Shown in pieces: positions 1 to 64,000 of a DNA stretch of 64,000 nucleotides. The stretch is from positions 5,208,001-5,272,000 of the forward strand of contig NZ_CP134696.1 of NCBI RefSeq assembly GCF_031851795.1. The letters run 5' to 3'. The notes beneath the pieces were generated by a model. That model was given only the letters and a program-made list of their open reading frames with translations, did no database searches and had not been told where the DNA came from. The translations under genes were made by a program, and so were the position numbers. The first letter of the stretch is position 1. Each line of letters opens with the position of its first letter. The stretch comes from Pontibacter sp. G13 (GTDB lineage: Bacteria; Bacteroidota; Bacteroidia; J057).

Positions 1-1518
1 CAAGGCTTCGGCAATCTCCCGATTGGTTTTGCCAGAACATAGCTGTACGAATACCTCCAATTCTCTGTCCGAAAGCTGATCCTTCAAGAGATCGTTGATC
101 ACTTCTGCGCTTAACTGAAATTCGCCGGGCACATTGTACTGGGTGGTTCCCAGCTCGATTTTGGCCCTAAGAACATCGAGTTCACGGGCGTATTGGGTCA
201 TTTTTTCCTGCAACATGGCTGCACGGTGTCGCCCTCTGAAATATTGGAGGATTCCCGCTGCCAAGAAGATCAACATGATCCCCAGGCCGATCAGTAGCTG
301 AAGTTGATTTTTTTGAACCTCCTGTTGATGGAGCGCTTCCCATTCGGCTGCTTTTCTTCTCTCTTTCTCTGTTTCGTATTGAGTCTCTAGATCGGCAATC
401 CGTTCCTTAAGATCGATCGATTGGACAGAATCTCGCAGGGACACCCATTCTTTGAAAAACGCCAACGCAGCTTGCGGATTTTGGAGCATTTCATGTCCCT
501 CGGACAAGGATTTGAGGGTTTTGATTCGCTCATTCTGCATCTCCATTTGTTCGAAACTGGCCAATCCAGCCTCCATTTCGGCGAGCGAATGAGGGTTGGG
601 CGACTTCTGAAAGGCAATTTGCGCCAAGCCCACGCGCGTCATGGACAACTCGATCTTGTATTGAGCCGGATGTTGTAAAAAATGTGCTTGAGCGGCCTCT
701 ATTGGAGATTTGGCGTCTTCGAATTGATTGAGCTTCACATAGGCCATCCCCAGGTTGAACTGGGTTTTCGCCCGCATCTCTTCCCATCCGGGGGTTTGGT
801 GAAAAGGCAGAGATTGTTGGTAGTACACCACGGCAGAGTCGTAGGCCTTTTGCCCGGCGTGCAACAATCCGATACTCACCAAGGCCGCCCCCCCCCATTC
901 GTAGATTTTGCCTGCTTGGGCCAATCGATTGGCTTCCCGATAATGAATGCCCGCCTGCGAATAATCTTTGAGCGACTCGAAGATATTGCCCTGCTGAATG
1001 TGCGCCCGGACCCAACCCGTGGTATCTTGAAGTTTCTCGGCCAAAGTCAAAACCTCCAACTGCGTGATTGCCGCGGAATCGTACATGGCCATTCTCCGAA
1101 AACAGACGGAAGTATTGTTGAGCTGCCCGATCGCTTTGGCTCCTTGGCCATTTAGGGAAAATATCTTGGCGGACCGCTGAAACCATTGGGTGGCAGGTAG
1201 ATAGTCTCCGCTGAGGAAATATACAAAGGCGGTATACGAGCAAAGCCTGGCTTGCGAAAACAGGCTGCAGGGGGAAGGATCTGTAGGAAATCCGCCCAAC
1301 TCTAGCTGCTGGATGGCCTCCCGAGAGATCCGAAGGGCCTCGGCGGTGTCGGATGACTCGTAGATCCCAATCAATTGGTAGTAGGCGATCAGCTGATCTT
1401 CTTCATCAGGTGCCGTATGGACGATGTGCCAAAGGGAATCTACTTGTTCGGCAAGTGCCGCGCCAGAGCATACACAGAGACAGGCAAGTAGGAAGAAGCA
1501 AGACCGGAGGTGGGACAT
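1..1518 (-). CDS. TPR-containing membrane regulator with LuxR-type HTH (3' end outside window)
   Basis: The frame is open from an ATG at 1518 to the window edge (506 codons) with no stop, so the C-terminus lies outside. It begins with a signal-like segment (MSHLRSCFFLLACLCVCSGA), followed by a long helical region with TPR-like repeats to about residue 370. A charged coiled coil and one membrane helix (around LLIGLGIMLIFLAAGILQYF) come next. The last visible residues, LSDRELEVFVQLCSGKTNREI, match the start of a LuxR/GerE helix-turn-helix. Bacteroidota have many such proteins with periplasmic TPRs, one membrane span and a cytoplasmic DNA-binding end; ligand and targets are unknown. A run of eight C residues near 888 lies within the coding frame without disrupting it. 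Confidence 0.85.
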   Translation of the reverse strand, partial: MSHLRSCFFLLACLCVCSGAALAEQVDSLWHIVHTAPDEEDQLIAYYQLIGIYESSDTAEALRISREAIQQLELGGFPTDPSPCSLFSQARLCSYTAFVYFLSGDYLPATQWFQRSAKIFSLNGQGAKAIGQLNNTSVCFRRMAMYDSAAITQLEVLTLAEKLQDTTGWVRAHIQQGNIFESLKDYSQAGIHYREANRLAQAGKIYEWGGAALVSIGLLHAGQKAYDSAVVYYQQSLPFHQTPGWEEMRAKTQFNLGMAYVKLNQFEDAKSPIEAAQAHFLQHPAQYKIELSMTRVGLAQIAFQKSPNPHSLAEMEAGLASFEQMEMQNERIKTLKSLSEGHEMLQNPQAALAFFKEWVSLRDSVQSIDLKERIADLETQYETEKERRKAAEWEALHQQEVQKNQLQLLIGLGIMLIFLAAGILQYFRGRHRAAMLQEKMTQYARELDVLRAKIELGTTQYNVPGEFQLSAEVINDLLKDQLSDRELEVFVQLCSGKTNREIAEAL

Positions 1519-1600
1519 GGGTACGTGATATGGCAATGAGCTCCGAAGATAAGATTTTTCGGATGGGTGGCCATATCTTTTGAAGAGGATAGAAGGAGGA

Positions 1601-1829
1601 TTTGGGCGTACCCCAGCGAATGGATATAGGGGATTCCGCTTGGATTTGTAAGCGCTGGGGCGGGCTATCCACGGGTCCGCTGTCGCTTCCGTCCTCGAAG
1701 CAATTCATGCGCTGGGCCTGTTGGGCGATACTTGAAAAAATGAGAAGGCCCAATTGGCTGAAGCTCCTTTCTCGGACTGCTCGTACCTCGCACCGTTCCT
1801 ATCCCTTACGCCGCACCAGCCAGCCGCAC
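1601..1829 (+). repeat. Dispersed intergenic element, copy 1
   Basis: It opens with GGGCGTACCCC and closes with CCCTTACGCCGC, so its ends are complementary (GGGCGTA/TTACGCC). Inner landmarks are GGGCTATCC, GCTTCCGTCCTCG and CTCGTACCTCGCACC. The last of these is nearly identical to the copy at 39903-40130, which is inverted. An open frame through it has no protein-like character. Confidence 0.7.
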
Positions 1830-1859
1830 GGAGACAGACAGCATGTTTCCCCATGATGC

Positions 1860-1884
1860 AAAAAGGACCGCCCGAAGGCAGTCC
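1860..1884 (-). terminator. Rho-independent terminator of the hydroxylase gene
   Basis: On the minus strand GGACTGCC, a TTCG tetraloop and GGCGGTCC are followed by five U residues. It lies 30 bases after the stop of the 1914-2789 gene. Confidence 0.85.
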
Positions 1885-1913
1885 TCATATGTTGATTGGC
1901 ATGTAGGAAGCGA

Positions 1914-2789
1914 TTAGGCTGAGCCCACCTGCGCGTCAGGGGTATCCTCTAGATTCTCCGAATCCGAATACTCCACATGGGAGCGATAGGGGAGGAATGG
2001 AATCTTGAGCATCGTCCATGCATTGGAGTGCTCGTCATAATCCATGTGGGTATCCACGCCATAGACCAATTTGGTGTTGTCCACCTTCTTGAATGTACCG
2101 AAGATGCGGTCCCAGAAGGAGAAGAGGTTGCCGTAATTGGAGTCCGAATAAGGCATCCGGTAGTGGTGATGGACGCGGTGCATATTGGGCGTGCAAACCA
2201 CCCATTGCAGGGCATTGTCGAGCCATGCAGGCATTTTGACATTGCTGTGGTTGAACTGGGTGAGAATGACCGAAAGGGTTTGGTACAGGAATACCAGCCA
2301 CATTGGAGCCCCAGTAATGAGGATTGCCAATGCCGTGAAGGTAAACCGGAAGATACTCTCCCCCGGATGGTGGCGGTTGCCGGTGGTGGTATCTACATGC
2401 TGATCTGAGTGGTGAATCAGATGGAATTTCCACATGAATTTGACATGATGCTCGATGTAGTGAATGAGCCATGCGCCGATGAAGTCCATCATCAGCAATC
2501 CTACCACCATCTGTGCCCAAAGTGGCATCTCAATCCATTGCAGGACGCCAAAGCCAGAGGCCACCGTCCAATCACTCGCTTTGACTAGCAGGAAAGCCAG
2601 AGGCAAATTGACCAAGGCCGTTGTCAGGGTAAACAGGATATTCAAGAGGGCATGTCTGCCTCTTTTGTAAGAAAACCGAAACAGCGGGGCAGCCGTCTCC
2701 AGCATCATGAAAAAAGCCAATCCCGACACCAAGAAGATGCTTCTGTGCAGGGAAGGCATGTTTTCGAAGTAGGTAATCAAAGCGTCCAT
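1914..2789 (-). CDS. Sterol desaturase/fatty acid hydroxylase family membrane protein
   Basis: This is a 291-residue integral membrane protein with the histidine clusters of the di-iron fatty acid hydroxylase superfamily: HYIEHH at 110-115, HLIHH at 123-127, RHH at 139-141 and HRVHHH at 204-209. Several hydrophobic segments surround them. Family members use a di-iron centre and O2 to hydroxylate or desaturate lipid carbon chains at the membrane; the substrate here cannot be read from sequence. The length is normal for the bacterial family. It is a single gene with its own terminator. Confidence 0.88.
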   Translation of the reverse strand: MDALITYFENMPSLHRSIFLVSGLAFFMMLETAAPLFRFSYKRGRHALLNILFTLTTALVNLPLAFLLVKASDWTVASGFGVLQWIEMPLWAQMVVGLLMMDFIGAWLIHYIEHHVKFMWKFHLIHHSDQHVDTTTGNRHHPGESIFRFTFTALAILITGAPMWLVFLYQTLSVILTQFNHSNVKMPAWLDNALQWVVCTPNMHRVHHHYRMPYSDSNYGNLFSFWDRIFGTFKKVDNTKLVYGVDTHMDYDEHSNAWTMLKIPFLPYRSHVEYSDSENLEDTPDAQVGSA

Positions 2790-3054
2790 TCAGCGGTAGT
2801 AAAAGTGTTCGTCGTAGTGAGGCTCAACCCACTTAGTGGATTTGACCTGATGAGAAATATACCATACTTTCAGTAAATTGAAAAATCATTCAATCTATTC
2901 CGGTATGGGAACAAGATCGGATTTTGGCCCAAATTTTCAGGATAGATTACCGCTGCGTTCAGAGAATATTGAAAGATTGGTGCCGGAGATTGCGATAAAT
3001 TGGTTAGTTTCGAAATCCATTTAAGACTGGCGCTTGCCGGAGCAGACATTCTCT

Positions 3055-3603
3055 ATGAAAGACAAACGCATCGCAAAAATTCTGGGCATTCTGGCTATTG
3101 TAATCTTGAACATCGCCGCGGACCAGTGGTCCAAAATCGTGGTTCGAGAAGACATCCAAACCAATGAGATTATCGAAGTGATTGGACACAACCTGATTCT
3201 CACCAAGGTGGAGAATACAGGCGCATTCCTGAGCCTCGGTTCTCAATTGCCCCCTGTCATCAAGGATATTTTGCTGATGTATGTTCCCATGATCGCCCTT
3301 CTCGGGGTATTGGTCATGTTGTTGTTTTTCAATACCCTCGACAAGTACAAAACCATTGGACTGGCATTTGTTGTAGGTGGGGGAATCGGCAACATGTACG
3401 ATCGTCTGATCTACGGCTCCGTTACGGATTTCCTTCACATCGATCTGGGCTCTATCTGGGGACTGCCGTTGAGAACCGGAATCTTCAATGTGGCGGATAT
3501 GTCCATCATGTTCGGTATGGGCCTGATCTTGGTCATGTCCTTGATTCACAAGCCGGATACTGCCAGCTCCCAATCCGAGGCTGAATCCGAAGCCACCGCC
3601 TAG
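3055..3603 (+). CDS. lspA: Lipoprotein signal peptidase (signal peptidase II)
   Basis: LspA cleaves the signal peptide of diacylglyceryl-modified prolipoproteins in the inner membrane. The 182 residues contain the family signatures: ADQWSK near residue 22, the NTGAF block, GGGIGNMYDR followed by VTDF, and FNVADMSI. The catalytic aspartates are those in the GNxxDR and FNxAD motifs. Four hydrophobic helices are evident and the tail is short and acidic. ATG 3055 is preferred to the in-frame TTG at 3034 because GGAG lies 12 bases upstream and the first helix then starts normally. The next gene begins 14 bases downstream, so the two are probably cotranscribed. Putative lipoproteins in this window (16500, 17619, 57574, 58382) would be substrates. 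Confidence 0.93.
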   Translation: MKDKRIAKILGILAIVILNIAADQWSKIVVREDIQTNEIIEVIGHNLILTKVENTGAFLSLGSQLPPVIKDILLMYVPMIALLGVLVMLLFFNTLDKYKTIGLAFVVGGGIGNMYDRLIYGSVTDFLHIDLGSIWGLPLRTGIFNVADMSIMFGMGLILVMSLIHKPDTASSQSEAESEATA

Positions 3604-3617
3604 TCGTATAGGCGCTC

Positions 3618-4139
3618 ATGCAAACTTGTATTATCCTAGGTTCTGCCCGTTCAGATGGGCATACTGCGATCGTGGCTGCAAGACTGGCAGAGCTGATCGG
3701 TGCTGAGGTGATTGACCTCAACCAGTATCAGATTGGCTTTTTCGATTATGACCAAGCCCACGAATCGGATGATTTCCTGCCACTGATTCGCCGAATTTCC
3801 CAATCGTACGATCACATTATTTTGGCCTCTCCGGTGTATTGGTACACCATGAGCGCACAGCTCAAGACCTTTCTGGATCGATTCAGCGATCTGCTCAAAT
3901 GGCACAAAGACCTTGGTAGAGATTTCCGTGGCAAATCATTGGGGTTTTTGAGCTGCATGGGATCAGATGGTCCCCCCCAATCGCTTGATGAACCCATTCG
4001 TCTGTCGGCCGAATATCTCGGCATGGACTATCTCGGACATGTTCATGCATGGCTTGATGGCCAAATCGTCTCACCGGAAGCAGATTTGGCACTGAGGCAG
4101 TTTGCAGATGAATGGAATACTCGAAAACCACACCTGTAG
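3618..4139 (+). CDS. Flavodoxin-fold NAD(P)H-dependent FMN reductase family protein
   Basis: The 173-residue product begins with a beta strand and the phosphate-binding loop GSARSDGHT, as in NADPH-dependent FMN reductases and related NAD(P)H oxidoreductases. The family block ASPVYWYTMSAQLKTFLDR lies at about 70-88. It has no signal peptide and is cytosolic by prediction. Members bind FMN and reduce quinones, flavins or other small acceptors; the physiological acceptor is not deducible. It directly follows lspA, which suggests cotranscription but no functional link. Confidence 0.85.
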   Translation: MQTCIILGSARSDGHTAIVAARLAELIGAEVIDLNQYQIGFFDYDQAHESDDFLPLIRRISQSYDHIILASPVYWYTMSAQLKTFLDRFSDLLKWHKDLGRDFRGKSLGFLSCMGSDGPPQSLDEPIRLSAEYLGMDYLGHVHAWLDGQIVSPEADLALRQFADEWNTRKPHL

Positions 4140-4225
4140 TAATTTTCCACATAATCGCATGAGATTTCAACTTGTCTGTGCGTCGATGTTCCTTCCGAGC
4201 AATTCACGACTAACGACTTGTTGAC

Positions 4226-4990
4226 ATGCAATCCCACACCAATTGGATTCGTCCTGCTGGCCTATTTCTGATGGCTTTTGCGGTATCCAATGCATTCCGA
4301 TTAGACCTATTTTCTCTTGATACGGCTTTGAGTTCCTTTTCACCAGCGCTCCGCCTTCCCATCCGTGTATTGCTGGAAGGCTCGGGCGTATTTCTTGCTG
4401 CCATATTGGGCTTTCGATTGATGCGGGATCATATCCCTCGTGAAATGAATTGGTGGGGCCCCCAAAAATGGCGTGTGATGCTCGGAGCGGCTATTCCTAT
4501 TATAGCGCTCACCCTCATAGGTGTCAAAAACCCAGAGGGAATGAATCCACATGTTTTCGGGTTATTGGCGGGTGTGATCACGTGGATGTACTGTGTGATG
4601 GAGGAATCCTTCTGGCGGGGGTATCTGGAGGATGAGTTGAAGAGCCTTGGATTTGTGACCAGAGCTGTAATTGTGGGCACCTTGTGGTTTCTTTGGCATG
4701 TCAGTTTTTTGGAGAACACTGACCTCATGGCCAACCTCACATTTTGGGGGATCTTGGTAGGTGCGAGTATAGGGCTAGGGCAAATGGCCCTCAAAACTCG
4801 CTCCATCCTGGTGGTAGGGACTGCACACATGATTGTAAACATGGTCATGTTCAATACGCTCATCCGTTCGGGTATTTCGGTACCCTTGAAGTGGGGGATT
4901 GTTGCGATCTCCTTTGTTGGGTTGTTTTTGTTGATTCGCGAAAAAAAATCTCCAGAATTGGCGGGTATTTCTGCTGAGGAGAAATCCTGA
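4226..4990 (+). CDS. CPBP family intramembrane glutamic protease
   Basis: This is a 254-residue polytopic membrane protein with the CPBP (Abi/CAAX protease) signatures. EES followed by FWRGYL lies at 126-133 (E126, E127, R131), WHVSF contains H158, and GTAHMIVN contains H201 and N205. These match the conserved Glu-Glu, His and His/Asn motifs of the Rce1-like fold. Bacterial members act in membrane proteolysis, peptide maturation or self-immunity. No bacteriocin-like small gene is seen beside it, so its substrate is open. Confidence 0.88.
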   Translation: MQSHTNWIRPAGLFLMAFAVSNAFRLDLFSLDTALSSFSPALRLPIRVLLEGSGVFLAAILGFRLMRDHIPREMNWWGPQKWRVMLGAAIPIIALTLIGVKNPEGMNPHVFGLLAGVITWMYCVMEESFWRGYLEDELKSLGFVTRAVIVGTLWFLWHVSFLENTDLMANLTFWGILVGASIGLGQMALKTRSILVVGTAHMIVNMVMFNTLIRSGISVPLKWGIVAISFVGLFLLIREKKSPELAGISAEEKS

Positions 4991-5193
4991 TACGTACCCA
5001 ATCTGCTCAATTCCCCCTTTTTGGAAGGAAAATTGTGGCCATTTGGGACGAAAGAATTTGGCGCAAATCCCCCTGTTCGGGAATTCATTTGTCTGGATTA
5101 TGCGCTAGATTCCCAAGTGTAATTGCGAAACCATTGACCTTCTGTTGGTTTATTCGCTATAATTGCACCGATCTTCTTAGAAAGTCATTTCTC

Positions 5194-7050
5194 ATGAACG
5201 GAATTTCGGCCGTTGTCATTACCCTAAACGAAGCCAAACATATCCAGAATTGCCTAGCATCGCTCGAAGGAATCGCCGACGAGATGATTGTCGTAGATGC
5301 AGGCTCAACTGACGGAACGCGCGAACTCGCGGAAGCAATGGGGGCGAAGGTATTTGTGCGGGAGTTTGCCGGATATGGCGACCAAAAGAACTGGGGCAAT
5401 GAGCAGGCCAAGCATAACTGGATTCTGTCCATCGATGCGGACGAATCCCTTTCTCCAGAACTGAAGGCCTCTATTTTGGGGGTAAAGGTATCTCCAGGTT
5501 ACGATGCTTTTGAATTTGCGCGCCGAAATCTTTTCTGCGGCAAATGGGTGAAGCACGGGGGCTGGTATCCAGACCGCAAGTTGAGGCTCTGGAATCGGCA
5601 CATCGGCTCCTGGGACGATGCCAAGGTCCACGAGAAAGTCAATCTCAAATCTCATGCAAGGGTCGGAAGGCTCGAAGGAGATTTGATCCACGATTCCTTT
5701 GAATCCCTCACCGACCACCTAGATCGGATCAAGCGATACAGCAAGCTGGCGGCCATCCGCGAATTCGAACGTGGAACACTTCCTTCCCTCTTCAAGCAAT
5801 ATGGAAGTGCCGCTGCCAAATTCTTTTCCACCTATTTCCTCAAACTGGGAATCCTCGACGGCAAAACAGGCTGGTACATTGCCAAGCATTCTGCGTATGC
5901 CCGCTACCGCAAATTCAAGGAACTCAGAGCCATTTGGTGCAGCAAACGCACTGATCCAGATCACATGTGCTTCATCAACAGCACCAAGTTTTGGGGTGGG
6001 GGAGAGAAGTGGCATCTCGAAGCTGCCGCTGAAATGGCTGCAAGGGGGCATGAGGTGTACCTGATTGCCCATCCTGATAGTGAATTGGCGGCCAGAATGG
6101 CTTGCACCGACATCCGGCCAGAATTGATCCCCATCCGCAATCTGAGCTTCCTGAATCCCCTGAAGCTGATGGAATTGGCCTTGTTCTTCAAGCGGCACCG
6201 GATAGGCACGGTCATCCTCAATGGTTCAGCTGACCTGAAATGCGGAGGCATTGCCGCCAAGTTTGCAGGTGTACCAAGAATCATTTATCGCCGAGGAAGC
6301 GCCATCCCCATCAAGCGATCCTTTTTAAATAAATGGCTCTTCAAGCGGGTCGTAACCGAAGTGATCGCCAATTCAGAAGCTACCAAGGAAACGGTCTTAC
6401 GCAACTTGACTCAATCCATCACTGCCGATCGAGTTCAAGTCCACTACAATGGGGTAGATTTTGCAGAATTGGATGCATTGGTCAAGCCTCATCATGAAGC
6501 GCATAAGCCGGTCATCATTGGAAATTTGGGCCGGTTGGTCGCGCAAAAAGGTCAGCATCACCTGATCCAGCTTGTCCGTGAGCTTAGAGACCGTGGTGTC
6601 TCATTCAAGCTCCGAATCGGGGGAGAAGGTCCCAAGGAAGAATCCCTACGGCTTGCGATCAAAAAGTACGATCTAGAAGATGTGGTGGAGATGGTCGGAT
6701 TTGTGAATGACGTACCTGAGTTCATGTCCAGTCTCGACCTATTTGTCCTGACCTCCCATTGGGAAGGATTTGGATATGTGCTGGTGGAGGCTATGGCTCA
6801 AGGGAATCCGGTGGTCGCATTTGACATCTCCAGCAATCCCGAAATCGTCACCGAAGGAAAGACCGGATATTTGGTGGAAGCATTTGACGAAGCTTCTATG
6901 GCTGAATGCGTTGCCCGATTGATCCAGAATCGACAGCTCCGCGAACGAATGGGACAAGCAGCCATTCAAGATGTACATGAGCGATTTGATCACGTTCGGC
7001 AACATGATCGACTGGAAGCATTCCTGATGAATGAACCTGTGGTCATCTAA
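5194..7050 (+). CDS. Two-domain glycosyltransferase: GT2 (WaaE-like) fused to GT4
   Basis: A 618-residue protein with two complete transferase modules. Residues 1-250 are a GT-A fold GT2 unit: VVITLNEAKHI at 7-17, DAGSTDGT at 35-42, the metal-binding DADES at 81-85, then the FCGKWV...RLWN...KVHEKV pattern of WaaE/KdtX-like core transferases. Residues 258-610 are a GT-B fold GT4 unit: WGGGEKW at 267-273, NLGRLVAQKG at 444-453, GGEGP at 476-480 and EGFGYVLVE at 524-532 with the E-x7-E motif. ATG 5194 is chosen because the GT2 strand begins immediately after it; 53 upstream in-frame codons from 5035 have no homologous character. It probably adds two successive sugars in lipopolysaccharide or capsule synthesis. 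It overlaps the next, convergent gene by four bases. Confidence 0.9.
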   Translation: MNGISAVVITLNEAKHIQNCLASLEGIADEMIVVDAGSTDGTRELAEAMGAKVFVREFAGYGDQKNWGNEQAKHNWILSIDADESLSPELKASILGVKVSPGYDAFEFARRNLFCGKWVKHGGWYPDRKLRLWNRHIGSWDDAKVHEKVNLKSHARVGRLEGDLIHDSFESLTDHLDRIKRYSKLAAIREFERGTLPSLFKQYGSAAAKFFSTYFLKLGILDGKTGWYIAKHSAYARYRKFKELRAIWCSKRTDPDHMCFINSTKFWGGGEKWHLEAAAEMAARGHEVYLIAHPDSELAARMACTDIRPELIPIRNLSFLNPLKLMELALFFKRHRIGTVILNGSADLKCGGIAAKFAGVPRIIYRRGSAIPIKRSFLNKWLFKRVVTEVIANSEATKETVLRNLTQSITADRVQVHYNGVDFAELDALVKPHHEAHKPVIIGNLGRLVAQKGQHHLIQLVRELRDRGVSFKLRIGGEGPKEESLRLAIKKYDLEDVVEMVGFVNDVPEFMSSLDLFVLTSHWEGFGYVLVEAMAQGNPVVAFDISSNPEIVTEGKTGYLVEAFDEASMAECVARLIQNRQLRERMGQAAIQDVHERFDHVRQHDRLEAFLMNEPVVI

Positions 7051-8054
7051 GGTACCCCAGAAACTGGAGGTGCTTCTGCTCCCGAGGATTGCTTACACCA
7101 ATTCCGCCAAATGAGCAGTGATCCCCAAGCAATCCCGACTCCCATCAGATTGGTGAGAATCTTGGCTGTACCTTCTATGGCCAGAGGCGCTCCTTGTATC
7201 CCCATGAAGAGGAGGATGGATAGATTCATGAAGAAGAGGTATAAACTGTAGACCGTCCCCTGAGTGGCCACCATCATGGACATGCCGACGAGGAATATCA
7301 CCAGACGCGCCTGTGGGGAAGGCACGAAGTTCATGACGACAATGGCACCTACGACTCCTAGCGCCGTCCCAAAAGCTCGTGTCACCCCGGCTACGACGGG
7401 TTTGTCCAAAGTGGGAATGAACATGAAGAACACCACATTGGACATCCAGAGCGGATGGCGATTCAGCAGGAGCCACCCCAATCCGATCGTAAATACCACA
7501 GCGACGGTCTTGACGATGGCAAATTTTCTGATCTGATCCACCATCTGAGGTGCAAGTGGAGGGACTTTCTGAGGCGGGGGAGATTTGGGGCTACGGAGAT
7601 GGATCAGCCCCAAGGTCAGCGTATAGAGTCCTCCGCCTACCAGAAAGCTAGAAGATAGTCGCATAGAGCTTGCCCAAGTGCCACCGATGCTCAGCAGCAA
7701 AAAGAACCACGTTCCCACCAGATACCCTTCCATTCCGAAGCGTTTGCCACGGGCCATGAGGATCGAAGTCAGCCACGTCATTCCGCCTCCCAGTAGGATC
7801 GCACTTAATGGCGTTTCTCCTCCCATGATAGCTATGGGGGTAACGATGGCACAGATGATGGTATATCGGATAATGGATTTGATCCGATGATCGATGGGGG
7901 ATTCGTCTGGGTCAATGGCAGTGATCAGCAGTAGGCTCAGCCAGAGTACCACCATCTCCATAGCATGCCCAAATAGCTTGGTGCCAATCAATGCCAAGCC
8001 CAATAACCCACCGGCTATGAGCCCTTTCTTGTAGTTGATTCGAGGGAGCTTCAT
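7047..8054 (-). CDS. FUSC-family membrane protein
   Basis: The 335-residue product has about ten hydrophobic segments in two blocks separated by a proline-rich cytosolic loop near 165-185. The second block contains HPLWMSNVVFFMF, then DKPVVAG and RAFGTALGVVGA. This matches the FUSC/aromatic-acid exporter pattern, where an R-x-x-GTxxG helix follows a Trp-containing one. Relatives (FusC, AaeB, YccS) export aromatic acids or are of unknown role. It is only half the length of classical AaeB and lacks a large soluble domain. Its 3' end overlaps the glycosyltransferase gene tail to tail. Confidence 0.72.
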   Translation of the reverse strand: MKLPRINYKKGLIAGGLLGLALIGTKLFGHAMEMVVLWLSLLLITAIDPDESPIDHRIKSIIRYTIICAIVTPIAIMGGETPLSAILLGGGMTWLTSILMARGKRFGMEGYLVGTWFFLLLSIGGTWASSMRLSSSFLVGGGLYTLTLGLIHLRSPKSPPPQKVPPLAPQMVDQIRKFAIVKTVAVVFTIGLGWLLLNRHPLWMSNVVFFMFIPTLDKPVVAGVTRAFGTALGVVGAIVVMNFVPSPQARLVIFLVGMSMMVATQGTVYSLYLFFMNLSILLFMGIQGAPLAIEGTAKILTNLMGVGIAWGSLLIWRNWCKQSSGAEAPPVSGVP

Positions 8055-8101
8055 GCATTATCAACTCCGTATTCCTCAAATTGTCCCAATTCATTTTCCA
8101 G

Positions 8102-8140
8102 AAAAAACAACAGCCAACCGAGGGAACTCGATTGGCTGTT
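8102..8140 (-). terminator. Rho-independent terminator of secreted paralogue 1
   Basis: A 14-bp stem (AACAGCCAATCGAG with CTCGGTTGGCTGTT) and a four-base loop, followed on the minus strand by G and six U residues. It lies 21 bases after the stop of the 8162-9799 gene. Confidence 0.9.
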
Positions 8141-8161
8141 TGGGCAGATAGGGGATACTCC

Positions 8162-9799
8162 CTATTCTCGAACTAAGACAGTTTCGCCAAATTGGGCACG
8201 GCCAAATTTCCCAGTATTTGCCTGTGATCCGTAGAGGATCAGCTCTCCCATTCCTACCTGATAGACTGGACCTGGGCAGACCAAGACTTCTTTGGGAACT
8301 ATGTCAAAATATTCCTTATTCATCGTGCCATCTGGACTAATCTTAACTACCACAGGCACTGCTTCCTTCCAGTTTTTCAAGACGTGGATATCTTGAGGGT
8401 TGGATACTTCAGCATTCTTGAGGTTGTCATTGTATAGCAAATAGGTTTGGTCCTGCTCCGTAGCGATTAAGAATGATTGGTGCACGGTAGGGGCATGGAA
8501 GCGTCCTTTCCAGAATTTAGCGCCGAAATTCACTCCAGAATTGTCTTCAAGTTTCCCATAGGGAAGCCAATAATTTTTTCGAGTCTCTTGCATTTTGGGA
8601 ATGGCATTCAACCATTCGATCTCCCCTTCGGGATTGATGCTGACAGCGATGATTGGACCAGACCGATAAGTCGCTGGAAAGGCTAAGTACAGGAAAATAC
8701 TGAATGTGGAAGAGCTCTCTGCAAACATCAAAACTCCCCCATCAGGACGTGGAATGATCGCCTTTGGGATAAAGCTATTGGGGGCTATTTCAGTTTTTGC
8801 GATTTTTTGGGCATGGACAAGAGGAGATGCGAATTTGGCACCGAACTTCTGCTTTTTCTGGACAATAATTTCATCTAGGTATTTGTCAATTCGAATGAAA
8901 TAGGAACCATCGATCTTGAGTTTTTCCTGATCGCCATACACAGAATAAAATCCAGCCCCAATCAGGTTTCCTTGACCATCTAACCCCAGTTTTAGCGTAG
9001 TTGCATCCAATGGGCCCAAGTCTACCTCAGTTGTTCGCTTTTTGAATTTGGTACTGGGATCCCATTGATAGAATTTGAATTTCCGAGTCAGCCCGAAGGA
9101 GGAATGTTGAATAGCCATATACCCCCCTCCATCATTTTTTAAGATGACATCGGCAACTTTGGAATATTCTTCCAAATCTCTCTGCCCCAAATCTTCTGAA
9201 AATTCTTGGATCACAGAAAGATCCGACTGCACCAAGGTCATTTGAAGTCTCCATGACCTATTATCATTAGGATGAACACCAGAATGCCAGAGCAATACTT
9301 TGGACTGATCCTCAGACAATTTGAAACCGAATGTTCCTCTGAGATTATTGTACTTATAGGGAATGTGCATGACCCGTTTGCCTGCTCCTTGCATTCGGCC
9401 GCTTTTGTCTAGCGTGTATCCATAGAAATCCCACGCCTCGTTTTGTTTATCCCGAACAGCAGTAAACAGAACCAACTTGCCGTCCATAAGGAAGATATCT
9501 CCAGGCTTGGAAGCGTTTCCGTTCATTTGGGGCAATTGGATTTCTTCGGAACTCATAAGCTTGAGTTCCGGGCCATCGAAATAAGAAATATAGAATTTTT
9601 TTTTGCCTCTGGTGGTCAAAGCATAGTGCCCGGTCTGGGTCTGACCAATGACCTTGATTACTTGGTTGGAAGCGGGCGTTTCGGCTCCCCAATTGATTGC
9701 TGCAAGCTGGCCAAATGAGTGATTGGGCACTGCCACCAGAATCATACACAGCATCGAAAAGATACGTATAAGGAATTTTAGAGAAGTAAAGTGATTCAT
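8162..9799 (-). CDS. Secreted protein of a tandem paralogue family, member 1 (function unknown)
   Basis: The 545-residue protein has a clear Sec signal peptide ending near NHSFGQ. The mature protein starts LAAINWGAE, the hallmark start of this family, and ends in a conserved YQVGMGEL...FGETVLVRE block. Between them are repeated short strands with turns such as DGQGNLIGAGFYS and NPEGEIEW, suggesting an all-beta, propeller-like fold. It has no T9SS sorting domain and no lipobox. It is the most divergent of the four in the 150-250 region. ATG 9799 is chosen over the TTG at 9802 because it matches the starts of members 2 and 3. I do not recognise a function. Confidence 0.88.
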   Translation of the reverse strand: MNHFTSLKFLIRIFSMLCMILVAVPNHSFGQLAAINWGAETPASNQVIKVIGQTQTGHYALTTRGKKKFYISYFDGPELKLMSSEEIQLPQMNGNASKPGDIFLMDGKLVLFTAVRDKQNEAWDFYGYTLDKSGRMQGAGKRVMHIPYKYNNLRGTFGFKLSEDQSKVLLWHSGVHPNDNRSWRLQMTLVQSDLSVIQEFSEDLGQRDLEEYSKVADVILKNDGGGYMAIQHSSFGLTRKFKFYQWDPSTKFKKRTTEVDLGPLDATTLKLGLDGQGNLIGAGFYSVYGDQEKLKIDGSYFIRIDKYLDEIIVQKKQKFGAKFASPLVHAQKIAKTEIAPNSFIPKAIIPRPDGGVLMFAESSSTFSIFLYLAFPATYRSGPIIAVSINPEGEIEWLNAIPKMQETRKNYWLPYGKLEDNSGVNFGAKFWKGRFHAPTVHQSFLIATEQDQTYLLYNDNLKNAEVSNPQDIHVLKNWKEAVPVVVKISPDGTMNKEYFDIVPKEVLVCPGPVYQVGMGELILYGSQANTGKFGRAQFGETVLVRE

Positions 9800-9840
9800 C
9801 AAAATGAGGTTACTGTAAACTTGCTAACTAAGCAACCCAT
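9799..9840 (-). promoter_or_regulatory. Putative 13-codon leader ORF overlapping the start of member 1
   Basis: ATG 9840 opens a reading frame of 13 codons (MGCLVSKFTVTSF) whose TGA overlaps the main ATG by one base (TGATG). Member 3 has the same arrangement with the same length and a related peptide. The block GTAACCTCAT lies within it. Translation is not demonstrated. Confidence 0.35.
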
Positions 9841-9939
9841 GATGAAATCACGATCTACAATGACGAGATCCCTCGCTTGAAGGCAGAAACTGGTAGCATT
9901 CATGGTGGTACTTAGAAACGTATTGAGTATGATTGGTCG

Positions 9940-9947
9940 CAAATATA
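9940..9947 (-). promoter_or_regulatory. Candidate -7 promoter element of member 1
   Basis: TATATTTG on the minus strand matches the Bacteroidota -7 consensus TAnnTTTG, about 140 bases before the start. The surroundings align with those of member 3 (AATGTTCA upstream and ACCAA downstream in both). No convincing -33 TTTG is visible. Confidence 0.45.
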
Positions 9948-10100
9948 AAATATTATTATTTCCTGAACATTCGGATTTCGATTTTGTTCATCAATATCTT
10001 TTCCGAGGGGTTTTTGCTCCAATCCATAGCCTCATCCAGCTTGAGCATTGAGATAACTTTGAACTCCTGCGAATTAGGAAATTGGGCCGTAGTTCTGAAT

Positions 10101-10189
10101 AATCAAAAAGGCCAGCTTTCCCAGAAAGCTGACCTTTAGACAATTGGATGAGCAATCGTCAGAACCGATATCTGTTCAGGTGTCTATTC
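10101..10189 (-). repeat. 89-bp exact repeat, copy a (3' end and terminator of member 2)
   Basis: Identical base for base to 12194-12282. It spans the last codons, the stop, the 3' untranslated stretch and the terminator hairpin, and identity ends abruptly on both sides. Confidence 0.95.
10105..10137 (-). terminator. Rho-independent terminator of member 2
   Basis: A 14-bp stem (AAAGGTCAGCTTTC with GAAAGCTGGCCTTT, one G-U) and a three-base loop, ending in a run of U on the minus strand. Confidence 0.88.
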
Positions 10190-11836
10190 TCGCGCAAATA
10201 CCGTCTCCCCGAAGAATGCGATCCCGAACTTGTCAGTTTTGCGTTTTGAACCGTAGATGATCACCTCGCCATATCCGACTTGATGAGTCACGCCGGGACG
10301 TAAGACCACTTGCTCCTTGTCCCGATCGAAATTCTCCTTGATCATGCTACCATCCGGCCGGATCTCTATGACAACGGGTACAACTCCGATCTGCCCAATG
10401 AGGGGCTTGGTATCGCGATAGTGTTGGGTGTCTAGGTTTTTGGGGTTGTCGTTGAAAAGGAGGTAAATCTGGTCTTCCTCCATGCCCACCACGTAGGAAT
10501 GGTAGACAGTAGGGTCTTTGGACACGCGAATCCAATATGAAAATCCAAAATTTAGTTCTGTGCCCAATAGCAGGACGCCCAAATCTATCTGCAGCTCGGT
10601 GGAATTCTGCAACTTGGGAATAGATTTCACCCATTCGATGGTCCCGTCTGGATTGACATTGGAAATGATGATCGGACCATAGTAGTGATCGACTGTAGCC
10701 ACTCCGATTGCCTGATTATCGACAGCCCAATACATTTCTGCCAACATGATCGCGCCACCGTCAGCACGGGGAATTATCTCCTTGGGATAGAAACGGTTGG
10801 GGACGAGTTTGCCTTGTTCGGCCTTTTTCTCCTTCAAAATTGTTCCTGCGAATTCCTTCCCGAATTCGGCGGTAGTTTGCGTCAAGACCTCTCCGGTAAA
10901 TTTATCGATTCGGATGAAATAGGTTCCCGCAATTCCTTCGTATCCGACGATTCCGCCCCGACTCCATTGTGAATAGAATCCCGATCCGCTTACATGACCC
11001 TCGGCATCGGAAGTCAGGACGATGGAGGTCGCTCGTAGATCCCCCAGATCGATATTGATTTCGCGCCGCTGAAACCCATTGCTTGGCTCGTATTGGTAAA
11101 TGTGAAATTCGGTGGTGATCCAGATGCCATCGACCAAGCGATGCTGTTGAGTTGCCAAGTACACACCGCCACCTTGCTCCACATAAAAATCAGAAATAGA
11201 CACGCGATCACCGGCTTCTTTCAGGTTGATACGCTCAGAAAATTCCTTGATTACCGACAAGTCAGAGCCAATGAGCTTCATATTTACCACCCATTGCTTT
11301 TCTCCGTTTTTCTGCTTCGAAGAGTGCCAAATCAATACCTTGGATTGGTCCCCACTCAGCGTAAAATCAAAATCTCCAGACAGGGTGCGCTTTTGATAGG
11401 GCGTATGGAGGATATGTTTGGCTTCGCTTTGGATGCGGCCCTCCTTGTCGAGGAAATAGCCATAGAAGTCCCAAGCTCGGTTGCGTTTATCTTGAACTGC
11501 GGTAAACATGACCAATTTTCCATCCAAATAGAAGATATTGCCCAGTTCAGATTCAAGCCCATTCATGAGCGGGAATTCTAGCTCATGGGAGGTCCGTAGT
11601 TCAGATTGCGGCCCATCGTAGTAATCTATGTAGAATTTTTTGCGCTTGTACGTCAAGGCGTAATGTCCCGTCAGTGTGTGGCCAATGACCTTGAGGACTT
11701 GATTTTTTGAGGCAATTTCTGCGCCCCAGTTGATTTCGGCGAGCTGCCCGAGAGAAACGGTTGGCAGCGTCATGATCACCAACAGTAGCAAAGCACTGAT
11801 TCGACTAAGCCAGGTAGGGGTAGTGGAGTTGTTCAT
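10184..11836 (-). CDS. Secreted paralogue family, member 2 (function unknown)
   Basis: A 550-residue protein with a signal peptide ending near TVSLGQ and the family start LAEINWGAE. It is collinear with member 3 (12277) over its whole length, and by eye well over half of residues are shared. Both carry the VIGHTxTGHYAL block, the KAEKGKLVPNxFYPKEI-type block and the C-terminal GYGEVIIYGS...FGETVxARE block. ATG 11836 corresponds to the starts of members 1 and 3. An upstream in-frame ATG at 11875 would add 13 residues; that segment aligns with the separate leader ORFs of the others. Secretion is likely but the role is unknown. Confidence 0.88.
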   Translation of the reverse strand: MNNSTTPTWLSRISALLLLVIMTLPTVSLGQLAEINWGAEIASKNQVLKVIGHTLTGHYALTYKRKKFYIDYYDGPQSELRTSHELEFPLMNGLESELGNIFYLDGKLVMFTAVQDKRNRAWDFYGYFLDKEGRIQSEAKHILHTPYQKRTLSGDFDFTLSGDQSKVLIWHSSKQKNGEKQWVVNMKLIGSDLSVIKEFSERINLKEAGDRVSISDFYVEQGGGVYLATQQHRLVDGIWITTEFHIYQYEPSNGFQRREINIDLGDLRATSIVLTSDAEGHVSGSGFYSQWSRGGIVGYEGIAGTYFIRIDKFTGEVLTQTTAEFGKEFAGTILKEKKAEQGKLVPNRFYPKEIIPRADGGAIMLAEMYWAVDNQAIGVATVDHYYGPIIISNVNPDGTIEWVKSIPKLQNSTELQIDLGVLLLGTELNFGFSYWIRVSKDPTVYHSYVVGMEEDQIYLLFNDNPKNLDTQHYRDTKPLIGQIGVVPVVIEIRPDGSMIKENFDRDKEQVVLRPGVTHQVGYGEVIIYGSKRKTDKFGIAFFGETVFARE

Positions 11837-11875
11837 CAAGATGACGTTACAGGTGATGGTCAAATGATTTGCCAT

Positions 11876-12193
11876 GAAACACCTCCTCTTCTTCGAAAAG
11901 TACGCTCCTTCAGGAAGAAAGAATGCGGGGTTATTTCATGGCGATGCTCGAATACGCTTTTTGGCGCATCGGTTCTTGGTGGTGATTTGACCGCAATTAC
12001 GGCAATTATTCCTAGGGGTTAGGAATATTCATGCTTGTCCATCTATTTGTTATTCCGAACCCCAAAAGGAGTATGGCCCAACCGGATATTACTCCACAGA
12101 CCTGTACCGTGAGGTTCTTGAATTCCTCGAGTTCCTCCCCAACGCCCGATGGTTGTCCGTACGGGAAAGTGCTGACCTCCCATCTCTATTCCC
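11876..12193. other. Intergenic region upstream of member 2
   Basis: No gene seen. It contains the palindrome ATTCCTA-GGGGT-TAGGAAT at 12008-12026 and a CATGGCGATGC stretch near 11938 that aligns with CATGGTGGTAC (9901) and CATGGTAGTGC (14034) upstream of members 1 and 3. The TATATTT promoter motif of those two is not found here. Confidence 0.5.
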
Positions 12194-12282
12194 AATCAAA
12201 AAGGCCAGCTTTCCCAGAAAGCTGACCTTTAGACAATTGGATGAGCAATCGTCAGAACCGATATCTGTTCAGGTGTCTATTC
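12194..12282 (-). repeat. 89-bp exact repeat, copy b (3' end and terminator of member 3)
   Basis: Identical to 10101-10189, although the adjoining coding sequences of the two genes differ at many synonymous sites. Confidence 0.95.
12198..12230 (-). terminator. Rho-independent terminator of member 3
   Basis: Same hairpin as at 10105-10137, with its U run toward 12198. Confidence 0.88.
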
Positions 12283-13932
12283 GCGTGCAAGCACCGTCTC
12301 TCCGAAGTATGCTACTCCAAATTTGTCAGCCTTACGGCGCGATCCATAGATGATCACCTCGCCATAGCCAACCTGATAAGCAACCCCAGGACGCAACACT
12401 ACTTGCTGCTTGTCTCTGTCAAAATTGTCCTTGACCATGCCTCCATCGGGGCCAATTTCCACTACAACAGGAACGACTCCATTGCGGTCCTGCAAAGGTT
12501 TGGTATCCCGAAAATGCTGGATATTGATGTTTTTGAGGTTGTCATTGTACATCAGGTAGATTTTGTCTGTTTCCATACCCACCATGAAGGAGTGGTAAAC
12601 CGTCGGGTCTTTGGAAAGTCGAATCCAGAAGGAAAATCCAAAACTCAGACCCGCTCCGGGAAAGAAGGCTCCTATATTCAGACGTGGTTCAACAGAAGTC
12701 TGCATTTTGGGAATGGACTTCACCCATTCGATGGTCCCGTCCGGATTGACATTGGCGACGATGATCGGCCCGTAATTATGCGCGATAGTAGCCATCAATC
12801 CATTATTGGAGGTGACTTCAGCAATGTACATTTCGGCAAACATGACTGCGCCGCCATCTGCGCGAGGAACAATTTCCTTGGGGTAGAAATAGTTAGGGAC
12901 GAGCTTCCCTTTTTCAGCTTTTTTCGCCTTCAAGATTGTGCCTGCGAATTCAGAACCGAACTCGGAGGTGTTTTTCGTCAAGACCTTTCCCGAAAACTTA
13001 TCGATGCGAATAAAGTAGGTTCCTGCAATACCATCGTATCCTCCGATACCACCACGGCTTTTGCGAGAATAAAAACCAGATCCGATCAGATTGCCCGTTT
13101 CGTCTGCGCTGAGAACGACTGAGGTCGCCCGGAGTTCACCAAAGTCGATGTGGATTTCGCGCTTTTGGAATCCGTTGCTAGGCTCATATTGATAAATGTT
13201 GAATTCCGTAGTGGTCCAAATCCCTTTCACCAGGCGACGTTGCTGTGCGGCCATGTATACTCCACCTCCGTCTTCTACGAAGAAGTCAGAGATTGCTACA
13301 CGGTCCTTAGCCTCTTTCATATTGATTTGTTCGGAGAACTCTTTGATCACGGATAGGTCAGCGCCTACCAGCTTCATATTGACGACCCACTGCTTCTCCG
13401 CATTTTTATGTCTAGCGGAGTGCCATATCAATACCTTAGATCGGTCTCTGCTCAGCGTGAAATTAAAGTCTCCCGACAAGGATCTCTTCTGGTAAGGTGC
13501 ATGGAGTAGGTGCTTCCCTTCACTTTGAATTCGGCCTTGGTTGTCTAGCGTGTATCCATAGAAATCCCAGGTCTTGTTGCGTTTGTCCTGTACAGCGGTA
13601 AACAGAATCAACTCACCGTCCATGAGGAAGATGTTGGCCAATTCGGACTCGATCCCCTTCATTTTTGGGAACTCGATCTCACGAGATGTTTTGAGTTGGG
13701 ATTGAGGACCGTCGTAGTACTCCACAAAAAACTTCTTGCGCTTGTAAGCCAAGGCATAGTGTCCGGTCTGGGTGTGACCAATGACTTTGAGGATTTGGTT
13801 ATCGGAGGGAATTTCAGCCCCCCAGTTGATTTCGGCAAGCTGACCAAAAGAGGCGGCGGGCATCAAGAAAAGAGCCATTAGCATCAGGGTGCTGATCCGC
13901 CTTGCCCAAAGAAGGGAGGAAAAAGGGTTCAT
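12277..13932 (-). CDS. Secreted paralogue family, member 3 (function unknown)
   Basis: A 551-residue protein with a signal peptide ending near PAASFGQ and the family start LAEINWGAE. Shared blocks are KFFVEYYDGPQSQL, DKRNKTWDFYGYTLD, KVLIWHSARHKNAEKQW, a glycine-rich SGFYSRKSRGGIGGYDGIAG stretch, FIRIDKFSGKV, YPKEIVPRADGGAVM and the GETVLARE end. ATG 13932 or the adjacent ATG 13935 is the start. An in-frame ATG at 13980 would put 16 extra residues before the signal peptide and is disfavoured. Its 3' flank is identical to that of member 2, indicating recent recombination between the two. Confidence 0.88.
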   Translation of the reverse strand: MNPFSSLLWARRISTLMLMALFLMPAASFGQLAEINWGAEIPSDNQILKVIGHTQTGHYALAYKRKKFFVEYYDGPQSQLKTSREIEFPKMKGIESELANIFLMDGELILFTAVQDKRNKTWDFYGYTLDNQGRIQSEGKHLLHAPYQKRSLSGDFNFTLSRDRSKVLIWHSARHKNAEKQWVVNMKLVGADLSVIKEFSEQINMKEAKDRVAISDFFVEDGGGVYMAAQQRRLVKGIWTTTEFNIYQYEPSNGFQKREIHIDFGELRATSVVLSADETGNLIGSGFYSRKSRGGIGGYDGIAGTYFIRIDKFSGKVLTKNTSEFGSEFAGTILKAKKAEKGKLVPNYFYPKEIVPRADGGAVMFAEMYIAEVTSNNGLMATIAHNYGPIIVANVNPDGTIEWVKSIPKMQTSVEPRLNIGAFFPGAGLSFGFSFWIRLSKDPTVYHSFMVGMETDKIYLMYNDNLKNINIQHFRDTKPLQDRNGVVPVVVEIGPDGGMVKDNFDRDKQQVVLRPGVAYQVGYGEVIIYGSRRKADKFGVAYFGETVLARE

Positions 13933-13973
13933 CATGATGAGGTTACATTGATTGTACTCAATAAGCCCACCAT
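13932..13973 (-). promoter_or_regulatory. Putative 13-codon leader ORF overlapping the start of member 3
   Basis: ATG 13973 opens MVGLLSTINVTSS, then TGA overlaps the main ATG 13932 by one base. Length, stop overlap and the C-terminal VTS match the leader of member 1. Confidence 0.35.
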
Positions 13974-14070
13974 GAATCATCTACGCTCCATAGGATAGCA
14001 TATACCCAAAAAGGGTAGGAAGATATGTAATTCATGGTAGTGCTTAAATGCGCGTTATTGCATTTGGTTG

Positions 14071-14078
14071 TAAATATA
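14071..14078 (-). promoter_or_regulatory. Candidate -7 promoter element of member 3
   Basis: TATATTTA, one base from the TAnnTTTG consensus, about 140 bases before the start, in a context aligned with the member 1 promoter. The rest of the region to 14325 shows no gene. Confidence 0.35.
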
Positions 14079-14325
14079 GGATTTTGTCCGTTTATGAACA
14101 TTTTATTTTCACATTCTATAAATATTTAAGTGTTTTCCACCGATTCATTTTTGAGATTCGAAATCTGCTTGGCCGCTGCGAATATGTTGATTCAGCGCCT
14201 CCCAAATAATTCACTGCACATGCAAGTACTTGAGGAAAGGTTGATTCTGATTCATTTACCTGCCGCAAATCACTGATGGCCATCCGGGCATGAGATGGCT
14301 GGCCTCCCCAGTCTTATCACCCATG

Positions 14326-14356
14326 AAAAAGGCCAGCTCTCTGGGAAAGCTGGCCT
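14326..14356 (-). terminator. Rho-independent terminator of member 4
   Basis: AGGCCAGCT and AGCTGGCCT form a 9-bp stem followed by U residues on the minus strand. It resembles, but is not identical to, the terminators of members 2 and 3. Confidence 0.85.
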
Positions 14357-14374
14357 ATTAAGGATGGTGGAAAT

Positions 14375-16024
14375 TTATTCTCTGGCCATGGCAGTCTCGC
14401 CAAATAGCACGCGTCCGAATTTGTCTTTCCGCTTTCGGTTACCGAAAATGATCGTTTCCCCATATCCTACCTGATAGGAAATTAGGGGCCGCAGTACGAC
14501 CTCTTGACGAGCTCGATCGAAATTCTCCCGAGTCATATTTCCTTCGCTGTCAATACGCACGATGACAGGAATCGCACCTTTACGGTAATTGAGGATCTTG
14601 GTATCCTTGAAGTGGCTGATGCTGAGGTTTTTGGGGTTGTCATTGTACATGAGGTAAATTTGGTCCCGTTCCATTCCTACCAGAAAAGAATGATACTGTG
14701 AGGGAAACTTCGCCTTGGCTTGCCAATGTTTTAGGCCGAAATCTCGGTAAATGAATCCCCAAAATCTGGTAGTACCAGAGCCGATATGGGCTGATTGGTG
14801 CTTGGCAATAGATCTTGCCCATTCGATTTCGCCGTCAGGACCAAAACTAGTGACCAGAATAGGTCCATAGTGAGCCTTGTACGTCCACGTGTTGTTCTGC
14901 TGGTCATAATGAGAGGAGATATAACGCATCTCAGCCATTGTGATCATTCCTCCATCTGATCGCGGAATGAGAGAGCGAGGATAGAAGTAGCTGGGAATCA
15001 ATCTGCCCTTTGCCGCCTTTTTCTCCTTGATGATCTGGGCAATCAATTCTGTCTCAAAATGAGCAAGGGTCTTGGTGGTGACTTCACCTGTGAATTTGTC
15101 GATCCGCACAAAATAGGTTCCTGCGATTCCTCCGCGACTAGTTAGAAAGCCTTCTGTGTATTCCATGAAATAGCCTGTACCGATGAGATTACCCGATGGA
15201 TCTCCTGCCAATGAAATACTGGTTGCACTTTGATCATTCAGATCGATCCCGATTTCCTTGCGTTGGAACTCATTGGAAGGCTCGAATTGAAATAGATTGA
15301 ACGTGTTTTTTTTCGGTCCATTGGACATGTTGGCCAGCCCTTCCAGGACCAAATAGATCCCTCCTCCATTTTCCAGATAGGTGTCGCCAATGCCGATGGT
15401 TTTCTTTGGTTCCTTGAGAGGTAGGATTTCCTGAAACTGCTTGATGATGGATAGATCAGTGCCAAGCAGCGTCATGTCCAATTGCCATTTGAGCCTTTTC
15501 TTCGCCTCTTTTCCGGAATGCCAAACCAAGATTTTGGAACGGTCGGGACTGAGCTCAAATCCAAATTCTCCGAAATTACCTCTGCCCTCATATTCAAACT
15601 CCATGACAGGGATGCCCTCATCTTTGAACCGACCTTGTTTGTCGAGGAGATACCCATAGAATGTACAGGTTTTGAGAAAGGGATTGTCTGCTGCCAAAAA
15701 CATGACGAGCTCACCGTCTAAGTAGAAAACATCTATCAGTCCTGAGGTAACTCGGCCAAATTTCGGAAACTTGATGGTTTCTGAGGATTTCAAGACCATA
15801 TCTGGTCCATCATAGTATTCGATGAACATCTTTCCCGAATTCACGGCCAAAGCATAATGGCCCGTCTCGGTGCTTCCGATGATTTTGACGATGCGGTTTT
15901 TGGAGGGAATTTCTTCCCCCCATTGAATATCTGCCAGTTGGGTAAAGCCATTCATGGGAATGAGAATGGCCGCAATGATCAGGCCTCGGACGAATACCTG
16001 TTGAAACAGCTGAATTGCATTCAT
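14375..16024 (-). CDS. Secreted paralogue family, member 4 (function unknown)
   Basis: A 549-residue protein with a signal peptide ending near MNGFTQ. The mature start is LADIQWGEEIPS and the C-terminus YQVGYGETIIFGN...FGETAMARE. It keeps the family order of blocks (IIGSTETGHYAL, KMFIEYYDGPD, FYGYLLDKQGR, FVRIDKFTGEV, FYPRSLIPRSDGG, YGPILVTSFGPDGEIEW) but is clearly more diverged than members 2 and 3 from each other. No T9SS tail or lipobox is seen. It is first in transcriptional order of the cluster, yet each gene has its own terminator, so they are probably separate units. Confidence 0.88.
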   Translation of the reverse strand: MNAIQLFQQVFVRGLIIAAILIPMNGFTQLADIQWGEEIPSKNRIVKIIGSTETGHYALAVNSGKMFIEYYDGPDMVLKSSETIKFPKFGRVTSGLIDVFYLDGELVMFLAADNPFLKTCTFYGYLLDKQGRFKDEGIPVMEFEYEGRGNFGEFGFELSPDRSKILVWHSGKEAKKRLKWQLDMTLLGTDLSIIKQFQEILPLKEPKKTIGIGDTYLENGGGIYLVLEGLANMSNGPKKNTFNLFQFEPSNEFQRKEIGIDLNDQSATSISLAGDPSGNLIGTGYFMEYTEGFLTSRGGIAGTYFVRIDKFTGEVTTKTLAHFETELIAQIIKEKKAAKGRLIPSYFYPRSLIPRSDGGMITMAEMRYISSHYDQQNNTWTYKAHYGPILVTSFGPDGEIEWARSIAKHQSAHIGSGTTRFWGFIYRDFGLKHWQAKAKFPSQYHSFLVGMERDQIYLMYNDNPKNLSISHFKDTKILNYRKGAIPVIVRIDSEGNMTRENFDRARQEVVLRPLISYQVGYGETIIFGNRKRKDKFGRVLFGETAMARE

Positions 16025-16059
16025 GGATTGTTGAGGTTAATGTGAATGGTCGCACACAT
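16021..16059 (-). promoter_or_regulatory. Putative 12-codon leader ORF overlapping the start of member 4
   Basis: ATG 16059 opens MCATIHINLNNP and a TGA that overlaps the main start as ATGA. It contains TAACCTCA, as do the leaders of members 1 and 3. Confidence 0.3.
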
Positions 16060-16499
16060 CCACCTTCCTCATTTCCGGAGGGTACTGAAATCATGTATGG
16101 AAGGGGTTGTGCCGAAGTAAAGCCGAAAGTATGAAATATTTCCTGTTTGTTCGAGATAAAAGCCTATCCCTTTTATTGGAAATAATGGGAGGATAAATAA
16201 ATGGAAAGCAGTAGAAGTACCCATTCCTCTTCAGGGTACAGCAAAGTGGGGCTCACAAAAAGCACTCGGGAAAAGCGGATGATTGATGCCCCAAAAGGGG
16301 AACAGTTGTCCAAGAATGCCCCTATCGATCATATGTCAGGTGATCGTACCCAAATGTGGCCCTGCTTGGCCGAGATCTCGGGTATTATTGTTGAACGACC
16401 GGATCGGATGAAATCGTCGATGTTGGAGTCCCGAGATGTTGGGGAACAGGGAGACGTGGATTCAAGTTTTCGGCAGAAATCATTTGCAATAGTACTCCG
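16060..16499. other. Divergent intergenic region between member 4 and the glycosidase gene
   Basis: It must hold promoters for both directions. A 100-codon plus-strand open frame (16201-16503) has its stop overlapping the next ATG, but its composition is not protein-like. I see no clear -7/-33 pair. Confidence 0.4.
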
Positions 16500-17615
16500 A
16501 TGAAATTTCCCCATAGCTGGAAATTAGCCTGCCTAGCCCTAATGGCATTCTCTTGCAGCCAGCAGACCCAGACTCAGGTGTCCACCCCAAAAGCATCTGA
16601 AGCCCCTACCTATTTCACTTCCGAAGAAGAGACGCTCTATTTGGGCGAATACCAACCCTCGGCATTTAGTCAATCTCTGCAACCCGGCAACCGAATATTG
16701 GAACTCGAAGACTGGAATGTGTGGGGATGTTCACCTATCATGGGACCAGACGGCAAGGTGCATGTGTTCTTCTCCCGATGGCCTGGAGATCATAGCAATT
16801 GGCTCACCCAAAGCGAAATTGCCCATGCCGTCGCGGATCAACCCGAAGGGCCTTACACCGTCATAGGGACAGTTCTGAAGGGAAGAGGGGGTGCATTCTG
16901 GGATGCGCACACCATTCACAATCCCACGGTCCAAAAAGTCGGAGACAAATACGCCATGTTTTACCTCGGCAATAACCTCGATCGCGCTGCGGATTTTGAT
17001 GGGCAACATGCTTCCACCCAGCGAATTGGATTGGCGATGGCGGATGATCTGAACGGACCTTGGACGCGCGTGTCTGAAGAGCCGATTCTGGATATCAGTG
17101 ATACACGGGCAGATTGGGATAGCTACCTGACGACCAATCCTGCCTTACTCCAGCATCCCGATGGGCGCTATTGGCTGTATTACAAGGCTTGGGATCGCTA
17201 CAATGACAAGATGCGAAAAATGGGTGTCGCCATCTCCGACCAGATCGAAGGCCCCTACGAAAAGGTGGATACCAATCCACTCGTATCCTTCTCGCACCTC
17301 AAAAAGCAAGTCGAAGATGCCTATGTCTTCTACCACGATGCCAAGTTCTACATGGTCATGCGAGACATGGGCGTGATCCATCCACATGCGGGATTGATCC
17401 TCGAATCGAAGGATGGCCTGAATTGGTCAGAACCGATGCTGGGCTATGGATTTAGCAGGGATTTTCTGGGGGAGGAAAAAATCGAGCGCTTTGAACGTCC
17501 GCAAGTTCTGATGATCGACGGCCAACCTTCCTACCTGTTTTTGGCAGCGATGGGCGGAAAATATGGAACCTCTACGGCAGCAGTACTCAAGATCGACCAC
17601 TCAATATTCAAATAG
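16500..17615 (+). CDS. Five-bladed beta-propeller glycoside hydrolase (GH43/GH117/GH130-like), lipoprotein
   Basis: The 371-residue protein has a lipoprotein signal (LALMAFSC, lipid-attachable Cys about 19). The blade motifs are typical of the GH43/32/68/117/130 clan: DWNVWGCSPIMGPDGKVHVF, SEIAHAVADQPEGPY, HNPTVQKVGDKYAMFYLGN, IGLAMADDLNGPW and a later DAYVFYHDAKFYMVMRD. Assignment to one numbered family is not possible by eye. It is probably anchored in the outer membrane and cleaves a glycan end. Three bases separate it from the sulfatase gene, and a second sulfatase and a hybrid sensor follow, pointing to a sulfated polysaccharide substrate. Confidence 0.82.
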   Translation: MKFPHSWKLACLALMAFSCSQQTQTQVSTPKASEAPTYFTSEEETLYLGEYQPSAFSQSLQPGNRILELEDWNVWGCSPIMGPDGKVHVFFSRWPGDHSNWLTQSEIAHAVADQPEGPYTVIGTVLKGRGGAFWDAHTIHNPTVQKVGDKYAMFYLGNNLDRAADFDGQHASTQRIGLAMADDLNGPWTRVSEEPILDISDTRADWDSYLTTNPALLQHPDGRYWLYYKAWDRYNDKMRKMGVAISDQIEGPYEKVDTNPLVSFSHLKKQVEDAYVFYHDAKFYMVMRDMGVIHPHAGLILESKDGLNWSEPMLGYGFSRDFLGEEKIERFERPQVLMIDGQPSYLFLAAMGGKYGTSTAAVLKIDHSIFK

Positions 17616-17618
17616 GAC

Positions 17619-19244
17619 ATGAAACATTCGCTTGCACGTCATCTGACTCGGCTGGCCCTTGGGCTGTGCGCCGCGACGCTTTGCTGGGGCTGTGCTCCAA
17701 AGCCTCAGAAACCCAACATCCTGTACATCATGTCGGATGACCATACTTCCAACGGCATTGGCGCGTATGGAGGCCGATTCAAAGATCTGGGGATTACCCC
17801 TACGATCGATCAGCTGGCTTCCGAAGGGGTGATCTTCACCCAGAACTTCTGCAACAACTCCATCTGTGCGCCTTCCAGAGCCACGGTTTTGACGGGACAG
17901 TACAGCGTCAAAAACGGGGTGTTGGACCTTGCCGGAGGCTTAGAGGAAGCACGCCAATATCTGCCATTGGAACTTCGAAAGGCCGGATACCAGACTGCTA
18001 TTGTCGGGAAATGGCACTTGAAGCATGATCCTTCGGGCTTTGAATATTTCCAAGTGCTGCCCAATCAGGGAGATTATCAAAACCCGACCCTGTATAGCAA
18101 TGATACCACCATCGGCCCTGCTAGAGAACTGGACTTTAAATATGGCATCAAGCGGGAGGTTCATGCCAAAAAATACGAAGGCCATTCTACGGACGTGATC
18201 ACCGATATCGCCCTGGAGTGGTTTGGCAAACGCCGCAAAAAAGACCAGCCATTCTTCCTCGCGCTCCAATACAAGGCTCCACATGACATGTTTGATTATG
18301 CCCATCGCTATGAATCCTACATGGCCGATGTGGAATTTCCCGAGCCGGACAATATGTGGGATCAGGGAGACTGGGGATCGGTCGGTACTCGAGGTGCCCA
18401 CGATTCCCTGCGATCAGTCATTGGATCTTCCATCGGCAAGCGAAATGTGATCCGCAATATGGGGATGCACATGGACATCGACCCATCCTTGCCGGATTCT
18501 GTGTACAAGCATGAGGCCTACCAAGAATACATGCGTCGCTATTTCCGCTGCGTAAAGGGAATCGACGACAATCTCAAGCGCGTGTTTGCCTATTTGGAAG
18601 AAGAGGGATTGATGGACAATACCGTGATCGTCTACACCGCAGATCAAGGATTCTACCTCGGAGAGCACGATTTCATCGACAAACGCTGGATGTATGACGA
18701 AGCCATGCGGATGCCGCTGATCATGCGCTACCCCAAGGAAATTCCCGCAGGCACACAATGCGATTGGCTGACCAACAACACGGATTATGCACCTACACTT
18801 TTGGACTTTGCCGGGATTGAAACCCCTGATTACATGCAGGGCCGGAGCTTCAGAGGGGGATTGGATGGGAGTGCCCAGCCCTCAGATTGGCGGGAAGTCA
18901 CCTACTACCGCTATTACATGCACATGGCGCACAAGCACAACAATCCCGCACACGTCGGCATCCGGAACAAGCAATACAAACTGATCCTCTACTACGGAAC
19001 GGATTTCCAGAAACGCGATCGACCCAAGAAGGATGGAAACCGGTTTTGGGATGATACACCGGTAAGCTGGGAATTCTACGATCTGGAACGAGATCCGGGA
19101 GAAAATATCAACCTATATGATGATCCTGCCTATGCGGACATCATCGCCGATCTCAAGGAAAAATTGTATGCCGAGCGTGAGCGAATTGGAGATACCGACC
19201 TCGAATTCCCCGAAGCAATGGCAAGGATCGAAGGCGCGAAGTAA
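17619..19244 (+). CDS. Type I formylglycine-dependent sulfatase, exported
   Basis: A 541-residue sulfatase of the alkaline phosphatase fold. SICAPSRATVLTG at 81-93 holds the C-x-P-S-R motif whose Cys83 becomes formylglycine; D40/D41 in MSDDH and the later TADQGFYLGEH are metal-site segments. VGKWHLK gives the usual K/H pair. The signal segment ends near LCWGC, so it may be a lipoprotein, though the lipobox is not canonical. Cys-type sulfatases need a maturation enzyme (FGE or anSME), which is not encoded in this window. Its TAA stop overlaps the next gene's first possible ATG (TAATG). Confidence 0.92.
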   Translation: MKHSLARHLTRLALGLCAATLCWGCAPKPQKPNILYIMSDDHTSNGIGAYGGRFKDLGITPTIDQLASEGVIFTQNFCNNSICAPSRATVLTGQYSVKNGVLDLAGGLEEARQYLPLELRKAGYQTAIVGKWHLKHDPSGFEYFQVLPNQGDYQNPTLYSNDTTIGPARELDFKYGIKREVHAKKYEGHSTDVITDIALEWFGKRRKKDQPFFLALQYKAPHDMFDYAHRYESYMADVEFPEPDNMWDQGDWGSVGTRGAHDSLRSVIGSSIGKRNVIRNMGMHMDIDPSLPDSVYKHEAYQEYMRRYFRCVKGIDDNLKRVFAYLEEEGLMDNTVIVYTADQGFYLGEHDFIDKRWMYDEAMRMPLIMRYPKEIPAGTQCDWLTNNTDYAPTLLDFAGIETPDYMQGRSFRGGLDGSAQPSDWREVTYYRYYMHMAHKHNNPAHVGIRNKQYKLILYYGTDFQKRDRPKKDGNRFWDDTPVSWEFYDLERDPGENINLYDDPAYADIIADLKEKLYAERERIGDTDLEFPEAMARIEGAK

Positions 19245-19264
19245 TGGACAAGGAATTACCGAAT

Positions 19265-20908
19265 ATGAAAAACTTACTGTGTGGGTGGGGCGTGTGGATG
19301 ATGATCCTCCTGGGCAATGTCGCTTTGGCCCAAAATGCGAGACCCAATATCATTTTCATTCTCACCGACGATCAATCTGTGGGATACATGGGATGCGATG
19401 GAAACGACATCGTGCAGACCCCCAACCTCGATCAATTGGCTGCCGAGGGACTGTATTTCAAGCAGGCCTACATCACCAGCGGAATCTGTACGCCTAGCCG
19501 AGTATCCATGTTGCTGAGTCAATATGAGCGCAAGCATGGAGTCAATTTTAACTCCGGTACGAGCGTGTCGGAAGAGGCTTGGGAAGATGCCTATCCTCTC
19601 GTCCTGCGAAGAAATGGATACTATACCGGATGGGTCGGCAAAAACCACGCACCTGTTGGACAAGGCGGATATACCAGCGGCGTTATGGAGCAATCCTTTG
19701 ACTATTGGTATGCAGGGCATCGCCATCTGTCATTTTATCCGAAGAAGCGCCACGAAATCTTCAAGCATGCCCAAGCCAATACCCAGCCCGAGGTCTTGCT
19801 GGAAGGGGCGCTGGATTTCCTTTCGCCCAATGAGCAAAAATTGGAAGGCGCGATTCACTTTTTGGAGGCGCGCCCCGAGGACAAACCTTTCTGTCTCTCC
19901 ATCAATTTCAATCTGCCACACGATGCGGGTTCTGGCACCATGCGTTCGCTCAAGGATGATGACGAATTGTACCGGACGGGATATGCAGATGCAGAGATTC
20001 CGCTCCCGCCCAATTATGTTGCCAAGGCCGATATCGTCACCCCCAAACTCCCTACAGATTTGCTGAAAGTCCAGCATCGTCAGGTGGGCTATGACTACGT
20101 GGATGATCCGACCAGCTACCGCAAACGCTATACGCGCCATTTGCAGGCGATGACTGGGATCGATCGATTGGTGGGGAGATTACGGGCACGTCTGGAAGAA
20201 CTCGATCTGACGGACAATACGTTGATCATCTTCACGTCGGACCACGGATTGTTCGGCGGTCAGTTTGGACTGGGCGGCAAGGGACTCTGCTATCAGCAAG
20301 TGACGCATGTTCCCCTGATCATTTTCGATCCAAGTACGGCGGATGAACTGCCGAGCCACACCACGGATGCTCGGGTGCAGAGCATAGATTTGGCAGCGAC
20401 CCTGCTGACCAAAGCTGGGATCGAATTGCCTCAGACCTATCAGGGGCAGGATCTCTCCCCGATTTTGGCGGGCGGCGATGAGTCCGATGGTCGGGAATAT
20501 ATCTTCACGGAGAATCTCTGGTCCAATCATTTCGGCAATCCCCGATGTGAGGCGATCCAAGATGGCCGTTGGAAATACATCCGCTATTACTTCAATGGCA
20601 CGCTGGGAATCCACGACAAGCAGGCTTTTGCGGAAGATGTGGGGTATGGCAAAGTTTCACCCTATGGCCATGACAATCCGACCACGATGATCACGTATCG
20701 CCAGTTTGCCGAAGGCCCGCTTCAGGGAGAGCCCACAGTGTACGAGGAACTCTACGATCTCCAAAATGACCCTGCCGAGGCAGAGAATCTCATAGATGCC
20801 AAGAAGCATCGCAAGCACCTCCAAAGATTGAGAGACGCATGGGAACAACATCTGCGACAGGCTCGGGGAACGGAACCTCCCAAAGTGTTGGCACTTCCCA
20901 ATAAATAA
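19265..20908 (+). CDS. Type I formylglycine-dependent sulfatase, secreted
   Basis: From ATG 19265 the protein has 547 residues and a clean signal peptide ending NVALAQ. TDDQ at 35-38 supplies metal-binding aspartates and GICTPSRVSMLLS carries the C-T-P-S-R maturation motif (Cys75). TSDHGLFGGQFGLGGKG is the second metal segment; it lacks the usual LGEH ending, so substrate binding may differ. An ATG at 19244, overlapping the previous stop, is an alternative start adding seven residues. The arrangement implies cotranscription with the glycosidase and the first sulfatase. The two sulfatases are only distantly similar, so they probably remove sulfate from different positions. Confidence 0.92.
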   Translation: MKNLLCGWGVWMMILLGNVALAQNARPNIIFILTDDQSVGYMGCDGNDIVQTPNLDQLAAEGLYFKQAYITSGICTPSRVSMLLSQYERKHGVNFNSGTSVSEEAWEDAYPLVLRRNGYYTGWVGKNHAPVGQGGYTSGVMEQSFDYWYAGHRHLSFYPKKRHEIFKHAQANTQPEVLLEGALDFLSPNEQKLEGAIHFLEARPEDKPFCLSINFNLPHDAGSGTMRSLKDDDELYRTGYADAEIPLPPNYVAKADIVTPKLPTDLLKVQHRQVGYDYVDDPTSYRKRYTRHLQAMTGIDRLVGRLRARLEELDLTDNTLIIFTSDHGLFGGQFGLGGKGLCYQQVTHVPLIIFDPSTADELPSHTTDARVQSIDLAATLLTKAGIELPQTYQGQDLSPILAGGDESDGREYIFTENLWSNHFGNPRCEAIQDGRWKYIRYYFNGTLGIHDKQAFAEDVGYGKVSPYGHDNPTTMITYRQFAEGPLQGEPTVYEELYDLQNDPAEAENLIDAKKHRKHLQRLRDAWEQHLRQARGTEPPKVLALPNK

Positions 20909-20921
20909 TCGCATAAGACTT

Positions 20922-21136
20922 CTTGGGGTGTGCCCCCGCGTGCTGGCAATGAATGGCTCCGCTGGGCAGACGATTCGCGGGGTCGGCGTCTTCCGGACTC
21001 GCGGGTCGCTCGGTCGGTGGTAGGCTCGGCTAGACTTGGAAAAAAATCCCTCCCTTGTAAATCTCAACCAAGGGATCGTCTTGAAATCCACCGACTGAAT
21101 CCTCCAGGTGCCTCACACCGCACACATCAGCCGCAC
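20922..21136 (+). repeat. Dispersed intergenic element, copy 2
   Basis: Starts GGGGTGTGCCCCCGCGTGCTG and ends GCCTCACACCGC...CAGCCGCAC. The complementary ends (GGTGTG with CACACC) and the terminal CAGCCGCAC relate it to copies 1 and 6; the middle is strongly diverged. Confidence 0.55.
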
Positions 21137-21177
21137 ATCTTCAAGGTCGAAAGGAAGGATTCAGTTTCAGCTATATC

Positions 21178-21214
21178 ACAAATGGCCATTCCTCGAGGGG
21201 TGGCCATTTGTTTG
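21178..21214 (+). terminator. Hairpin, possible terminator of the sulfatase operon
   Basis: ACAAATGGCCA and TGGCCATTTGT form an 11-bp stem with a 12-base loop, followed by TTG rather than a long U run. It is 270 bases after the second sulfatase. Confidence 0.5.
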
Positions 21215-21623
21215 ATCATTCGGTGCTCAAAGGAGTCCGGAGCCTATTTTTAATCAAGAAGCCGGTGACGATATAAATCGCTTGAGTGGAACATTCATAG
21301 TCCTCTGGATTTGATTCCAAGAAATAAACTGACCACATGTAGCTGGAAGGGCTTCCTATCTGCGTGAGGAATGTTCAAATGGAGGCGCCATTTGTAAACG
21401 GTGGAGAGGGATTTGATCAATCGGCAGGTGGGAATACCGATCTGCTATTTTGAAGCAGACCATTCCAAAGGCCTTTCCAAGACGAATCTGAGATGGTTCA
21501 ACCGAGAATCTGGGACCGCTGGGAGCCCTACTGGGGAGTAAATGGCCAAAGGACTGTGCGATCGGTCAATTGTCCCTTATGCTGAATAAGCGTTATTTTT
21601 AGTCGGAAACTACTACCTCCTTT
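21215..21623. other. Upstream region of the hybrid two-component gene
   Basis: About 400 bases with no open frame of protein-like character and no recognised motif. Confidence 0.4.
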
Positions 21624-24600
21624 ATGCTTCTGCGAACGCTACTAATCGGATGCCTCATGCTGGCTTGCTCCTCTATGATGGGGCAAGTCGAGACCTTCTT
21701 CGAACACCTCTCCAGCAATGACGGCCTTTCCCAAAACGATGTCCTCTGTCTACATCAGGATCAGTTTGGGTATATCTGGATTGGGACCAATGATGGCCTC
21801 AACCAATACAATGGATATACATTCAAGACTTTCAAGCCAGACCCGGACGACCCATACTCCATCCGCGGCAACCTGATCAGTTGTATCGAGGAGGATGAGG
21901 AAGGCAATTTGTGGATTGGGACCATCGGGTATGGATTGAACTTCTTCGATAGGAAGGAGGATCGGTTTTATCCGCTGTCCATTCCCGAAGGGCGATTTCC
22001 CCAATTTTCCGATCAGGTCATCCGGGCCATATTCCTCGATAAACACAAGCGACTCTGGGTAGCTTCTCGAAAAGGGGTGTATGTGAGCGTATTGAGCGGA
22101 GACCGGCAAAGGGAGGATTTTGTCAAAATATGGGAGCCGGGCAAGACATTGGGAAAGACGGAGGTGCTGGTCAATTTCTTTTTTCAGGATCGGGCAGGGA
22201 CGATCTGGATGGGGACTAATCGCGGGTTTACGCAGGTCGAACCCTCCGGTGAGCACTGGACGTTTACTTCGGTTCCCATGCTTGGGAGAGCGCAGATTCA
22301 CACCATGTTGGAGTTGCCTGCCAGTCAGTTCCTGATCGGTACCAGCAAGGGAATTTACTTGATGGACCGCAATGGTAGATGGGATGGCAAAGTCAAGCTG
22401 GTCCATCCCCAACCCGTGTTGAACCTCGTCCAGCATGGGGAAACCATTTGGGGAGGAGCCAATGATGGATTGTGCCAATTTGAATGGAATGGGCATGAGC
22501 TCACCTTGGCCAAGCGCTACCAAAATGATATCGCACACGAAGCCAGCTTGAGCACAGATCGTCTAAAATCTTTGTTGGTCGATCGTACAGGAATCCTTTG
22601 GGTCGGTACGTTCGGAGGGGGTATCAATCAGCTGGATTTAGGCAGGAAGAACTTCCGCCACTACAGTCGGACCTTGAGGCCCGGAACCCTTGCCCACCAT
22701 ATTGTCCGATTGATCCATGAAGATAGCAACGGGTCTCTCTGGGTCGGTACGTACGGGGGAGGACTGAGTATGCTTCTCGCTGAGGACCACGACGGATCAT
22801 TCGAGCATTTTATACACTTCAAGGAAGTCGCCAATCCCGTATCCATGACTGAAATCCATCAGGACGGCCGGAAAATCCTCGAGATTGGTACCTCCGATGG
22901 CAAGGGCCCTTATCGGATAGACATCACGCGCCCAAGTCGGCAACCGGTGGTTTCCAAAACCCAAACTGGGGAAGGTGGCATTTTCAGCATTCATCAAGAC
23001 CAATATGGCCAAATCTGGTACGGAACCTATTCCAATGGCCTACTGAGGCGAACTGAGGTGGATGATCTTCAGGTGGATAGATTGGGACTCCAGCACGGAA
23101 TCCATAGTCTGACCATCAGAAATATCTACCAAGACAAGCATGGAAATCTTTGGATCGGGACTTCCAATGGTCTCCATCGTTTGAAAGCCGAGAAACTCCT
23201 AGACGAGTTCCCCCAATTCGAGCATTTTGGACATGATCCCGAGGATTCGACGAGTCTTAGCTTCGATTACATCATGCCCATTCTGGAAACAAGCGAAGGG
23301 GAAATGTGGATAGGAACACTCGGTGGCGGATTGAATCGGATGATCCAAGACCCTTCGGATGGATCGATTCGGTTTAAGGCCTATACCGAAAAGGAAGGAC
23401 TGGCCAACAATGCTGTCAAGGGGATCGAAGAGGATGATGAAGGGAATTTGTGGATTTCAACCAATCATGGGATTTCCCGATTTGATCCGCATGCGGAGAC
23501 TTTCCAAAATTTTGATCATAAGGATGGATTGCAAGGCAATGAGTTTCAGGAATTGACCTCCCTGCGCCTTGACAATGGAGATCTCATGTTTGGAGGGGTA
23601 AATGGCTTCAATGTATTTACCCCAGAGGAAATTCAGCAAAACCCCATCCCGCCCGAAGTCCGGATCAGTCGGATGTTTTTGGGGAATGAACCTGTCCAAC
23701 CCGGACAAAAGGTGGATGGCAGGCAGATTTTGGATCAAGTGGTCATGCTGAGCGATCACATCGAGTTGCAGCACAACCAAAACCATCTCGCCTTTGAATT
23801 CGAAGCCCTTCACTTTGCCGCTCCACAGAAAAACAAGTATCGCTACCGACTCAAGGATTTTGAAACTCAGTGGCGAGATATCCCGGCTTCTCAGAGAAGG
23901 GTGTCCTATACCAATCTGCCGCCTGGAGACTATACGTTTGAAGTGATGGCAGCCAATAGCGATGATGTCTGGAATCCCACGCCTGCGCAATTGCACGTCA
24001 CGATCCACCCTCCGTTTTGGCTGACGAACTGGGCGTATGGGGCTTATTTTCTGCTTATCGTAAGCTTGCTGTGGGCATTTCGTCGGTATACCCTGATTGG
24101 GGTGAAGGAGAAGCACGAACTCATGATGGAGCATCTACAGGCTGAAAAATTGGAGGAATTGAATCGCATGAAAGAGCGGTTTTTCACCAATGTATCCCAT
24201 GAGTTCAGGACGCCCCTTTCGCTCATTGGCGGACCTTTGAAGTACCTAAAGCATCACAATGCCATCCTGATGGCTCCCGAAAGGATGAAGCAGCTGAACT
24301 TGATCCAAAGAAATACCGATCTGTTGGAAAAGCTGATCAACCAATTGCTCGATTTTCAGCGCATCGAGCAAGGTCAGGAAAACCTGGAGATCTGCCATCA
24401 GAATTTGATTCCCCATGTCGAATCCATTCACGCCTCCTTTGAGTTTGTGGCCCAGCAGCGGGACTTACATTTTATGCTGGACTGCGAATTCGAAGAACTC
24501 ACCACGTACTTTAGCCCAGATGCCATTGAGAAAATACTCAATAATCTAATTTCCAATGCCTTTAAGTATACCCCGGATGGCGGAGAGGTACTGGTGAAAA

Positions 24601-25760
24601 TCTCCCGAATCTATCAACCCCATGAAGGCGAGTCTGAAGGATTTGTACAGATCGAAGTGATAGACGATGGAAGGGGAATTGCCCGTCACAACCTCAGCCG
24701 CATATTTGAGCGGTTTTTTCAGGAGGATGAAAGCGATCGATATCGTGGGGAAAGTATGGGGATTGGATTGGCGCTGACCCGTACCTTGGTGCAGCTTCAC
24801 CACGGTTCCATTCAGGTGGAAAGCGCCCCGCAGGAGGGAACACATTTTACTATCAAGCTTCCGATGTCAGCGCATTACTACGCAGATGATCAGGTATTGC
24901 CATGCTACATCAGCCCCAAGGAGGAGGGAAACTTCACGACTCCAGCAACGATCTCAAACGACGGATTGGAAGCGCATAAACCCGGCAAGAAACCCAAAAT
25001 ACTGTTGGTGGAAGACAACTCGGATTTGCGAACCTTCATTTGCGCGGGTCTGTCCCGAAAGTATCAGATCATTGAAGCTGTCAATGGACAAGATGGTCTG
25101 GACAAGCTCAAGGAACATCATCCCAATGTGATCGTCTCGGATGTCATGATGCCCGTCATGGACGGCATTACCTTTGCCAGCTCCGTCAAGCGTCAGTTTG
25201 AATACAATCATATTCCGATCCTATTCCTGACGGCAAGGTCGGATGATGAAACCCATCTTCAGGGTTTGCAATCTGGGGCCCATGACTTTATCGTCAAGCC
25301 TTTTGATTTAGGACACCTAGAACTCAAGCTCGACAATATTATCCGTTACCGCCGTGAGTTCCAGACCTACATCCAGCGCAAGCTCATGATTCAACCCGAA
25401 GAGATTGAGGTTACTTCCACCGACCGGGAATTTATAGATCGTGTCGTAGACTTATTGGAGGAACATATCATGGATTCGGAATTCAATGTGGAAATGGTCG
25501 TCCGAGAGCTAGGCATCAGCAGGACAGCGGCATATACCAAATGCAAGGAAATGACAGGTATCTCTTTGGGGGAATTCATCCGGCGGTTCAGACTCAAGCG
25601 AGCGCATCATTTACTGAGCACCACAGATCTGACCGTCAAGGAGATCATGTACATGTCTGGATTCAATACAGCTGGATATTTCTCGCGGTGTTTCAAGAAT
25701 ATGTATGGATATCTTCCCAGCGAGGTGCGATCACAGGCCATATCGCCCTCTACAGAGTAG
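21624..25760 (+). CDS. Hybrid two-component system sensor/regulator (propeller, Y_Y_Y, HisKA, HATPase, REC, AraC)
   Basis: A 1378-residue one-protein signalling system of the Bacteroidota HTCS type. After a signal peptide ending MMGQ, two seven-bladed propellers are built from repeats of the YIWIGTNDGLNQYN kind (about 25-690). A Y_Y_Y domain follows (about 725-795), then a membrane helix (803-822). The kinase has SHEFRTP with H859, NNLISNAFKYTPDGG, DDGRGIA and a GIGLALT G-box. A receiver has LLVEDN and D1173 in SDVMMPVMDG, and a C-terminal AraC HTH ends the protein. Such proteins bind oligosaccharides in the periplasm and switch on adjacent glycan-degradation genes. Its place beside the glycosidase and sulfatases suggests it regulates them. 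Confidence 0.95.
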   Translation: MLLRTLLIGCLMLACSSMMGQVETFFEHLSSNDGLSQNDVLCLHQDQFGYIWIGTNDGLNQYNGYTFKTFKPDPDDPYSIRGNLISCIEEDEEGNLWIGTIGYGLNFFDRKEDRFYPLSIPEGRFPQFSDQVIRAIFLDKHKRLWVASRKGVYVSVLSGDRQREDFVKIWEPGKTLGKTEVLVNFFFQDRAGTIWMGTNRGFTQVEPSGEHWTFTSVPMLGRAQIHTMLELPASQFLIGTSKGIYLMDRNGRWDGKVKLVHPQPVLNLVQHGETIWGGANDGLCQFEWNGHELTLAKRYQNDIAHEASLSTDRLKSLLVDRTGILWVGTFGGGINQLDLGRKNFRHYSRTLRPGTLAHHIVRLIHEDSNGSLWVGTYGGGLSMLLAEDHDGSFEHFIHFKEVANPVSMTEIHQDGRKILEIGTSDGKGPYRIDITRPSRQPVVSKTQTGEGGIFSIHQDQYGQIWYGTYSNGLLRRTEVDDLQVDRLGLQHGIHSLTIRNIYQDKHGNLWIGTSNGLHRLKAEKLLDEFPQFEHFGHDPEDSTSLSFDYIMPILETSEGEMWIGTLGGGLNRMIQDPSDGSIRFKAYTEKEGLANNAVKGIEEDDEGNLWISTNHGISRFDPHAETFQNFDHKDGLQGNEFQELTSLRLDNGDLMFGGVNGFNVFTPEEIQQNPIPPEVRISRMFLGNEPVQPGQKVDGRQILDQVVMLSDHIELQHNQNHLAFEFEALHFAAPQKNKYRYRLKDFETQWRDIPASQRRVSYTNLPPGDYTFEVMAANSDDVWNPTPAQLHVTIHPPFWLTNWAYGAYFLLIVSLLWAFRRYTLIGVKEKHELMMEHLQAEKLEELNRMKERFFTNVSHEFRTPLSLIGGPLKYLKHHNAILMAPERMKQLNLIQRNTDLLEKLINQLLDFQRIEQGQENLEICHQNLIPHVESIHASFEFVAQQRDLHFMLDCEFEELTTYFSPDAIEKILNNLISNAFKYTPDGGEVLVKISRIYQPHEGESEGFVQIEVIDDGRGIARHNLSRIFERFFQEDESDRYRGESMGIGLALTRTLVQLHHGSIQVESAPQEGTHFTIKLPMSAHYYADDQVLPCYISPKEEGNFTTPATISNDGLEAHKPGKKPKILLVEDNSDLRTFICAGLSRKYQIIEAVNGQDGLDKLKEHHPNVIVSDVMMPVMDGITFASSVKRQFEYNHIPILFLTARSDDETHLQGLQSGAHDFIVKPFDLGHLELKLDNIIRYRREFQTYIQRKLMIQPEEIEVTSTDREFIDRVVDLLEEHIMDSEFNVEMVVRELGISRTAAYTKCKEMTGISLGEFIRRFRLKRAHHLLSTTDLTVKEIMYMSGFNTAGYFSRCFKNMYGYLPSEVRSQAISPSTE

Positions 25761-25788
25761 GTCTAGGGTGATAGCCCTGCACGAAATA

Positions 25789-25818
25789 CATCGGGGGCGA
25801 CCTGACGATCGCCCCCGA
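25789..25818. terminator. Bidirectional hairpin terminator
   Basis: ATCGGGGGCGA and TCGCCCCCGAT form a perfect 11-bp GC-rich stem with an 8-base loop between two convergent genes. U runs are weak on both sides. Confidence 0.6.
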
Positions 25819-25854
25819 TTTGCTGCGGTTCTTCGAATATCTTTGTCCAGATCT

Positions 25855-26367
25855 CTAGTGAATCTTCTCTACTTTGATGGCGGCCAAAAGCCGATTGGAG
25901 AGATCGCGGATCGCCAGCAGGTATACACCATCCGCAAAACCATCTAGATTCCACCGCTCTTCCTGCGTTCCTGCTTGGAGAGAGAGTTCCCGTGGAGATC
26001 CGAGTGATTTGCCGCCAAGGTCGAGCCATTCTGCACGGAGTGTCATGGCAGAGGGTATGGTCAGTTTGAGGGTCACCTCGGCCAAGGTCGGATTTGGATA
26101 GATCGACCAGTCCACCTGAATGCCATCGAGCGGATCTTGGAGTGAAGTTCCATTGGGCTGGTCAGGCTGGTGAAATCCTTCAGTTAAGGTGATCGAACCC
26201 GATTGTACGGTTTCGATTCGCATCTCCCCGAGTGTCATGGACATCTGCAAATTTCCGCCTGTGGCATGCATCCCGGCAGCACCGATCACTTGAATCTGAA
26301 GGGTCTGGCCGCAAACCAGTACGGTTCCTGCAAGGAGGAATCCTAGTAAGAGGATCAATCTACTCAT
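25855..26367 (-). CDS. Small T9SS-sorted surface protein, partner of adhesin 1
   Basis: A 170-residue protein with a signal peptide ending VLVCGQ. A conserved N-terminal module has VIGAAGMHATGGNLQMSMTLG and LTEGFHQP, followed by a type A T9SS sorting domain that begins WSIYPNP and ends LLAAIKVEKIH. T9SS cargo is exported across the outer membrane and usually attached to the surface. Its ATG overlaps the stop of the adhesin gene by four bases (ATGA), implying coupled translation. A paralogue at 29793 sits in the same position after a second adhesin. The N-terminal module's role is unknown. Confidence 0.88.
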   Translation of the reverse strand: MSRLILLLGFLLAGTVLVCGQTLQIQVIGAAGMHATGGNLQMSMTLGEMRIETVQSGSITLTEGFHQPDQPNGTSLQDPLDGIQVDWSIYPNPTLAEVTLKLTIPSAMTLRAEWLDLGGKSLGSPRELSLQAGTQEERWNLDGFADGVYLLAIRDLSNRLLAAIKVEKIH

Positions 26368-29162
26368 GGTTGGTTGATTTGTTGTTGGAGGGAAGAGATC
26401 TGGGCTTTCAGTGCTTCGATTTCCGCTTGCTGATCTTGCATTCCCTGAATCAGTACTGGAATCAAATCCGCGTAGTACACCCCCAGTTTTTCAGCGGGAA
26501 CGGTCTCCCATTCTCCCGATTCATGTTGAATGATTTCCGAATCCACGACCACCTCAGGGACTGTCTGTTGGAGGTCTTGGGCGATGAGTCCCAGCTTGAC
26601 TCCCCGATCCGGTCCTGATTTCCACTGAAAGGAAACAGGCTTGAGCTTCATGACGGTTTCGAGGCCGTATTCGATGGGTTGGATCTGCGTCTTTTCGCGG
26701 GCGTCTGAAGTATTGACGACGCCATTGGTACTATGCACACGGAACCAACGATTGGCGGTATTGCCCATGAAGAATGCGTTGTCTGTAGTGGGTACAAAGT
26801 GACAATTGACGCCCATTAAGAAAGTCCCGAAATCCTCCAGAGTCTCGATACTTCCAAGTTGAAGCTTACCTTCCACATGAAGTGCATTGTCTGGATCTAT
26901 GGTGCCAATGCCTACAAATCCATTTTTGAGGATGGTCATGGCATTCTCCCGGGTGGTGGCGGAGGTTCCGATTCCGACTTCGAATATCGGATCAGAAGAC
27001 ACCCAGTTGTTGAAGGTTCCGCCTCCGACATTGTATTGTCCGATGGCTACGGAATTGATGGCTTGCGCTTGGGTGAATGCTCCAAGCGCGGTGCTCCGAT
27101 TGCCCGAAGCGACCGTGTAGTACCCCAGGGCAAAAGATTGTTCCCCGGTCGCATCCGAAGCGAATCCAGCCGCCAAGGAATGCGTTCCCTGTGCCAACGT
27201 ATTGGACCCCATGGCCGTGGACATGGTGCCCACTGCCTCTGAATTGCTGCCAATCGCGAAGGAGGTGGTTCCGGATGCCAAAGTGCTAGATCCCATGGCC
27301 GTGGAATTGACACCTGTGGCTTCTGCCAATATCCCAAATGCTGTCGACCGAATGCCGGTCGCGCGAGTCTGGTATCCCATCGCCGTGGCATAGGTTCCTG
27401 ATGCGACAGTATATCGGCCCATTGCCACAGAGTTGTACCCCTTGGCTTTGGTGGAGATTCCCATCCCGACGGAGTAGGAACCCATGCTGTCCGTGTCCCA
27501 CTCTAGGTTGTTCACGATTCCCACACGGAAGGCAGATTTGGAGGCGGCCCACATCATTTTGGCACCTGGCCCGAGTGTATCTGCTCCAATCAGCAAGGTG
27601 TTGCCCGGAGCGATATGGAGGGGGGCTTCAGGGATCGCGGTCCCGATACCGACCTTGCCGCCATTGTAATATATCCCCGTAGATGCTACCGACCAGAGAT
27701 CGTTGTCCTCGTCCGTACCGGCTCCCCACTGGTTGCCGTCCCATTTGAGTACTTGCCCTGCTGCGGGGGGCGTAGAATTCACGGGATTGCCCTGAATCCC
27801 CTGTACGGTCAGTCCTGAGAATACGCCCGAAATATCTCCCCCGGCGAGGGTGGTGTCCACCACGTCATCGAGATGGTCGATGTCTCCGGTGTTGGTGACG
27901 ATGTTGTTGGTGATGTCGATGCCGTCGCCCGCCGTGTATTGGTCGTTGAGGTCGGGGGAAAGGGTCCACTGAGCGCCATCCCATTTGAGGATTTGTTCTG
28001 GAGCGGGGGCATTGGGATCGACGGGGTTTCCTTGAAGCTGCTCGACGGTCAGGGCAGAGAATACGCCTGAAATATCTCCCCCGGCGAGGGTGGTGTCTAC
28101 CACGTCATCGAGATGGTCAATGTCTCCGGTGTTGGTGACGATGTTGTTGGTGATATCGATGCCGTCGCCCGCCGTGTATTGATCATTGAGGTCGGGGGAA
28201 AGGGTCCACTGAGCGCCATCCCATTTGAGGATTTGTTCGGGAGCGGGGGCATTGGGATCGACGGGGTTTCCTTGAAGCTGCTCAACGGTCAGGGCAGAGA
28301 ATACGCCTGAAATATCTCCCCCGGCGAGGGTGGTGTCTACCACGTCATCGAGATGGTCAATGTCTCCGGTGTTGGTGACGATGTTGTTGGTGATGTCGAT
28401 GCCAGCACCCGCCGTGTATTGGTCATTGAGGTCCCAATCCAGTGCCCACTCGTTGCCGTCCCATTTGAGGATCTGACCGACTTGCGGGAATTTGGGGTCG
28501 ACAGGATTGCCTTGGATCTTGCCTACGTTCAGCGTCGAGAAGGTACCTGTTACATCTCCGGCGGCGGTGGAAGTCACCAAGAGATCATCGGTAGGGTCGA
28601 GGTCTCCGGTATTGGTGATGACATTTCCAGTCAGGTCGATCCCAGCGCCAGCGGTATATGAAATGACCGTTTCATCCTGCGGGACCCAAGCGCCACCATC
28701 CCACATGAGCACTTGTCCGATGAGCGGAGGAAGGCCGTCTACATCCAATAAGTCGTGAAGTTCCATTTGGTCGGCAATGTCCGATCGCTCCGAACGAATG
28801 GAGTAGGGCACTTGCCGGATGGGCGTAGTGCCCATCGCGACCCAACCCACTCCCAAGTTGAGTTCGATGAATATCTGAGGATTGGATACCGTCCAGTCGA
28901 TTCCGGCGAAGGTGCCTAACTGAGCCGTACCAGTTCCGATGGAGAGATTGACGAGACCGAATGCATTGGTGGAGGTGGTATGAGTCTCGCGATAGAGGTC
29001 AGTAGCTCCATCTTGGATGGTCACTCGCATGTCTACCAGCTGAGTGGCGAGGATATTGCCGGAGCCATCGCGGATGACGGCTTGGTAGGGGATGCCCGGC
29101 GACTGGGCAAAAGCAGGCAGCATGACCCAATAGGCCAAGCAGAATAGGAAGCATCGTTTCAT
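26364..29162 (-). CDS. Repeat-bearing adhesin with C-terminal S74 chaperone domain, copy 1
   Basis: A 932-residue secreted protein from ATG 29162, where the signal peptide MKRCFLFCLAYWVMLPAFAQ starts; upstream in-frame codons to 29276 are not used. An N-terminal domain (SPGIPYQAVIRDGSGNI) leads to about four 80-residue repeats containing QILKWDG, YTAGDGIDI and NTGDIDHLDD. YadA-like head repeats follow (TAMGSNTLAQGTHSLAAGFA type). The C-terminal peptidase S74/tail-fibre chaperone domain has TSDAREKTQIQPIEYGLE, retaining Ser and Lys of the self-cleavage dyad, then a coiled coil. It is probably trimeric and fibrous. No T9SS tail is present, so surface attachment may depend on the overlapping small T9SS gene. 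Confidence 0.88.
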   Translation of the reverse strand: MKRCFLFCLAYWVMLPAFAQSPGIPYQAVIRDGSGNILATQLVDMRVTIQDGATDLYRETHTTSTNAFGLVNLSIGTGTAQLGTFAGIDWTVSNPQIFIELNLGVGWVAMGTTPIRQVPYSIRSERSDIADQMELHDLLDVDGLPPLIGQVLMWDGGAWVPQDETVISYTAGAGIDLTGNVITNTGDLDPTDDLLVTSTAAGDVTGTFSTLNVGKIQGNPVDPKFPQVGQILKWDGNEWALDWDLNDQYTAGAGIDITNNIVTNTGDIDHLDDVVDTTLAGGDISGVFSALTVEQLQGNPVDPNAPAPEQILKWDGAQWTLSPDLNDQYTAGDGIDITNNIVTNTGDIDHLDDVVDTTLAGGDISGVFSALTVEQLQGNPVDPNAPAPEQILKWDGAQWTLSPDLNDQYTAGDGIDITNNIVTNTGDIDHLDDVVDTTLAGGDISGVFSGLTVQGIQGNPVNSTPPAAGQVLKWDGNQWGAGTDEDNDLWSVASTGIYYNGGKVGIGTAIPEAPLHIAPGNTLLIGADTLGPGAKMMWAASKSAFRVGIVNNLEWDTDSMGSYSVGMGISTKAKGYNSVAMGRYTVASGTYATAMGYQTRATGIRSTAFGILAEATGVNSTAMGSSTLASGTTSFAIGSNSEAVGTMSTAMGSNTLAQGTHSLAAGFASDATGEQSFALGYYTVASGNRSTALGAFTQAQAINSVAIGQYNVGGGTFNNWVSSDPIFEVGIGTSATTRENAMTILKNGFVGIGTIDPDNALHVEGKLQLGSIETLEDFGTFLMGVNCHFVPTTDNAFFMGNTANRWFRVHSTNGVVNTSDAREKTQIQPIEYGLETVMKLKPVSFQWKSGPDRGVKLGLIAQDLQQTVPEVVVDSEIIQHESGEWETVPAEKLGVYYADLIPVLIQGMQDQQAEIEALKAQISSLQQQINQP
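27809..28440 (-). repeat. 240-bp in-gene tandem repeats of adhesin 1
   Basis: Near-identical units with a 240-bp period (landmark GGCGAGGGTGGTGTC at 27843, 28083 and 28323). Each encodes 80 residues. A more diverged unit adjoins at 28440-28660. Confidence 0.9.
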
Positions 29163-29401
29163 AGTGGTTGGAGGTTGTTTGTAGAGAGACTGGTATGGAT
29201 CAAAAGGATTGCGTGGAGGAAAGGTCTCCAACGTGGGCTCATCTGAGTGCCCAAAATAGCTGACGGCCCGTGCCAAGCCTGTGAAGCCTGCATGATTCGT
29301 CTTGCATATTTTTGGTCAAATCAGTCGATTGGGAAGTGTACAAGTATGTCGAATCTTGGGGAGAATGAAAAGTCTGGGAATCGATTTTATCGGGAAGGAA
29401 T

Positions 29402-29612
29402 GAATGCCCGCGTGAGGGATCGTAGGTGCGCGACCTTAGGAGCGGTCCGACGGAAATGTCCTCCCCTTTCCGGGACAAAATCAACAGAAGAAACGCTCCG
29501 GGGCGAAGGGTGCAATCCGGAGGACGGGAGTGCCAACGGACCACCGCAGAGCCCGGCCCGCGCCCTCATGCCCAGCGAAGAACTTCTGCCAGACCGCGGG
29601 ACACGCCCAAAT
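29402..29612 (-). repeat. Dispersed intergenic element, copy 3
   Basis: On the minus strand it begins GGGCGTGTCCCGCGG and ends GATCCCTCACGCGGGCAT. It has the GGGCGTG/CACGC end pairing, a CTGGGCATGAGGGCG block and an ACTCCCGTCCTCCGG block shared with the other copies. The flanking 29163-29401 holds no gene. Confidence 0.6.
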
Positions 29613-29656
29613 CCTCCTTCCATTCATCAGCATTCCGTTCTGTCTCCTCCAATATC

Positions 29657-29700
29657 CAAACAGCGGATACCTCCCTCCGAAAAGAGAAGTATCCGCTGTT
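29657..29700 (-). terminator. Hairpin terminator of adhesin cassette 2
   Basis: AACAGCGGATAC and GTATCCGCTGTT form a perfect 12-bp stem with an 18-base loop, then TTTGG on the minus strand, 93 bases after the small T9SS gene. Confidence 0.6.
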
Positions 29701-29792
29701 GCGAACCGAAATTTCAGTACCCTACCCAAGTCAATGGCGGTTAGCGATACCCTAACGATCACCCTTCACCCAGCTTCGATACTGATCCAGGA

Positions 29793-30290
29793 TCAATGCA
29801 GCTTTTCGAGCTTGATCGTGGCTAGCAATTGTCCTAGAGCGTTTTCGATCTTCAAGAGGTAGAGACCGTCCGCGTGTCCGGAAAGATCGATCTCCCCTGA
29901 TTGCATGTTCAGGTCCCAAGTCGGGGCCATGTGGAGGCTTCTGCCCGCGAGGTCAAATACCTTGAGCCTCCATGTTTCGGATTGGGGATCATCGAATTCG
30001 ACCTTGAATTTTCCCGTGCTAGGGTTGGGAAATACCCGCACCGAGATTCCCAGATCGGCATAGATACGGGTCCCATTGGATGCTTCGGGTTGTTGGAAGC
30101 CTTGGGTCAACTGGATGTTTCCTGCCGCCCAAGTGAGCGTCATGGGTTCGCCTATCGTCATCGACATGGCCAAATTGGCACCAGTCGCTAGCATCCCTGC
30201 CGAACCGATGACTTGACGCTCGATGGACTGTGCGCGGAGGGACATGGTCATCCCCCAACCCACGAGTAAGAGGAGGATGCTAGTTCTCAT
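29793..30290 (-). CDS. Small T9SS-sorted surface protein, partner of adhesin 2
   Basis: A 165-residue paralogue of the 25855 product with the same plan. A signal peptide ending LRAQ leads to QVIGSAGMLATGANLAMSMT, LTQGFQQP and a type A sorting domain from VRVFPNPSTGKF to LLATIKLEKLH. It overlaps the upstream adhesin gene by 11 bases. Conservation of the pair order in two cassettes suggests that the small protein works with the adhesin, for example as its anchor or assembly factor; this is inference from gene order only. Confidence 0.88.
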   Translation of the reverse strand: MRTSILLLLVGWGMTMSLRAQSIERQVIGSAGMLATGANLAMSMTIGEPMTLTWAAGNIQLTQGFQQPEASNGTRIYADLGISVRVFPNPSTGKFKVEFDDPQSETWRLKVFDLAGRSLHMAPTWDLNMQSGEIDLSGHADGLYLLKIENALGQLLATIKLEKLH

Positions 30291-33200
30291 CGCGTGCTGA
30301 AGTTTGGAGTTGCTGAACCAGTTGGATCAATTGGTCGATCTGGGCTTGTTGCTGATCGATCAATTCTTGCTGCTCTTGGATGGCTTTGATGGCCAAGACG
30401 CTGAATTGCGCATAGTCGATGGCGTAATAGTCGGATTCCTCGTCGGGAGCGGCGACCAGCGTAGGGAATTGCTGTTCCACTTCCTGGGCAATGAATCCCC
30501 ATGTGGGTTGGGTCTCTATGCCTGCATTTCGGGTAAATCGATAGGTCACCGGTTCCAGCTGCAGCACGCGATCCAAAACCGATTCGATGGGCTGAATATC
30601 GGTCTTGAGCCTGCGGTCGGAGGTGGCGTAGTAGGTGCCGGAGGAACTGCCCCAATATCCCACCTGAGTGCCATTGTAGTACATTCGGAGTGCCGTGGAA
30701 GAGGTCATGCGCATGTCCCAATAGTTGGAGTAGCTGTTGTTGGCGATCCGCAATTGAGGGAGGTTGATGGAGCCTTTGAGATGCAGGAGCGCGTTGGGCG
30801 CCGCAAGACCGATGCCCGTCTTGCCATCTTTGAGGATGGTCATGGCATTTTTTCGAGCTACAGCGGAGGAACCGATTCCTACTTCGAACACAGGATCCGA
30901 GGAAACCCATGTTCCGGAATCACCGCCTGCGACATTGTAGCGGCCGATGGCGAAATCATTGTAGGCTTCAGCCTCGGTGTACTGACCAAATGAGGACGTA
31001 AAGGCTCCCTTGGCATCTGAAAAATATCCCATCGCCAAGCTATACTTTCCGGAGGCGACCGTGCTATGTCCAATCGAAATTGCCCAGTCTTCTAAGGATT
31101 CTGCATTATCTCCCAGCGCTATCGAATAGAACTCGGTGGCTTGGGAACCGCCTCCAATCGAAATAGATCTGGAACCCAGTGCATCGCCCCCAATGAAGGC
31201 GATCGATTGTGAGCCCAGCGCTTTGGAATAGTTCCCGAATGCAAAGGAAATAAATCCATCTGCATGAGCTTGCTGTCCCATGGCAAAGGCCGCCAAGCCT
31301 GATGCCTTGGAATTGTATCCCATCGCCACAGAAAACTGGCCCATCGCTCGGTTGAGGCTCCCCAATGCGGTGGAGTAATATCCCACACTGTCCGGGTCCC
31401 AATACGTGCCCGATGAATTGCCCAAGTATCCTGCTCGAAAAGCGCCCCGATCTGCCATCCATTGGAATCGGTATCCTGCTCCTGTCGTGTCTGCTCCAAA
31501 GAGCACAGATTTGCCGGCGCCTACATGGAAGTCCGCAACGGGCGTCTGGGAACCAATTGCCACTTGTCCGCTCGAGAAGTAGATATCATCTCCGGTTTCT
31601 GTCCAGAGGTCGGAATCTGCATCGGCATCGGGCACCCACTGCGAACCATTCCACTTGAGGACTTCGCCGTTGGTCGGGGCGGCATTGGAGACGGTTCTTC
31701 CGCGGATCTTGTTGACGGAGAGGCCGGAGAAATTGCCCGAGACGTCGCCGCCTGCATTGGAGGTGTTGGTGAGGTCGTCGGTGGGGTCCGTGTCGCCGAG
31801 GTTGGTGATGGTTCCATTATTGATCTGGATGCCTGATCCGGCGGTGTAGGCATTGTTTTCATCGGCATCGGGCACCCATTGCGAACCATTCCACTTGAGG
31901 ACTTCGCCGTTGGTCGGGGCGGCATTGGAGACGGTTCTTCCGCGGATCTTGTTGACGGAGAGGCCGGAGAAATTACCCGAGACATCGCCGCCTGCATTGG
32001 AGGAGTTGGTGAGGTCGTCGGTGGGGTCCGTGTCGCCGAGGTTGGTGATGGTTCCATTGTTGATCTGGATGCCTGATCCGGCGGTGTAGGCATTGTTTTC
32101 ATCGGCATCAGGCACCCATTGCGAACCATTCCACTTGAGGACTTCGCCGTTGGTCGGGGCGGCATTGGAGACGGTTCTTCCGCGGATCTTGTTGACGGAG
32201 AGGCCGGAGAAATTACCCGAGACGTCGCCGCCTGCATTGGAGGAGTTGGTGAGGTCGTCGGAAGGGTCCGTGTCGCCGAGGTTGGTGATGGTTCCATTGT
32301 TGATCTGGATGCCCGATCCGGCGGTGTATGCATTGTTTTCATCGGCATCCGGCACCCACTGCGATCCATTCCACTTGAGGACTTCGCCGTTGGTCGGGGC
32401 GGCATTGGAGACGGTTCTTCCGCGGATCTTGTTGACGGAGAGGCCGGAGAAATTGCCCGAGACATCGCCGCCTGCATTGGAGGAGTTGGTGAGGTCGTCG
32501 GAAGGGTCCGTGTCGCCGAGGTTTGTGATGGTTCCATTGTTGATCTGGATGCCTGATCCGGCGGTGTATGCATTGTTTTCATCGGCATCGGGCACCCACT
32601 GCGAACCATTCCACTTGAGGACTTCGCCGTTGGTCGGGGCGGCATTGGAGACGGTTCTTCCGCGGATCTTGTTGACGGAGAGGCCGGAGAAATTACCCGA
32701 GACATCGCCGCCTGCATTGGAGGTGTTGGTGAGGTCGTCGGTGGGGTCTGTGTCTCCCGTATTCTCGATGACGGGGCCATTGATTTGGATGCCCGCGCCT
32801 GCTTGATAGGCAGTTCCGGAACTGAGCGAAGCAGGTTCCCAAGCCGCTCCATTCCATTGTAGCACTTGGTTAGCTACTGGATTGGCCGCCTGCACATCGG
32901 TGAGCAGATCGAGCGTCATCTGATCTGCGATATCTGACTTCTGGGCACGGATGGAGTAGGGAACCTCGCCGATGGGCTGACTCCCCATGAGCACATAACC
33001 CGTACCGAGATCCAGCTCCACCTGAATCTGCGACTGGATCGCCCGCCAATCGATCTGGGCATAATCCCCGAATACGACGACTCCTTGGCCGATGGTGGTA
33101 TTCACCAAGCCGAAATCATTGGTCTGAAGGACATGTGTCTCCTGAAACACAGGAACATTGCTGTCCAAAATGGAAAATCGTACCGAGATGGGTTGGTTGG

Positions 33201-33315
33201 AAAGGATGGCTCCCTGTGCATCGCGGATGACCGCCTGATAGGGAATACCGGAAAGTTGGGCGAAGCCATAGCATGACGACACCAACAGGGTGAACAATAA
33301 GACCAGCTTTTTCAT
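30280..33315 (-). CDS. Repeat-bearing adhesin with C-terminal S74 chaperone domain, copy 2
   Basis: A 1011-residue secreted protein with signal peptide MKKLVLLFTLLVSSCYGFAQ. An N-terminal SGIPYQAVIRDAQGAI domain is homologous to adhesin 1, and the ADQM stretch is shared. Five 80-residue repeats (GEVLKWNGSQWVPDAD, NAYTAGSGIQI, NLGDTDPSDD, GGDVSGNFSGL, NKIRGRTV) are nearly identical. YadA-type head repeats and an S74 domain follow (TSDRRLKTDIQPIESVLDRV, GFIAQEVEQQFP, then a Gln-rich coiled coil). Ser and Lys of the self-cleavage dyad are present. Phage fibres with this domain fold as trimers and cleave it off. No T9SS tail is present. Confidence 0.88.
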   Translation of the reverse strand: MKKLVLLFTLLVSSCYGFAQLSGIPYQAVIRDAQGAILSNQPISVRFSILDSNVPVFQETHVLQTNDFGLVNTTIGQGVVVFGDYAQIDWRAIQSQIQVELDLGTGYVLMGSQPIGEVPYSIRAQKSDIADQMTLDLLTDVQAANPVANQVLQWNGAAWEPASLSSGTAYQAGAGIQINGPVIENTGDTDPTDDLTNTSNAGGDVSGNFSGLSVNKIRGRTVSNAAPTNGEVLKWNGSQWVPDADENNAYTAGSGIQINNGTITNLGDTDPSDDLTNSSNAGGDVSGNFSGLSVNKIRGRTVSNAAPTNGEVLKWNGSQWVPDADENNAYTAGSGIQINNGTITNLGDTDPSDDLTNSSNAGGDVSGNFSGLSVNKIRGRTVSNAAPTNGEVLKWNGSQWVPDADENNAYTAGSGIQINNGTITNLGDTDPTDDLTNSSNAGGDVSGNFSGLSVNKIRGRTVSNAAPTNGEVLKWNGSQWVPDADENNAYTAGSGIQINNGTITNLGDTDPTDDLTNTSNAGGDVSGNFSGLSVNKIRGRTVSNAAPTNGEVLKWNGSQWVPDADADSDLWTETGDDIYFSSGQVAIGSQTPVADFHVGAGKSVLFGADTTGAGYRFQWMADRGAFRAGYLGNSSGTYWDPDSVGYYSTALGSLNRAMGQFSVAMGYNSKASGLAAFAMGQQAHADGFISFAFGNYSKALGSQSIAFIGGDALGSRSISIGGGSQATEFYSIALGDNAESLEDWAISIGHSTVASGKYSLAMGYFSDAKGAFTSSFGQYTEAEAYNDFAIGRYNVAGGDSGTWVSSDPVFEVGIGSSAVARKNAMTILKDGKTGIGLAAPNALLHLKGSINLPQLRIANNSYSNYWDMRMTSSTALRMYYNGTQVGYWGSSSGTYYATSDRRLKTDIQPIESVLDRVLQLEPVTYRFTRNAGIETQPTWGFIAQEVEQQFPTLVAAPDEESDYYAIDYAQFSVLAIKAIQEQQELIDQQQAQIDQLIQLVQQLQTSARDEN
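31615..32757 (-). repeat. 240-bp in-gene tandem repeats of adhesin 2
   Basis: Almost five units with 240-bp period (starts near 31621, 31861, 32101, 32341 and 32581). They differ at only a few positions each, far less than the flanking gene differs from its paralogue. They keep stop-free shadow frames open on both strands. Confidence 0.95.
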
Positions 33316-33422
33316 GAAAAAGTAAAATGGTGGACACGTGGAAATAGGTGGCTGGACGTGGTCCTATGTTCGCTGGCAATAAACGATTTTTTGATCGGAA
33401 ATGTAAACGAGTTTGAATTTCT

Positions 33423-33651
33423 TTTGGGCGATCTCGGCGTGCTGGACTTGAGTTCCTCGCTTGGCAAGAAGGTCGCCGAGCTGGGCTGTTCAGGGGTTCG
33501 CTCTGCTCCCGTCCTCGGAAAATCCCTACTCACTCTACTTGAAGAAATTCACCTAGTATCATGGAATACCTTTGGGATTCATCCGCTTGTTCCTCGGACC
33601 TCGCTGGCGCTCGCCCTTACCATCCCGATCGCCGCCGCTGGCCATCCGCAC
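33423..33651 (+). repeat. Dispersed intergenic element, copy 4
   Basis: Begins GGGCGATCTCGGCGTGCTGGA, continues GGGCTGTTCAGGGGTTCGCTC and TCCCGTCCTCGG, then CCGCTTGTTCCTCGGACC, and ends GCCGCCGCTGGCCATCCGCAC, matching the ends of copies 5 and 6. Confidence 0.7.
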
Positions 33652-33668
33652 ATTTACCTCACATACAA

Positions 33669-33698
33669 ACAGCCGCAAGGCAATCTCCCTGCGGCTGT
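33669..33698 (-). terminator. Hairpin, possible terminator of the AhpD-like gene
   Basis: ACAGCCGCA and TGCGGCTGT form a 9-bp stem, followed by TTTGT on the minus strand, about 60 bases after the stop at 33762. Confidence 0.55.
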
Positions 33699-33761
33699 CG
33701 ATGATCCTCAGTCAATCAGATGGACTGAATCAGAAGGGACCTGTGTCCATCTAGGTACACA

Positions 33762-34313
33762 CTAAGCAATTGTTTTCTCCAATTCAGGGGCGACCGGAAA
33801 ATCGATCGGCACCTGAGTCAGATTGTGGAGGTAGTTGGTGATGGAGATTTTGTTGACTGCCAGTACCAGATCTACCAGACTTCCCTCGGTATATCCAGCC
33901 GCCAAGAAAGCATCTACCAACGCTTGATCGGCTTTGCCACGACGCTCGACAATGTTGCCCGCGAGTTTCACCAGTGCGTCCAATTTGGCATCAAAGCTGG
34001 CTCCACCGCCTCGGATTTCGAGAATTTGGTCTTCGCTCAGTCCTTGGCCTTTGGCGAGCATGGTATGCGCGCTCTGGCAATAGCGGCAGCCGTTGAGCTG
34101 GCTGACGATGAGGTTGACCGCTTCCTGCTCCTGTCCGGTCAGTGAGGTCTTCCCTGCACCGAATCCCAGAAAATTTCCCAAGGCAGTCTCAGAATGGGCA
34201 AATGTCGCATAGAGATTGGGCACCATGCCGAGCTTGCTTTTGAGGGTATCGAAGATCTCCTGATTGGAAGGAGTCACTTGGTCGCGGGTAGGGACTGTGA
34301 AGTTTGCCATCAT
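33762..34313 (-). CDS. Carboxymuconolactone decarboxylase/AhpD-like peroxidase-family protein
   Basis: A 183-residue protein with the AhpD-family core: an acidic helix (TGQEQEAVNLIVSQLNGC), then CRYCQSAH with Cys76, Cys79 and His83. These are the redox and proton-relay residues of alkylhydroperoxidase-like members. It is cytosolic. It reduces peroxides or acts as a small-molecule thiol oxidoreductase in relatives; the true substrate is unknown. An AraC-type regulator lies 101 bases upstream on the same strand and is a natural candidate regulator. Start may be either of two adjacent ATGs. Confidence 0.88.
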   Translation of the reverse strand: MMANFTVPTRDQVTPSNQEIFDTLKSKLGMVPNLYATFAHSETALGNFLGFGAGKTSLTGQEQEAVNLIVSQLNGCRYCQSAHTMLAKGQGLSEDQILEIRGGGASFDAKLDALVKLAGNIVERRGKADQALVDAFLAAGYTEGSLVDLVLAVNKISITNYLHNLTQVPIDFPVAPELEKTIA

Positions 34314-34414
34314 GTATGATTTTGAATGGTGAATAATGTGTTTGTCGTTGTTGACATTTCAAAGATGGCAGGTTGATGAGGCGAATTCGTTGTCAGTATT
34401 TCCCGAGGGTTTGG

Positions 34415-35290
34415 TCATTTTTCCCCAGATGCTGAAAATGTCTGATTTCTGAAGGCAGACGGGCTGAGTCCGTAGGTTTTCTTGAACATTTTGGAGAAGT
34501 GTGCCGAGTCCTCGAATCCCAGTTCATAGCCGATTTCCTTGGCGGTGAAGTCGGTCCCGATCAAGAGCCGTTTGGCCTCTAGCATGATCCGATTGTGGAT
34601 GACTTGCAGGGGCGTCTCCTGATTGTACTGGGCGAATAGGTTGGAGAGCGTTTTGGGCGATCGATGCAGCAGATCCGCATAATCTTTGACTTGGCGCTTT
34701 TCGCGGAAGTGCTGATCCACTAGCAGATTGTATTGGCGGATCAGATCCACTTGATTTGGGGAAAATGTGTGGAGCGTGGCCTGCTCCTTGGCGAGTCGTG
34801 TGATGAGGATAATTAGGCGCTTGAGAAGCATTTGGAGCATCTCACCTTGGATGTTGTCGCGTGTCTGCAATTCGTCCTCGAAGACTTGGTACAACAGGTC
34901 CATCTTCCGGTGATGATCCATATCTAGCGAAATGATGGGCACCGATTGTGTCCCGAAGAAGATGATGCCATTGCACGAAACCTCCTCGTCATGATCGAGA
35001 ATGCAGTAGAATGCCCGATTGAAGGCCCACCCCGTGATAGGCGGATTGCCCGTGGTGGGAACCAGGTGATGCAGAAAGGTCAGGGACATCATCTGGTCAG
35101 GGGCGAGCGTCGTTTCCACGCCATCCAGCTGAAATTGGGCAGGGCGATCCGACCGATTCCAGAGGATATACACCAATCGATCACGCTCCGCAAAGTGTGG
35201 CAAATCCCCAAAGAAGTCCTCGCTCATGGCAAAGAAGGCCTTGAGTCTCGATTCCTGATATTCCCGATAGCTGGGTCGTGATGATTCCAT
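34415..35290 (-). CDS. AraC family transcriptional regulator
   Basis: A 291-residue regulator. The N-terminal about 180 residues look like a cupin-type sensing domain (RPAQFQLDGVETTLAPDQMM). The C-terminal part has the two AraC helix-turn-helices: LHRSPKTLSNLFAQY, and TAKEIGYELGFEDSAHFSKMFKKTYGLSPSAFR, the classical second HTH with the GF-x-D-x-x-HFS signature. The inducer is unknown. It precedes the AhpD-like gene on the same strand. Confidence 0.9.
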   Translation of the reverse strand: MESSRPSYREYQESRLKAFFAMSEDFFGDLPHFAERDRLVYILWNRSDRPAQFQLDGVETTLAPDQMMSLTFLHHLVPTTGNPPITGWAFNRAFYCILDHDEEVSCNGIIFFGTQSVPIISLDMDHHRKMDLLYQVFEDELQTRDNIQGEMLQMLLKRLIILITRLAKEQATLHTFSPNQVDLIRQYNLLVDQHFREKRQVKDYADLLHRSPKTLSNLFAQYNQETPLQVIHNRIMLEAKRLLIGTDFTAKEIGYELGFEDSAHFSKMFKKTYGLSPSAFRNQTFSASGEK

Positions 35291-35440
35291 GTGACAAATA
35301 TGTCAGTTCTCCTACCCTTGGTTTGTCGGATAGCTACCAAGCGGATGTAGCCGCCCGAGCAAATGGATGGTGCATGTATCGGCGTTTAATCCTAATTTTG
35401 CAGGGTATTTCATCAGGAAGCAATATTCAATAGGATCAAC

Positions 35441-36415
35441 ATGAAATTTCGGGTAGGACAGCGCGTCCGGTATCTTCACGCATCAGGAGAAGGCGTCATC
35501 ACGGCGTTGATTGACAATCGCACCATCGAGGTGGATTTTGGGGATGATTTTCCGATCGAGGTGGACGCGGATGAGCTGACTCCCATCGATTCTACCGAGC
35601 AGCGGTACATGGGCACCAAGGAAGACGATGCCGATCAGGCACCCATCATTCAGGAGAAGAAAACCCGCAATCTCCGCGTCATGGGGACCAATGTGCTGGA
35701 CGTGAGTCTCGTGGTGGTTCCATTGAGTGATGACCGCTTGGAACTGTCCCTCGTCAATCCCGAACCCACCGATATGCTGGCCACCTGCTACGGCCGCAAC
35801 AAGGGCAAATACACCGGTCTGCGCAGTGGGACGATCGATTCTGGCGAGGTGCTGCCCATCCTGAGATGCTCCAAGCAAGAGCTTCATCAATACAAATCCT
35901 TCTATTTTCAGATCTTGTCATTCGTTCCCGGCAAGGGACATCCGCATGCGCCGTTCGTGATCGAGTTGCCTTGGAACAAGGGCCGCATCATGGACATGCC
36001 GAAATATGTCGCGCCGGTCGGACGCGAAGGCTGGGTGTTTTCGCTCCGTGAAGACAAGCAAGTGAAGGATGTGCAGGCGATAAAGGAAAGCGAGTTTGTG
36101 CGTGTCCGCAAGCAGGATGCGCCTTCCAAGCGCGAAACGCCCGAGGTGGATCTTCACATCGAAGTGCTAGTGAAAAAGCCGCACGAACTTGCACCTTCCG
36201 AGATGCTCAAAACCCAGCTCCACAAATTCCACGAAGTCATGTCCCAGAGCGTAGTGGATCACTATGCAGGTGTGGTATTCATCCACGGAGTGGGAACGGG
36301 CTCACTCAAAAAGTCCATTCTGGCCGAAATGAAGAAATACACCCACGTCAAATCCGTCTCCTCAGCCGATCCCAAGAAGTACGGCAATGGCGCAACGTTG
36401 GTGGAGTTCAAGTAG
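35441..36415 (+). CDS. DUF2027 and Smr domain protein
   Basis: A 324-residue cytosolic protein. Residues 1-60 form a small beta barrel (FRVGQRVRYLHASGEGVITA). A central DUF2027-like domain follows (VMGTNVLDVSLVVVP, LVNPEPTDMLATCYGRNKGK). The C-terminal about 90 residues are an Smr domain: VDLHIEVL, the H-x-x-x-H helix and VFIHGVGTGSLKKSIL. Smr domains, as in MutS2, are nicking nucleases or bind branched nucleic acids and stalled ribosomes. This domain order is common and usually single-copy in Bacteroidota; the exact role is unproven. It stands alone and ends at a bidirectional terminator. Confidence 0.9.
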   Translation: MKFRVGQRVRYLHASGEGVITALIDNRTIEVDFGDDFPIEVDADELTPIDSTEQRYMGTKEDDADQAPIIQEKKTRNLRVMGTNVLDVSLVVVPLSDDRLELSLVNPEPTDMLATCYGRNKGKYTGLRSGTIDSGEVLPILRCSKQELHQYKSFYFQILSFVPGKGHPHAPFVIELPWNKGRIMDMPKYVAPVGREGWVFSLREDKQVKDVQAIKESEFVRVRKQDAPSKRETPEVDLHIEVLVKKPHELAPSEMLKTQLHKFHEVMSQSVVDHYAGVVFIHGVGTGSLKKSILAEMKKYTHVKSVSSADPKKYGNGATLVEFK

Positions 36416-36450
36416 GACAGTTGCACGAACTCGAAGTTCGGCGATAATCG

Positions 36451-36490
36451 CAGAAAATCCTCATTTGGGCAACCAAATGAGGATTTTCTG
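36451..36490. terminator. Bidirectional Rho-independent terminator
   Basis: A perfect 18-bp stem (CAGAAAATCCTCATTTGG with its complement) and GCAA loop, with A/T-rich outer arms supplying U runs in both directions, between convergent genes. Confidence 0.92.
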
Positions 36491-36528
36491 TGTGATGTGT
36501 CTGCGCGTTGTCGTCAGGAAGATTCCCG

Positions 36529-38349
36529 CTACCGATTCTCGTAAAATGCTTGCAATACGAAGAAGGCTTGCTTTTTTTCTCCGTTTTCGGAAATCAACCC
36601 TTTTCGGTTGAAATTGTCCTGAATCACTGGGAGCACCCTTCTGGGCGATTTGAAGTCCACCAACACCCAAGGGGAGATCCCTCGGAGCTGTTTGATTTTT
36701 TTCAGCATGTTGAGGGTCTCTTCATAGAGGTATGCTTGGTATTCCTCCGTCCATCTATCGTCAGGATCGCCATGATGTCCATATTTGGCTCCTGCGCCGA
36801 ATTCAGAGATGATGACCGGCTTGTCTTGGGCGATATTCCAGTTGATCCGCTTGCATTTTTCAATCGTGCCGTCATACCAACCGATATATTGGTTGAAGCT
36901 CAGGATTTCCACTACTTCTGCAAAAGGATCGTGAATGGTTCGGGTATTGGGATCGCCTTGGTAGTTTTGCTGCTCCAGTGCGGCGCTGATCAAGCGAGTT
37001 CCATCCATCTGTCTGGTAAAGGTAGCGAGGCGGGTCAAGAATCGATTTCTTGCATCGCTAGTGGGCGTTTCATTGGCCATGGACCAGATGATGGTACAGG
37101 CTCGATTTCGGTCTCTGCTAATGACTTCTGACACCTGATTCTGAGCATTGAGATAGGTGGATTCTTCGTCCCAGGAGATCGTCCAGTATACCGGGATTTC
37201 TTCCCAGACCATGATCCCCATTTCATCAGCTAATCGCAGCATGTGTTCATTGTGCGGATAATGTGCGAGCCTGACGTAGTTGCAACCCAGCTCCTTGGCA
37301 TAGCTCAGCAACTGCTGTGCGTCTTCCCGAGAATAGGCCCTTCCGCCTCGAATCGGACTCTCCTCGTGGATGGAAATTCCCTTGAGAAATACAGGATTTC
37401 CGTTGAGCAGAATATCGGCTCCTTGAGTCTCGATGGTCCGGAAGCCTATTTGATCCTTCAGCAAATCTTGCTTGGTGCTTAGAACCACCCGGTACAATTT
37501 GGGCTGCTCTGGAGACCAGTACGCAAGGTTCGGTGCTGCAAGCTCAAATTCGACCTGTCCATTCGCATTTGTTTGAAAAGATTGCTCGATCCCGAGTTCG
37601 GGGATGGCCACTTGTACCTGCTGCGAGGCTTTGTCGATCCCGTCTAGGGAGATCGTTCCTGAGATCACTTCCCGGTTCTCCGGGTCTAGGTTCAAGCTGT
37701 ATTCGGCGATGAAGGTCTGACTCGTCTCGATCAATTTGACGTCTCGGGTAATTCCGCCATAATTCCACCAATCCGTGTTGAGGGTCGGGACCCCCTCCTT
37801 TTTTCGTTTGTTGTCCACCTTGATGATGACAAAATTCCCAGTATCTCGGAGATGCTCGGAGACCTCGAACTGAAATGGCGTAAATCCGCCAATATGCTTG
37901 CCTAGTTTTTGGCCATTGAGATAAACATCCGTTTCGTAGTTGGCGGCTCCGATGTACAGGAATACCCGATTGTCGGCCTGTGTCTTTGAGTAGTCAAAGG
38001 ACTTTTTGTACCAGACGGTTCCTTCGTAGAAAAAGAGACTTTCCTTTTGCGAGTTCCAATCTCCGGGAACCAGCAAGCTATCCATTTGATCAAAATCATA
38101 TTCGACCAGATCAGCTTTGCTCTTTCGTTTCGCGTTGGTGAAAAAGGCTCCATTTCCCGGATGGGATTGGTTTTCGAAGGGTTCGTATCGGTAGTTGTAA
38201 AACCCATTTTCGTAGGGGTCCACGATGTATCGCCAATATCCATTGAGCGATTGGGAGGTGCGGTTAAATGCGTTGGTCATCACTCTGTCTTGCGCTTGGA
38301 CGCCCCCAATGGCACATAGACAGAGGATGATGAGAAAATAATTTTTCAT
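36529..38349 (-). CDS. Glycoside hydrolase family 2 enzyme, secreted
   Basis: A 606-residue GH2 enzyme with a signal peptide ending GGVQAQ. The sugar-binding domain (FLYIGAANYETDVYLNGQKL) is followed by the Ig-like domain and the TIM barrel. In the barrel, VRLAHYPHN, the acid/base Glu427 in WSMANE and the nucleophile Glu516 in IISEFGAG are visible. The N-R-x-x and WNYGGITR features resemble beta-glucuronidases more than long beta-galactosidases, and the length agrees. The substrate (glucuronide or galactoside) is not settled. It is divergently transcribed from a POT-like transporter gene, which may take up its products. Confidence 0.9.
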   Translation of the reverse strand: MKNYFLIILCLCAIGGVQAQDRVMTNAFNRTSQSLNGYWRYIVDPYENGFYNYRYEPFENQSHPGNGAFFTNAKRKSKADLVEYDFDQMDSLLVPGDWNSQKESLFFYEGTVWYKKSFDYSKTQADNRVFLYIGAANYETDVYLNGQKLGKHIGGFTPFQFEVSEHLRDTGNFVIIKVDNKRKKEGVPTLNTDWWNYGGITRDVKLIETSQTFIAEYSLNLDPENREVISGTISLDGIDKASQQVQVAIPELGIEQSFQTNANGQVEFELAAPNLAYWSPEQPKLYRVVLSTKQDLLKDQIGFRTIETQGADILLNGNPVFLKGISIHEESPIRGGRAYSREDAQQLLSYAKELGCNYVRLAHYPHNEHMLRLADEMGIMVWEEIPVYWTISWDEESTYLNAQNQVSEVISRDRNRACTIIWSMANETPTSDARNRFLTRLATFTRQMDGTRLISAALEQQNYQGDPNTRTIHDPFAEVVEILSFNQYIGWYDGTIEKCKRINWNIAQDKPVIISEFGAGAKYGHHGDPDDRWTEEYQAYLYEETLNMLKKIKQLRGISPWVLVDFKSPRRVLPVIQDNFNRKGLISENGEKKQAFFVLQAFYENR

Positions 38350-38499
38350 TTAGTAGTTTTGTTGATCTTGAATAAAACATGTTTGCAGCCTAAATATACA
38401 CGGTGAGCTATTGGATTCGGTCATACCTGTTCGATTTGGTCAGATAGGTGCTGACGATGAGATAGGTAGTGTCTATGTGCAGAATAAGACGAAGTGTGA

Positions 38500-38507
38500 T
38501 ATATTTG
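38500..38507 (+). promoter_or_regulatory. Candidate -7 promoter element of the POT-like transporter
   Basis: TATATTTG, an exact TAnnTTTG match, 41 bases before ATG 38548. A -33 TTTG is not clear. Confidence 0.45.
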
Positions 38508-38547
38508 ATTTTTAGTATTAGATTATTTGTTCAATACATCCCACACC

Positions 38548-39804
38548 ATGAAAAGCCCATTCGAAGCTCTGCTGGAAAAGCCAGCTTCCACCATCCCATA
38601 TCGAATTCCCGTATCATACGCCCTCTCCAAGCTTTTTGAGCGATTGGCCTACTATGGGTTCAGATCCTTGATCGTGTTGTACATGATCGATGAGGTCCAT
38701 GCCTTGTCCAAGGAAAAGGCTCTGGATATCAATGGTTTTTTCACGGGGTGTTTAGGTCTGTCTATGATTTTTGGTGGCTTATTGGGAGATTTTGTATTTG
38801 GCAATCGCCGGGCCATTCTGATTGGGGGAATTGTGCAGGCGATTGGAGCTTTTCTCGTGCTGGTTCCTACCTACGGAATGATGCTCACGGGCATGGCCTT
38901 GGTGATCTTGGGAAGCGGTTTGCATGGCTCCAATATCTTCTCACAATTCGGCAAATCCTTTGTGCATCGGCTAGAACTATTGGATAGTGGGTTTTCCGGA
39001 TTCTATCTAGCCCTCAATATCGGGGCATTCCTTGCCTCCATCGTGATTGGGTATCTGGGTATGGAAGTAGGATGGGCATACGGATTTGCATCCGCAGGGG
39101 TATTTTCCCTCTTGTCCATCATTCCGGTTTGGATGAATAAACTCGACCCATCCGACTTTTCGGACGATTACACGCCTCCATCAAGTGTGTTTGCAAGATT
39201 GGGACTGGTTTTGGCCATTATGCTCATTTCTGCTTGGTTTTGGGTGGCTTATGAATTGACAGGTCCCATCCAGTTCGATCTGCAAGAATCCCTCGCAGCA
39301 AGCGATCCCAATATGCCCAAATCGATGTGGAACTCCTTAAATGGATTGTTTTTGATGCCATTGTTGGGCGGGGCATTGGTCCTGAGGAGATACCTGATTG
39401 TCAATCGATGGGTCGTGATGGCCATGGGATTGGGGATCGCCGGAGGAGGCTTTTGGATCCTGAATCAAACCGTGGAACCAGGGTTTCATGCTGCGATATT
39501 CATCTGGTTTTACCTGCTGATGGCAGTTGCTGAGACCTTGCTGATACCTTCCACCTATGCCGCCATTGCCCGTCAGGTGAATCCCAAATATTTGGCCACT
39601 GCTGTAGGCGTGATCTTTGCCTTTCTCGGCTGGATCAATAAAGGAATTTCCTCCTTGGTTGGGTGGTTTCCCGAAGCGCATGAGAGCTTGGTGTCGATTG
39701 CGATGGGATTGGTGCTGGTCCCTGCTGTGGGGATTGGAGCGTGCTTGTTGATATTGGCTCAGTCGAAAAGCCGGATTGGCCACGGGCCAGACCACCGAAT
39801 GTAA
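38548..39804 (+). CDS. POT/MFS-type transporter
   Basis: A 418-residue membrane protein with about 12 hydrophobic helices. The first, SKLFERLAYYGFRSLIVLYM, matches the F-x-E-R-x-x-YYG-x-R signature of proton-coupled oligopeptide transporters. GGLLGDFVFGNRRAILIGG is the MFS A-like loop. It is shorter than typical bacterial POTs (near 500) and lacks a clear PTR2 signature 2, so the substrate could be peptides, amino acids or sugars. The in-frame TTG at 38527 is disfavoured. The last dozen codons (KSRIGHGPDHRM) lie within a hairpin repeat unit, so the natural C-terminus appears to have been altered by repeat insertion. Confidence 0.85.
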   Translation: MKSPFEALLEKPASTIPYRIPVSYALSKLFERLAYYGFRSLIVLYMIDEVHALSKEKALDINGFFTGCLGLSMIFGGLLGDFVFGNRRAILIGGIVQAIGAFLVLVPTYGMMLTGMALVILGSGLHGSNIFSQFGKSFVHRLELLDSGFSGFYLALNIGAFLASIVIGYLGMEVGWAYGFASAGVFSLLSIIPVWMNKLDPSDFSDDYTPPSSVFARLGLVLAIMLISAWFWVAYELTGPIQFDLQESLAASDPNMPKSMWNSLNGLFLMPLLGGALVLRRYLIVNRWVVMAMGLGIAGGGFWILNQTVEPGFHAAIFIWFYLLMAVAETLLIPSTYAAIARQVNPKYLATAVGVIFAFLGWINKGISSLVGWFPEAHESLVSIAMGLVLVPAVGIGACLLILAQSKSRIGHGPDHRM

Positions 39805-39868
39805 TTTGATTCAGCCGAAGCGCCGGATTACCCACGAGCCGATTCACCGGACGAAATCCGGCTCAGCC
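39769..39868 (-). repeat. Two short hairpin repeat units (REP-like) at the transporter 3' end
   Basis: Minus-strand units with the core GGATTTCGTCCGGTG...CGTGGGTAATCCGGC correspond to the units at 54514-54644. The distal unit is intact; the proximal one is diverged and overlaps the last codons and stop of the transporter gene. Confidence 0.75.
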
Positions 39869-39902
39869 AAAATTTGTGTTCGAACCTCTCGCCGAAGCGC
39901 TT

Positions 39903-40130
39903 GTGCGGATGGCCTGCGGCGGCGTCAGGGATAGGAATGGTGCGAGGTACGAGCGGTCCGAGTCAAGCGAGATTCATATCCTGAGTCTGCGTACATTTCC
40001 TGCGAGGTCTCGTCTGAACCCTTTACTTTCTCTGATGAGGACGGAGCAACGCGAACCCATGAATAGCCCGCCGCGGCGACTTGTATGCTCAGCGGAAACC
40101 CTCAGGCCCAGCACGCCGGGGGACGCCCAA
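39903..40130 (-). repeat. Dispersed intergenic element, copy 5
   Basis: On the minus strand it begins GGGCGTCCCCCGGCGTGCTG and ends CCCTGACGCCGCCGCAGGCC. Its GGACCGCTCGTACCTCGCAC block differs from copy 1 by one base. The ends pair as GGGCGTC/GACGCC. Confidence 0.75.
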
Positions 40131-40145
40131 TGCCCCCGCATCCAC

Positions 40146-41939
40146 CTATACTTGAGATACCCACTTTTCTGAAAACTTCATCGTGCATACCGCGCCTCCT
40201 TCATTTTGGGTTTCGGGCTTGGTGCGCAGCTGACGCGCCATGCTCTTGATGAGGACGCCGCCCATCGAGGATGCTTTGGTGGTGAATTTGCCGGACGGGT
40301 AGCCGGGGCCATTGTCTCGGTATTGCATTTCGAAGCCCTGATCCAGTTTGACGATCTTGAGGGAAATGATGAGCGGGCGATCTGGTAGTCGGGCGTATTT
40401 GAGCGAATTGGTGATGAGCTCGGAGCAGATGATGCCCAGCGGCAGGACAGTTTCCAGATTGAGGGAAATGTCCGTGATGTCTGTCTCGATCGAAAATGGC
40501 GCCTCAGCGCTGGCGAGCTCTTGGAAGTATTGGATCAATTTGCCGATGTATTCCGTCAAGTCAATGGCCTCGAATTCTCCCGCTTGATACAACTGGTCAT
40601 GGATGAGGGCGATGCTGTGGACCTTGTTGGAGAGCTGGTCGATCTGCAGCTGGACGTGCTCCTGCTCGATCTTGAGCCCCTGAAGCGTCAGGAGACTGAT
40701 GACGAGCTGGAGGTTGTTTTTGACGCGGTGATGGACTTCGGAGAGGAGCATGGATTGCCGATTCAGTGATTCTTCAAGCGCTTGATTCTGAGTTGTGATC
40801 TGCTCGTTTTGGGTGGAGATCAGCTTGCGCTGCTTGCCATTTCTCCAGAGTGCCCATCCCAGTCCAGTCAGTAGCAGTGCCAAGAAGGAGATCCCACCGA
40901 TCAGAAGTTGTGCACGTTCTTTTTCGGCTTTGAGCTTTTCCTGCTCACGCTGGACTGCGAATTGGGTTTCCTGTTGCTGAATGTCCACTAGGTCGGAGGC
41001 ATTGAAAGCTTGGAACTCTGCTTCATGGAACAATTTGAAATAGTGCAAGGCCGAATCTTGAAGATCCACCATTTCAAATAGTTCAGATTTGGTCTCGTAC
41101 AGTTTGGAGAGTGCCTCCCAATAGTTGTCATTGGATTGGTCGATATATGGAATCAATGACCTGGCGGAATCCCAATGCGAAAAGGCATTGTCCATCCCTT
41201 CGACTTTGACCAAGGATTTGAGGATATTGATTTTTTGGAAGATGGCCGAAAAATAATCTTCAAGTTCTAGGCAAATCTGGTAGCATTTCTGGCGATAGAA
41301 GATTTGGTCCAAAGGATCTTGGGCGATGATTCCCAATACCATATTCCCATCTTTGACGGACCTAAGGACTTGATGTGCTGTACCCAATTCGATGGCGCGT
41401 TCAGCATAGAATTTGGCGCTGTCATGATCCGCAAATAACCGATGATAGGAGGATCGCCTGACGCAATATCTGGCACTCGTCGGCCCGAGATCGTGATCGG
41501 CAATCAATCGCCAAGCATAATTGAGATTTCGGATACAATCCTTCTCCCGTTCCAGAAATTCATGATTCAAGGCAATGGACAAATACGACTCTGCTGCTAG
41601 CTCCCAAAGCTCCCGGTTTTCGGCCTGGTCGATCACTTCGTAGAGTTGCTTCAAGGACCGATCATACATTTCGTAATTCATGAGCATCGCATGGGACTGC
41701 TGGAAACGCACCCAGAGAAAGAGCTCGTGATCCACAAAGCCTTGGAGCTTCATCTCCTGCAAGATCGAATCTGCCAATGCGATGGCAGGACCAGGGCGAT
41801 AGGAGTTGACTTGCTGGGTGAGTCCTAGATAGGCTTGTTCCAGAGCGGGGGTAGGAAATGACAGAGCGAATGCAGCTTGAGCGCTGATCAGTAGCCAAAC
41901 GGCGGGGACCATTCGCAAGAAGTGGCCACGAATATTCAT
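40146..41939 (-). CDS. TPR sensor histidine kinase (HisKA_2/HWE-like)
   Basis: A 597-residue kinase from ATG 41939. A signal segment (VPAVWLLISAQAAFA) is followed by a periplasmic, helical TPR-like region to about 330. A membrane helix (LLIGGISFLALLLTGLGWAL) and coiled coil follow, then a HisKA_2 domain with EVHHRVKNNLQ (first His 403) and an HATPase with SELITNSLKYA and DNGPGY. In-frame codons upstream to 42050 precede the signal peptide and are not used. It follows the LytTR response regulator by 40 bases, so the two form a two-component pair in one operon. The signal is unknown. Confidence 0.9.
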   Translation of the reverse strand: MNIRGHFLRMVPAVWLLISAQAAFALSFPTPALEQAYLGLTQQVNSYRPGPAIALADSILQEMKLQGFVDHELFLWVRFQQSHAMLMNYEMYDRSLKQLYEVIDQAENRELWELAAESYLSIALNHEFLEREKDCIRNLNYAWRLIADHDLGPTSARYCVRRSSYHRLFADHDSAKFYAERAIELGTAHQVLRSVKDGNMVLGIIAQDPLDQIFYRQKCYQICLELEDYFSAIFQKINILKSLVKVEGMDNAFSHWDSARSLIPYIDQSNDNYWEALSKLYETKSELFEMVDLQDSALHYFKLFHEAEFQAFNASDLVDIQQQETQFAVQREQEKLKAEKERAQLLIGGISFLALLLTGLGWALWRNGKQRKLISTQNEQITTQNQALEESLNRQSMLLSEVHHRVKNNLQLVISLLTLQGLKIEQEHVQLQIDQLSNKVHSIALIHDQLYQAGEFEAIDLTEYIGKLIQYFQELASAEAPFSIETDITDISLNLETVLPLGIICSELITNSLKYARLPDRPLIISLKIVKLDQGFEMQYRDNGPGYPSGKFTTKASSMGGVLIKSMARQLRTKPETQNEGGAVCTMKFSEKWVSQV

Positions 41940-41979
41940 GAACGGGTAAGTTGAGCAGCTAGGGAAAATGGAGCAGGAT

Positions 41980-42687
41980 TCAGTGCTTTTGTTTGAGCAA
42001 TTCGAATAGCCCTTGTTTACGGGCGCGACTGACGGGGATGGATTGGCCATCCGCCAATGTGACGGAGTTGGTGGTCCAGCTCAGGACCTCGCGGACATTG
42101 ACGATGTAGCTACGATGCGCCTGAATCAGAAAATCCCCTTGCGCCTGTTCCTCGAAGTATCGCAGCGGCTTTCTCACGAGGAGTTTTCGGCCATCTTTCA
42201 GGAAAACTTCCGAATAGACATGATCGGCTTTGATGAGGGTGATATCCTGCTCGGAGATCTTGTGCTTGCTCTGACCATCGGAGATGATGAGTTCATTGAC
42301 GGGGGGCAATTCCTCCAAAAACCGTTGGTAGGCAGCCTCGACCGTGAGCCAAAGGGTCTGTTTGTGAATGGGTTTGGCGAGATAGCCATAGGGAGCGGTA
42401 TCAATCGCCATATCGAATATCCGCTTGTCATGCTGGGAAGTCAGGTAGACAAACGGAATTTTGAGGGGCTGTTCCAGCAGGAAATTGGCAAAGTCAATAC
42501 CTGATTTTTTACCGTACAGGCGAATATCTAAAATAACCAAATCTGGGGGTGATTGAACATAAGCCTCCTTCGCTTCTTCGTAGGAAATGCACATGTCGGT
42601 CACTTCATGGCCTTTTTCCTCGATAAATAGCTTGATCGTCTCAGCGATTAGGACCTCGTCCTCGACCACAAGAATCTTCAACGACAT
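41980..42687 (-). CDS. LytTR-family response regulator
   Basis: A 235-residue regulator. The receiver has VVEDE at 7-11, phospho-acceptor Asp54 in VILDIRL, the Thr of YLTSQ and the Lys of LAKP. A LytTR DNA-binding domain covers about 140-232 (ITLIKADHVYSEVFLKDGRKLLVRKPL, QAHRSYIVN, then PVSRARKQGLFELL). It is the first gene of the operon with the downstream histidine kinase. Targets are unknown; LytTR proteins bind spaced direct repeats. Confidence 0.93.
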   Translation of the reverse strand: MSLKILVVEDEVLIAETIKLFIEEKGHEVTDMCISYEEAKEAYVQSPPDLVILDIRLYGKKSGIDFANFLLEQPLKIPFVYLTSQHDKRIFDMAIDTAPYGYLAKPIHKQTLWLTVEAAYQRFLEELPPVNELIISDGQSKHKISEQDITLIKADHVYSEVFLKDGRKLLVRKPLRYFEEQAQGDFLIQAHRSYIVNVREVLSWTTNSVTLADGQSIPVSRARKQGLFELLKQKH

Positions 42688-43103
42688 GTATAATGAGTAA
42701 TCCTGTAAACTTCGAAAGGTATGTTCTGGCTAACATAGTCATTTTTCGGAAGGAATGGGAGTGGCTCGATTGAGTATTTTTACTTAGCTCAATAGACGGG
42801 ATTGGGAATAGTCTGTGTACCTCTTTATACACCTATTCTGGATCTTTTGGGGGTGAGCTAAATGGTCGTTTTGATAGGTTCGGATTTCGGGAATAATCGG
42901 TCTTCCTTCCATTCAGAATGAATATGGTACCGTTGAGAACTTAGCACCTGCTATGGACCCTCTGAGAATTCAATTATGATGTTTTTGTGCTCACAACGCT
43001 GTTCGGGAGACTTCGAAAGGTACCTCTGACAGTGATTCAAAGTGGATAGTGATTTCCTGCTCATGACCTTACTCTATCCATTTATAAGCACAAAATTCTC
43101 ATT
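42688..43103. other. Divergent promoter region between the LytTR operon and the LamG gene
   Basis: No gene seen. GTGTACCTCTTTATACAC near 42814 is a weak inverted repeat. No clear -7/-33 pair was identified. Confidence 0.35.
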
Positions 43104-45587
43104 ATGAACCGAATTTCCTACTCAACTCTAGCCCAAGCCAGCCTCCTCAGGAGCCTACTGGTTTTTTTGATACTGGGAGTTTCTTCTAACCTCTCAGCTT
43201 TTGGTCAGACGCCATCGAATGCACTCGATTTCGATGGATTGGATGACTACGTTTCTGTTGCCAACGGTACTGCTGCGATGGTGGGTTCAGAATTTTCCAT
43301 CAGTGGATGGGTATATTCCAATGCCAGCAACTTCGGAGGATTGTTCGGATGGCGAAATAACTCCGATGCGGATTTCTATCTCTTCCAACTCAATGCTACA
43401 GATGTTGAAGCTCGCTTCAGAAACAGCGCAGGCACGGCCTTCACCCTGAATGGAAGCATATTGAATACAGGCGCATGGGAACATCTGGCATTCACCTATG
43501 ATGGCAGCGAAATCAAGCTGTACCACAATGGGGTGGCGGTTGACTCCACTGCTGCGAATGGAGATCTCCAAAATGCCACCGAGGAATTCTGGTTTGGCCG
43601 AATGGACTTCCAGAACTTTGCCTACTACTCCAATGTCAAATTGGACGAGGTACGCTTCTGGAACGAAGGCCGTACTGCCGAAGAGATCAGCACTTATTAC
43701 AACTGTGAATTCGACGATTACGAGTCTGCGCTTCAGGCATATTATACCTTCAATCAGGGAGTTGCCGATGGGACGAATACCGAAACTACGTTGACCAATG
43801 CAATTGGCAATGGGTACGATGGAATGCTCAACAACTTTGCCCTGATGGGTTCCACCTCCAACTGGACCGTCGGACAGAATCTCACCAATTGCAATTCTGT
43901 ACTTCCAGCAGCAGGCGCCTTAGCTTTTGATGGGGAAGACGACTATGTCGCGATCAGTGCGGATTCCTTCCCAGCGGGTGGAGATCCTCGCACCATTGAG
44001 GCATGGGTTCAGACGACCGAAACAGGGATTGTATTCTCCTATGGTGTGGTCCCCGGCTTCAATGGTGCAAGTGTCGCTTTGTATGTGAGCCCAGATGGAT
44101 ATGCTGGATGGGGAACTGGCTCTCCGGGATTTGACTTGGTAGGAGCTACAACCTTGGTCAATGACGGAGCATGGCACCACCTCGCCATGGCCAATGATGG
44201 GGACTCCATGCGGATCTATGTGGACGGAGACATGGAAGCAATCAGAGCCCAAACATTCAGTACGGTTCTTCCTGCGAATGCACAAGGAATTATTGGAGCC
44301 AATGCGCCTAACAATGTAGGCGTCGTTGATTTCCACTTTACAGGATTGGTTGATGAAATTCGTGTCTGGGACTACGCCTTGAGCGAAGATTTCATCATGC
44401 AGACCATGGACTGCGAATTGACTGGAGACGAGTTCGGCTTGCTTGCATACTACAATTTCAACGAAGGAATTGCGGGAGGCGACAACCAGACAGGCACTAC
44501 CTTGACCGACCAAAGCCCGAATGGAAATGACGGTACGCTCGAGAATTTCGAACTGTTGGGAATTTCCTCCAACTGGGTGGAAGGCGAAACTCGTACCACC
44601 TGTGTGATCGAATATGATTCAGCTACTGCTTTGGATTTTGACGGGGTAGATGATTATGTGTCCATCAGCGCCAGTGAATTTCCTTCTGGTGGAGATGCGC
44701 GTACTGTGGAGGCTTGGATCAACACGACTGGATCAGGGATCGCATTCGCCTACGGATTAAACCCCGGCTTCAATGCTCCAAGCTTGAATATGTTCGTGAG
44801 CAATGAAGGATATGTCAGCTGGCTAACCGGTTCTGCAGGATCCGATCTGACCTCCTCGACGACTTTGGTCAATGACGGGGCTTGGCACCACGTGGCCTTT
44901 ACTTTCGACGGCGATACCATGAAAATCTATGTGGACGGTGCGTTGGAAGCCAATAAGGCTCAAGTGTTGAATACGCAGTTGCCAGCCAATGCACAAGGAA
45001 CCATCGGAGCCGGAGCCCCCAACAATGTCGGAGTGATTTCTTCCTATTTCCCCGGTATGATCGATGAAGTTAAGGTTTGGGATTACGCCCTCAGCTTGGA
45101 TGATATCATGAGCACCATGGATTGCCAGTTGCAAGGGACCGAGTCTGGATTGGTTGCCTACTACAACTTCAACCAAGGACTTGCTGGCGGAGACAATATG
45201 GACGTAGATACCTTGATCGACAACTCCATGAATGGCAATACCGGGACGCTGAACAACTTTACGCTGAATGGGCTTGTATCCAACTGGGCGGAAGGCATGA
45301 GCATGGAAACTTGTGACTTTGTCCTGTCGATCGATCCTGAGAATTTCGACCAAGTGATGAGCATCTACCCTGTTCCTGCTGAGGAACAATTGCATGTATC
45401 CTTGAAGGACGAATATCAAGTTTCTCAAATCCAGGTATTGGATCTGAACGGAAGAGTTGTGCTGAACACCATGACGGGGACTTCAAGCGCTCATACGCTG
45501 GATGTGAAGGGATTGGCTCCGGGGGTGTACATGCTGCGCGCTCAGACTACTCAGGGTTGGGCGATCCAGAAATTCCTGAAACGATAG
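43104..45587 (+). CDS. Triple LamG-domain T9SS-secreted protein
   Basis: An 827-residue protein with a signal peptide ending NLSAFGQ. Three concanavalin/LamG-like domains follow, each opening ALxFDGxDDYVxxS-like and closing with YYNFN and NGxxGxLxNF blocks (about 35-265, 268-505, 508-745). A type A T9SS sorting domain ends it (SIYPVPAEEQLHVS to WAIQKFLKR). The second and third LamG units are much closer to each other than to the first, showing a later duplication. LamG domains bind carbohydrate or protein ligands, so a surface or extracellular adhesion role is likely. A strong terminator follows. Confidence 0.9.
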   Translation: MNRISYSTLAQASLLRSLLVFLILGVSSNLSAFGQTPSNALDFDGLDDYVSVANGTAAMVGSEFSISGWVYSNASNFGGLFGWRNNSDADFYLFQLNATDVEARFRNSAGTAFTLNGSILNTGAWEHLAFTYDGSEIKLYHNGVAVDSTAANGDLQNATEEFWFGRMDFQNFAYYSNVKLDEVRFWNEGRTAEEISTYYNCEFDDYESALQAYYTFNQGVADGTNTETTLTNAIGNGYDGMLNNFALMGSTSNWTVGQNLTNCNSVLPAAGALAFDGEDDYVAISADSFPAGGDPRTIEAWVQTTETGIVFSYGVVPGFNGASVALYVSPDGYAGWGTGSPGFDLVGATTLVNDGAWHHLAMANDGDSMRIYVDGDMEAIRAQTFSTVLPANAQGIIGANAPNNVGVVDFHFTGLVDEIRVWDYALSEDFIMQTMDCELTGDEFGLLAYYNFNEGIAGGDNQTGTTLTDQSPNGNDGTLENFELLGISSNWVEGETRTTCVIEYDSATALDFDGVDDYVSISASEFPSGGDARTVEAWINTTGSGIAFAYGLNPGFNAPSLNMFVSNEGYVSWLTGSAGSDLTSSTTLVNDGAWHHVAFTFDGDTMKIYVDGALEANKAQVLNTQLPANAQGTIGAGAPNNVGVISSYFPGMIDEVKVWDYALSLDDIMSTMDCQLQGTESGLVAYYNFNQGLAGGDNMDVDTLIDNSMNGNTGTLNNFTLNGLVSNWAEGMSMETCDFVLSIDPENFDQVMSIYPVPAEEQLHVSLKDEYQVSQIQVLDLNGRVVLNTMTGTSSAHTLDVKGLAPGVYMLRAQTTQGWAIQKFLKR

Positions 45588-45640
45588 GTGCTTAGCCAAC
45601 ATGCGTGGTAAGTGAGTCGTCAAGTATTTTCACACGATTC

Positions 45641-45670
45641 AAAAGGGAAGGCTTCGGCTTTCCCTTTTTT
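45641..45670 (+). terminator. Rho-independent terminator of the LamG gene
   Basis: AAAGGGAAGGC, TTCG loop, GCTTTCCCTTTTTT: a long stem with a U tract. Confidence 0.92.
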
Positions 45671-45818
45671 GTGGCTTCGTGCCTATGGAATGAATATTTG
45701 GGGAATGCCCTAATACGTTAAGCGCGTGAACATGAGGCCGCCTTACGCAACGGTCCTTCGAATAATATTTATTTTGCGATTCAATAAAAAATGCAAATGA
45801 GTAGATTCGCACAGTTTG

Positions 45819-45836
45819 AATAATTAACCAATTATT
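45819..45836 (+). promoter_or_regulatory. Palindrome just before the start of the fifth secreted-family gene
   Basis: AATAATT-AACC-AATTATT is a perfect 7-bp inverted repeat ending two bases before the ATG. It could be an operator or a start-masking hairpin; AT-rich chance is possible. Confidence 0.3.
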
Positions 45837-45838
45837 GA

Positions 45839-47413
45839 ATGTTGAAATATTGCATGATTGTTACTGTTTGGATGATGTCTTTTTTGGCAGCATCTGCTCA
45901 GACTATCGAAACTACTCGATCCAAACCGCAAAAGCTTCCTCTGCCCCCACGGACCATGGACAAGGTCGAAATTCATCAACTCACACCTTTGCAGAGCGGT
46001 GATATACTGGTAGGTTTTAGAGGCTATTCCGCTGGAGATGTGGACAGTAGGACGGGTTATTCCTTTGACATCTACAACGACCGTCTCGAATTCATCAAAC
46101 GCTTTCATATGCCCAAAAAGTTGGGAGACTCCAAGGTCGATTATTATACTTCATTCACGATTGGAGACCACTTTTACATCGTTTTCATCCGAAAAGAGCC
46201 TCAGGGCCAAGCGAAGTACATCATCAAAGAAGTAGATCAAGAGAACTGGACTCTCTTCGAGGGGGAAACCCCCTTGTTTGCTGAGGTTGATTTTGATAGC
46301 CTCGATTATTGGGCCTTTGATATTATTGATTGTGAAAAAATCGGAGGCCATGCGGATCAAGTACTGGTTTCTCTAGGATATCGAGAGCGGAAGGATACTC
46401 CCTGGAAACGAAGATATCTGACCTTGGGAGAGGAGCTGGAGGTGATGCAACAGTTTGAACTCAATGAAATAGCGAAAGAGCAAGTGATCTTTGTGAGTGG
46501 GGTATTTTTGACTCAGACTGGAGAAATTCTCATGATCACCAAGCTGGAAGGCCAAAGATACTTCGATATGCGGGTATTTCAGTCCGGAGAACAAGTGGCA
46601 ATCAAACGATTCAAGTTGAAAGCCGGGGAATTGGTCTATGGTCTTTCTCGAATGGCAGAAGATGGAGATTGGTTGTATGCGGGGTATTTGGATGAAGGAG
46701 ATGATTCTCAGACCTCGGGATTGACATACGTACGATTTGATTGGGAAACCAAAGAAATTGTCGCGGAAGGCCAATGGTACTTGGACGAGGAGTGGATAGT
46801 AGAAAATGTGGACAAGGGCGACCAGAAGAAAACCTTCAAAAACCTGGCAAAGGGAAAGCAATTGCATTGGGCGTATCCAAAATGGTACGATTTATCTGAA
46901 AACGAACAAGGGGAGGTGGTGCTGATTACTCACCGGGATCGGTCCCACATCGTCAAGGGGTATTATTCCAATTCACATGGCGCTAATATGCTTTTGGGGA
47001 GTAATATCAATGCCTTCTTCTTTGATACTGATGGAGAAATGATCTCAACGGATGTCTACCGCAAAGATGCCAGATCCGGATATGGTAACTATGAAGTTGT
47101 GACGATCCGAGTGCTCAACCTCGCAGGAAAGCACCATGTGCTATGTGCCAATCGTCCAGATGGCTCTAGGACTGGCAAGGAGAAACCCAAATTTTTTAAC
47201 CCGAAGAGAAAGGGGGTTCCGACTCTTATGGAGCTCGTGAACCATGAGTTTGAGGTCAAATCGACGCTCATGCTCGAACGAGATAAGCAAAGGGGGCAAT
47301 TGATGTTCAAATCAATTTTGGAATTGGGAGATGGGCGCTTTTTAGGCATTTGGGGTGATTTGCTCTCTTACCAGTTGATCGAATTTTCTTTGGATGAAGC
47401 GATCGTTCGGTAG
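45839..47413 (+). CDS. Secreted protein, probable divergent fifth member of the tandem family
   Basis: A 524-residue protein with a signal peptide ending AASAQ. I recognise no named domain. Its block order parallels that of the 8-16 kb family: SGDILVGFRGY where those have TGHYAL, SFDIYNDRLEF for FYIEYYDGP, FTIGDHFYIVF for FYLDGKLVMF, VRFDWETKEIV for IRIDKFTGEV, YPKWYDLSENEQGEVVLI for YPKEIIPRADGG, and NINAFFFDTDGEM for VNPDGTIEW. It lacks the family ending (FGETVxARE), so homology is probable rather than proved. No T9SS tail is present. Confidence 0.8.
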   Translation: MLKYCMIVTVWMMSFLAASAQTIETTRSKPQKLPLPPRTMDKVEIHQLTPLQSGDILVGFRGYSAGDVDSRTGYSFDIYNDRLEFIKRFHMPKKLGDSKVDYYTSFTIGDHFYIVFIRKEPQGQAKYIIKEVDQENWTLFEGETPLFAEVDFDSLDYWAFDIIDCEKIGGHADQVLVSLGYRERKDTPWKRRYLTLGEELEVMQQFELNEIAKEQVIFVSGVFLTQTGEILMITKLEGQRYFDMRVFQSGEQVAIKRFKLKAGELVYGLSRMAEDGDWLYAGYLDEGDDSQTSGLTYVRFDWETKEIVAEGQWYLDEEWIVENVDKGDQKKTFKNLAKGKQLHWAYPKWYDLSENEQGEVVLITHRDRSHIVKGYYSNSHGANMLLGSNINAFFFDTDGEMISTDVYRKDARSGYGNYEVVTIRVLNLAGKHHVLCANRPDGSRTGKEKPKFFNPKRKGVPTLMELVNHEFEVKSTLMLERDKQRGQLMFKSILELGDGRFLGIWGDLLSYQLIEFSLDEAIVR

Positions 47414-47442
47414 GGGTAACTTGTTGTTAATCTGCTGAATGG

Positions 47443-47470
47443 GAGGTTTTTCATGTAAGTGAAAAACCTC
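47443..47470 (+). terminator. Hairpin after the fifth secreted-family gene
   Basis: GAGGTTTTTCA and TGAAAAACCTC form an 11-bp stem 30 bases after the stop; the following U run is broken (TATCCTTT). Confidence 0.6.
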
Positions 47471-47560
47471 TATCCTTTCAGGATTGAAAGAAAATAATCA
47501 ATTTCGAATTTGCATAACATATTTTTTGTGGATATTATCATTGAAATATAATTGCTCCGT

Positions 47561-48148
47561 ATGGCAGTCTGGACTTGGATGATGTGCGCTGCCTTGCTCT
47601 TGTCGGGAATTTCCCCTGCCTATTTGGATGAAATGGATTCACCGCAAACCCGCGTGAACCAGATCCGCTATGAAATTCCCCAAAGTCTGCGCGATGAAGT
47701 CCTCCTAATCGCCCACTACGAAGAATTCCCCGAAGATCCAGAGGCTTCCCCAGCTCGTAAGCGATTGATTTCTGATCACAACGCCCGCGCTCGGCATGCC
47801 AATGCCATTCTCCAGAAAATCCTCGATAAGCATTATCCCTATCCCTACAAGTTGGTGGATCTCACCGAAGTCAATATCCTGGCTCGGCAAGGAGGGCAGT
47901 TTTATCTAGATCTGGCCATGCTCCCCAAGAAGACCGACCAGCCCAGACCTGAAACCATGGCCCCCACCTACGAGCGGTATGTTTCCTCCTTGCAGATGTA
48001 CAGCAATAATTTTGATGAATTTCAATTCTATTTCTATATCCGTAATCTCCGAAATGACAACGCATATTTCCCCAAAGTAGCCAAAGGGTATGATGACGCA
48101 GAAAAGGGGATGAAAGATTTTCTCAAAAGGGTGGCAAAATCGCTATAG
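47561..48148 (+). CDS. Secreted protein of unknown function
   Basis: A 195-residue protein from ATG 47561 (in-frame TTG 47552 is an alternative) with a hydrophobic signal segment ending near SPAYL. The mature part is polar, with a KHYPYPYKLVDL motif and FQFYFYIRNLRND. I recognise no family. It lies between the fifth secreted-family gene and an AraC regulator, with no overlap to either. Confidence 0.75.
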   Translation: MAVWTWMMCAALLLSGISPAYLDEMDSPQTRVNQIRYEIPQSLRDEVLLIAHYEEFPEDPEASPARKRLISDHNARARHANAILQKILDKHYPYPYKLVDLTEVNILARQGGQFYLDLAMLPKKTDQPRPETMAPTYERYVSSLQMYSNNFDEFQFYFYIRNLRNDNAYFPKVAKGYDDAEKGMKDFLKRVAKSL

Positions 48149-48333
48149 GTTTTAGTAATATTTGCGTCCTCGATCAAGAAACTTTAGCTAAATTGAATGT
48201 TCAAATAGGTCGATTGTCTTCAACATTGCCCATGCACCGTTGACCTCTGTTAGGAGACGATCTATGCAAATGGTGAAACCACAACCGCTTTCCTGCGAAC
48301 AATAGGCCCAAAACCTCTTCATTTCACACCGTC

Positions 48334-49182
48334 ATGATCCTCAAGCACCAGCATTTCGATCTTGCCACCAAGATTGCCATCGAACGAGTTGTGTTTCAGG
48401 CTCCGGTCACCGTAGATGCCCAGATGCACAATGAAGCTTGTTTTCTCTACAGCTTCAACAGCCCTTCCAAGTTATACTCTGTGGATGCTCCCTACCGAAT
48501 GGCCGGTCAGGAAGGGGTAGTGATGAAATGTGGAAATTATCTCCAGAAGTGGCACGCCGCCGAAGATGAAGCCTCCGGCGAGGCCATTGCGGTGCATTTC
48601 TATCCTGAGATCCTCAAGGAAATCTATCAGGACAAGCTCCCCAAATTTCTCTCCAGCAAGCCTGCTCCCAATCCCGTTGCGGTACAGGGGGTGAGTATCG
48701 ATCCGCTCCTTCAGAATTATATCCAATCTCTCCGGTTTCACTTCGAGCATCCAGAATTGGTCACTGAGGAATGGGTGGTTCTCAAGGTCAAGGAGTTGGT
48801 GATGCTGCTCGCCCAGACAGAAAACTCCGCCCAGATTCGCCAGATTCTCCAAGATCTATTCAATCCTACGGCGATCAACTTCAAAGATGTGATCCAGGCC
48901 AACCTCTACGAAGATCTGTCGGTGCAGGACTTGGCGATGCTGGTGAACATGAGCGAGTCCTCCTTCAAGCGGAAATTCAAGGAGATTTTCCAAGATAGTC
49001 CCGCCCACTACATCAAGTCCAAACGATTGGCCAGAGCAGCCGAACTGCTGGTTGTGAGTGATTTGCGGGTGACGGATATCTGCTACGATTGTGGATTCAA
49101 CGATGTGGGACATTTCTCCAAATCCTTCTCTGGGCAGTATGGGTGCTCTCCTTCGCAGTATCGCGAACGACGCTTGGCCTGA
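48334..49182 (+). CDS. AraC family transcriptional regulator
   Basis: A 282-residue regulator with a Bacteroidota-type N-terminal sensing domain (HNEACFLYSFNSPSKLYSVD). A C-terminal AraC domain contains LSVQDLAMLVNMSESSFKRK and VTDICYDCGFNDVGHFSKSF. The secreted SRPBCC gene starts 94 bases downstream in the same direction, so they may be linked in expression. No ligand can be named. Confidence 0.92.
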   Translation: MILKHQHFDLATKIAIERVVFQAPVTVDAQMHNEACFLYSFNSPSKLYSVDAPYRMAGQEGVVMKCGNYLQKWHAAEDEASGEAIAVHFYPEILKEIYQDKLPKFLSSKPAPNPVAVQGVSIDPLLQNYIQSLRFHFEHPELVTEEWVVLKVKELVMLLAQTENSAQIRQILQDLFNPTAINFKDVIQANLYEDLSVQDLAMLVNMSESSFKRKFKEIFQDSPAHYIKSKRLARAAELLVVSDLRVTDICYDCGFNDVGHFSKSFSGQYGCSPSQYRERRLA

Positions 49183-49276
49183 ATCTCCCAATCATTGACC
49201 GGATTTGCCAAGTCTCCCGATGGATGAACGGACATCTTTGTTACAGATCAATAAACACTCAGTAACACTCACTCAG

Positions 49277-49912
49277 ATGGACGTAATCATCAAATCCCTC
49301 TTGCCCCTCACGCTGCTTTTGTTTGCTGTCAGCGTAGTTCAAGCTCAGAAGAAGGTTCAGACCTTCAAGGTTTCACAAGTCATCAATGCGCCTGCCGATA
49401 AGGTCTGGGCCATCGTCGGCCAAGATTATGGAGCAGTCGCCAATTCGCATCCACGGATCATCAGCTCCAATTACATCAACGGATCACTTCAAGCTCGCGA
49501 AGGAGCGGAAAGGGTGTGTAATTTCAATGACAAAGGAACCCAGTTTCTCCACGAGCGAATGGTCAATTACGATCCTGACAACATGACCTTTGTGAATCAG
49601 GTATTTCATGCGGGCAAATTCCCAGTAGATCCTGATTATACGCGGGCCCTCTACAAAGTGGAAGACCTCGGCAATGGCCAATCCCGGATGACTTTTGACA
49701 TGCAATTCCGCACCAAGCCCGCCATGATGGGCGCTTTGATGAAAGGCAATTTCCGCAAACTGATTGAAGATTACTTCATCTCCATTGAGCACCACGCTCG
49801 CACAGGAGAGGTCGTGAACAAGGAGAACTTCAAGCAGATCAAGAAGCAATACAAAAAGCAGAAAGTCGATCAGTCATCATCCGACATGGAAATGGCAGAA
49901 GCTGCGGAATAA
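49277..49912 (+). CDS. Secreted SRPBCC (START-like) domain protein
   Basis: A 211-residue protein from ATG 49277, where a signal peptide (LLPLTLLLFAVSVVQAQ) begins; upstream in-frame codons to 49205 are not used. The mature part fits the SRPBCC fold: VSQVINAPADKVWAIVGQ at the start and a long C-terminal helix (GNFRKLIEDYFISIEHHA). Such domains bind hydrophobic ligands in a deep pocket. The tail is Lys-rich, then acidic. Export of this fold is less usual than cytosolic use. Confidence 0.85.
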   Translation: MDVIIKSLLPLTLLLFAVSVVQAQKKVQTFKVSQVINAPADKVWAIVGQDYGAVANSHPRIISSNYINGSLQAREGAERVCNFNDKGTQFLHERMVNYDPDNMTFVNQVFHAGKFPVDPDYTRALYKVEDLGNGQSRMTFDMQFRTKPAMMGALMKGNFRKLIEDYFISIEHHARTGEVVNKENFKQIKKQYKKQKVDQSSSDMEMAEAAE

Positions 49913-49936
49913 GAATTGGTACAACGCACTGTTCGG

Positions 49937-49966
49937 AAGGAATCGTCGAAATGGCGATTCCTTGTT
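49937..49966 (+). terminator. Hairpin terminator of the SRPBCC gene
   Basis: AAGGAATCG and CGATTCCTT, 9-bp stem, then GTTG; 25 bases after the stop. Confidence 0.55.
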
Positions 49967-50012
49967 GCATATTGATAGGATGTTTCAGAGCCGGATAAAA
50001 TCTGCGAATGAA

Positions 50013-50702
50013 TCAAGCCCGATGGAGGATTTGCCTGATCAATTCAAGCGATGAGGTATAGGTTGATTCAAAATTCGAAGGCTGGATATGAGCCATTAGT
50101 ACTTCTTCAAGCAGCCCTTTGCTTTGTATTTTTTGGAATTCAGAGGCGATGAACGTTTGTACCTCAGGAAGATCTTGATGAATTTCCTGTAGGAGAGTTG
50201 ATCGGGTTTCCACCAAAAAAATAATGTCCTCTATATCGTGGCTGAATCTATAGTCTGTTCCCCGATTTCGGAACGCTTCAAATTTTGTGGCAATGAAACA
50301 GGGAGTAGAAAGTAGACGAATTCTTACTCCATCCAGTGAAATTTCCCAGGTTTTTGGCTGGCCCGTTTTATACCAAGGGTTGGAAGGACCAAATGGTCCG
50401 TCTTCAGTTGAAACAATATCGACTGGAATTCCTCTATACAGATATCTGCAAATCGAATGTCCTTTTGGATCTGGATGAAAACCTCTATCCCGAAGCTGCT
50501 TGATAATTGCTTGCCATTGAGTCATCCCAATGATCTCAATAACCATATCAATATCATAAGTTGGTCTAAAATCATTGTACTCATCAGAGTCACTATAAAG
50601 ACTAACAACAGCTCCTCCAACAAAGAGAACTTCGGGTAGCAGGTTTCCCAATCCTTTTGCTACCTCTACTAGCGATGATTGGGTCATCATCCGGTCATTC
50701 AT
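50013..50702 (-). CDS. AbiEii-like nucleotidyltransferase (putative toxin)
   Basis: A 229-residue protein with the minimal nucleotidyltransferase signature: FVGGAVVSLY at 27-36, RPTYDIDMVIEI with Asp50 and Asp52, the third acidic residue in VDIVS (Asp95), and a late TKFEAFRNRG...HDIEDI block (Lys140, Asp156). This is the DNA-polymerase-beta-like pattern of AbiEii/AbiGii toxins, some of which modify tRNA ends. It overlaps the preceding winged-helix gene by eight bases. Together they fit an AbiE-like toxin-antitoxin pair, although a metabolic or regulatory nucleotidyltransferase cannot be excluded. Confidence 0.78.
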   Translation of the reverse strand: MNDRMMTQSSLVEVAKGLGNLLPEVLFVGGAVVSLYSDSDEYNDFRPTYDIDMVIEIIGMTQWQAIIKQLRDRGFHPDPKGHSICRYLYRGIPVDIVSTEDGPFGPSNPWYKTGQPKTWEISLDGVRIRLLSTPCFIATKFEAFRNRGTDYRFSHDIEDIIFLVETRSTLLQEIHQDLPEVQTFIASEFQKIQSKGLLEEVLMAHIQPSNFESTYTSSLELIRQILHRA

Positions 50703-51219
50703 CTAATCCAAATTTTAGCCTCAAGGCCTGAATAGAAAGTTCTCTCTCCCGTGCTCTTCCAACTCGAATGCCATCTACTAGCGCAAGCAATTCATATAAG
50801 GCGTGATCCTTTAATGCTGCTGCAGGTACGGAAGGATACAGAGGTAGGATGGATTGTCCCCTCACTGATCCATTTGAGTGTGGCCAAACGTACGCTTCTT
50901 GGCTGGCAATATGTTCGCTGAGTGGTGAAGCCGCATGTGAAGTTGGGACACCCCATGCCAATGGACCGGGTTTTTGAGGAAAAACATACCGAATTCCATA
51001 TCGCAAAAAGTCGAAAAGGGACCACTTCATGGGAGTTTTCCCTGCAGGGTCCAGAAGGCCTGCATACTTGGATCTAGCTACAGATTCGCTGACCTCAGCC
51101 TGGCTCATGCCCAAATCTTTGGCAACAGGCTGTTGCTTCCATGATGAATCGTCCATGCTAACCAGCTTGAGCAGGAGCAGGATGTCCTGTGGTTTGATTT
51201 GGGGAATTTTCTGTTTCAA
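50695..51219 (-). CDS. Winged-helix protein, putative AbiE-like antitoxin
   Basis: A 174-residue protein from TTG 51219; no in-frame ATG exists upstream before a stop, and the internal ATG (Met22) would remove part of the HTH. The N-terminus reads as a winged helix (PQDILLLLKLVS, PVAKDLGMSQAEVSESVARS). The rest is a compact alpha/beta region ending in a RARERELSIQALRLKFG helix. In AbiE systems an N-terminal winged-helix antitoxin precedes the nucleotidyltransferase and represses its own promoter. The palindrome immediately upstream fits that model. Confidence 0.7.
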   Translation of the reverse strand: MKQKIPQIKPQDILLLLKLVSMDDSSWKQQPVAKDLGMSQAEVSESVARSKYAGLLDPAGKTPMKWSLFDFLRYGIRYVFPQKPGPLAWGVPTSHAASPLSEHIASQEAYVWPHSNGSVRGQSILPLYPSVPAAALKDHALYELLALVDGIRVGRARERELSIQALRLKFGLDE

Positions 51220-51231
51220 AACGATTATTGC

Positions 51232-51250
51232 GTATTGCGATAAGCAATAC
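51232..51250 (-). promoter_or_regulatory. Palindromic operator candidate of the AbiE-like pair
   Basis: GTATTGC-GATAA-GCAATAC is a perfect 7-bp inverted repeat centred about 22 bases before the TTG start. A further half-site-like ATTGC lies beside it at 51226-51231. Confidence 0.5.
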
Positions 51251-51324
51251 TAAGGGATAGTTTTTATTTTATCAAGTCATGATTGCACCTGATTTCCAAA
51301 TACATGTACATCTGGGGGAGACCC

Positions 51325-51358
51325 AAAAAATCAGGGCACCCGTTTGACCGGATGCCCC
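51325..51358 (-). terminator. Rho-independent terminator of the tail-collar genes
   Basis: GGGCATCCG and CGGGTGCCC (one G-U) form the stem, followed by TGATTTTTT on the minus strand. Confidence 0.82.
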
Positions 51359-51381
51359 TTCGCTCAACTAGTCAGATGATC

Positions 51382-51903
51382 CTAGCTTCTTGATGGGTAT
51401 ACACCTGTGGTAGATATGATATAGTTAATCGTCAAATATGGTTGACGAATATCCAGTGGTTGGCTACCTCCGGTACTCCCAGTGGTGTCGGCTGCCATTT
51501 GTGTATTTTGGATGTCCGAGTATTCAGGGTCTACTGGAAGGGTGTTGGCTAGATATCGGCCGGTTGGATCTGCATTGGTTCCTGCCTGATTGTTGGCTTT
51601 GGGTGCCCAGACATGGTCGTGATTTGGGAGTTGAGCTTCTGTGATCGTCTGGAATTCTTCTCCTCCTTTTTCTGCCAAGTCATAGCAGCCACCGAAGTCT
51701 GCACATCCAAAATGAATAGGGAACCTAGATCTCAAATCTGGTAGTCCAAAAGTCGTACGCCCATCGCCTCCATACTGAGTTCCCAGCAGGGAATATAGGG
51801 CCTGAAAGGATGCTATCTGTAGCAACTGCCCTTGGCAGAGTGCCCAGCCTTGGGGAGCAAAATTGCCCGCAAACATCCTGATTTCAGCTAAATACTGTTC
51901 CAT
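51382..51903 (-). CDS. Phage tail collar (microcystin-dependent-protein-like) domain protein, copy 2
   Basis: A 173-residue protein with the tail-collar pattern: AEIRMFAGNFAPQGWALCQGQLL, YGGDGRTTFGLPDLRSRFP, LPNHDH and the ending QPYLTINYIIS...GVYPSRS. It is homologous along its length to the neighbour at 51931. Free-standing proteins of this type in Bacteroidota are thought to form trimeric fibre tips or contractile-apparatus parts. No other phage gene is present here, so a prophage is not indicated. Confidence 0.9.
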   Translation of the reverse strand: MEQYLAEIRMFAGNFAPQGWALCQGQLLQIASFQALYSLLGTQYGGDGRTTFGLPDLRSRFPIHFGCADFGGCYDLAEKGGEEFQTITEAQLPNHDHVWAPKANNQAGTNADPTGRYLANTLPVDPEYSDIQNTQMAADTTGSTGGSQPLDIRQPYLTINYIISTTGVYPSRS

Positions 51904-51930
51904 GATGATAGGATTGTTGTGGAAGGGTAA

Positions 51931-52452
51931 TTAGCTGCGAGAAGGATACAATCCGACCAAAGCGATGATGAAGTTGAGGGCTAAGTAGGGTTGTTGTAGG
52001 CTGATAGGCTGGCTTCCACCGGTATTGCCTGTCATATTCAGGGCCATACTGGTGTTGGCTTCATCTGCATATTCGCGGTCGAATCCTACAGAGTTGGCTA
52101 GATACCGATTGGAGGGATCTGCGCTTGTACCTGGCTTGTCGTAGGCTTTTTGTGCTACAGGGTGACTGTGGGCTGGAATCTGAGCAACAGACAAATATGC
52201 CCTCGGGCTTCCACCGCGCTGTCCAAGCCCATAATAGCTAAGGCCTGCTCCTTGTCCCTGTTGAATGGGTACACGGCCGCGCAAATCAGGAAGCGCAAAA
52301 TCAGTTCTGCCGTCTCCTCCGTATGTGGTACCCAAGATGGAGAACAACGCAGTATTGGAGGATACCGCTATCAATGATCCATTACAAAACGCCCAGCCTC
52401 GGGGCGCAAAATTCCCCGCAAACAATCGGATTTCGCCGATGAAAGGTTCCAT
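51931..52452 (-). CDS. Phage tail collar (microcystin-dependent-protein-like) domain protein, copy 1
   Basis: A 173-residue protein: GEIRLFAGNFAPRGWAFCNG, YGGDGRTDFALPDLRGRVP, IPAHSHP and QPYLALNFIIALVGLYPSRS. Its length equals that of its neighbour 27 bases downstream, so the two form a tandem duplication and probably one operon. The central variable part (about 75-125) differs most, as expected if it forms the exposed tip. Confidence 0.9.
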   Translation of the reverse strand: MEPFIGEIRLFAGNFAPRGWAFCNGSLIAVSSNTALFSILGTTYGGDGRTDFALPDLRGRVPIQQGQGAGLSYYGLGQRGGSPRAYLSVAQIPAHSHPVAQKAYDKPGTSADPSNRYLANSVGFDREYADEANTSMALNMTGNTGGSQPISLQQPYLALNFIIALVGLYPSRS

Positions 52453-52837
52453 AAGATAGTAGGTTTAGTAGGTGAGTGACGGTCGCAAACAAGTGGACCG
52501 CTCAGTGGAAATGGGGGAGGCCTTGGTAGGTGGGAAATAAATCTAAGGGGTTAATCCTTGAATTTCAAAATTGGAAATTTATCCATGTTGTTATGGTTTG
52601 GGGAGATGTTGCTTGGGAGTAACCACTCTCTTCACATTCTACTGCCCTGATTCATGCCCAGCATACCGAAAAGCAGCATTGTCCCCATTCCTTCAGGAAA
52701 AGCAAACAATGATTCGCCGATTCATGATGATTGAAAATAGCAGGACTCAACCCATTCATCCATCCATGCACCTACATCTCAAACTGCTCCCCCTGTGTCA
52801 CAAGGCTCAAGGGGAGCAGTACGCTTTTTGATGATGC
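52453..52837. other. Intergenic region with a hairpin at 52783-52820
   Basis: ACTGCTCCCC and GGGGAGCAGT form a 10-bp stem with an 18-base loop just after the 52838-53581 gene; neither strand has a classical U run directly at its foot. A short plus-strand open frame is not convincing as a gene. Confidence 0.45.
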
Positions 52838-53581
52838 TTAGGCTTCTTGGGGTGTAGATACCCGACTCGCAGCCAGTTTCCGGAAGATCAAGATGTGCAG
52901 GAAGATGATCGTAGACGGCGCAAAGGCAGGAATCCAACAAAAGGGAAATGTGGCAAATTCGATGATGCCGTCCGCTCCTGTGGCGATCGCTGCACGTGTG
53001 ACAAGGATGGCCGTGGTGATGACAGAGAGAATGTCCAACATGCCGAAGATATTCCACAACAACGTGGCAGGCCGTGCAAATCGAGAGCGCTGCCGGATGA
53101 GATACAATACCGGAAATACCAGCATCGCAGTCAGTACATCCCCCCAGCCCCCGATATTGGCAAAGGTCGAGGGCAAATTCCCGAAAGCACTCGCCAGAAA
53201 AAAATAGACCCCCACAAACCGGAATACATGTAGGAAGATCAATTCCTCCAATTCAACATGCGCCCAAACTGCCTGAAACCACTTGAGCCTCGGGACTACC
53301 AGCAGGTAAAACAGAAAGAGCGGGATGGCGGTGGCGATGAGAATTCGCGGAGGAAGAACATTGACTGCCAAAAAGCCCGACAAAGCCACGATCCCGACCA
53401 ACGTGAAGTAGATCCCAAAGAATCCGATGACCTTCCGTTGAACGGCCTTCGGATTAGGGAAGTGCGCACGTTCGAGCGCCTTGCCGATCGTCCGGACGAT
53501 CAGCCATACTGGGACTATGGCGAACAGAATGCCGAATGATAGCGAGACCCATAGGGGAACCTGAGTGGTATGAAATTCCAT
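52838..53581 (-). CDS. Polytopic membrane protein of unknown function
   Basis: From ATG 53581 the protein has 247 residues with about seven hydrophobic helices. Notable stretches are LPPRILIATAIPLFLFYLLV, a HVELEELIFLHVFRFVG helix and a conserved-looking IGGWGDVLTAML. The 20 upstream in-frame residues do not look translated. I recognise no named family with confidence. The Crp-like regulator at 53663 lies immediately upstream on the same strand and may control it. Confidence 0.8.
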   Translation of the reverse strand: MEFHTTQVPLWVSLSFGILFAIVPVWLIVRTIGKALERAHFPNPKAVQRKVIGFFGIYFTLVGIVALSGFLAVNVLPPRILIATAIPLFLFYLLVVPRLKWFQAVWAHVELEELIFLHVFRFVGVYFFLASAFGNLPSTFANIGGWGDVLTAMLVFPVLYLIRQRSRFARPATLLWNIFGMLDILSVITTAILVTRAAIATGADGIIEFATFPFCWIPAFAPSTIIFLHILIFRKLAASRVSTPQEA

Positions 53582-53662
53582 GATGTTTTCTTTTGAGTAA
53601 AGGAAGAAAACAGCCGACTGGAACGGGTTGCCATATGGCAACTTCTTGCTTGAAGTAGCAGA

Positions 53663-54238
53663 TCAGGGGGAAAGGGAGATCTCCTTCCGGATTCGACTCA
53701 ACGAATGTTTCGTGATGCCGAGGTAGCTAGCGATGTACTTGAGCGGTACTTCACGGACAATCTCCGGGTGGGCTTTGAGCAATTCGAGATACCGCTCCTG
53801 AGCGCTGAATTTGTGAAAACTCACCATCGTCTGGTACATATGGACATAATTCATCGTCAGGAGCATCCGACCCCATTCCCGGAACTCTGGGATGTTGTGG
53901 AAGCAGTATTGCACGGTCTCCAGATCGATGGTCATTGCCTCACAATCAGTGAGCGTCTCGTAGTATTCCTCGCTGGGTTTCTGCTTGAAGAAAGACTGGT
54001 AGTCATTCAGGAAATCGGGCGCAGAATAGAACCGCGTGGTGATTTCTTCTCCATTCCGGTCGATCAGGTAGCACCGCACAATTCCCCGCTCCAAAAAGTA
54101 GGATTTGGTGCTAGTCTTCCCCTCCTCGATGATGCGCGTGCCTTTGGGCAAGGATTCCCGCTTGAAATAGGTCGCGAGCATTTCGGCCTTGGCAGTCGGG
54201 ATGGGCGTGAGCTGGATGATGTATTCCTGAATGGTCAA
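53663..54238 (-). CDS. Crp/Fnr-family regulator
   Basis: A 191-residue protein with a cyclic-nucleotide-binding-like barrel (KGTRIIEEGKTSTKSYFLERG, VRCYLIDRNGEEIT). A long dimer helix and a shortened C-terminal HTH follow (VPLKYIASYLGITKHSLSRIRKEI). The start is a TTG at 54238; no in-frame ATG lies upstream close by. The residues of classical cAMP binding are not evident, as in most Bacteroidota members, so the effector is unknown. Confidence 0.9.
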   Translation of the reverse strand: MTIQEYIIQLTPIPTAKAEMLATYFKRESLPKGTRIIEEGKTSTKSYFLERGIVRCYLIDRNGEEITTRFYSAPDFLNDYQSFFKQKPSEEYYETLTDCEAMTIDLETVQYCFHNIPEFREWGRMLLTMNYVHMYQTMVSFHKFSAQERYLELLKAHPEIVREVPLKYIASYLGITKHSLSRIRKEISLSP

Positions 54239-54302
54239 AATGGTGAGATTGAGTGGGTGCCTAGACGAGCAAGATAGCCGGATTGGATATGCCTGTCAAT
54301 GA

Positions 54303-54489
54303 TTTGGGCGTGCCCCCGCGTGCTTGGGATAGATCCTGCGCCTAGCAGCATAGTCGCAGGGTCACTGTCTTCCATGCTCGCTACGCTCGGTCGAAGATCT
54401 AGGGGCGATACATCGCCGCCCCTAGATCCCCGACTCCTCCCGAAGGTCGGCCATTCCAGCCAGTTCACGCCGCCGCAAGCCATCCGCAC
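54303..54489 (+). repeat. Dispersed intergenic element, copy 6
   Basis: Begins GGGCGTGCCCCCGCGTGCTTG and ends TTCACGCCGCCGCAAGCCAT plus CCGCAC; ends pair as GGGCGTG/CACGCC. An internal TCTAGGGGCG...CGCCCCTAGA palindrome is specific to this copy. Confidence 0.7.
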
Positions 54490-54513
54490 GATACCATCGT
54501 CAAGGGTTGAAAA

Positions 54514-54644
54514 CCCGGCTCCCGCTGAGGCGGATTTCGGCGAATGCCCGGCACGTGGGTAATCCGGCTCCCGCTGAGGCGGATTTCGGCAAATGCCCGG
54601 CACGTGGGTAATCCGGCTCCCGCTGATAATCCGGCTCCTGCCAA
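54514..54644 (+). repeat. Array of short hairpin repeats (REP-like), 49-bp period
   Basis: Two full units and a partial one with the core CGGATTTCGGCAAATGCCCGG and CACGTGGGTAATCCGG. Unit junctions can fold as AATCCGGCTC/GAGGCGGATT with one mismatch. The array ends three bases before the next gene's stop. Confidence 0.85.
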
Positions 54645-54647
54645 CCC

Positions 54648-55247
54648 TCAAATCTTAATCCGATTGATCAATTTGCTGAAATTCGTAGGATCAATCCTGA
54701 GATACGAAGCAAGATCTTTCTGCGAGACCTTCCGCAGGAGATGTGGACTTCGCTGGACAAATACCCGAAACCGCTCCTCCATACTCAGGGCCAACAATTC
54801 ATGCTGGCGCTGGATGACCCCATCCAGAAATCTCTCCGAAATGATCCGGAACAGCGTTTCCAGACCATGATACTGCTGGAGCATTTCCAGATGATGAGCA
54901 CGGGAAATTCGCAGGAATGTACTCGCCGTAATCGTCTCCAACGTGTATCTGGAGGGCTTTTGCGTAACGAATGACTCGATCACTCCCCCAAAAGAAGGTG
55001 CATAGGCAAAGGTCATGACATGCGCTTTGCCATCGTGGAGATAGTAGGATTTCTGGATGCCTGATCCTACAAAGTACAGCCATGTTTCCGTCTGTCCGGC
55101 TTGGGTCTGGATGGATTTCTTGGGAAGCTCAAAAGGCTTCCAATGGCTGAGGTAATCCTCCAGAGCCGAAGCTTCAATCGGTTGGATACCCTGTAGGAAT
55201 GCCTGCAAAGCCTCTGCATGATTCGGGGAAGGATCAGCTTGCTTCAT
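54648..55247 (-). CDS. Crp/Fnr-family regulator
   Basis: A 199-residue protein from ATG 55247 (an upstream in-frame TTG at 55265 is less likely). A cNMP-binding-like barrel (ELPKKSIQTQAGQTETWLYFVG) precedes a dimer helix and a compact HTH (VSQKDLASYLRIDPTNFSKLI). It differs clearly from the neighbouring Crp-like protein at 53663. The macro-domain gene lies 59 bases upstream on the same strand, so the two may be cotranscribed. Confidence 0.9.
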   Translation of the reverse strand: MKQADPSPNHAEALQAFLQGIQPIEASALEDYLSHWKPFELPKKSIQTQAGQTETWLYFVGSGIQKSYYLHDGKAHVMTFAYAPSFGGVIESFVTQKPSRYTLETITASTFLRISRAHHLEMLQQYHGLETLFRIISERFLDGVIQRQHELLALSMEERFRVFVQRSPHLLRKVSQKDLASYLRIDPTNFSKLINRIKI

Positions 55248-55306
55248 TTGGCGAGTTTGACACAAAATAGGAATCTTAGGCTTCGTAGCCCAAAGAAGCT
55301 AGCGTT

Positions 55307-55951
55307 TCAACGCTTTCTGCGGGCAAATGGCGCCATCGCCGGATGAACAACCTGTCGCCAGCCTCCCTCGACAATATTCCGATAGGCGGTAAGCATCTGG
55401 AGGGCTGATTCCATCGGAGCCATTCCCCCGACACCGGTACACAATCCGGGGATTGCAATACTTTGAATGGCCGGTTGTGAAGAAGTATTGTGGCGGAGTG
55501 TACTGACCAAAATGGCCCGCATCGACAGATATGCATGGATCGAATCCTTGGGCAACAATCCGGGAACACGCATGGTGGGGGCAGCGATGAGATGCCCGAA
55601 ATTACGGGTGCCCATCTCTGCGATCAGCGCCGTTCCCACAGGCAATTCTCCCCAGTACAGCTTATTGATTTCCATCGCCAAAATGGCCTGTGCCCGACCC
55701 TCAAAATATAGATCGATTGCCCGGTCCAGTCCTCCGCTCATTTCCCCAAAGCTATTGGCTGGACTGACAAGTGCATCTGCCTTCAACCGAAGAATGTCCC
55801 CCCGATAAATCGCGACCTGATCGATGTATTGAAAATGTTCCTCCCAAGCGCTGCACATGGAAGCTTGGCGATCGCACAGCAATAAAGCAGGGAGCTTAGG
55901 ATCGCGTCCCTTTCCGAAAGGTTTGACCGTCTGAGGTTTTCGAACAAGCAT
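55307..55951 (-). CDS. Macro-domain protein (ADP-ribose binding)
   Basis: A 214-residue cytosolic protein. After about 40 variable residues the macro fold starts: VAIYRGDILRLKADALVSPAN, then SFGEMSGGLDRAI as the ADP-ribose-binding loop, LIAAPTMRVPG in the middle and IPGLCTGVGGMAP as the second phosphate loop. Macro domains bind or hydrolyse ADP-ribose conjugates. No ADP-ribosyltransferase gene is adjacent, so it could act in NAD metabolism, RNA end processing or defence. Beyond it lies the repeat block. Confidence 0.87.
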   Translation of the reverse strand: MLVRKPQTVKPFGKGRDPKLPALLLCDRQASMCSAWEEHFQYIDQVAIYRGDILRLKADALVSPANSFGEMSGGLDRAIDLYFEGRAQAILAMEINKLYWGELPVGTALIAEMGTRNFGHLIAAPTMRVPGLLPKDSIHAYLSMRAILVSTLRHNTSSQPAIQSIAIPGLCTGVGGMAPMESALQMLTAYRNIVEGGWRQVVHPAMAPFARRKR

Positions 55952-56007
55952 ATTGGATACATCGATTGATCCAAGGTGCTGACATAGGTAGAGCGGGGTT
56001 GGTTGGG

Positions 56008-56051
56008 ACGGGTTCCTCCCCGCCCCATCGCGTCATCCCGGAAGGGCATCT
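56008..56051. repeat. Fragment of the long intergenic repeat
   Basis: The stretch around CCCCATCGCGTCATCCCGG and AAGGGCATCTGCC matches an internal part of the long repeat (compare 56850-56893) and joins directly to copy 1. Confidence 0.7.
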
Positions 56052-56629
56052 GCCACGGCTTATGCCTTTCAATATTCAAGTATAGGATGACGGAAAACGA
56101 TGGGAAGATTCATCCTTTTTCGTTGGGGCATGGTCTTGTGCCTGCCTGAAGAAAAAGGCCCGCAGGGCAAATATCCCAGCCCCACCCATTTCGCCCCATC
56201 AGTATAAATACAAGCGCTGTAGGCGCGACATATCACAGCCGGGCAATTCATTGCCCTGATATCTTTGACGGGGTTCTCCCCGCGTGATCGCGTCATCCTG
56301 GAAGGGCATCTGCTGAGGCCCAAGCGCGTTGGGGCCCTATCCGGGATCTCCCCGAGCTTGACAGGCATCCAAAGGAGATCGCCGATGGGGCCTGCGGAGA
56401 GGGCTCGGCAATCTCCCGCAGAGACGGATTTCGACAAGTGCACCGGCCTGCGGGTAATCCTGCTCCCGCAGAGGCGAATTTCGACAAGTGAACCGGCCTG
56501 CGGGTAATCCGGCTCCCGCAGAGACGGATTCGGCAAGTGCACCGGCCCGCGGGTAATCCGGCTCCCGCTCGGGTGGGTTCGAGATGGATTCAAGCTCACG
56601 GAGATTCCACATAAGGCTCCGACGCACAT
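56052..56629. repeat. Long intergenic repeat, copy 1
   Basis: A 578-bp unit from GCCACGGCTTATGCCTTTC to the same sequence at 56630. It contains AGCGCTGTAGGCGCGACATA, the self-complementary CGGGCAATTCATTGCCC and, at its right part, three short hairpin units of the GGATTTCG...GGTAATCCGGC kind. No coding gene is supported. Confidence 0.9.
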
Positions 56630-57253
56630 GCCACGGCTTATGCCTTTCAATATTCAAGTGTAGGATGACGGAAAACGATGGGAAGATTCATCCTTTTTCG
56701 TTGGGGCATGTCTTGTGCCTGCCCGATGAAAAAGGCCGGTAGGGCAAATATCCCAGCCCCACCCATTTTGCCCCATCAGCATAAATACAAGCGCTGTAGG
56801 CGCGACATATCACAGCCGGGCAATTCATTGCCCGGATATCTTTGACGGATTTCTCTCCGCCCCATCGCGTCATTCCGGAAGGGCATCTGCCGAGGCCCAA
56901 GCGCGTTGGGGCCCTATCCGGGATCTCCCCGAGCTCGACAGGCATCCAAAGGAGATCGCCGAGGGGGCCTGCGGAGAGGGCTCGGCAATCTCCCGCAGAG
57001 ACGGATTCGGCAAGTGCACCGGCCCGCGGGTAATCCGGCTCCCGCTGAGGCGGATTTCGGCAAATGCCCGGCCCGTGGGTAATCCGGCTCCTGCTCGGCG
57101 CTAAACAAGCCCTAGCATGCACGAGGCGTGATCCCGCATAAATTTCCCGCCCCACAGATCCCACCGCGGCGAAATTTTGCGGGATGAGGCATAGAAGTGG
57201 GTTCGAGATGGATTCAAGCTCAGGGAGATTCCACCTAAGGCCCCGACGCAACT
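56630..57253. repeat. Long intergenic repeat, copy 2, with a 105-bp insert
   Basis: Collinear with copy 1 but carries about 105 extra bases (near 57095-57199) between CTGCTCGG and GTGGGTTCGAG. The insert holds a long inverted repeat, ATCCCGCA-AAATTTC at 57131-57146 with GAAATTT-TGCGGGAT at 57171-57185. Confidence 0.88.
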
Positions 57254-57489
57254 GCCACGGCTTATGCCTTTCAATATTCAAGTATAGGATGACGGAAAAC
57301 GATGGGAAGATTCATCCTTTTTCGTTGAGGCATGGTCTTGTGCCTGCCTGAAGAAAAAGGCCCGCAGGGCAAATATCCCAGCCCCACCCATTTCGCCCCA
57401 TCAGCATAAATGCAAGCGCTGTAGGCGCGACATATCACAGTCGGGCAATTCATTGCCCGGATATCTTGGACGGGGTTCTCCCCGCGTGA
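57254..57489. repeat. Long intergenic repeat, copy 3 (truncated)
   Basis: The first 236 bases of the unit, ending abruptly after TTCTCCCCGCGTGATC. The 57490-57573 stretch up to the lipoprotein gene is unique. Confidence 0.88.
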
Positions 57490-57573
57490 TCACAAATACC
57501 AAGCTCAACCCCGACCTCCATTGAAATTGGAAGAATTCAGAATTGTAAGAGGTTGGCATGGATACCGTATGGT

Positions 57574-58347
57574 CTATTTCCCTTCGGTTTGAAATGCGCT
57601 CTCCCAATCGTAGAGTGTGGTGACGATACCACGTGTGTGGGAAGGAATGATCAAGTGCTGATGTTCAGTGCGGTTATTTGAAATATATAAGAGTTCAAAA
57701 TGAAAGGCTACATCTTGTGTATCATAGGTGAAAAAATGGAGGGTATCCTGATTATATGCTTGAGGAAAAACATGGTCCTCCGGATATCCTACAGATCCAA
57801 GAGAGAATTGACTGATGGCATGGCGTGGGATCGAAATGTGATCATAAAAGGTTGGAGGTGAAATCGAGGCTCTGATGTATGTAAGCTGAAATTCCCCCGC
57901 ATCTGCTATGGAGTCATTCAGGAGATGAAATTGGATGGAAGTGCCCGGTGTTGGGTTCCCAAAACTTGATCCAATTTCCTCTGAGAGGTTATAGATAAGA
58001 TCGATGGCCGCCGAATCAAAGTATGGATAGTCCTTAAAATATGTTTGAATGCCAGCCATTTTGGATATATGCTCCATGATCTCATAATAAATCCCACCTC
58101 CTCCATGAAACATGGTCCCTGCATCTTCAGGAACTATCCATTGATCTTCCGGCAGGTATGGAGATTTGGTTCCAAATTCTGTGGACAAAATAACAATGGG
58201 TAGAGAATCAAATTCTGCCGATGCTGTTGTTGGACTGCACCCCAAAATGGCACCGAATATGACCAAAAGGAGACCCGCTGCGCTCGGTAGGGGGAGGATT
58301 AATCGGACCGCAAGTCTGAAGTAAGCCATAGTGCTTGTACCATTCAT
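57574..58347 (-). CDS. Putative lipoprotein of unknown function, copy 2
   Basis: A 257-residue protein with a long N-terminal hydrophobic segment ending in a lipobox (GAILGC, Cys at about 37); ATG 58329 would give a more usual signal length. The C-terminal half shares DVAFHFELLYIS, EHQHLIIPS and an upstream LHFFTYDTQ block with the neighbouring lipoprotein, so the two are diverged paralogues. A second recognisable match is the IPRHAI/IPYHAA stretch. No known domain was recognised. AT-richer than the surrounding repeats. Confidence 0.75.
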   Translation of the reverse strand: MNGTSTMAYFRLAVRLILPLPSAAGLLLVIFGAILGCSPTTASAEFDSLPIVILSTEFGTKSPYLPEDQWIVPEDAGTMFHGGGGIYYEIMEHISKMAGIQTYFKDYPYFDSAAIDLIYNLSEEIGSSFGNPTPGTSIQFHLLNDSIADAGEFQLTYIRASISPPTFYDHISIPRHAISQFSLGSVGYPEDHVFPQAYNQDTLHFFTYDTQDVAFHFELLYISNNRTEHQHLIIPSHTRGIVTTLYDWESAFQTEGK

Positions 58348-58381
58348 CTTGAATACAGATTGGGACTATACATGCCTTCAA

Positions 58382-59095
58382 TTACTGCCCTACCAATTCG
58401 TTGGGCTCATTCCATAGGAAGGGCGTAGTGAAATAGCTGGGCTCTTCGAGGGTCGGAATAATAAGATGCTGCTTCTCGATGCGACCAAATTTTCGGTAGC
58501 TGAGCTCTAAATGATAGGCCAAGTCTTTTACCTCGTAGGTATAATAAGTGATTGTATCCTGAAAGGATTCTTCTGGAAATAAGTCCAAGTTGGGATACCA
58601 ATTGATGGTTTTATGGAGATTTTTCGCTGCATGGTACGGAATTGTTCTCTGTTTGTAGAGGACCGGATGTGAAAAGGTTCTGGATTTGAACTTTAGCGAA
58701 TAATGATCTTCTAGCCACAAAAGGTCTTTCTGGAGGGAGAAACTGACTGAGTCAGACAAGTTCTGGCCCTTTAGGATATCTTCTAGGAATTCCGCAAGCT
58801 TATTACTGTTTTCTGCATCAAAAAAACGGAGTGCTTCTCTTTTACTGGACAATCCACTCAGCTGGGTGGTGTGATCCTTGATGATATGACTCATGATCAG
58901 TGAATTGGTAGCCGCTTCTAAGCCTGCACCTAATGGGAGAACCGACCGATTTTGGAGTTCGAGTAGAGTAGGCTTTCCCGAATAGAACAGAATATGGGTA
59001 GGCAATGCCTCGAATGGAAGATCAGAAGGATTGTGCCGACAGCTCAGAAGGAAAGCTAAAGTCATCAGCAAGCTAAAATTGCGGAATGTTCTCAT
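58382..59095 (-). CDS. Putative lipoprotein of unknown function, copy 1
   Basis: A 237-residue protein from ATG 59095, where a short signal peptide with lipobox LLSC begins; in-frame codons up to 59233 precede it. The C-terminal part (TITYYTYEVKDLAYHLELSY, then EKQHLIIPT) matches the gene 34 bases downstream, which is probably cotranscribed. The pair is flanked on both sides by long-repeat copies. Function unknown. Confidence 0.75.
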   Translation of the reverse strand: MRTFRNFSLLMTLAFLLSCRHNPSDLPFEALPTHILFYSGKPTLLELQNRSVLPLGAGLEAATNSLIMSHIIKDHTTQLSGLSSKREALRFFDAENSNKLAEFLEDILKGQNLSDSVSFSLQKDLLWLEDHYSLKFKSRTFSHPVLYKQRTIPYHAAKNLHKTINWYPNLDLFPEESFQDTITYYTYEVKDLAYHLELSYRKFGRIEKQHLIIPTLEEPSYFTTPFLWNEPNELVGQ

Positions 59096-59338
59096 GGAGT
59101 TATTGATTGCAGGAATCACTGGTAAGGGGACTTGATCAAGGCTTTGAGCATTTAGGTAATTCCTAATTATACGAATAAATAAACCTACATAATGAAAAGC
59201 CTCATTTTCGATTCTCATATTTTGAATGTCCATAGACCCGTATTACCCCATTTTCAATCTAATCCCCCCTTTCCCATTCACCCAAAAGCTTATTTCACCC
59301 CAGAATGATCATTCCTGTACAAATGGTGGCTAAAATCA

Positions 59339-59614
59339 GCCCCATCAGCATAAATACAAGCGCTGTAGGCGCGACATATCACAGCCGGGCAATTCATTGC
59401 CCGGATATCTTGGACGGATTTCTCTCCGCCCCATCGCGTCATCCCGGAAGGGCATCTGGCGAGGCCCAAGCGCGTTGGGGCCCTATCCGGGATCTCCCCG
59501 AGCTCGACAGGCATCCAAAGGAGATCGCCGAGGGGGCCTGCGGAGAGGGCTCGGCAATCTCCCGCAGAGACGGATTTCGGCAAATGCCCGGCCCGTGGGT
59601 AATCCGGCTCCTGC
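59339..59614. repeat. Long intergenic repeat, copy 4 (truncated at both ends)
   Basis: Corresponds to the middle and right part of the unit (CCCCATCAGCATAAATA to one hairpin unit ending GGTAATCCGGCTCCTGC). It stops six bases before the next gene's stop codon. The preceding 59096-59338 holds no gene. Confidence 0.88.
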
Positions 59615-59619
59615 CGGAT

Positions 59620-60828
59620 CTACTCTTTGATGAATTTCCGGGTGAGTTGGATTGCCCCCATCACTTGGATGAGATAGACCCCTTTGGGCCAATGATCGAT
59701 TGAGAGGCTGGTCTCTTCTGATAGGATTTTTCCAGCCTCAACCTGTTGTCCAGTGAGGTCCAATACCCTGTAGGAAGCTCCGATAAATGACGCATCAATG
59801 TGTAGGGTGATGCCATTTGTGGCAGGATTCGGGTACACTTTCCAAACGACTCGCGAAAGCAGTTCGATATTTGTTGCGGAAGTACATGCGCAATCATCCT
59901 CCGACCAAGTGAGGCTATCTGGACACTGAGGCGGGTAGGAAACCGGGGCTATCGTGACCTCATAGGTGTAGTTCTGAAGGGTACTGTCCGGCAGGAGAAC
60001 TTGGTTGATCTGTATGGTGTAGGTTTCGTCAAAAGGACTGTTGGTGAGGATTCCGGTAGGGGTAAATCCTATGGTTGGATCTCCGAACCCATTGGGCAAA
60101 GGGAGGGGCGTGAGGGAAATAGGGCTACCGTCAGGACGGATCATGGAAACGGACGCATTGCCGAAGTTTGCCCCCGGAATGCTGAAGGACCAAGTTTCGA
60201 CATCAGCCAGTGGAGCAGGAAAAAAACCGGGACTTGGATACGCAGTAAAGGGAACTACGGGGTTGGGACCAGAGCTGCCAAATACGTACAAAGCACATCC
60301 TTCTGGTGTTGAGCCATGCCCAAATACCGTGTTGTTTGGTTTGATGATCCATCGTCGATGCCCAAGGCTGGGAACCCCTTCATCGTACATGAATAGCCTG
60401 ATGGCGCTCGAAGAATGGGCCCCTCTTGCCAAATTGGAACTTCCGGCCGCTTGGGCGCCTGCCTGAGTAAAGCAATCCCAAGAAGGGGGAGGGTCGTGGT
60501 CGAGTGCATCATTGGCATCCATCATGAGGGCAGCCGCTTGACAATTGATATTTTGGAGGGAATCAAACTCCGTGGCGAGTGGGAGGCCGACCAATTGCCG
60601 GAAATAGTTGATGCGTTGCAAGGTTCTTGTCTGTGCCAATTCGCTGATCGTCCCTGGATCACAAGTGGAGACATCTCCCGTCCAGTCTAGTTCCAAATTA
60701 GTCACAGAAGATCCTAAGTATTCGGTCTGATAATCCAAGACCATTTGGGCTCGATCGCACTGTGCTTGTAACTGGTAGGGAAAAACACTGGTGAACGCAA
60801 GGAGAAGGATCGAATATGCTGCTTTCAA
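59620..60828 (-). CDS. Secreted CAP (SCP-like) domain protein with T9SS sorting domain
   Basis: A protein of about 402 residues. No ATG suits the start; TTG 60828 gives a signal peptide ending PYQLQAQ, and an in-frame TTG at 60885 is an alternative. The CAP domain shows RINYFRQLVGLP, the CQAAALMMDAN helix with ALDHDPPPSWDCF, and a SLGHRRWIIKPN motif. A Ser/Pro-rich linker with a PQCPDSLTWSEDDCACT cysteine cluster precedes a type A T9SS domain (KVYPNPATNGITLH to LTRKFIKE). CAP proteins bind lipids or act extracellularly; a specific role is not known. Confidence 0.85.
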   Translation of the reverse strand: MKAAYSILLLAFTSVFPYQLQAQCDRAQMVLDYQTEYLGSSVTNLELDWTGDVSTCDPGTISELAQTRTLQRINYFRQLVGLPLATEFDSLQNINCQAAALMMDANDALDHDPPPSWDCFTQAGAQAAGSSNLARGAHSSSAIRLFMYDEGVPSLGHRRWIIKPNNTVFGHGSTPEGCALYVFGSSGPNPVVPFTAYPSPGFFPAPLADVETWSFSIPGANFGNASVSMIRPDGSPISLTPLPLPNGFGDPTIGFTPTGILTNSPFDETYTIQINQVLLPDSTLQNYTYEVTIAPVSYPPQCPDSLTWSEDDCACTSATNIELLSRVVWKVYPNPATNGITLHIDASFIGASYRVLDLTGQQVEAGKILSEETSLSIDHWPKGVYLIQVMGAIQLTRKFIKE

Positions 60829-61105
60829 ATTTTTGTCGATAAGGGTGGTCAGTCGAGAGATTATCGTGTGAGATCGCGGCGTCAATATGCCTTCAATTCG
60901 GACTGTCGATTAGTCCCAAAGTCGAACTTCCTGAATGATAATAGATTTTTCCAACATATTCAATGCGAACCGTTGATTCGCCTTCCACCCCCGAAAAATC
61001 CCTTTTCAACTTCATCCACCACAGGGTATATTTGCAGCGCAACGGCCCATTTCGTAAACTGAAATCTTGGAAGCGACACCCGCTTCCGGATCAATTCCCA
61101 ATCTT

Positions 61106-62506
61106 ATGTTTGCTCCCCAAACCTACCAAGCGCGAAGAGAAGCGCTTGCAAGCCATATCGGACGCGGTCTTATCCTGCTGCAAGGCAATGTCGAGGTAGG
61201 CATGAACTACGCTGACAACATCTATCCATTCCGCCAAGACAGTACGTTCCTGTATTATTTTGGACTCGATCTCCCGGGGTTGTCTGGAATCATTGACACT
61301 GAAACTGGAGCAGGCATCCTGTTTGGCGATGATCTGACCATGGACATGATCGTATGGACGGGCCCCATGCCAAGTCTGCAAGAATTGGGGGCTCAGGTGG
61401 GCGTCACGGATATCCGAAGCACGCAGGCGTTACCGACCATGTTGGCCGAGGCTTGGTCCAAAGGAGCTGAAATCCACTACCTTCCGCCGTATCGCCACCG
61501 CAATACCGCAGTCATCCACGAAGCACTGAATTTGCCATTGGCTGAGGTGAAACAGCAAGCAAGTCAGCGATTGGTACTGGCCGTAATGAACCAGCGCTCC
61601 TATAAGTCCGCCGAGGAGTTGGAGCAATTGGACGAGGCCTGCAACCGCACAGGCGCGATGCACCTCGCAGCCATGCGTTCTGCCAAGCCCGGCATGCTGG
61701 AATCCGAGGTCATGTCTCAGGTCTACCGGACCGCATTGGAACAGTCAGGCAAGCACCCATCTTTCCCGATCATCCTGACGGTTCATGGCGAGACGCTTCA
61801 CAACCACCACTATCACAACACGCTGCAATCTGGGCAACTGTTGCTCTGTGATGCTGGCGGCCAATCTGCCATGAATTACGCAGGGGATATGACGCGGACC
61901 TTTCCGGTAGACGCGACGTTTACCCAGCAGCAGCGCGATGTATATGAGATTGCTTTGGCGGCCAATGTCGAGGCGGCCAATCTGCTCAAACCCGGAGTCA
62001 CCTACAAATCCATTCATCTGGAAGCTGCTCGGATCATCACCCGCGGATTGAAAGGCCTCGGCTTGATGAAAGGAGATGTGGATGCTGCCGTGGAGGCTGG
62101 TGCGCACGCATTGTTCTTCCCGCATGGACTGGGACACATGATGGGACTGGATGTGCACGATATGGAAGATCTGGGAGAAACACTTCTGGGCTACGATGAA
62201 GAAACGATCCGTAGCACCCAGTTTGGCCTGAAGTCCTTGCGATTGGGCAAAAAGCTGGAAACGGGATTTGTGCTGACCGTGGAGCCCGGGATTTACTTCA
62301 TCCCTGCGCTGATCGACAATTGGCACAAACAAGGACTGAATGCAGACTTCATCAATTTCGAAGCCTTAGAAGCCTACAAATCATTTGGAGGAATCAGGAT
62401 CGAGGATGATTATGTGATCACCGAATCTGGAGCAAACCTCCTCGGGAAACCTGTTCCCAAAACGGTTGCAGACATTGAATCCATTCGTCAGGAGGCACTC
62501 GCCTGA
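61106..62506 (+). CDS. Aminopeptidase P (Xaa-Pro aminopeptidase) family protein
   Basis: A 466-residue M24B peptidase removing N-terminal residues before proline. The N-terminal domain (FRQDSTFLYYFGLDLPG) is typical. The dinuclear metal site is complete: Asp in LLCDAGGQ, Asp in YAGDMTRTFPV, His in FPHGLGHMMGLDVHD, Glu in TVEPGIYF and Glu in GGIRIEDDYVIT. ATG 61106 starts the conserved MFAPQTYQARRE; the TTG at 61067 is disfavoured. No signal peptide, so cytosolic. It overlaps the convergent kinase gene by 19 bases. Confidence 0.94.
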   Translation: MFAPQTYQARREALASHIGRGLILLQGNVEVGMNYADNIYPFRQDSTFLYYFGLDLPGLSGIIDTETGAGILFGDDLTMDMIVWTGPMPSLQELGAQVGVTDIRSTQALPTMLAEAWSKGAEIHYLPPYRHRNTAVIHEALNLPLAEVKQQASQRLVLAVMNQRSYKSAEELEQLDEACNRTGAMHLAAMRSAKPGMLESEVMSQVYRTALEQSGKHPSFPIILTVHGETLHNHHYHNTLQSGQLLLCDAGGQSAMNYAGDMTRTFPVDATFTQQQRDVYEIALAANVEAANLLKPGVTYKSIHLEAARIITRGLKGLGLMKGDVDAAVEAGAHALFFPHGLGHMMGLDVHDMEDLGETLLGYDEETIRSTQFGLKSLRLGKKLETGFVLTVEPGIYFIPALIDNWHKQGLNADFINFEALEAYKSFGGIRIEDDYVITESGANLLGKPVPKTVADIESIRQEALA

Positions 62507-64000
62507 TGATCCGTGTCGCTGGAAACGGTGGACTTTTCGGAGGTGTCAGACAAGAGCTGGAGGATTTTTGCCTTCAGCTCTTGTGGTTTGAAAGGCTTGG
62601 AAACGAAGGCATTCATATCGGCATCCATGACAGATTGTCGAGTATCGACCATCGCTGAGGCAGTCAATGCAATGATCGGAAGGTCCGGATGATCTTTCCG
62701 GATGCATTGAGTCGCTTCGAATCCGTCCATGACCGGCATCTGCAAATCCATCAGAATCAAATCTGGAGCATGCTGGGATGTCAAGGTTACGGCTTCCTGA
62801 CCATTCTCAGCTACAAGGAGCTTGGCGCCCCATTTCTCCAAAAATCGGGTTGCTACTTTGACATTGACCACATTGTCCTCAGCTAGCAAAATGGTCGTTC
62901 CCTCCAAAGGTTGAGCTGAGCTTGGTAGGGGATTGGATGGAGACTTTTGGCGCGATTCGGCGACGCTCGTAGATCTTCTCCGATCCTCCCAATCGATGGG
63001 AAATGTCTGGACAAACCAAAACTCCGTACCCATTCCGATCTCGCTAGAAACCTTTATATCGATTCCTTGAAGCGCTAAGAGCTGTTTGGTGATGGAAAGC
63101 CCAAGTCCTGTCCCCCCGAATTTTCGGGTGGTCGCGGTATCTGCCTGCGTGAAGGGCTTGAAGATGTGAGACAGTTTGTCTGGGGCAATCCCGATCCCGC
63201 TATCCTTGACTCGGACTTTGACTGTCACTTTCTGATCGGATTTAGACACGAGTTCCAATGCGACATTGACCCCGCCCTGATGGGTGAATTTGACGGCATT
63301 GGAGCAGAGATTGGTCATGATCTGGTTGAATCGGGTAGGATCTGCCAGAACTGATACTGGAATTCCATCATCCACGTAGATCTGGCAATAGATTCCTTTT
63401 TCCTGTGCTTTGGGGTGAAGGCCTTGGAGGATGGATCGGACGATTTTCCGCAAATCCATCGGGATCTGCTCGAATTCGATTTTCCCCGCTTCGATTTTGT
63501 TGAAATCCAGAATATCATTGATCAGGACCAGCAGGTTATTCGCAGAAAAATTGAGCGTATCGAGATGGTCACGCTGATCCTTTCGAGGTTTTTCTTCCAA
63601 AAGTAAATGGGTCATGCCGATCACTGCATTCATCGGCGTACGAATTTCATGCGACATGATGGAAAGGAATTCGGACTTGGCTTGGGCCTCGCGCTCCGCT
63701 CGTAGAGTGGCAAAACGCATGTTGTGGGCGAATCGTCGAGTGAGTACAAATCCCTGCATGACGATAAACAAGAACAATCCTCCAAAAATGAGCCATTCAT
63801 ATTTGGGGACGATCCGCATGTGTTCCAGAATGATGTAAAATGTCGTCAGGAACAAACTCGAAGCTGCCAGCATCCCATAAGTTGCCCCCGGCTCGCGACT
63901 CATAAATGCTCGGTAGTAAATCCTGAACCCATAAATGACCGTGGCAAACAGCAACGGAAGTACCCAATCCATCAGCAAGGATGAAAGGGTGGTCGGGAGG
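62488..64000 (-). CDS. Hybrid histidine kinase with 7TMR-DISM-like membrane region (5' end outside window)
   Basis: The frame is open to the window edge, so the N-terminus is missing. The visible membrane part ends FIVMQGFVLTRRF, typical of the last helix of a 7TMR-DISM region, which usually follows a periplasmic sensor. Next come HisKA (SIMSHEIRTPMNAVIGM), HATPase (LCSNAVKFTHQGG, KDSGIGI, FGGTGLGLSI) and a receiver (LAEDNVVNVKVA, MDLQMPVMDGFEA). There is no output domain, so the signal must pass to another regulator or an Hpt protein. A TTG at 63978 is not a credible start. Confidence 0.9.
   Translation of the reverse strand, partial: LPTTLSSLLMDWVLPLLFATVIYGFRIYYRAFMSREPGATYGMLAASSLFLTTFYIILEHMRIVPKYEWLIFGGLFLFIVMQGFVLTRRFAHNMRFATLRAEREAQAKSEFLSIMSHEIRTPMNAVIGMTHLLLEEKPRKDQRDHLDTLNFSANNLLVLINDILDFNKIEAGKIEFEQIPMDLRKIVRSILQGLHPKAQEKGIYCQIYVDDGIPVSVLADPTRFNQIMTNLCSNAVKFTHQGGVNVALELVSKSDQKVTVKVRVKDSGIGIAPDKLSHIFKPFTQADTATTRKFGGTGLGLSITKQLLALQGIDIKVSSEIGMGTEFWFVQTFPIDWEDRRRSTSVAESRQKSPSNPLPSSAQPLEGTTILLAEDNVVNVKVATRFLEKWGAKLLVAENGQEAVTLTSQHAPDLILMDLQMPVMDGFEATQCIRKDHPDLPIIALTASAMVDTRQSVMDADMNAFVSKPFKPQELKAKILQLLSDTSEKSTVSSDTDHQASAS

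Follow-up and report, generated by a model that had tools for sequence, protein, structure and literature searches.

The closest described counterparts of the proteins discussed here are the mosaic adhesive trimer (MAT) fibres with which the predator Bdellovibrio bacteriovorus recognises its prey. According to the founding paper, a beta-rich domain of ~130 amino acids lies directly after the signal peptide in every fibre, and the family comprises S74 and non-S74 subgroups with diverse tips (PMC10769870, Nat Microbiol 2024). The N-domain presumably binds a surface element, which the same paper describes as still unidentified (PMC10769870).

The second point of comparison is the T9SS. Type A tails are all recognised by the common shuttle PorV, and cleavage can set type A substrates free (PMC12618676). 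Type B cargo is held at the surface by PorP-like barrels (PMC9143113). In PorU and PorZ the tail stays uncleaved and remains attached to PorV and PorQ (PMC10202324). The observations below point to a widespread fibre system in Bacteroidota and some neighbouring lineages, in which the sorting signal and the anchor come from a separate partner protein.

Two fibre and partner gene pairs in the window

The window analysed is a stretch of 64,000 nucleotides from Pontibacter sp. G13 (contig NZ_CP134696.1, positions 5,208,001 to 5,272,000). It holds two minus-strand gene pairs arranged head to tail, each with a fibre gene followed by a small gene. The original prediction of two paralogous pairs, each joining a secreted fibre protein to an overlapping small T9SS gene, is confirmed by the open reading frames, Pfam and TRF. 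In the list below, profile A2 was made from aligned N-domains and profile A4 models the partner module; both were built with the window sequences included.

33315..30280, minus strand: large1, Sec-secreted MAT-like fibre protein of 1011 aa (ORF, S74, YadA_head, Bdello_MAT_N)
32920..33252, minus strand: MAT_N of large1, the predicted fibre base (G000:C1:5240920-5241252; profile A2, E 6.2e-51)
31620..32754, minus strand: 80-residue tandem repeats of large1 (TRF, 4.7 copies, 97% matches)
30916..31401 (approximate limits), minus strand: YadA-like head repeats of large1 (PF05658)
30454..30621, minus strand: S74 chaperone/autoprotease domain of large1 (PF13884, 66.8 bits; SDRRLK intact)
30290..29793, minus strand: small1, T9SS partner of 165 aa (PF18962, 42.3 bits; TIGR04183, 34 bits)
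30072..30230, minus strand: partner module of small1, RQVIGSAG...LTQGFQQPE (profile A4, 99.5 bits)
29835..30035, minus strand: type A T9SS sorting domain of small1 (PF18962, residues 86-152)
29162..26364, minus strand: large2, Sec-secreted MAT-like fibre protein of 932 aa (ORF, S74, YadA_head, Bdello_MAT_N), counted from the ATG at 29162; the mechanical ORF starts at a TTG, 29276
28767..29099, minus strand: MAT_N of large2 (profile A2, E 1.7e-49)
27805..28666, minus strand: 80-residue tandem repeats of large2 (TRF, 2.6 copies, 95% matches)
26907..27359 (approximate limits), minus strand: YadA-like head repeats of large2 (PF05658, 7 stretches)
26547..26708, minus strand: S74 domain of large2 (PF13884, 62.3 bits; SDAREK intact)
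26367..25855, minus strand: small2, T9SS partner of 170 aa (PF18962, 27.5 bits)
26149..26307, minus strand: partner module of small2 (profile A4, 98.4 bits)
25894..26103, minus strand: type A T9SS sorting domain of small2, a weak match (PF18962, 27.5 against a cut-off of 27)
25819-25790, minus strand: terminator-like hairpin 3' of small2 (13-bp stem, weak T-rich tail; a consensus match only)

On the plus strand at 21624-25760, a 1378-aa HTCS-type hybrid two-component regulator ends head-on with the cassette.

The architecture of both kinds of protein can be read directly from the sequence. Each large protein has a Sec signal peptide, an N-domain opening with G-I-P-Y-Q-A-V-I-R-D, 80-residue repeats with a 240-bp unit (TRF), YadA-like heads, an S74 domain and a soluble, Gln-rich, coiled-coil-like C terminus. 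Pfam assigns Peptidase_S74 to large1 and large2 with E-values of 9e-17 and 2.7e-15, and YadA_head with 2e-14 and 5e-29. Both retain an intact S74 motif, SDxxxK, and are thus expected to cleave themselves. Pfam matches to DUF6087 on the repeats are likely a repeat artefact, no single stretch passing in large1. As originally claimed, the large proteins carry no T9SS tail and no membrane anchor of the trimeric-autotransporter barrel type that the Pfam and NCBIfam scans could find.

Each small protein is made up of a signal peptide, a module of ~50 residues and a type A T9SS tail; the Sec signal peptide of small1 was read from the sequence with no prediction program. They are 44-45% identical and share the module signature V-I-G-x-A-G ... 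L-T-x-G-F. Pfam finds Por_Secre_tail at E 9.6e-11 and 3.8e-6. The tail of small1 exceeds both cut-offs (PF18962, 42.3 against 27 bits; TIGR04183, 34 against 23), whereas that of small2 is marginal, passing PF18962 by half a bit (27.5 against 27) and falling short of TIGR04183 (18.1 against 23 bits). In an AF2 model of the small protein the tail folds well, and the module alone has low confidence (about 50). The start of small1 overlaps the stop of large1 by 11 nt, and small2 overlaps large2 by an ATGA.

The cassettes had originally been called duplicated. They are paralogous, but a recent tandem duplication is contradicted by their S74 domains: that of large2 is 66% identical to the S74 domain of a third cassette elsewhere in the genome and only 38% identical to that of large1.

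The MAT-type N-domain and the fibre family

NF053851 (Bdello_MAT_N) matches large1 with 31.9 bits (E 1e-7) and large2 with 34.1 bits (E 2.1e-8), both under the NCBIfam cut-off of 60 bits for this Bdellovibrio-tuned model. Further, 101 of 102 related N-domains match it at E ≤ 0.001. At the sequence level these scores are a sign of domain homology, not of membership of the Bdellovibrio subfamily. AF2 models MAT_N as a confident beta-sandwich with a following helix, with pLDDT >90 over most of the domain and block means of 80-97 over residues 1-90 of large1. A search of the MAT_N fold against the PDB gave no match at E ≤ 1e-3, only generic beta-sandwiches, in agreement with the MAT paper (PMC10769870).

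The window proteins fit the MAT fibre layout, in which a signal peptide and N-domain precede a repetitive stalk and a variable tip, with S74 in one subgroup. Among 148 MAT_N proteins, 30 end in S74, all 30 with SDxxxK; collagen-like stretches occur in 80 of the 148, and the remaining ends are varied. None of the 148 bears a T9SS tail or is fused to the partner module, and a lipobox-like motif lies near the MAT_N domain in only 2 of 144 fibres.

The likeness to the Bdellovibrio MAT fibres extends over the signal peptide, a related beta-rich N-domain, a fibre of ~1000 aa, several paralogs per genome and variable tips, some of them S74-ended with SDxxxK. The fibres differ in that each has a T9SS partner; the available part of the founding paper describes no partner gene for MAT (PMC10769870). 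The original prediction knew of no such system and missed both the domain shared with the described MAT family and the PorV or PorP/SprF barrels that cassettes elsewhere bring along. The pairing of a tail-less fibre with a small adaptor is absent from the literature searched.

The YadA-like heads and the trimeric-fibre type of architecture are also those of type Vc adhesins (YadA, Ata, EmaA), and the C-terminal intramolecular chaperone with intact SDxxxK is that of S74 phage tailspikes and fibres such as K1F endosialidase and the T5 L-shaped fibre. YadA_head and S74 occur in both kinds, and there are weak NCBIfam matches to YadA, Ata and EmaA. One could take the proteins for trimeric autotransporters or phage tail fibres of the usual kinds, with a T9SS gene close by through chance alone. 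We consider this extremely improbable. The matches to YadA, Ata and EmaA are all far below the NCBIfam cut-offs, and scans of these loci found neither a C-terminal translocator barrel nor a phage structural operon. Unlike type Vc adhesins, the fibres have no C-terminal YadA-type membrane anchor or translocator, so that export and anchoring must come from elsewhere. Unlike S74 phage fibres, they are chromosomal, Sec-secreted, multi-copy and built on a MAT_N base, with an S74 end in only the minority counted above. Lastly, all six copies in the own genome are paired with a T9SS protein.

Pairing of fibre and partner within and across genomes

In the own genome (7.67 Mb), S74 occurs at four loci, and a module protein follows at every one. 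Two more module proteins adjoin large proteins without S74, one directly after a 369-aa protein (L007) and the other directly before an 854-aa protein (L008). Profile A2 finds exactly six N-domains, at the same six loci as the six modules, one-to-one and adjacent. As two of these six fibres have no S74, the module tracks the N-domain and not S74. A link between partner and S74 is ruled out by these two pairs and by most outside pairs, which likewise have no S74. The original prediction rightly took the small T9SS protein for a partner conserved with the fibre, but its link to S74 needs replacing by one to the MAT-like N-domain. One giant member of the fibre family (3248 aa; L005, L009; G000:C1:488469-498661) has many 80-residue repeats and its own small partner after it.

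Over the six pairs, MAT_N distances correlate with module distances (Mantel r 0.67, exact p 0.0014) and less clearly with tail distances (r 0.44, p 0.065); six pairs are few, and joint cassette inheritance would also yield correlation.

Whether the pair is conserved elsewhere was one of the tests attached to the original prediction; run in both directions, it was passed. In the forward direction, small1 alone was scanned against GTDB genomes, giving 77 loci with 83 module ORFs. For 76 of these ORFs, a MAT_N ORF lies no more than 2.5 kb away on the same strand, before or after the module ORF. The distance is at most 150 bp for 25 of the 76 (fibre gene first in 13, partner gene first in 12) and larger for 51. 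The seven remaining module ORFs are without MAT_N, one of them (L083) beside an S74 ORF cut by the contig end. Many of the forward loci cannot count as independent, being from related species of Chitinophaga and Pedobacter.

In the reverse direction, 118 genomes were sampled evenly over the phylum: 24 carry MAT_N and 12 the module (E ≤ 1e-4), and 11 of these 12 also have MAT_N. Of the 40 MAT_N genes beyond those of the own genome, the reverse test covers 38, and 34 of the 38 have a small T9SS partner on the same strand, mostly overlapping or within 70 bp. This count takes in two tandem second fibres (L104, L111) and one fully decayed locus (L126), and some diverged modules in it were recognised from the tail and by eye (for example L093, L094, L098, L112, L113, L116, L117 and L121). 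An initial count of 13/40 at E ≤ 1e-4 had suggested that many MAT_N genes are partnerless; reading of the loci found T9SS proteins with diverged modules beside nearly all of them. Within the same loci, 36 small T9SS-tail or module ORFs fall in the 105 kb beside MAT_N, as against one in the other 165 kb. The pairing is thus conserved, but the gene order, originally described as conserved too, varies between partner first and fibre first.

Some observations speak against the small protein being an adaptor for the fibre. No partner accompanies the MAT_N genes of L109 and L125 or the two weak ones of L130, and a few T9SS-like module proteins lie without a nearby MAT_N (L072, L085, L082). The low AF2 confidence of the module alone, the marginal tail of small2 and the lack of a shuttle gene in the window cassettes also count against it. 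In one genome examined over its whole chromosome (G130, locus L039), there are 17 MAT_N matches, some of them fragments or with a stop, and five recognisable modules, four of them adjacent. Several fibres of that genome may share one partner or have diverged partners. At two loci (L104:4240-8144, L111:4105-7992) one small partner is followed by two tandem fibre genes, suggesting that one adaptor can serve two fibres.

Adjacency cannot by itself prove interaction, and many loci come from related genera. The two genes could be neighbours through shared regulation or surface-variation islands only, their products never acting together. This we hold to be highly improbable, as the pairing holds across families that differ in gene order, tail type and shuttle, and as one MAT locus (L126) has decayed in all its parts. 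At this locus (L126:3419-5726) the fibre domain, the module and the tail are all fragmented, and these parts seem to have been lost together.

The module also heads longer ORFs: 849 aa at L092:9890-12436, 751 aa at L095:2470-4722, 274 aa at L072:9989-10810 and 379 aa at L085:3641-4777. The larger two could be displayed effectors, in line with a reversal of roles: the fibre would act as the anchor, with the small protein as a cargo that it displays or that is set free next to it, and the module would serve as a T9SS effector's docking tag. Such a reversal is very unlikely: most partners are module and tail alone, with no effector to display, and the fibres, with their near-complete lack of lipobox-like motifs, have neither a T9SS tail nor an autotransporter barrel.

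Tail types, shuttle barrels and a probable adaptor in trans

The own genome has about 100 T9SS tail-like matches and a PorV of 455.9 bits. This PorV, the sole one above the cut-off, is unlinked to the cassettes, and the window cassettes hold no PorV or PorP/SprF gene. Cassettes of Chitinophaga, Pedobacter and Parapedobacter have PorV as the gene that separates partner and fibre (49 PorV ORFs in 44 loci; NF033710 E 1e-114 and 3e-118 for the two tested). In most such genomes checked, a second PorV elsewhere scores higher (about 470-500 against 365-395 bits), which marks the cassette copy as a paralog; the two Parapedobacter genomes have two copies of similar score, each of them within a cassette. 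Two other loci (L100, L101) combine the module with a type B tail (TIGR04131, 3.6e-22 and 1.3e-21) and have PorP/SprF after the module gene (TIGR03519, 4.6e-51 and 1.3e-51). Similarly, L103, L107 and L121 have a type B tail and PorP/SprF by local models. Type A tails thus go with PorV and type B tails with PorP/SprF: tail and shuttle switch together, and the module and MAT_N stay constant. PorV is present in 24/24 MAT_N genomes of the sample against 91/118 overall, which is weak evidence because the PorV-less genomes are mostly of one family.

Genetic linkage of cargo to a dedicated barrel is known for type B substrates with PorP/SprF (SprB-SprF; PG1035-PorP-PorE; PMC9143113, PMC12618676), and some MAT cassettes use exactly this tail and shuttle. 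In SprB-type systems, however, the adhesin itself bears the tail, whereas here the tail is on a separate small protein and the fibre has none. Other MAT cassettes pair type A tails with a linked PorV, whereas the literature consulted describes PorV as a shuttle shared by every type A tail (PMC12618676).

Probably, each pair forms a trimeric MAT-type surface fibre with a dedicated T9SS adaptor that supplies the anchor, and possibly the export signal, in trans. MAT_N would form the base, followed by a stalk of 80-residue repeats and YadA-like heads, and the S74 domain would chaperone the fibre tip and then cut itself off. The N-terminal module of ~50 residues in the small protein would bind the fibre's MAT_N, and its C-terminal domain would be handled by the T9SS and an outer-membrane shuttle barrel. 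This barrel, or a surface attachment, would then retain the adaptor and hence the fibre, with translational coupling keeping the two in step. In other lineages the cassette would bring its own shuttle, PorV with type A and PorP/SprF with type B tails. Binding of the module to MAT_N, trimerisation, surface location and anchoring are steps that we infer; retention by barrels has precedents in PorP-like barrels with type B cargo (PMC9143113) and in PorU and PorZ on PorV and PorQ (PMC10202324).

That the small protein anchors or assembles the fibre is well motivated, and the two roles can be weighed against each other. As an assembly factor, it would be delivered by the T9SS to nucleate or register the trimer, as a chaperone or template, and would not be the lasting anchor. 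Translational coupling and co-conservation fit this role equally well, the module alone is not confidently folded by AF2, and type A substrates can undergo cleavage and release (PMC12618676). Pure assembly nevertheless appears unlikely. The cassettes carry the shuttle barrels PorV and PorP/SprF, of which PorP-like barrels hold type B cargo (PMC9143113), and S74 fibres already own a chaperone domain.

A bolder form of the adaptor proposal is piggyback export: in the periplasm the small protein would attach to the tail-less fibre and take it along through the SprA translocon, after which the PorV or PorP barrel would hold it at the surface. This export step is offered tentatively, as a possibility that we doubt somewhat more than we believe. 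If it is correct, a separate protein of ~165 residues would do all the exporting and anchoring for a fibre family that spans the phylum. Use of T9SS is not known from Bdellovibrio. If that organism has none, its MAT fibres would need another export route.

The fibre domain and the T9SS parts are of known kinds. The open-access papers searched on piggyback T9SS export, multiple PorV genes and S74 or MAT fibres in Bacteroidota do not describe the system. They contain no tail-less fibre family paired throughout with a small T9SS adaptor, no PorV gene sharing a cassette with type A cargo and no tail type exchanged together with its shuttle.

Surface attachment of MAT fibres is an open question in the founding paper (PMC10769870), for which a 50-residue module on a T9SS substrate is a concrete candidate. 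The Bacteroidota cassettes make this question testable in laboratory strains. If the adaptor proposal is true, the T9SS anchors, and perhaps exports, proteins without a sorting tail, and a large fibre family escapes any list of T9SS-dependent surface proteins that is drawn up from tails. A match of module and N-domain offers a rule for finding such fibres, and the linkage of PorV genes with type A cargo takes the 'one shuttle per adhesin' logic beyond type B, where it is known.

In a more distant family (f23), three loci (L127-L129) have very weak MAT_N matches on ORFs of 1250-1740 aa, each with a small T9SS partner adjoining. With partners beside such weak matches, the model probably covers less than the whole N-domain family.
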